From: a virus | Strand: one strand, 5' to 3' | DNA length: 20,750 nucleotides | Virus record (IMG/VR): IMGVR_UViG_3300020450_000120 | Coordinates: 1 to 20,750 of that record | Shown: in pieces, positions 1-20,750 of the stretch | Layout of the letters: every line of letters starts with the position of its first letter | Numbering within the stretch: the first letter of the stretch is position 1 | Position numbers and translations under genes: made by a program | The notes under the pieces: generated by a model | Database searches by the model: none | Seen by the model: the letters and a program-made list of their open reading frames with translations, nothing else | Told to the model about the DNA's origin: nothing

Positions 1-7
1 TGACATT

Positions 8-1072
8 ATGAGTGCATTAGTAAAAAGTTCTGGTAAAGAAACTGGAAAATTAAAATTAAATGTAACTAACATTAAAAGCACCTTATTGAAAGGTTCAAAG
101 ACCACTGCTAACTTAGCAAACATTAAAGAAAAATCTATATTTAAGAAGAAAGAAGCAGAGAAGATAAGGGCAGAAGAACAATCATTAGAATTGCAAAAAC
201 CAAAGAAAAAAATTAAACCAGAGTCATCACCGATTCAAGGTGGAAGTGTGCTTGATAAGTTGATCGAAGCAGGTATCTTTATATTGGGAGGATTCTTTGC
301 AAATGCCATACCTGAGTTAATTAAGGCACTTAAAGAGCCTTTTCAAAAAGCAATGGAATTTTTAAGAGGAATATATGATGGATTGAAAGATATATTTGAT
401 TTTATTATGGGAGGTGGTGCCGAAGAGGGAGATATAGAAACCAAAAAAGGAGAGGTGAACGCTCAACTTAAATTATTTGAGACAGATAGAGATGAAATTG
501 AAACTTTGGCAGAGTCTGGTAACGCTGAATATGATGAAGTTGAATCTGGTATTAATTCTCTTGATGAAAAGGAATTAGAAGATGTATCAGATGAGGATGC
601 AGAGTTGGATGATAGTGACCTCGATAAAGATGATTCACCTGATGCTGAGTTTAAACCAAAAGATCAAGAAGATCCATCTAACTTAACACCTGTAGAAGAA
701 AATCAAGTAGAGCAGGAGGTGGAGCAACCAACAACCGAAGAGACAAAAGAAGCAGTTGTTGAATCAATGAAGGAAGATCCAGAAGTTCAAAAATTAGCAG
801 AAGGTGGTAAATCTAAACAAGGTGCAGCAAATGAAACTACAAATATTAAAGATAGTATTCCAACACTCCTCAGTCCGGGTGAATATGTATTAAAGGCAAA
901 GATAGCAAAGGCTATTGGTTATGATGTACTAGATGGGATTAATGGTATTGGGCCTAGTTCTGGGACAATGGAAAAGTTCAAGGAAATTTCCATGTTAAAT
1001 AAAGGTAAGAAGAATGGTAAAACTGTAATTGTTAAACAAACACAAGTCGTTCAAACACCTATTCCAGTATAA
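8..1072 (+). CDS. Tape-measure-like or hub-associated virion structural protein
   Basis: A 354-aa protein. Residues 1-75 are strongly basic and helical, with many Lys and Glu. Residues about 80-135 form a hydrophobic or amphipathic stretch (for example GIFILGGFF) that could be a membrane-active or buried helix. Residues about 140-265 are very acidic (runs of Asp and Glu). Near residues 283-298 comes DSIPTLLSPGEYVLK, a motif known near the C-termini of phage tape-measure and tail-tip proteins (D-x-[VI]-P-x-[ML]-L-[TS]-P-G-E-[FY]-V). This motif and the position just before a gp27-like gene suggest a role in the tail hub or tube interior. The exact role is inferred. The gene overlaps the next start by one base (TAATG). 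No in-frame stop is visible in the seven bases upstream, so the true start could lie before the window. Confidence 0.6.
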   Translation: MSALVKSSGKETGKLKLNVTNIKSTLLKGSKTTANLANIKEKSIFKKKEAEKIRAEEQSLELQKPKKKIKPESSPIQGGSVLDKLIEAGIFILGGFFANAIPELIKALKEPFQKAMEFLRGIYDGLKDIFDFIMGGGAEEGDIETKKGEVNAQLKLFETDRDEIETLAESGNAEYDEVESGINSLDEKELEDVSDEDAELDDSDLDKDDSPDAEFKPKDQEDPSNLTPVEENQVEQEVEQPTTEETKEAVVESMKEDPEVQKLAEGGKSKQGAANETTNIKDSIPTLLSPGEYVLKAKIAKAIGYDVLDGINGIGPSSGTMEKFKEISMLNKGKKNGKTVIVKQTQVVQTPIPV

Positions 1073-2352
1073 TGGCAGCATCAGCATCAGGCCCATCCAG
1101 ATATAATACGATTGAGATAACTAAAAAAGGTAAAGAACCTGTAGAATTGAACGCAGGTTGTATATCGGTGGATTACTTTGAAAGTTTATATTCTCCTGTT
1201 GTCACAGCATCAGTTGTTTTCATAGACGCTGGTGGAAACGTAGAGGATGATAAAGGAAAATTGACAACAGTTAAGGAAGCATTACCTATTGAAGGATTGG
1301 AGGATGTGAAAATTAAAATCACTACTAAAACTGGTGAGTTGGATTTTACAAAAAAAGATAATATGTTTAAAGTGAATAGAGCTCCTGTGATTACAAAGGA
1401 AGCAAATCGTCAAGTGGTGATGTTAGACCTTGTAAATAAAAAGGAGAAACAAAATGATGACACTGCAATTTTTCGTAAGTATAAAGGTAAGATAAGTGAT
1501 AGTGTTAAGAAAATATTGAAGGAGGAGTTAAAAATATCAGGTGATAAGGTTGAAATTGATAAGACCGAAAACTCCTATAATTTTATAGGAAAAGGTCGTG
1601 GTGCATTAAATATTGTCAGAGATTTGTGTAGAAGATCAGTGCCTGTGAAGGGTGATGCAGGTTATTTTTTCTATCAAACTAAGAGTAAGTTTAAGTATAA
1701 GGCAATTGATGAGTTAATTAAACAGGAACCATTTGAAGAACCATATGTTTATACTGGTGCATTGAAATCAGACATGGAAACTCAAACTGATAGTAATGAT
1801 TTTAAAATTATGTTAGAACCTACATTTGTAAAAGATAACGATATTACTAAGGCACTAAAGTCAGGAACATATCGTAGTCGTAATGTATTTTTTAATCCTT
1901 ATACTTTTGAACATAAAGAGATAACCTATGATATAACAAAGGATGGTGTTAAAGAAACATTAGGTAATGCACCTGAATTTGCAGAGGATGTGCAAGGTTT
2001 TACAAAAACAAATCATCATATCTTGGACATAGGAAGTCTAGATCCTAATCCAACTGTAGATATTAATAATGATCCACAGAAATGGCAAGCAACTTCAGTG
2101 ATGAGATACAATCTTTTACATACACAGATTGTCAAAATACAAGTACCTTGTAATGTGGAGTTGGAGGCTGGTGATATAATTCAAATTGAATTGGAATCTC
2201 CAAGTGATACAAAGGAAACAAGTAAATTTGATGAGCAACAAAGTGGAAGATACATCATACTTCATTTATGTCATCATTTTGATAGTGATAGGTCAATCAC
2301 TTCACTTACATTAGTAAGAGATACATACGGAAGACGCAAGAGGAAAAAATGA
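1072..2352 (+). CDS. Baseplate hub protein, gp27-like
   Basis: A 426-aa protein with the layout of the T4 gp27/VgrG-N hub fold. A beta-rich N-terminus (residues 10-100) contains YFESLYSPVVTASVVFIDAG. A middle part has the alternating Lys/Glu segment SVKKILKEEL and then GRGALNIVRDLCRRSVP, which is typical of hub proteins that thread a peptide into a paired beta-barrel. A C-terminal barrel (about residues 345-420) carries LEAGDIIQIELESPS and SGRYIILHL. In T4, gp27 forms the trimer that caps the tail tube and holds gp5, and the OB-fold gene that follows here fits that pairing. The start overlaps the preceding stop by one base and the end overlaps the next start by four bases (ATGA). The family is assigned from motif pattern and context; the gene could equally be called a generic virion structural protein. 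Confidence 0.65.
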   Translation: MAASASGPSRYNTIEITKKGKEPVELNAGCISVDYFESLYSPVVTASVVFIDAGGNVEDDKGKLTTVKEALPIEGLEDVKIKITTKTGELDFTKKDNMFKVNRAPVITKEANRQVVMLDLVNKKEKQNDDTAIFRKYKGKISDSVKKILKEELKISGDKVEIDKTENSYNFIGKGRGALNIVRDLCRRSVPVKGDAGYFFYQTKSKFKYKAIDELIKQEPFEEPYVYTGALKSDMETQTDSNDFKIMLEPTFVKDNDITKALKSGTYRSRNVFFNPYTFEHKEITYDITKDGVKETLGNAPEFAEDVQGFTKTNHHILDIGSLDPNPTVDINNDPQKWQATSVMRYNLLHTQIVKIQVPCNVELEAGDIIQIELESPSDTKETSKFDEQQSGRYIILHLCHHFDSDRSITSLTLVRDTYGRRKRKK

Positions 2353-3164
2353 CAGACGATATTAAACAACCGAGTTTTTTTAGGGATGGTGCTGAATTTT
2401 GGATAGGGCAGGTTGTATCCACTAAAGCACAGAAACTTCAAATCGCTGGACAGGGGTGGGGTTGGAGATATAAGGTTCGCATTATGGGATCTTATTCTGA
2501 TGCAGATAATGTTCCTGATGAAGAGGTGCATAACGCAGTTGTTATGTTTGGTGTTACAGATGGAACCGGATTAGGTGGTCGTCTTAAACCGTGTAAAATT
2601 ACACAAAGTGATATAGTGTTTGGTGTCTTCATGGCCCCCGATCAAAATTTTCCTGTAATAATGGGATTACTTGGCCCTACGGGTGGTAGAAAAAAATTAG
2701 ATAAAAAATTTGGTCAGACAACTGGATTTACTAAAGAATTAAGGCCCGGACAATGTGGAAATCAAGAGAGAAATGAACAGGGAAATGTATTTACACCAAA
2801 AGTAAATGCAAATAATGAGAACGTCACAGGAAGTGGTATAGGTAAAGAGGTTAATGAAAATAAAATACAACAACAACTCGGAGTTGATCCTAATTCTCAA
2901 CAGGTAAATGCAAATCCCAAACCAAATGGTCTAAAAGAGTTTGACTTCACTGGTTTTAGTCAGGATGATATTAAAGGCATGGTCACAGAGACTGAGAATT
3001 TTACAAACAATATAAAGGATGATGTTCTTAAACTAGGAGATAAAATAAAAAATGAAGCACCATTTGATGAATTAAAAAATACTGCTGAGAGATTAACACC
3101 TGAATTAAAGAATATTGCAGAGAGTTTTGGTGCTGATATCGCAGGAGGTTTTGAATTTCTATAA
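2349..3164 (+). CDS. Baseplate central spike OB-fold protein, gp5 N-terminal-like, lacking lysozyme
   Basis: A 271-aa protein. Residues 14-115 read as the OB-fold of gp5/VgrG spikes: FWIGQVVSTKAQ opens the barrel, YKVRIMGSYS follows, and DIVFGVFMAPDQNFPVIMGLLG closes it. This matches the T4 gp5 order of V-x-V-R-V, then a G-x-V-x-G segment, then an I-V-L-G-x-x-G strand. T4 gp5 then has a lysozyme domain and a triple beta-helix. Here residues about 120-271 are instead Asn/Gln/Lys-rich and helical, with no lysozyme motif. The needle is probably supplied by the gene at 5265. The start is supported by the Shine-Dalgarno AAGAGG at 2338-2343 and a four-base overlap with the gp27-like gene. Confidence 0.7.
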   Translation: MTDDIKQPSFFRDGAEFWIGQVVSTKAQKLQIAGQGWGWRYKVRIMGSYSDADNVPDEEVHNAVVMFGVTDGTGLGGRLKPCKITQSDIVFGVFMAPDQNFPVIMGLLGPTGGRKKLDKKFGQTTGFTKELRPGQCGNQERNEQGNVFTPKVNANNENVTGSGIGKEVNENKIQQQLGVDPNSQQVNANPKPNGLKEFDFTGFSQDDIKGMVTETENFTNNIKDDVLKLGDKIKNEAPFDELKNTAERLTPELKNIAESFGADIAGGFEFL

Positions 3165-3174
3165 TAAATAAAGT

Positions 3175-5265
3175 ATGACTAACTCACAATTCCTACCAAA
3201 AGAGAGCGAAAGACTTGCTTCTGAAATTTTTAAATCACCCCCACCAGAGTTTTTGTCTGGTGATCAGAAGAACTTTTTTACTCAATTAATACAGGATAAT
3301 CCTGTTGGTTATTCAAGTGAGATTAAAGAATTAAAAAAACTTTACCCAAATGATTTGGGTAATATTAATTCTTTTGATCCATCACAAATAACTAAGTTAC
3401 CGAGTAGTGGATTTAATGATTATTTGAGACGATCAAATAATTATGCTGGTCAAATAGCTCCTAAATTGATTTCGTTGTCTGATACTTCAGGCACATCAAT
3501 TATTTTACCAGATGGTGAGTCTGATAATTTCTTCGAGAAGGTCGAGTCGAAGACTAAAAATTATTTTAATAAAATTAGTAAGGTCAACGACTTCACTACT
3601 AATATTCCCGGTGAATTGAAAAAACTTACAAACTCAATTGGTGGTGCTTCACAATCATTTGTCGGAGCAATCTCTAATTCTCTACAAGATAGTTTAGTTA
3701 AGTTTATTGATGGTGGCATGGCAAAACTTGCCTCTCTTTACTTTAGTATGAACCCAATTGCTTCAGTTGCTCTTAAATTAGTTAAAAAATTCCAAGGTAG
3801 TTTGGTTGGGCCTGTAAGTAAACTCTTCAAAGGCATGGAATGTTTGACAACTAAAGTCTCACAGGCCATGGGTGGTGTAATAAGTGATATGCTGACAGGC
3901 ATGACTAAGAATATGATTAATGCTCCAACTTGTGCTTCTCAACAGTTTATTGGTGCTTTGACTAATAAAATTGGAGATGCAATGTCAGACGCAGTGACTC
4001 CAGCAATTCAACCAATATTAAGCATACTTGCTCCGATTGGTGCTAGTTTTGATGTGAAGGGTGTCATACTAGGTGGTATTGACTTTATGAAAAAATCAGG
4101 TGACATTTTCAAATGTGCTCCTCCAGCAAAACAAACATCATCAAAGAAGTATGTGATTGATGGCGGCCCTAAAAAAGACAAATCACAGGCAGAAAGTCAA
4201 GGATTCTTAGATCAAGCACTTGCAGCAGCATCATCAGCAAGTTCAGTGGTTGATAGAGTCAAGCAAGGATTAGATTCTGGAGTTCCACAGCAACTTTCTA
4301 AATTTGAAGAGGAATATGGTCAATGGTCAATATTCGGATCAAAAGTAGGTGAAGCAACTGATCAAGGTATTGGTGGTGGTAATTGCTACACAGGAAATAA
4401 TTTTAGTTGTGGCCCTGCTACCATAGATTTCTTCGGTGGTACAGGAGAGGGTGCATCAGGTAAAGTTATTCTTGGTAGTTTTATTACTAAGTTTGATAAG
4501 GATGATTTATTTGGAACACTGACAAAAACTGCTGGTATCATGGGTGTTGAGATCACAAATCCCGGTGAGGGATATGCAGAACCACCTCTTGTGTCATTCA
4601 ATGATTCATGTGATCAAGGATATGGTGCGTATGCAAAAGCAATAATTGACGAAAATATTACATCTTCAACATATGGTCAAGTTATCAAAGTTGTTGTACT
4701 ATCAGAGGGCGTTAATTATCCAACAGATGGTTTAGATGAAGTTGAGGCATTTATAAGTGATATTATTATCGAGGATCCCGGAATTGGATATCAAGATGGA
4801 GTTATATCTGAAGATATAGTTCCAATTATCAGAAATGGTAGAGTTGAAGCAGTGGAAATTAGAGAACAAATACCCTATAAATCATTACCTGATTTATTTG
4901 TAGAGTCTGAAACAGGAACAGGAGCAGTATTAAGACCAATTATGTCTACTAAGAGGGAAGAGAGAAGAACAGATCCCACTCAGGCCGGTGCATTTAAGGT
5001 TATTCAGTGTGTTGGAACATTCCCTGTATCAGAGGTGTCACCCATCACTAAAAAATTATCTGTTGTAAGAGAACCAGAATCAACTACTACATCCACAAAT
5101 GAAGATATTGAAATTAGTACACCGACTTCAGAAGAAACAACAACCACTACTACACAAACTCAAATAAGCACACCAGCACAACAATCGACACCAACACCGC
5201 CAAGCACACCGCCAAGCACACCACCTAGTGACCCACCATCAGGTGGAGGAGGTTATGGTTACTAA
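3175..5265 (+). CDS. Large virion structural protein with GxGY modules and a Pro/Thr tail
   Basis: A 696-aa protein lying between the OB-fold spike gene and the beta-helix spike gene, so probably baseplate or spike-associated. Residues 1-140 are polar. Residues about 145-310 are helical and hydrophobic with scattered Cys (MECL, PTCAS, FKCAPP). Residues about 400-445 are Gly/Cys-rich (GGNCYTGNNFSCGPA, then a GGTGEGASG stretch). Residues about 457-590 hold three related beta segments with the pattern I-x-[ND]-P-G-x-G-Y: ITNPGEGY, then VVLSEGVNY, then IIEDPGIGY. The last 55 residues are Thr/Ser/Pro-rich and end in GGGGYGY, a flexible linker-like tail. I know no function beyond virion structure. 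The ATG is ten bases after the previous stop with only a weak Shine-Dalgarno. The stop overlaps the next ATG by one base. Confidence 0.7.
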   Translation: MTNSQFLPKESERLASEIFKSPPPEFLSGDQKNFFTQLIQDNPVGYSSEIKELKKLYPNDLGNINSFDPSQITKLPSSGFNDYLRRSNNYAGQIAPKLISLSDTSGTSIILPDGESDNFFEKVESKTKNYFNKISKVNDFTTNIPGELKKLTNSIGGASQSFVGAISNSLQDSLVKFIDGGMAKLASLYFSMNPIASVALKLVKKFQGSLVGPVSKLFKGMECLTTKVSQAMGGVISDMLTGMTKNMINAPTCASQQFIGALTNKIGDAMSDAVTPAIQPILSILAPIGASFDVKGVILGGIDFMKKSGDIFKCAPPAKQTSSKKYVIDGGPKKDKSQAESQGFLDQALAAASSASSVVDRVKQGLDSGVPQQLSKFEEEYGQWSIFGSKVGEATDQGIGGGNCYTGNNFSCGPATIDFFGGTGEGASGKVILGSFITKFDKDDLFGTLTKTAGIMGVEITNPGEGYAEPPLVSFNDSCDQGYGAYAKAIIDENITSSTYGQVIKVVVLSEGVNYPTDGLDEVEAFISDIIIEDPGIGYQDGVISEDIVPIIRNGRVEAVEIREQIPYKSLPDLFVESETGTGAVLRPIMSTKREERRTDPTQAGAFKVIQCVGTFPVSEVSPITKKLSVVREPESTTTSTNEDIEISTPTSEETTTTTTQTQISTPAQQSTPTPPSTPPSTPPSDPPSGGGGYGY
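4540..4980 (+). other. Region of GxGY beta modules
   Basis: This covers residues 456-602 of the 696-aa protein. Three segments share an I/V-rich strand followed by a turn ending in G-x-G-Y or a degenerate form: residues 460-467, one around residues 508-515, and one around 528-535. The same kind of turn (IIDGGSGYTNG) occurs inside the 1957-aa fibre near residues 1143-1153. This suggests a shared small module used in different virion proteins. Its structure and ligand are unknown. Confidence 0.45.
5197..5232 (+). repeat. 12-bp tandem repeat coding the Pro-rich tail
   Basis: Two exact copies of CCGCCAAGCACA are followed by one diverged copy (CCACCTAGTGAC). They encode the P-P-S-T units near the C-terminus of the 696-aa protein. 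The copy number could vary by slippage. Confidence 0.7.
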
Positions 5266-5807
5266 TGTCTGAATCACAAGAAGCAAGACAACTTGAATTA
5301 TTTGGTGAAAAATTATTCCTAGAAGTTAATGCCAATGTACCTGATGGCCCGGGTAAATGTGCATATATCATATCATCAACAACAAATGATAAAGTAAAGT
5401 ATAATCAAAGTTTGCATGAAGGATCAGGATTGTCTAGGATTAACGCAGATAAAGTATTACAAATTGAAGCAGGAAATAAATGCCAAACTAATGAAAAGTC
5501 AATACCTATCACTGCACATAATGGTGATATCTTTCTTTCTGCACAAAATGGTAGAATATTATTTGATGCCAAAGAGATTATTTTGAGTGCTGATACAAAT
5601 GTTAAAATTGTAGGATCTAGAATACAAGTTGGATATAATCAAGGCGGTGCTACTGATCAAGTTGATATAAATGGTGGAAAAATACATCTTAACTGTGGTT
5701 CTAAATGCACACTTAAAGATAAAGTCTTATATAACAATGCTTTTGCAGCATTTGCAAGTGCATATGTCGGATATAATAAATGGTACAATAGTCTTCTTCC
5801 GAAATAA
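5265..5807 (+). CDS. Beta-helix spike protein, gp5 C-terminal or VgrG-needle-like
   Basis: A 180-aa protein. Residues about 60-150 show short regular strands with alternating hydrophobic residues: KVLQIEAGNKC, ITAHNGDIFLSAQNG, ILFDAKEIILSADTNVKI and GGKIHLNCGSKC. This resembles the needle part of T4 gp5 and VgrG proteins, a trimeric triple-stranded beta-helix at the tip of the membrane-piercing spike. The cysteines near the end (LNCGSKC) could help stabilise the tip or bind metal; that is a guess. The protein starts at a TAATG junction with AGGAGG at 5247-5252. Its place three genes after the gp27-like gene and two after the OB-fold gene supports a spike role. It does not show the Pro-Ala-Ala-Arg signature of PAAR tip proteins. 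Confidence 0.6.
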   Translation: MSESQEARQLELFGEKLFLEVNANVPDGPGKCAYIISSTTNDKVKYNQSLHEGSGLSRINADKVLQIEAGNKCQTNEKSIPITAHNGDIFLSAQNGRILFDAKEIILSADTNVKIVGSRIQVGYNQGGATDQVDINGGKIHLNCGSKCTLKDKVLYNNAFAAFASAYVGYNKWYNSLLPK

Positions 5808-6850
5808 TGACAGATATACCTATAAATCAACAAGCAGAGGTTTCTGACGGTAATTCCGTCTTTGACGATGTTTGGATTTTAAACAAATTACACTATGATT
5901 TTACAAACTCAGGTACAATCACCATATCTAATTTAAATGTAATTGGTATTTCAACTTTTACTGGTGATATAAGTGTAGATGAAATAACCGTGAGAAACGT
6001 TGATGTGACTGGGATTGCCACTGTTGGTGGTAATCTATATGTGGGTGGTGGAATTGCGGATTCCAATAATGATTTTGGAACTTCAGGTGAAATACTAGAG
6101 TCAACTGGTAATGGAACGAGATGGATTGCAGCAAACACTACTAGTGTTGCAAATGCAATTAATGTTGGTGTAACAGAAGTTTCAGATAGTAATGATAAGT
6201 TTGTTTCATTTTTTAATGGTAATAGCGGTAACTTACCAAATCAAGTTGATTCAGATCTAAAGTATAATGCCACCACAAATGTTTTATCAGCAGTTAAGTT
6301 TTCTGGTGACGGGTCATTATTAACGAATATTCAAGCTGGTCAAGTTCAGGGAAATAGTATATTTGTTTCAGGAATGATAATTCTATGGTCTGGTACTATT
6401 GCCTCGATTCCAACTGGTTTTGTATTATGTGATGGTCAAAACAACACACCTGATTTAAGAGATAAATTTATCATAGGAGCTAGACAAGATAATAGTGGTG
6501 TAGCAAAAAGTAATGTAGAGGGATCACTCACACAAACTGGTGGTGATAAAGATGCGGTTGTAGTATCACACGATCATACAGTAGATCATAATCATGGATT
6601 TACAACAGGGAGTGATGGAGTTCATACACACAATTATCAGGTAAGATTAAGTAATAGAAACCTTGATGATGATGAAGGAAACCAAACAACAAATACAACT
6701 ACAACAACCAATACAACAGCAAGTGCTGGATCTCACAGTCATTCTGGAACTACTAATAATTCAAATCCAACAACAAGTCCATCTGGTTCATCTTCCTCAA
6801 ACGCAAACTTACCTCCATATTTTGCACTTGCATACATCATGAAAACATAG
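5807..6850 (+). CDS. Short tail fibre or collar-domain protein, gp12-like
   Basis: A 347-aa protein. Residues 30-90 have fibre repeats of the V-T-G-I-A-T type found in marine T4-like fibres. Residues 189-225 match the phage tail collar domain: GMIILWSGTI, then GFVLCDGQ, then TPDLRDKFIIGA. After it lie His-rich pairs H255-D-H257 and H261-N-H263, then HTH and HSH. These recall the metal-binding His pairs of T4 gp12. The C-terminus ANLPPYFALAYIMKT is the usual end of this family. The long Thr/Asn run near residues 290-305 is low complexity. The protein probably trimerises and binds the host surface from the baseplate. It starts at a TAATG junction and is the last gene of the hub operon. Confidence 0.8.
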   Translation: MTDIPINQQAEVSDGNSVFDDVWILNKLHYDFTNSGTITISNLNVIGISTFTGDISVDEITVRNVDVTGIATVGGNLYVGGGIADSNNDFGTSGEILESTGNGTRWIAANTTSVANAINVGVTEVSDSNDKFVSFFNGNSGNLPNQVDSDLKYNATTNVLSAVKFSGDGSLLTNIQAGQVQGNSIFVSGMIILWSGTIASIPTGFVLCDGQNNTPDLRDKFIIGARQDNSGVAKSNVEGSLTQTGGDKDAVVVSHDHTVDHNHGFTTGSDGVHTHNYQVRLSNRNLDDDEGNQTTNTTTTTNTTASAGSHSHSGTTNNSNPTTSPSGSSSSNANLPPYFALAYIMKT

Positions 6851-6856
6851 TATAAT
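6828..6856 (+). promoter_or_regulatory. Possible sigma70 promoter upstream of the first oxygenase
   Basis: A perfect -10 hexamer TATAAT (6851-6856) lies 17 bp after TTGCAT (6828-6833), which matches only three of six -35 positions. It sits in the gap before the gene at 6877 and overlaps the end of the collar gene. In AT-rich DNA a TATAAT can occur by chance, so this rests on spacing and position. Confidence 0.4.
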
Positions 6857-6864
6857 AATACTAT
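6847..6864 (+). other. AT-rich inverted repeat between genes
   Basis: ATAGTAT (6847-6853) pairs with ATACTAT (6858-6864) across the loop AATA, followed by TGGGATTTTTG. It could be a weak transcription-pause hairpin after the hub operon. The stem has only two G-C pairs and the T tract is offset, so it is not a convincing terminator. It overlaps the possible -10 element. Confidence 0.3.
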
Positions 6865-6876
6865 TGGGATTTTTGA

Positions 6877-7503
6877 ATGAGTTTACTTGATACAAGACCT
6901 AAAGCAGAGGTAAAGGATTTTATATACATTAAAAAAAATTCTATTACAGAGTCCTTTTGTGAACATGTAATTGCAAAATTTAATGAAGACCCTAGAAAGG
7001 GTGATGGTGTCATAGGTTTTAATGCTCAGAGAGTTGACAAGACAGTTAAAGATACAAAAGACATTCATATATCCACTGCCGAGGGATGGGAAAATGAAGA
7101 TAAAATATTTTTTGATGCACTTGGTATAGGTTTACAAGAATATAGTGAGTATCTTGAAAATTTAAATGAGGGATGTTGTAAAGGATTTCCAAACCCCACA
7201 TTTAATTCATCTGATACAGGATATAAAGTACAAAAGTATCAGCCAAATGGACATTATCATTGGCACCATGATTGGTCAATGTCTGCAAATCCTGTTGCAT
7301 CAAGAGTTTTTACTTTTATGTGGTATCTGAATACTATAGAAGAGAAAGATGAGGGATATACGGAGTTTGCAGATGGCACTAGGGTTCAGCCTGTTTGTGG
7401 TAATTTAATATTCTTTCCTGCCACTTGGACATTTCTACATCGCGGATACCCACCCAAAGTTGAAAAATATCTATGTAATGGTTGGATTCATTCAAGACCC
7501 TGA
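6877..7503 (+). CDS. 2OG-Fe(II) oxygenase (prolyl-4-hydroxylase-like)
   Basis: A 208-aa protein of the 2-oxoglutarate/Fe(II) dioxygenase superfamily, which couples oxidative decarboxylation of 2OG to hydroxylation of a substrate. The double-stranded beta-helix core spans residues about 110-206. The iron ligands are H130-x-D132 (in HWHHDW) and distal H188 (FLHRG). K197, in VEKYLC, is placed to bind the 2OG carboxylate. The preceding GNLIFFPATW is the usual strand before the distal His. The substrate is unknown; small enzymes of this kind are common in marine T4-like phages. The gene lies directly after a tail-fibre gene, which allows but does not prove a virion-protein target. The start has a weak GGGA about seven bases upstream. 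Confidence 0.85.
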   Translation: MSLLDTRPKAEVKDFIYIKKNSITESFCEHVIAKFNEDPRKGDGVIGFNAQRVDKTVKDTKDIHISTAEGWENEDKIFFDALGIGLQEYSEYLENLNEGCCKGFPNPTFNSSDTGYKVQKYQPNGHYHWHHDWSMSANPVASRVFTFMWYLNTIEEKDEGYTEFADGTRVQPVCGNLIFFPATWTFLHRGYPPKVEKYLCNGWIHSRP

Positions 7504-7504
7504 G

Positions 7505-7533
7505 TTGACAGAAATACCTATATATGTTATGCT
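7505..7533 (+). promoter_or_regulatory. Strong sigma70-type promoter with extended -10
   Basis: A perfect -35 TTGACA (7505-7510) is followed after exactly 17 bp by TATGCT (7528-7533), which is preceded by TGT (7525-7527), an extended -10. This is the best vegetative promoter in the window. It starts right after the oxygenase stop and would give a leader of about 15 bases before the gene at 7555, whose GGAG (7544-7547) lies seven bases before the ATG. It implies use of the host sigma factor. Confidence 0.65.
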
Positions 7534-7554
7534 ACTAGAAAACGGAGAACCTCA

Positions 7555-7797
7555 ATGCACGGTAAGCCCTATGTCGATGGCGTAATTATTGACATATGCA
7601 AACGTAGTTTTCGCATAGTCAGCGATACAGGAGCAGAGCAGGTTATAAAGTGTGAAACACCTCAAGAATTTTTGGATGTACTAGATGTATGTCATCAATT
7701 TTTGGATAAACATGAAATACAATATGCGGAAATAGCAACGAAACCTAAGAGAAAAACACGCAAGAGACCAACTTCAGATACCAATGAAAAACTTTAA
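7555..7797 (+). CDS. Small hypothetical protein, 80 aa
   Basis: No family is recognised. The first 35 residues look like a small beta unit (GVIIDICKRSFRIVSDTGAE, then VIKCETPQEF). They are followed by a helix (FLDVLDVCHQFLDKH) and a very basic C-terminus (KPKRKTRKRP). There are three Cys (residues 15, 33 and 46). The basic tail could bind nucleic acid; that is a guess. The start is well supported by GGAG at 7544-7547, and a strong sigma70-like promoter lies directly upstream. The end overlaps the next gene by 14 bases, so the two are co-transcribed. Confidence 0.65.
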   Translation: MHGKPYVDGVIIDICKRSFRIVSDTGAEQVIKCETPQEFLDVLDVCHQFLDKHEIQYAEIATKPKRKTRKRPTSDTNEKL

Positions 7798-8071
7798 GCA
7801 ATTTAATGAAGCAGTAAATGCTAAACAAAAGCAAGCAGCACTTCGTGCAAGACAGCAGGCTGCGGTTTCTAAATACAAATCCTCTAAACCTGAAGTTAAT
7901 GCAGGAAAACCTAAACAATCATCAGAAGTTCATCAAGGTGATATAAAAACTCAGGATTTGAGAGATAAGAGGGCAGCAGTCAAACAGGCAGCAGCAAAAG
8001 CAACAGCACGTAAGGCAGAAATACAAAGAGCAGTTCAGTCAGAAATCCAGAAGCAAAAAGGGGATAAATAG
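7784..8071 (+). CDS. Small basic protein with a capsid-targeting-like N-terminus
   Basis: A 95-aa protein rich in Lys, Arg, Ala and Gln, mostly helical with no hydrophobic core, so probably extended or nucleic-acid-binding. The N-terminus MKNFKQFNEA resembles the capsid targeting sequence of T4 internal head proteins (as I recall it, MKTYQEFIAE, cut after Glu by the gp21 prohead protease). The shared points are Met-Lys, an aromatic at position 4, Phe at 7 and Glu-Ala at the cut. Cleavage after E9 would leave an 86-aa basic protein, a plausible packaged and injected protein. The homology is inferred from ten residues only, and proteins with this N-terminus in marine T4-like phages are mostly uncharacterised. 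The final codons GAT AAA TAG contain the late-promoter motif for the next gene. Confidence 0.6.
   Translation: MKNFKQFNEAVNAKQKQAALRARQQAAVSKYKSSKPEVNAGKPKQSSEVHQGDIKTQDLRDKRAAVKQAAAKATARKAEIQRAVQSEIQKQKGDK
8063..8070 (+). promoter_or_regulatory. T4-type late promoter motif GATAAATA
   Basis: GATAAATA differs from the T4 late consensus TATAAATA only at the first base. It lies 28 bases before the ATG at 8099, giving a leader of about 22 bases. It overlaps the last codons of the preceding gene. The same motif in the same arrangement occurs at 18230-18237, which supports it as a real element read by the phage sigma factor (gp55-like). Confidence 0.6.
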
Positions 8072-8098
8072 AAAGAAGACATACTTTGTAGATGAGCG

Positions 8099-11000
8099 AT
8101 GCCACTTAATAAGTTAGAGAATTTCATAAAGAACACTGAGGGTAAGATTCTTTATGTAAATCCAAATGATCTTGATGCAACTGATAGTGTTGAAAATCGA
8201 GGTAATTCATTAGCACAACCTTTCAAGACTATTCAAAGGGCTCTATTAGAGTCTGCGAGATTTTCGTATGTAGAAGGAAATAATAATGATATTATAGAAA
8301 AGACAACTATATTACTTTTTCCCGGTGATCACCTCATTGATAATAGACCCGGTTTCGGTTTAAAAATTAATCCCTCAAATACTAATCAGGCACTTGCAGT
8401 GTCACCTGCAGGAGCTGAAACACCAGTAGCAGATACATTATCGCTTACACTTAGTTCTAATTTTGATTTAAATCAAGAAGATAATTTATTATATAAGTTT
8501 AATAGTATTAATGGTGGTGTTATTGTGCCTCGTGGTACATCACTTATTGGACTAGATTTAAGAAAGACAAAAATAAGACCTAAGTATGTTCCAAACCCAA
8601 CTGATGTATCTGTAGGAAATTCAGCAATATTCAGATTAACAGGTACTTGCTATTTCTGGCAGTTTTCTATCTTTGATGGTGATGAGTCTGGAACTGTATT
8701 CACTGATCCAGTTGATTTTAGTGATTTAAATAGATCCAAACCAACATTTTCACACCATAAACTGACATGTTTTGAGTATGCAGATGGAGTTAATATTGAC
8801 TCTAGATTTAATTTAACTGATTTAGACATTTATTACAGTAAATTATCTAACTCATTTAATCAATTAACTAGATTCATTGACCCAGTTGATAGATTTCCTG
8901 CAAATCCACTTGGATTCGCAGCTCAAAGACCAGAGTTTGAAATTGTAGGAGCATTTGCTTCAGATCCAATTAATATTACAAATATTATATCAGGTAATAG
9001 TTCAACCCCAAGTTCAATTATAACTGTTACGACTGCCACTGAGCACGGATTGACAACAAATACACCTATAAAAATAAAGGGTGTTGGGCAAAATGAAGTT
9101 GAAAGAAACTATAATATTTCAACAAAAGTTCAAACAGTTATAAGTGATAAAGTTTTTACATATCTTTTACCTTTTGTACCCACAGATTTAAATGCTAATC
9201 CAAGTTCTTCAGGTGCAACAGTAACAATTGAAACTGATACTGTATCAGGTGCTTCACCATACATTTTCAATATATCTCTTCGTTCCGTATATGGTATGAA
9301 TGGTATGCATGCTGATGGTAACAAGGCTACTGGTTTCAAATCAATGGTCGTTGCCCAATTCACAGCGATTTCACTTCAAAAGGACGATAGATCATTTGTT
9401 AAGTATGATCCATTATCAAGAACCTATAAAGGTATTGGTATTGTTAAACAAACTGGTGCTTTACTTGCAACTGAATCATCTGCGAAAAAGGCAGAGGAAG
9501 TATATCACTTAGATTCTGGTGCTGTTTATAGAAAAGGATTTGAAACAACTCATATCAAACTTTCAAATGATGCGGTTATGCAAATCGTATCTGTTTTTGC
9601 GATTGGATTTAATAAGCATTTTAATGCAGAAACAGGTGCTGATGCTTCAGTCACTAACTCAAACTCAAACTTTGGACAGTTTGCAATCGCATCAGATGGT
9701 TTCAAAAAGGAGGCATTTTCTAAAGACGATACTGCATTTATCACTAATATTATCACTCCAAAGGCAATTGATAATTCAGAGATAGATGTTGATTGGCAAA
9801 GGATTGACGTAGGTTTAACTACCTCTGTAGGTATCACAAGTCATCTATATCTCTTTGGATTTAATACTAAAGATAATGTACCCCCTGTTGTAATTCAAGG
9901 TTATCGTGTTGGTGCAAAAACTGATGATAAGATATTTGTTGATTTTTCAAATGCAACAGCAGGGTATGGTACAAGTGAGGCAAGTGTATTTTTAGTAGAT
10001 AACTCAATATCAAATACAGGAAGCACAGCAGCACTTGGTTCTACTTCAAGTGTCAAATTATTCATAGTTAATTCAGGCCCTTCATCAGATAATATTCTTA
10101 CTCTTGGAAATCATACCTTATTAACTGGTGAGAAGATAAGGGTTATCAGTGATGATGGTGATCTACCAGAGAGACTCGTAGAAAATACAGTGTATTTTGC
10201 TATAAGAGTGTCATCCACAGAAATTAAGGTTGCATCATCTAAGACAAATGCTGAGTTAGGCACTGCGATTGCAATTGTTGGTGGATCAAAACTGAAGATT
10301 GAAAGTCGTGTATCAGATAAAGCTTCTGGAGATATCGGATCACCAATACAATTTGACGCAGGTAATTCAAACTGGTATATTCATGCGTCCACTAATAATG
10401 ACATCTACAAAACACTAAATGCTGTTGGTGTGGGTGGTCTTGGTAATAATACTCCCGTATCATTTATTAAGAGAGTTCCTGATGAAAGACCATTAGACGA
10501 AAAAATTTATAAACTAAGAGTTGTTGTTCCAAAGGAATTATCGAATGGTAAAAATCCAGAAGAAGGATTCATTATACAGGAATCAAGTGCTACAAATGTA
10601 AGATCCAATTCTGACTTTACATTGGGTAAATTACAAGATGCAACTAACAATGCTATACCTGATTATAATTTTGATCGTAATCCAAGATTTATCACTACTG
10701 CATCAAGAGTAGGTGCAACTGTAACGGTTACAACTGATATTCCACATAATTTGAAAGTGGGTGAGAGAATATTTGTAAAAAATATCACAGATAATCAGGG
10801 AACTGCAACTGGGGTATTTAATAAAGGATACAATGGATCATTCCTTGTATCAGGAATTGTGGATGATAAAAGATTTCAATACTTATCAACTGATACAGAT
10901 GGTGTAACTCATACGATAGGTACTTTTACAAATGATATATCAACTCGCACAACATTACTTCCTTTATTTGAGAGAAATGATTTAAAGAGTAATTTCTATA

Positions 11001-13972
11001 TCTATCGAAATGATACTATAAGTGAATACATCAAAGACATACAAGATGGTGTTTATCATCTATTTGTTCTTCATGCAGATAGTCAAATTACAACTGAATT
11101 TACAGATTTAAAATATGGACAAAATGTTGCTGACTTATATCCACAACTTGATCGAGATAATAATCATTCTAACCCTCCTTCATCCAAATCATTCGCAAAA
11201 AGAGATCCATTAGGTGAAGTTGCTACAAATGATCAAAGACATAGTATAACCAGAGAAACATCTGATAAATTAGTTCAAGATTTTGGTTATGGTAAGAGAA
11301 TCACAGGAGAGGATAGAGATACCACAGCTGGAATTTCTACTATTACATTTGATAGACCTCATAGGTTTGGTCAGATCAAAAAAGTCGCATCAATCTCTGC
11401 ATCTGGAAGTGGTTTAACAAATGGTGTTTATCATAATGTTAAATTACTTAATTCAGCTGCTCCAAATAATTGGGATGGTGCAACTGCGAAGGTCACAGTT
11501 GCAAGTAATGCAGTTACAACAGTTGATATAATTGATGGTGGATCTGGATATACAAATGGAGAGACACTTGATATTGATAATACAATAACAGGAGGATCTG
11601 GTGCGAAAGTAACCATTGCAACTGTTGGTATCACAACTAACATAGGTGATGTTTTACAAATCACAGGTATTGGTACTGCATCTGATTCACTTCATAGAAT
11701 AAGAACAATTGAATCTACAACTAAGGTTTCAATTGCTGTTACTGCTGGTGATTCAACAATAGTTGCTGGACAGTTTGCTATCAATCAAGGCCCATCTGCA
11801 ACAATCACTGGTGCACCAGTGTTTGATTCATCAGTTGGTATTACAACATTTACTGTCACATCAGGACACGGACTTTTAGTTGGTAATCAGTTCCGAGTAT
11901 TAGATACATCTAATCAAAATGTTGGTAACTTCTTTGTTAATAATGTGAACAGTCCCACAGTGTTCTCAGCGAAGACAACAAATCAAATAAGTAATCCTGC
12001 ATTTATTCTACGAGATGGAATGACTGCATCAACTCAACCATCTGATAAGGAAAATGAAAATATTGGATCAAGAGGTTTATCATTCTATGATGGTGAAACA
12101 TTTACTTTAGGTGCAAATGTTACTACAGGAACATTAGTTACAGTCAATCTACCTAATGTGGGTGTTGGAACAACTGCGAGATTTGATTTAGGTTCTTATC
12201 TACAGGTAGGTAATGAAATCTTGAGAGTTGTTGATGCAGAAATTCAAGGTGCAGGTGACAATCAACTATCTGTGATTCGTGGTGCGTTAGGTACAATTCA
12301 AGAAGATCATACTTCAGGTGATCTTATTAGAAAGATTAAACCAGTTCCAATTGAGTTCCGTAGACCTTCTATTATTCGTGCATCTGGTCATACATTTGAA
12401 TATCTTGGATTTGGGCCCGGTAACTACTCAACTGCATTACCACAGGTACAGGTCAGGACACTTAATGAACGTGAAGAGTTCTTAACACAGTCACAAGAGA
12501 GATCATGTGGTACTGTTGTTTACACAGGTATGAACAACAGAGGTGACTTCTTCATTGGTAACAAGAGAGTTAGTTCTGCAACTGGTCAGGAGAGAACATT
12601 TGATGCTCCAATACCAACTGTCACAGGTGAAGATCCATCAAGACTATCAGTTATCTTTGATGAAGTAATTGTCAAGGAAAGATTAGTTGTTGAGGGTGGT
12701 AAGTCAAGAACAATTCTTACACAGTTTGATGGCCCAGTTACATTTAATGAGGTTGTAAAAGTCAATAAGGATATCACATTCAATGGAAGTATGAAGTTGA
12801 ATAATCCTTTTAGTGTTAAAGATGATACAAATTCACACTCAAAAGATACTGGTTCAATCGTAACTGATGGTGGACTAGGTGTTGAGATGAACTTGAATGT
12901 AGGTGAAAACGTTACAGTTGGTGGTGGAACAACACTTGCTAACTTGAATGTTACAGGTATAGCAACATTCAGTGGATTATTAGATGTCAATGCAGCAGAG
13001 GTTGGTACTTTTAAAATTGGAATCACCACTGCTAATATGCTTGGCACAACTTCAGGTAATATTATTATTGATTCTCAGGGTGGTACAACAACAATAAATG
13101 ATAACCTATCAGTATCAGGTAACTTTACCAATGCTGGAACACAGGCTGGTAATATTCGTATTGGTATTACAAATGACAATGAAATTGACACATCAACAGG
13201 TAATTTAAAAATTAACTCTCAGGGTGGTACAATCACAATTGAGGATAATTTAATTGTTACTGGAAACATTGAAGCAACACAAGGAACATACCGATTTGAT
13301 AATATTGAGTTAAATGGAAATGAGATCACTACTCTTAATGGAACTGGATTGACATTAGACTCAGCTAGTGGAACTACCACTGTTGATGATAACTTATCTG
13401 TCACAGGAAATATTTCACTCTCTGGTAATTTTAATGGAACATCTGTTATTTTCAGTGGAAATGTTGTTGCTGCTGGAGGTACATTTGGAAATGTTGAGGT
13501 CGGGGTAGCAGATAATCAAACAGTTACAACATCATCTGGTAAGTTAATATTAGATTCATCTACAAATGAGGTAGAGGTAAATGCTGACATAGATCACAAT
13601 GGTGCATTAAATACATCTGGTAATTTGGTATGTGGTGGAAGTGGTACATTCTCAAATGATGTGATTGCATTTAGTTCTTCTGACATTAATCTTAAGAAGG
13701 ACATTACACCAATTGATAATGCACTTGATATGGTTAACAGAATAAGTGGTAATACATTCACTTGGAATACGAGTTTACTTGATCTTATTCCATATGAAAA
13801 TGGTACGAAAGATACTGGTATTCTTGCACAGGAAGTTGAGGCACTTGGACTACCGGGCCTTACAACTACAAGACATGATGGTGTGAAAGCAGTCCGCTAT
13901 GAAAGATTGATACCTGTTTTAATCGAAGCAATTAAAGAACTAAAATCAAAAGTAGAGGATCTTCAAAAATGA
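8099..13972 (+). CDS. Giant modular tail-fibre protein with C-terminal S74 chaperone
   Basis: A 1957-aa virion fibre protein. The N-terminus (residues 1-100) has GNSLAQPFKTIQRALLESAR and a pectate-lyase-like start, common in large marine phage fibres. Four beta modules with an H-[GNR]-[LF] core lie around H316, H883, H1088 and H1257. A GxGY segment (DGGSGYTNG) sits near 1145. Four imperfect repeats of about 45-55 residues form a shaft at about 1635-1845. The C-terminus is an intramolecular chaperone of the endosialidase type (peptidase S74): S1861-D-I-N-L-K1866 matches the SDxxLK self-cleavage dyad, then ITPIDNALDMV and TGILAQEVEALG follow. In that family the domain trimerises the fibre and cuts itself off before Ser, here releasing 97 residues. 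The gene starts behind a GATAAATA motif and overlaps the next gene by four bases. Confidence 0.85.
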   Translation: MPLNKLENFIKNTEGKILYVNPNDLDATDSVENRGNSLAQPFKTIQRALLESARFSYVEGNNNDIIEKTTILLFPGDHLIDNRPGFGLKINPSNTNQALAVSPAGAETPVADTLSLTLSSNFDLNQEDNLLYKFNSINGGVIVPRGTSLIGLDLRKTKIRPKYVPNPTDVSVGNSAIFRLTGTCYFWQFSIFDGDESGTVFTDPVDFSDLNRSKPTFSHHKLTCFEYADGVNIDSRFNLTDLDIYYSKLSNSFNQLTRFIDPVDRFPANPLGFAAQRPEFEIVGAFASDPINITNIISGNSSTPSSIITVTTATEHGLTTNTPIKIKGVGQNEVERNYNISTKVQTVISDKVFTYLLPFVPTDLNANPSSSGATVTIETDTVSGASPYIFNISLRSVYGMNGMHADGNKATGFKSMVVAQFTAISLQKDDRSFVKYDPLSRTYKGIGIVKQTGALLATESSAKKAEEVYHLDSGAVYRKGFETTHIKLSNDAVMQIVSVFAIGFNKHFNAETGADASVTNSNSNFGQFAIASDGFKKEAFSKDDTAFITNIITPKAIDNSEIDVDWQRIDVGLTTSVGITSHLYLFGFNTKDNVPPVVIQGYRVGAKTDDKIFVDFSNATAGYGTSEASVFLVDNSISNTGSTAALGSTSSVKLFIVNSGPSSDNILTLGNHTLLTGEKIRVISDDGDLPERLVENTVYFAIRVSSTEIKVASSKTNAELGTAIAIVGGSKLKIESRVSDKASGDIGSPIQFDAGNSNWYIHASTNNDIYKTLNAVGVGGLGNNTPVSFIKRVPDERPLDEKIYKLRVVVPKELSNGKNPEEGFIIQESSATNVRSNSDFTLGKLQDATNNAIPDYNFDRNPRFITTASRVGATVTVTTDIPHNLKVGERIFVKNITDNQGTATGVFNKGYNGSFLVSGIVDDKRFQYLSTDTDGVTHTIGTFTNDISTRTTLLPLFERNDLKSNFYIYRNDTISEYIKDIQDGVYHLFVLHADSQITTEFTDLKYGQNVADLYPQLDRDNNHSNPPSSKSFAKRDPLGEVATNDQRHSITRETSDKLVQDFGYGKRITGEDRDTTAGISTITFDRPHRFGQIKKVASISASGSGLTNGVYHNVKLLNSAAPNNWDGATAKVTVASNAVTTVDIIDGGSGYTNGETLDIDNTITGGSGAKVTIATVGITTNIGDVLQITGIGTASDSLHRIRTIESTTKVSIAVTAGDSTIVAGQFAINQGPSATITGAPVFDSSVGITTFTVTSGHGLLVGNQFRVLDTSNQNVGNFFVNNVNSPTVFSAKTTNQISNPAFILRDGMTASTQPSDKENENIGSRGLSFYDGETFTLGANVTTGTLVTVNLPNVGVGTTARFDLGSYLQVGNEILRVVDAEIQGAGDNQLSVIRGALGTIQEDHTSGDLIRKIKPVPIEFRRPSIIRASGHTFEYLGFGPGNYSTALPQVQVRTLNEREEFLTQSQERSCGTVVYTGMNNRGDFFIGNKRVSSATGQERTFDAPIPTVTGEDPSRLSVIFDEVIVKERLVVEGGKSRTILTQFDGPVTFNEVVKVNKDITFNGSMKLNNPFSVKDDTNSHSKDTGSIVTDGGLGVEMNLNVGENVTVGGGTTLANLNVTGIATFSGLLDVNAAEVGTFKIGITTANMLGTTSGNIIIDSQGGTTTINDNLSVSGNFTNAGTQAGNIRIGITNDNEIDTSTGNLKINSQGGTITIEDNLIVTGNIEATQGTYRFDNIELNGNEITTLNGTGLTLDSASGTTTVDDNLSVTGNISLSGNFNGTSVIFSGNVVAAGGTFGNVEVGVADNQTVTTSSGKLILDSSTNEVEVNADIDHNGALNTSGNLVCGGSGTFSNDVIAFSSSDINLKKDITPIDNALDMVNRISGNTFTWNTSLLDLIPYENGTKDTGILAQEVEALGLPGLTTTRHDGVKAVRYERLIPVLIEAIKELKSKVEDLQK
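13001..13630 (+). repeat. Four imperfect fibre-shaft repeats within the S74 fibre
   Basis: Four units of roughly 45-55 codons share the pattern G-x-x-x-[IV]-G-[IV]-x, then T-x-[ST]-G-[NK]-[LI]-x-[IL]-[DN]-S, then a D-[ND]-L-x-V-[ST]-G-N end. Examples are GNIIIDSQGGTTTINDNLSV and GNLKINSQGGTITIEDNLIV. The third and fourth units are more diverged. Such units usually form the trimeric beta shaft before an S74 domain. Confidence 0.6.
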
Positions 13973-15030
13973 CACTACCATCGTCAGGTGAAATTTCACT
14001 TAAAAACATAGCAAATGAGTTTGGTTATACAGAATCTAATGGAACTACAACCAAATTAGGATCATATCGAACCACAAACGGACAGGGTAACTTTCCTGTC
14101 TCTTTTGGTGATTTACAGTTTAATTCTATTGATGCACGAACTGGTGGATCAGTTCCAACTGGATCTTCACAAATAGCACTTTCTGATTTTTATAGTACAA
14201 AACTTCATACTGTAGTAAATTTTTATAGTGGATCGACAGAGAATAGAGAAGTAGCAAAAGACAAATATAATAGTTCAAGTGCAGATGATGTTCAAACAGT
14301 TGGTAACTATAAAAGACCACCCAATTCACGTAATACTAAAGTTCATATCCATGTCAATAAATCCATCGGGTCAGAACATACAAATATTAAACATTGTGCA
14401 TTAAAAACTGGATTATGGGATACAAATACCGATTTACAAGTTGATGTCGGTGGATCAGGAAGAATTTCAGGAGCTGGTGGTACTGGTGGTGCTGGATCTA
14501 CTAATTCTGGAAAAGGAAAAGATGGATTGGATGGATCATCAGGATTAGGTATTCAATACAACGGAACAATTGTGACTGTGGCATCAGGTGGTTTTATCCA
14601 AGCAGGATTTGGTGGAGGCGGTGGAGGCGGTGGAGGATATGACCACGATAAAAATTCAGATCGTACAGCCTCTGGAGGAGGAGGTGGCGGTGGAGCAGGT
14701 ATTCCGGCCGGAGCTGGTGGAGCAGAGGGAGGTGGAGGAACAGAGGGAGGCCCCGGAACTGCTGGTAATGAAATTAATGGGGGGACTGGCGGTTCTTCAT
14801 CAAATAATGATAATGAAGCAACCGGTGGTGAAGGTGGTGATGGTGGAGATAGAGCTGGATCTGCTGGTGAGGGTGATATTGGAACAGGTGGTGAAGGTTC
14901 TCAATCAGATGGTGGAGATCCCGGAAGTCCCGGAGCCGCAATAAGGAGAACTTCAGGATTTACTGTGACTATAGATGCCACATCACTAAGTCGTATTCAT
15001 GGAGACAAAAATTCTGTAGATGTGCTATAA
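13969..15030 (+). CDS. Glycine-rich tail-fibre tip protein, gp38-adhesin-like
   Basis: A 353-aa protein. The N-terminal 75 residues contain PSSGEISLKNIANEFGY and then QIALSDFYS, a fibre attachment motif seen in many phage tail proteins. Residues about 75-160 are a beta domain. Residues about 160-325 are dominated by Gly runs, including nine Gly in a row (215-223), separated by short polar loops. The C-terminus (GAAIRR, then GFTVTID) ends in beta strands. This resembles the gp38-type adhesins of T2-like and S16-like phages, where Gly-rich stretches pack as polyglycine-II helices and the loops between them set host range. That comparison is by composition and layout only. Several X-Pro-Gly triplets (DPG, SPG, GPG) are present. 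The start has AGAGGA at 13954-13959 and overlaps the S74 fibre stop by four bases. Confidence 0.65.
   Translation: MTLPSSGEISLKNIANEFGYTESNGTTTKLGSYRTTNGQGNFPVSFGDLQFNSIDARTGGSVPTGSSQIALSDFYSTKLHTVVNFYSGSTENREVAKDKYNSSSADDVQTVGNYKRPPNSRNTKVHIHVNKSIGSEHTNIKHCALKTGLWDTNTDLQVDVGGSGRISGAGGTGGAGSTNSGKGKDGLDGSSGLGIQYNGTIVTVASGGFIQAGFGGGGGGGGGYDHDKNSDRTASGGGGGGGAGIPAGAGGAEGGGGTEGGPGTAGNEINGGTGGSSSNNDNEATGGEGGDGGDRAGSAGEGDIGTGGEGSQSDGGDPGSPGAAIRRTSGFTVTIDATSLSRIHGDKNSVDVL
14611..14637 (+). repeat. GGTGGAGGC 9-bp repeat coding a nine-glycine run
   Basis: Two exact copies of GGTGGAGGC are followed by GGTGGAGGA. They stand out as G-rich DNA in an AT-rich genome and are prone to slippage that would lengthen or shorten the Gly run in the probable adhesin. 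Confidence 0.7.
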
Positions 15031-15031
15031 T
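15002..15031 (+). promoter_or_regulatory. Extended -10 sigma70-type promoter for the oxygenase cassette
   Basis: A perfect extended -10 TGC-TATAAT (15023-15031) lies 18 bp after GAGACA (15002-15007), which matches four of six -35 positions. It overlaps the stop codon of the glycine-rich gene and gives a leader of about 30 bases before the ATG at 15070. It could let the cassette be transcribed apart from the late structural genes. Confidence 0.5.
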
Positions 15032-15069
15032 AAAAATATATGATACAATAAAATTAATACGAGATTATT

Positions 15070-15633
15070 ATGGCATTTGAAACTGATTTGATAAGGAGAT
15101 ATAGTGGTGCTTTTACAAGGGAAGATTGTGAAAAAATAATAGAGGGTATTAAATTTTTTGAAAAACATCATTTACTTGTATATGATAAACAAAAATTAAA
15201 TAGAGTTGATAATAAAACTGTAAATATAACACATGATTACACTTTTTCTGCATCAAGTAGGTTAGCAGAGGAGATATTTCCTAAATTTAAACCTTGTGTT
15301 GATGAATATGTAGAAACATTTGGAGTTTTGAGTCAAAGAAAATTCTTATTACATGATATTAAACTGAAAGAGATACCAGCTGGAGGAGGATTTCATGCTT
15401 GGCATTATGAAAATGGGGGATTAGAAGTCTCTGCAAGACAATTTGTAGTTCAACTTTATTTAAATGATGACTTTGATGGTGGGGAGACTGAATTTTTATA
15501 TCAACAAAGAAGAGAGGAAGCGGTCACGGGTGACGTACTCATGTTTCCAGCCTCATTCACTCATACTCATAGAGGAAATCCACCGTTGGGTGGTACTAAA
15601 TATATTGCTACATCATGGGGAATATTACAATGA
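15070..15633 (+). CDS. 2OG-Fe(II) oxygenase, HxE variant
   Basis: A 187-aa protein of the prolyl-4-hydroxylase-like branch. The N-terminal helical part (residues 10-35) has FTREDCEKIIEG. The core runs from about residue 90. The metal motif is H112-Y-E114 (in FHAWHYENGG), so the usual Asp is Glu. The distal His is H167 (THTHRGNPP) and K177 (GTKYIA) is the likely 2OG anchor. FDGGETEF and GDVLMFPASFTHTHRG are typical strands of the family. It resembles the oxygenase at 6877 in its last 60 residues, so the two may be distant paralogues. Family members with Glu in this position exist, so activity is still likely. The substrate is unknown; the position after a glycine-rich adhesin suggests a structural-protein target but this is inference. 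Confidence 0.82.
   Translation: MAFETDLIRRYSGAFTREDCEKIIEGIKFFEKHHLLVYDKQKLNRVDNKTVNITHDYTFSASSRLAEEIFPKFKPCVDEYVETFGVLSQRKFLLHDIKLKEIPAGGGFHAWHYENGGLEVSARQFVVQLYLNDDFDGGETEFLYQQRREEAVTGDVLMFPASFTHTHRGNPPLGGTKYIATSWGILQ
15617..15621 (+). promoter_or_regulatory. Ribosome binding site deciding the start at 15630
   Basis: GGGGA lies eight bases before the ATG at 15630. That ATG overlaps the upstream stop as ATGA, the junction used elsewhere in this window. An ATG at 15615 is also in frame but has no Shine-Dalgarno before it. Confidence 0.6.
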
Positions 15634-15977
15634 CTAAAATTATTTTTAAGATAACACATTATTTTCCAGAACAAAATTCAATTAGTATAAAATTTTGTAA
15701 ACAAAAATCACCACTACCCATTGACAGTTTTAAATCATATGCGATTGATTTAAATGGAATAAATCTCAATGATTTTGATTTTTTTTCAAATGATTTGATT
15801 CAAAAATTTGGTTTAAGAATATCTCAAAATCAGGAAGATAGACAGGAAACAATAAATGAAAATATACCAGAAGAAATTGATAATTTTGATATTAAGAATA
15901 TGATTGGTAAAGTTGTAGAGGGAAAGTATTATTCAAGAAATAGATACCCTTTGAAGGTAAGGAGGGTCGAGATATGA
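15630..15977 (+). CDS. Hypothetical protein, 115 aa, in oxygenase cassette
   Basis: I do not recognise the family with certainty. The N-terminal half looks like a small beta domain (KIIFKITHYF, then SISIKFCKQK, then SYAIDLNGIN). A polar acidic linker follows (about residues 70-90, with Asn/Gln/Glu), then a basic beta end (GKVVEGKYYSRNRYP). Small proteins of this look sit beside fibre genes in marine T4-like phages, so an assembly or accessory role is possible but not shown. The start at 15630 is chosen over 15615 because of GGGGA at 15617-15621 and the ATGA overlap. The stop overlaps the next ATG by four bases. Confidence 0.6.
   Translation: MTKIIFKITHYFPEQNSISIKFCKQKSPLPIDSFKSYAIDLNGINLNDFDFFSNDLIQKFGLRISQNQEDRQETINENIPEEIDNFDIKNMIGKVVEGKYYSRNRYPLKVRRVEI
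15959..15965 (+). promoter_or_regulatory. Canonical Shine-Dalgarno AAGGAGG
   Basis: AAGGAGG sits eight bases before the ATG at 15974. It is the strongest ribosome binding site in the window and suggests high translation of the following unrecognised gene. Confidence 0.75.
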
Positions 15978-16453
15978 AAGTACAAAGATTTTTGAAAAAA
16001 TGTGAAGAATTTACAATTTGCTCAGAATTTGGAGAAACTGGATCTTGTGCAATAGAATTGGCAAAAGAAAGAATGACCCTGTATCAAATTGTTGTTAAGG
16101 GATCTGGTAGAATGGCTAAAACATTTGATTCTGAATATCTTGAGGGCGATTGTAAAAATAAAATTATGACAGACTTGAGAAAATTTATGGGATGTGATAC
16201 AATATTTGAATCTTATGAACCTTTTCATATGTATGGATTCAATACCTTATCAAGAGATACAGATTGGGAAGGAAGGTTGATACGAGAATCCTTTGAGGGT
16301 GATTGTCAAAGTTGGTTAATATGTTTTGATGGTGAACCAGTTATTAATGGAAATAAATTAAAAGTTATGGATTATGCAAAATTAACAAATAAATGGTATG
16401 ATGTAGATATAAATGATTCGATTGTGGGAGTGTTCACAAAAAATGGAATATAG
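15974..16453 (+). CDS. Hypothetical protein, 159 aa, beta-rich, possibly cupin-like
   Basis: No family is recognised. The sequence shows alternating strands such as MTLYQIVVKGSGRM, SWLICFDGEPVI and DSIVGVFTKNG with little predicted helix. This layout and the end loosely recall small cupin or beta-barrel proteins, but there is no clear H-x-H metal motif; H85, in the PFHMYGF segment, is the only His. There are five Cys, four of them in the first 75 residues plus one in the DCQSWLICF segment region. Translation is supported by AAGGAGG eight bases upstream. The start overlaps the previous stop by four bases and the following gene probably overlaps its end by 11 bases, so it belongs to the cassette operon. 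Confidence 0.6.
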   Translation: MKVQRFLKKCEEFTICSEFGETGSCAIELAKERMTLYQIVVKGSGRMAKTFDSEYLEGDCKNKIMTDLRKFMGCDTIFESYEPFHMYGFNTLSRDTDWEGRLIRESFEGDCQSWLICFDGEPVINGNKLKVMDYAKLTNKWYDVDINDSIVGVFTKNGI

Positions 16454-16955
16454 AAACATTATGACTTACGGTATTGATAGAACAAAGACTGTAATAAACA
16501 CTTCTTTTAAATTAATAAAAAATATTAGATTTAATAATGATCGAGAAATACAGGAGATGATTCATAAACTGGATCTTCTCAAAACTGAAAAATTCAATAG
16601 AGTTCTTATACCTGATTTTAATTATAGTATTCGAGATAATTTTTTAATTTACAATGTTGATTTTATAAAAGGTTATCCTCTAGGAACTGCTACAGAACCT
16701 TTTATTAGTATTGTTAAGGAGGATGTGGTTGAAAGAGATTCTGATTGGACATTTTCTGATTATCATATGACTAATTTCATAGTTGAGGCTCAAACTGATA
16801 AATTATATGCTGTAGATTTTCAATCTTTTAGTTACATCCCTGATAAAAATTTAAGGAGAGAAATATGGAATAATTGCCAACAAACTCACCAACAAATTTT
16901 TAAAGGTATATCAAACAATAAATGGGTCAGACCTAAGATAAATTACACGCATTAA
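16443..16955 (+). CDS. Miniature protein-kinase/APH-like protein
   Basis: A 170-aa protein from this start. Two segments resemble the C-lobe of the kinase or aminoglycoside-phosphotransferase fold. FLIYNVDFIKGYPLG looks like the hinge (usual form l-x-m-e-y-i-x-G-x-x-L). SDYHMTNFIV, then LYAVDFQSF, looks like the catalytic loop and the metal-binding Asp: D106-x-H-x-x-N111 and D125-F126. No glycine-rich loop or ATP-lysine lobe of usual size precedes it; only about 70 residues lie before the hinge. It may be a reduced kinase, a pseudokinase or a sugar-kinase-like enzyme. The start is uncertain: ATGs at 16413, 16443 and 16461 are in frame. I chose 16443 for the GGGAG at 16426-16430 and short overlap. 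The end overlaps the next ATG by one base. Confidence 0.55.
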   Translation: MEYRNIMTYGIDRTKTVINTSFKLIKNIRFNNDREIQEMIHKLDLLKTEKFNRVLIPDFNYSIRDNFLIYNVDFIKGYPLGTATEPFISIVKEDVVERDSDWTFSDYHMTNFIVEAQTDKLYAVDFQSFSYIPDKNLRREIWNNCQQTHQQIFKGISNNKWVRPKINYTH

Positions 16956-17452
16956 TGATTACAAAAAAAGAACTTCAAAAAATTTATGAGTGGGCAAAAC
17001 AAACTCACTTCCCATTAAAAAAAGCACCAACAGCTGAGGGGTATTCCAATAAAGATATTTACATTTCTTGGTTGAAGGGTGCAGGTAAAAAAGTATTCAT
17101 TCGTAAAAAAATTATGACTGATGAAGTTGTTGATATTTTGTTAAAGGACGAGATTATTTTCGCAACTTTTTCTACGTTTGAATCTGGAACTATTTTAAAT
17201 CCTCATCGTGATCCTGACGTATATCCTTGTCGGTACAAGAGAATACAACTTCCACTTAGGATTCCTAATCGAAATCATTGTTTTATGATTTGGGATAATA
17301 AGAAAATACTTTGGAAGGAGGGAGTAGCTCAGGTGTACCCTGTTATGGATGTAACACACGAAGGATATAATCTCTCGACAAAACCAATGGAATTTGTTAT
17401 GATAGATGTAAAACTAGATACTATTGTAGAAAATGAAACTTACTCGCAATGA
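16955..17452 (+). CDS. Aspartyl/asparaginyl beta-hydroxylase-like 2OG oxygenase
   Basis: A 165-aa protein with the layout of the aspartyl/asparaginyl beta-hydroxylase family: H84-R-D86 in LNPHRDP, then RIQLPLRIPN, then a W-x-x-G segment (ILWKEGVAQVYPV), then distal H135-E136 in THEGYNLS, then FVMIDV. H84, D86 and H135 would bind iron. In the family the 2OG-binding Arg lies ten residues after the distal His; here that place is Met (M145), with Lys143 close by. It may therefore use Lys, bind 2OG differently, or be inactive. The core is near the minimum size for the family and there is no signal peptide. It begins at a TAATG junction with the kinase-like gene, so the two are translationally coupled. 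Confidence 0.7.
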   Translation: MITKKELQKIYEWAKQTHFPLKKAPTAEGYSNKDIYISWLKGAGKKVFIRKKIMTDEVVDILLKDEIIFATFSTFESGTILNPHRDPDVYPCRYKRIQLPLRIPNRNHCFMIWDNKKILWKEGVAQVYPVMDVTHEGYNLSTKPMEFVMIDVKLDTIVENETYSQ

Positions 17453-17615
17453 GGTTATGCTTTTGAGAGGTGCATTATATACAAAAAGAATGTATAAAGG
17501 TATGAAACATATCCCTCATGGTGCGGTTGTGTGGGAAGATTGGATGGAGGATAGTTTTGTAAAAGTAAATAAGTATGTTAAAGAACACTACCCTGATATG
17601 CCAGATTGGAAATAA
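17433..17615 (+). CDS. Small hypothetical protein, 60 aa
   Basis: No family is recognised. The protein is basic and mostly helical at the start (TRNEVMLLRGALYTKRMY) and ends in an aromatic-rich acidic part (VVWEDWMEDSF, HYPDMPDW). It overlaps the hydroxylase-like gene by 20 bases and its stop overlaps the next ATG by one base. Continuous tight packing and the lack of an alternative explanation for this gap support it as a real gene. The ATG has only a weak ribosome site, but the overlap could couple its translation to the gene before. Confidence 0.5.
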   Translation: MKLTRNEVMLLRGALYTKRMYKGMKHIPHGAVVWEDWMEDSFVKVNKYVKEHYPDMPDWK

Positions 17616-18238
17616 TGCAAGACTTAAATGTTAAATTATTTGATACTCCATTTCCTCATTTAATTGCTAAGAATTTTTATGATGAGTCTGAATTAAAACT
17701 TATCTGGGAAGAACTAGATTTTTATACTAAAGATGGTAAATTGTTTGAAGCCAAAGATTTTGGTGGAGTTGTAGATAAAACAAATTCTAAGGCAATATTT
17801 TTAGATGATGTTTATTCAAAAAAATATCGAAGACTCTCAAACATTCTAACTGTTAATCGTAAAATATTTGATGATAGGATTCTTGAAGCATTTTCTTACA
17901 TTCACGATTGTTGTTCGATTGCAAAATTTGTAAATTATGATGTAACTAAAGTTAGATATTATCATAATGATGAGTATTATGAACCACATACCGATAAAAC
18001 AGTACAATTTTTAGGATTTTCATATTTTTATCGTGAACCAAAAAAGTTTGAAGGAGGTGAATTAATATTTCCTAAATACAACTACTCGTTTGAATGTGAG
18101 AATAATTCTTTAATCATGATGCCCGGCTGGGTAGAGCATGGAGTATCAAAGGTTAGTATCCATAACTCAGATTATTTTGATGGGTATGGTAGATATGCCA
18201 TTACGAGTTTTTTTAGTAATAGAGAACGTGATAAATAA
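17615..18238 (+). CDS. 2OG-Fe(II) oxygenase (prolyl-4-hydroxylase-like)
   Basis: A 207-aa protein with a complete 2OG/Fe(II) site: H125-T-D127 in YEPHTDKT, distal H175 in VEHGVSKV, and R193 in GRYAITSFF as the 2OG anchor. FEGGELIFP and NSLIMMPGW are the usual core strands. The opening, LFDTPFPHLIAKNFYDE, is the common start of phage and bacterial enzymes of this type. The ATG at 17615 (TAATG junction) is preferred over an in-frame TTG at 17606. Of the oxygenase-like genes here, this one has the most canonical active site. It closes the cassette, and its last codons, GAT AAA TAA, carry a late-promoter motif for the following fibre gene. The substrate is unknown. Confidence 0.85.
   Translation: MQDLNVKLFDTPFPHLIAKNFYDESELKLIWEELDFYTKDGKLFEAKDFGGVVDKTNSKAIFLDDVYSKKYRRLSNILTVNRKIFDDRILEAFSYIHDCCSIAKFVNYDVTKVRYYHNDEYYEPHTDKTVQFLGFSYFYREPKKFEGGELIFPKYNYSFECENNSLIMMPGWVEHGVSKVSIHNSDYFDGYGRYAITSFFSNRERDK
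18230..18237 (+). promoter_or_regulatory. T4-type late promoter motif GATAAATA
   Basis: Identical to the motif at 8063-8070 and likewise embedded in the last Asp-Lys-stop codons of the preceding gene. It lies 19 bases before the ATG at 18257. The predicted leader is about 13 bases and has no clear Shine-Dalgarno. Confidence 0.55.
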
Positions 18239-18256
18239 CTAAAAATGTTTTGATAA

Positions 18257-20557
18257 ATGCCTAATATAAGAAAGACTTTTAATTTCAGGGATGGAGTTCA
18301 AGTTGATGACGAGGTTCTCGTTGTCAAAGGTGATCGAGTAGGCCTTGGAACTACATCACCTGATAAGACTTTAGATGTACGAGGTAATGCACAGGTAATA
18401 GGAATCGTAACTGCAAATAATTTAGATATAAGTGGAGTGGGAACATTTGGTGGTATAAAAGTAGGTACAGGAATAACTTTAGATGCAACAAGTGGTGTAA
18501 TATCTGCTACGAGTTTTAAAGGAAACGGTGCAACACTATCTAATTTACCTACTTCACAATGGACAAATGTTAATGTAGTGGGTGCAGGTGCATCACCAAT
18601 TTATGTTGATGGTAATGTTGGTATCTTTACCGAAAATCCTGTAAATAGATTCCAAGTTGGTGGAGATCCCAACAATGGTGTTGGTGTTGGTATCAATTCA
18701 GAAGGAGATATAATAGCATCAGGTATAATTACAGCAACAGATTTCAAAGGGTCATTCATAGGAAATGTAACTGGTAATTTAACTGGAACTGCATCAAACG
18801 CAACCCTAGCAGCCTCTGCAACAGTTGCTACTAATGCACAAGGATTAACAGGCACACCAGATATAACTGTTAATAACATTGAATCAACTGGAATAAGCAC
18901 TCTCCCCACACTTGAAACAACTGATCTTACAGTTCCAACTCTTAAAGGATATAGCACTCTTAGATCAATACATGGTTCTTTAACCACATTAGTTGTGACT
19001 GTGGCCGCAAAGACTTCCGCACATAGGTATAATGGACAAGGAAGCAATAATGGTTTCCTCATAGACGGAGTTTCAGCACCATTTCTAACATTTACACCCG
19101 GCCGCACATATCGTTTTGATGTTTCGGATGGTTCTAACGCACAACATCCTTTACGTTTCTATTATGATGCTGATAGAACAACTGCATATCCATTATCTTC
19201 ATATACAATATCTGGTACTCATGGTACTGGTAGTGCATATATTGAGATAGTAGTAAGTGACACTACACCTACAGTTTTACATTATGGTTGCTCAAATCAT
19301 CCTTTGATGGGAAATGGTATTCAGACAAACTCAAATGTATTAGACACAGAACATAATTCAACAGTCAGAGGATCAATGACTGCTACGAGTTTTGTTGGTA
19401 ACATTACAGGAGATGTTACTGGTAACGTAACTGGTGATGTAACTGGTAATGTAAATGCAACATCAGGTGTATCAACATTTACTACACTTGATATAAATGG
19501 GGATGTTGATATAGACGGACACGCAGAATTAGATGCACTTAATGTGGCAGGGGTGGTTACTGCTACTAGATTTGTTGGTGATATTCAAGGCCCTGTCGTG
19601 GGTAATGTAACCTCACCTGTTTCAAGTATTGGAATTGCCACAGGTACGAGTTTAGGAATTGGAACTGGAACTGCAAATTCAAATATTCAAATTGTAAGTT
19701 CAAGTGCATCATCATTAACTATTGGTAAAGGTGGTGCAGTTGGTGTAAATAACTTGCAACTAAGATATGGAGGTGGGGCTTCAAGATTTAGTGGAAGTAA
19801 TGCACTAGATTTAATTAATAGTGGTGACGGACATTTTAACTACTTCTTAAGTGGAACTAATAGTTTTGTATGGCATAAGGGTAATTCAAATGAGTTAATG
19901 GCACTTACCGATACAGGGAACTTGGGTATCGGAATTACAAATCCATCACATAAGTTATCAGTAGATGGAACTTCAAGGGTTTCAGGAGTTGCTACATTTC
20001 AAAATGCAGTATTCATTGATGGTATATTAACAGTTAATGATGCCACAATTAGTAATCTAACTGGTAATGTTACTGGTAGTATTAAAAGTACTGTTGGTAT
20101 GTCAACTCTAACTCATTTAGAAGCAACTGAAAGTATTGGAATAGGTATCACAGGAAGTGGAAACTTCCTTAATATTTCTGCTGATAGTGGAAAGAGATTT
20201 GTTGTTACAGATTTAGGTCATGTGGGAATTAAAACCACAGGTAGTTCTAGTATTGAACTTGATGTAAGAGGTGATATACGAGCTCAACATGGTCTAGTGG
20301 TTGGTAGAAGTCAACATAGTGAAAAATCAACCCTAGATTTTTCTGATCTTGTAAATATTGATCCTGATGGAACAGGTAATCGTGCTAAAATTGCATATAT
20401 GTTTCCACCAAAAGTTAATAATGCTCAACGAAATGCCTTTGTAAGAAGGAGTAATGGTCAAGCTTTAAGTGCAGCTGAAGATGGTGCGATTGTATATAAT
20501 ACAGATGCAAATAAACTTCAAGTATATGTTCATCCAAATTGGGTCAACCTACACTAA
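18257..20557 (+). CDS. Modular tail-fibre protein with an internal cupredoxin-like domain
   Basis: A 766-aa virion protein. The N-terminus has RKTFNFRDGVQVDDEVLVVKG and then GLGTTSPDKTLDVRG, a common fibre repeat (G-[IL]-G-T-x-x-P) that recurs as GIGITNPSHKLSVDG near 555-570. V-x-G-[IV]-x-T units and GN[IV]TGDVTGN repeats form the shaft. Residues 255-355 are a distinct domain resembling blue-copper proteins, listed separately. The C-terminus, GAIVYNTDANKLQVYV and then a final NWVNLH, is a frequent fibre end that folds without S74. There is no S74 chaperone. A late-type promoter motif lies directly upstream; an ATG-TTT-TGA mini-ORF (18245-18253) sits in the leader. A strong terminator follows. 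Its likely role is a long fibre or a whisker-like protein. Confidence 0.8.
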   Translation: MPNIRKTFNFRDGVQVDDEVLVVKGDRVGLGTTSPDKTLDVRGNAQVIGIVTANNLDISGVGTFGGIKVGTGITLDATSGVISATSFKGNGATLSNLPTSQWTNVNVVGAGASPIYVDGNVGIFTENPVNRFQVGGDPNNGVGVGINSEGDIIASGIITATDFKGSFIGNVTGNLTGTASNATLAASATVATNAQGLTGTPDITVNNIESTGISTLPTLETTDLTVPTLKGYSTLRSIHGSLTTLVVTVAAKTSAHRYNGQGSNNGFLIDGVSAPFLTFTPGRTYRFDVSDGSNAQHPLRFYYDADRTTAYPLSSYTISGTHGTGSAYIEIVVSDTTPTVLHYGCSNHPLMGNGIQTNSNVLDTEHNSTVRGSMTATSFVGNITGDVTGNVTGDVTGNVNATSGVSTFTTLDINGDVDIDGHAELDALNVAGVVTATRFVGDIQGPVVGNVTSPVSSIGIATGTSLGIGTGTANSNIQIVSSSASSLTIGKGGAVGVNNLQLRYGGGASRFSGSNALDLINSGDGHFNYFLSGTNSFVWHKGNSNELMALTDTGNLGIGITNPSHKLSVDGTSRVSGVATFQNAVFIDGILTVNDATISNLTGNVTGSIKSTVGMSTLTHLEATESIGIGITGSGNFLNISADSGKRFVVTDLGHVGIKTTGSSSIELDVRGDIRAQHGLVVGRSQHSEKSTLDFSDLVNIDPDGTGNRAKIAYMFPPKVNNAQRNAFVRRSNGQALSAAEDGAIVYNTDANKLQVYVHPNWVNLH
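19019..19321 (+). other. Cupredoxin-like domain with His/Cys/His/Met ligand set
   Basis: This covers residues 255-355 of the 766-aa fibre. The strands are FLIDGVSAPFLTFTPGRTY, then RFDVSDGSNAQHPLRFYY, then AYIEIVVSDTTPTVLHYGC, then SNHPLMGNG. The pattern of a [PG]-G-x-x-Y-x-F strand, then a His-Pro, then a C-x-x-H-x-x-M loop is that of type 1 copper (plastocyanin-like) sites. The ligands would be H297, C345, H348 and M351. Copper binding is inferred from motif only. The surrounding sequence is ordinary fibre repeat, so this is an inserted module. Confidence 0.65.
19397..19456 (+). repeat. Five 12-bp tandem repeats coding G-[ND]-[IV]-[TN]
   Basis: Five successive four-codon units (Gly-Asn/Asp-Ile/Val-Thr, the last ending in Asn) form part of the fibre shaft. 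Copies differ mostly at third positions. A related GNVTGNLTG stretch occurs earlier at about 18764-18790, so unit number may change by slippage or recombination. Confidence 0.7.
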
Positions 20558-20639
20558 AATTTTAAATTTTATACATACTCTGTATGGTTTGTTCGGGAAA
20601 CTATAAGTTCTTATAAGACCAGATGCGAAACTGGCACAC
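20558..20639 (+). other. Intergenic hairpin-rich leader to the terminator
   Basis: No gene is seen. Three small stem-loops lie in a row: CATAC-TCT-GTATG (20574-20586), TATAA-GTTC-TTATA (20602-20615) and CCAG-N8-CTGG (20619-20634). They may stabilise the mRNA end after the fibre gene, but the stems are short and could be chance. Confidence 0.35.
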
Positions 20640-20662
20640 CCCCCTGCACAGGGGGTTTTTTT
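20640..20662 (+). terminator. Intrinsic terminator after the fibre operon
   Basis: CCCCCT (20640-20645) pairs with AGGGGG (20650-20655) around the loop GCAC, directly followed by seven T (20656-20662). A GC-rich stem like this in AT-rich DNA is a clear rho-independent terminator on the + strand. It ends the structural transcription unit. Confidence 0.9.
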
Positions 20663-20663
20663 G

Positions 20664-20672
20664 TGTTATGAT
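20664..20672 (+). promoter_or_regulatory. Extended -10 promoter for the downstream helicase-like gene
   Basis: TGT-TATGAT (20664-20672) is an extended -10 matching five of six -10 positions. It begins two bases after the terminator T tract. No good -35 exists, since that region is the terminator stem. The start of transcription would fall near 20679, giving a leader of about 15 bases before the ATG at 20694. Confidence 0.45.
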
Positions 20673-20693
20673 GGGTTCATTGATGAGATATTA

Positions 20694-20750
20694 ATGCCCC
20701 TAAGACCCCACCAGACTACAGCATTACAAGCAATGACTGACTATTCCAAA
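20694..20750 (+). CDS. N-terminus of a probable superfamily 2 helicase (partial)
   Basis: Nineteen codons are visible before the window ends, reading MPLRPHQTTALQAMTDYSK. The L-R-P-H-Q start followed by a helix with A-[LV]-x-A-[ML] is the Q-motif-like opening of many SF2 DNA helicases, where a Walker A motif follows shortly after. UvsW-type helicases have this pattern but normally after a long N-terminal domain, which is absent here. The separate promoter and preceding terminator fit an early or middle replication/recombination gene. The assignment rests on very little sequence. Confidence 0.45.
   Translation, partial: MPLRPHQTTALQAMTDYSK

Follow-up and report, generated by a model that had tools for sequence, protein, structure and literature searches.

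A predicted cupredoxin-fold cassette with an apparently complete amicyanin-type copper site in a tail fibre of a marine T4-like phage

Why should a phage tail fibre carry what looks like the ligand set of a blue copper protein? The question is raised by a 766-aa protein encoded in 20,750 nt of DNA from an uncultivated marine T4-like virus (the whole of this stretch is called the window here). Two annotated families of tail fibres match the protein, phrog_30742 at E 6e-77 and phrog_3269 at E 2.5e-41, which places it among the phage tail fibres. The original prediction, made from the sequence of the window, placed a cupredoxin module with four type 1 copper ligands inside this fibre and took the rest to be ordinary fibre repeat. 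That reading is largely supported, and outside the module the protein is indeed repetitive, with matches to PHROG tail families. We think it probable that the module is a mobile cupredoxin-fold cassette, bearing an apparently complete type 1 site of the amicyanin kind, and that it has the role proposed below. The parts of the gene and the putative ligands are as follows.

18257..20557, + strand: 766-aa tail fibre protein with the module (open reading frame; PHROG tail-fibre families)
18257..18928, + strand: N-terminal fibre part, aa 1-224, common to the module-less fibres PSSM2_034 (phage P-SSM2) and AG-345-L05
18968..19336, + strand: predicted cupredoxin-fold module, aa 238-360 (AlphaFold2, Foldseek against PDB, family profile)
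19145..19147, + strand: H297, putative first His ligand, just ahead of strand 4 (from sequence)
19289..19291, + strand: C345, putative Cys ligand, end of strand 7, the only Cys in the protein
19298..19300, + strand: H348, putative second His ligand, loop 7-8
19307..19309, + strand: M351, putative axial Met ligand, ahead of strand 8
19379..20554, + strand: C-terminal fibre part, aa 375-766, common to the module-less fibres

The span first proposed, aa 255-355, corresponds exactly to 19019-19321, but the module proved slightly wider, at about aa 238-360. Searched with a family profile, the window gives a single copy, at aa 260-359 of the fibre (E 5e-23). Among the fibre genes there are also four 2OG-Fe(II) oxygenase-like genes (6877-7503, 15070-15633, 16955-17452 and 17606-18238), three of the 2OG-FeII_Oxy_3 type and one Asp/Arg hydroxylase (PF05118), the last in position lying directly upstream of the fibre with the module. 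Their products could hydroxylate fibre proteins. Another gene, at 13969-15030, encodes a glycine-rich fibre-like protein of 353 aa with a weak tail-fibre PHROG match.

All four predicted ligand residues, H297 and C345-x-x-H348-x-x-M351, are present in the sequence. The motif C-x2-H-x2-M occurs once in the six frames of the window and is expected 0.0002 times per protein of such composition. This single occurrence, the fact that C345 is the sole cysteine of the protein, and the retention of the motif across viruses and bacteria rule out a chance motif. In plastocyanin-type proteins the loop has the form C-x2-H-x4-M; that of the module, CSNHPLM, is not of this type and has the amicyanin-type spacing. 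The ligands of amicyanin are His53, Cys92, His95 and Met98, the last three spaced exactly as in the module (PMC12723479).

The fold was predicted with AlphaFold2 from aa 238-365 together with 54 relatives from viral contigs. The model is all-beta, an eight-strand sandwich (pLDDT 92.8, pTM 0.86), in keeping with the seven- to eight-strand Greek-key beta sandwich that defines cupredoxins. H297 stands right before strand 4, C345 closes strand 7, and the loop from there to strand 8 holds H348 and M351; these are the canonical positions of type 1 ligands. In this predicted structure, then, the order of strands and ligands is that of the type 1 copper proteins, and the beta-rich segment that had been read from the sequence is recovered, with its strands in cupredoxin order. 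A Foldseek search of the PDB agrees with the model. Rusticyanin ranks first (E 8e-4, prob 1.00), followed by Cu nitrite reductases, laccases and plastocyanin; nearly all of the top matches are cupredoxins, and the best are type 1 copper proteins, with TM-scores to the solved structures that are moderate, about 0.5. Also among the matches is 2vmj, a nitrite reductase that was given the loop of amicyanin, CTPHPFM. In BFVD the module matches A0A481Z6J5, A0A481YY19, A0A481YWX9 and A0A481Z7Q7 (E 1e-6 to 2e-7), which are 'beta-sandwich' proteins of giant viruses (Pithovirus/Marseillevirus LCPAC/LCMAC).

Kinship at the level of sequence is more distant. Single-sequence searches with the module matched no curated family. 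It did not reach the threshold of the Pfam Copper-bind or Cupredoxin families, the only signal being PF00394 Cu-oxidase at 14 bits against a cut-off of 21, nor did it match PF25489 (At5g54830-like), for which relatives among the matches listed reach at most 26.4 bits against a cut-off of 27. Glycosidase-like phmmer matches (E 0.19-0.28) are due to chance, as they vanish with a profile. When a profile of 22 phage copies was searched against PDB sequences, Cu nitrite reductase and pseudoazurin ranked at the top, though with no better than E 0.035 and 0.1; cephalosporin acylase and Ig matches in the same search are at chance level. Profile-profile comparison connects the module to known cupredoxins through an uncatalogued bacterial domain of the form HPF...Y-x-C-x2-H-x2-M, itself only weakly related to PF25489 (below the gathering threshold). 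The phage module matches this clear homologue with a probability of 99.7%, and the bacterial domain matches the PF00127-type cupredoxins at 95.6% with all four ligands aligned. Compared directly with PF00127, the phage module scores 74%, in an alignment that spans C/H/M and leaves the first His outside. The maximum among 30 column-shuffled controls was 3.3%. Most bacterial members have the same four residues, and they are secreted or lipoprotein chains, some consisting of the domain alone (136-160 aa), others carrying it C-terminal to CHRD or Lipoprotein_15 repeats.

With amicyanin, rusticyanin, pseudoazurin and plastocyanin (PF00127) the module thus shares the eight-strand sandwich and the His before strand 4. 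It differs from the type 1 cupredoxins in its low identity (about 9-19% over fold alignments), in its position below the Pfam thresholds, in the HPL/HPF that follows the first His, and in being part of a fibre, whereas they are free periplasmic carriers. Cyanophages are known to encode a blue copper protein, the plastocyanin of petE (PMC2984593), but that is the gene of a free photosynthetic carrier and not a domain of a structural protein. In P-SSM2, a reported petE carrier, tblastn with the module found only the fibre module. An origin from cyanophage petE is therefore unsupported, the petE of P-SSM2 being unmatched and the nearest cellular homologue being the bacterial HPF-type secreted domain.

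That the module is an insertion in the fibre, as first proposed, is borne out by homologous fibres that do without it. In P-SSM2, PSSM2_034 matches aa 1-224 and 375-766 and has no cupredoxin; it adjoins a homologue of the large fibre of the window. In the AG-345-L05 fibre, likewise, the two flanking parts are joined with no module between them. P-SSM2 does have the module, in another fibre, PSSM2_295, which marks it as a cassette carried by more than one fibre gene. Its ends are inexact at the residue level. On its N-terminal side, moreover, the sequence is not as long as in P-SSM2 or is longer, and the empty site is therefore not defined to the base. Copies in PSSM2_295, Bellamy gp121, the P-TIM68 fibre and the tail fiber protein family phrog_30742 are about 54-57% identical to the module with H/C/H/M kept; their fibre context is different, and they are annotated only as tail fibres, the domain being unnamed.

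The cassette is widespread. At least 546 viral relatives were retrieved with one conserved stretch, which includes none of the four ligands, and marine viral contigs with the module number in the hundreds; it is also present in secreted bacterial proteins. Isolates that have it include phages of Synechococcus, Prochlorococcus, Methylophilales and Pelagibacter, both myo- and podophages, where it resides in structural proteins, among them tail fibres and baseplate wedge gp7. In P-HM2 gp7 (L033) two copies stand in tandem, the first degenerate at the site and the second with the full C-H-M loop.

Are the four residues conserved as a metal site would be? Among the near relatives found blind to the ligands, 99 of the 100 distinct full-length copies in the matches listed have H, C, H and M, the remaining one reading HSDM. 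Bacteria and viruses were sampled more widely with a ligand-free DNA pattern for NPxLxLxRGxTYxF, chosen because an alignment limited to distant phage copies was too divergent to scan genomes with. Of the other searches, one used stretches with H297 and M351 among six alternatives, and further viral scans used stretches of which some touch ligands. In 359 diverse domains covering the site, both the first His and the C-H-M loop are present in 304, neither in 47, and a mixture in 8. At the first-His column 371 sampled domains have a residue, which is H in 315. Loops of other lengths, C-x2-H-x3-M and C-x4-H-x2-M, are also seen, and cupredoxin loops vary likewise. Among the exceptions is a secreted Verrucomicrobia group (L167, L171, L174, L197 and L233) in which Cys and Met are kept and both His are lost.

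Most of the 47 ligand-less domains form a separate viral group, with for example N...S...D...T at the four positions. This group (L335, L339, L345 and others) is large, and its domain occupies roughly aa 150-310 in a conserved protein with an N-terminus like MATTRTVDFLPEIFQT. The group is also predicted to be cupredoxin (pLDDT 89.2; fold match AcoP, E 1.8e-5), which argues that the fold is independent of copper and weakens the idea that copper is required for folding. Homologues that keep the fold and lose the ligands had been named in advance as what would count against the prediction, and they do exist. However, nearly all of them lack the four residues jointly and belong to this separate group, while the near relatives keep theirs almost without exception, and these two observations argue for a working site in the fibre studied here. 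From the sampled sequences, the four residues appear to be gained or lost mainly as a set. The tree has only 5-7 state changes, and a sign test of joint ligand loss over independent pairs is not significant, so the all-or-none pattern reflects few independent events.

The same ligand-less copies give some weight to a metal-free alternative, namely, a generic beta-sandwich domain for adhesion or spacing, like the Ig-like decorations on structural proteins of phages, whose four residues serve packing or are simply inherited. A related viral group that keeps the fold without all four residues is consistent with this, as are degenerate copies in isolates (P-HM2 gp7 first copy, S-CREM1 and S-SZBM1), and phage proteins fold in the copper-poor cytosol. 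But a metal-free domain sits badly with the full ligand set in 99 of 100 near relatives in the ligand-blind sample and in 304 of 359 overall, and packing poorly explains why viruses and bacteria alike keep a lone free Cys along with two His and a Met in the canonical places; we regard it as unlikely. The cupredoxin scaffold might instead hold Zn, Fe or Ni, since sequence cannot tell the identity of a metal and iron in tail fibres is already known (PMC11705849). His2-Cys-Met with such spacing is, however, the copper site of amicyanin (PMC12723479), which makes another metal very unlikely.

Two further alternatives accept the copper and assign it a different use. A loaded module could be bait, docking on a copper-uptake receptor of the host outer membrane or mimicking a host copper protein. 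No such receptor is known, and some copies of the module belong to baseplate wedge gp7 or other structural proteins, where receptor contact is unnecessary. The idea has a parallel in the Ferrojan horse proposal, in which iron in tail fibres is a comparable bait. Iron at HxH motifs is on record for T4 gp37 and has been suggested for fibres of marine phages (PMC11705849). The nearest cellular relatives, being secreted or lipoprotein domains, also fit, and they point to a possible borrowing of a surface domain from the host; even so, bait seems to us quite improbable. Least probable is a redox module that transfers electrons, or senses redox state or oxygen and thereby triggers rearrangement of the fibre or protects the particle. 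The type 1 ligand set is complete and electron carriers are the closest folds, but no redox partner domain is seen in the fibre or the window, and the module would be an isolated knob on a fibre without an evident electron acceptor.

We therefore return to a copper-binding structural domain. Binding of copper by the module is likely, as judged from a predicted site that is nearly invariant where kept. The function is most likely that of a displayed domain for host contact or fibre stabilisation, with electron transfer or copper piracy less likely. In a fibre trimer each chain would display one globular knob, and its site would be loaded with copper outside the host cytosol, upon lysis or in seawater. 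The metal would then lock the loop bearing C, H and M, so that one end of the knob became a stiff face, resistant to proteases, that could touch the host surface or neighbouring parts of the fibre. Redox chemistry would be possible at such a site and unnecessary for this role.

The literature searched, whose coverage is incomplete, gave no report of a cupredoxin or of a complete blue-copper site in a phage structural protein. What appears new is a cupredoxin whose site is apparently intact, which would serve as a virion surface cassette and which scores above no Pfam threshold. The metal predicted here in a tail fibre has its precedent in the HxH sites of T4 gp37 and, as proposed, of marine fibres; those sites hold octahedral iron between pairs of fibre His, with no cupredoxin domain, Cys or Met (PMC11705849). 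If the prediction is true, copper centres would be a second metal system beside the iron of tail fibres. Because the one fold exists in nature both with and without the ligands, the question of copper is directly testable. As the module recurs in the structural proteins of many marine phages, virus particles may bear copper on their fibres. It is conceivable, if doubtful, that many marine phage particles are equipped, on fibres and baseplates, with working type 1 copper centres for host contact or copper exchange. If loaded, these abundant particles would bind a scarce and partly toxic metal, which would matter for attachment to the host, for the stability of the particles and for the copper chemistry of the sea.
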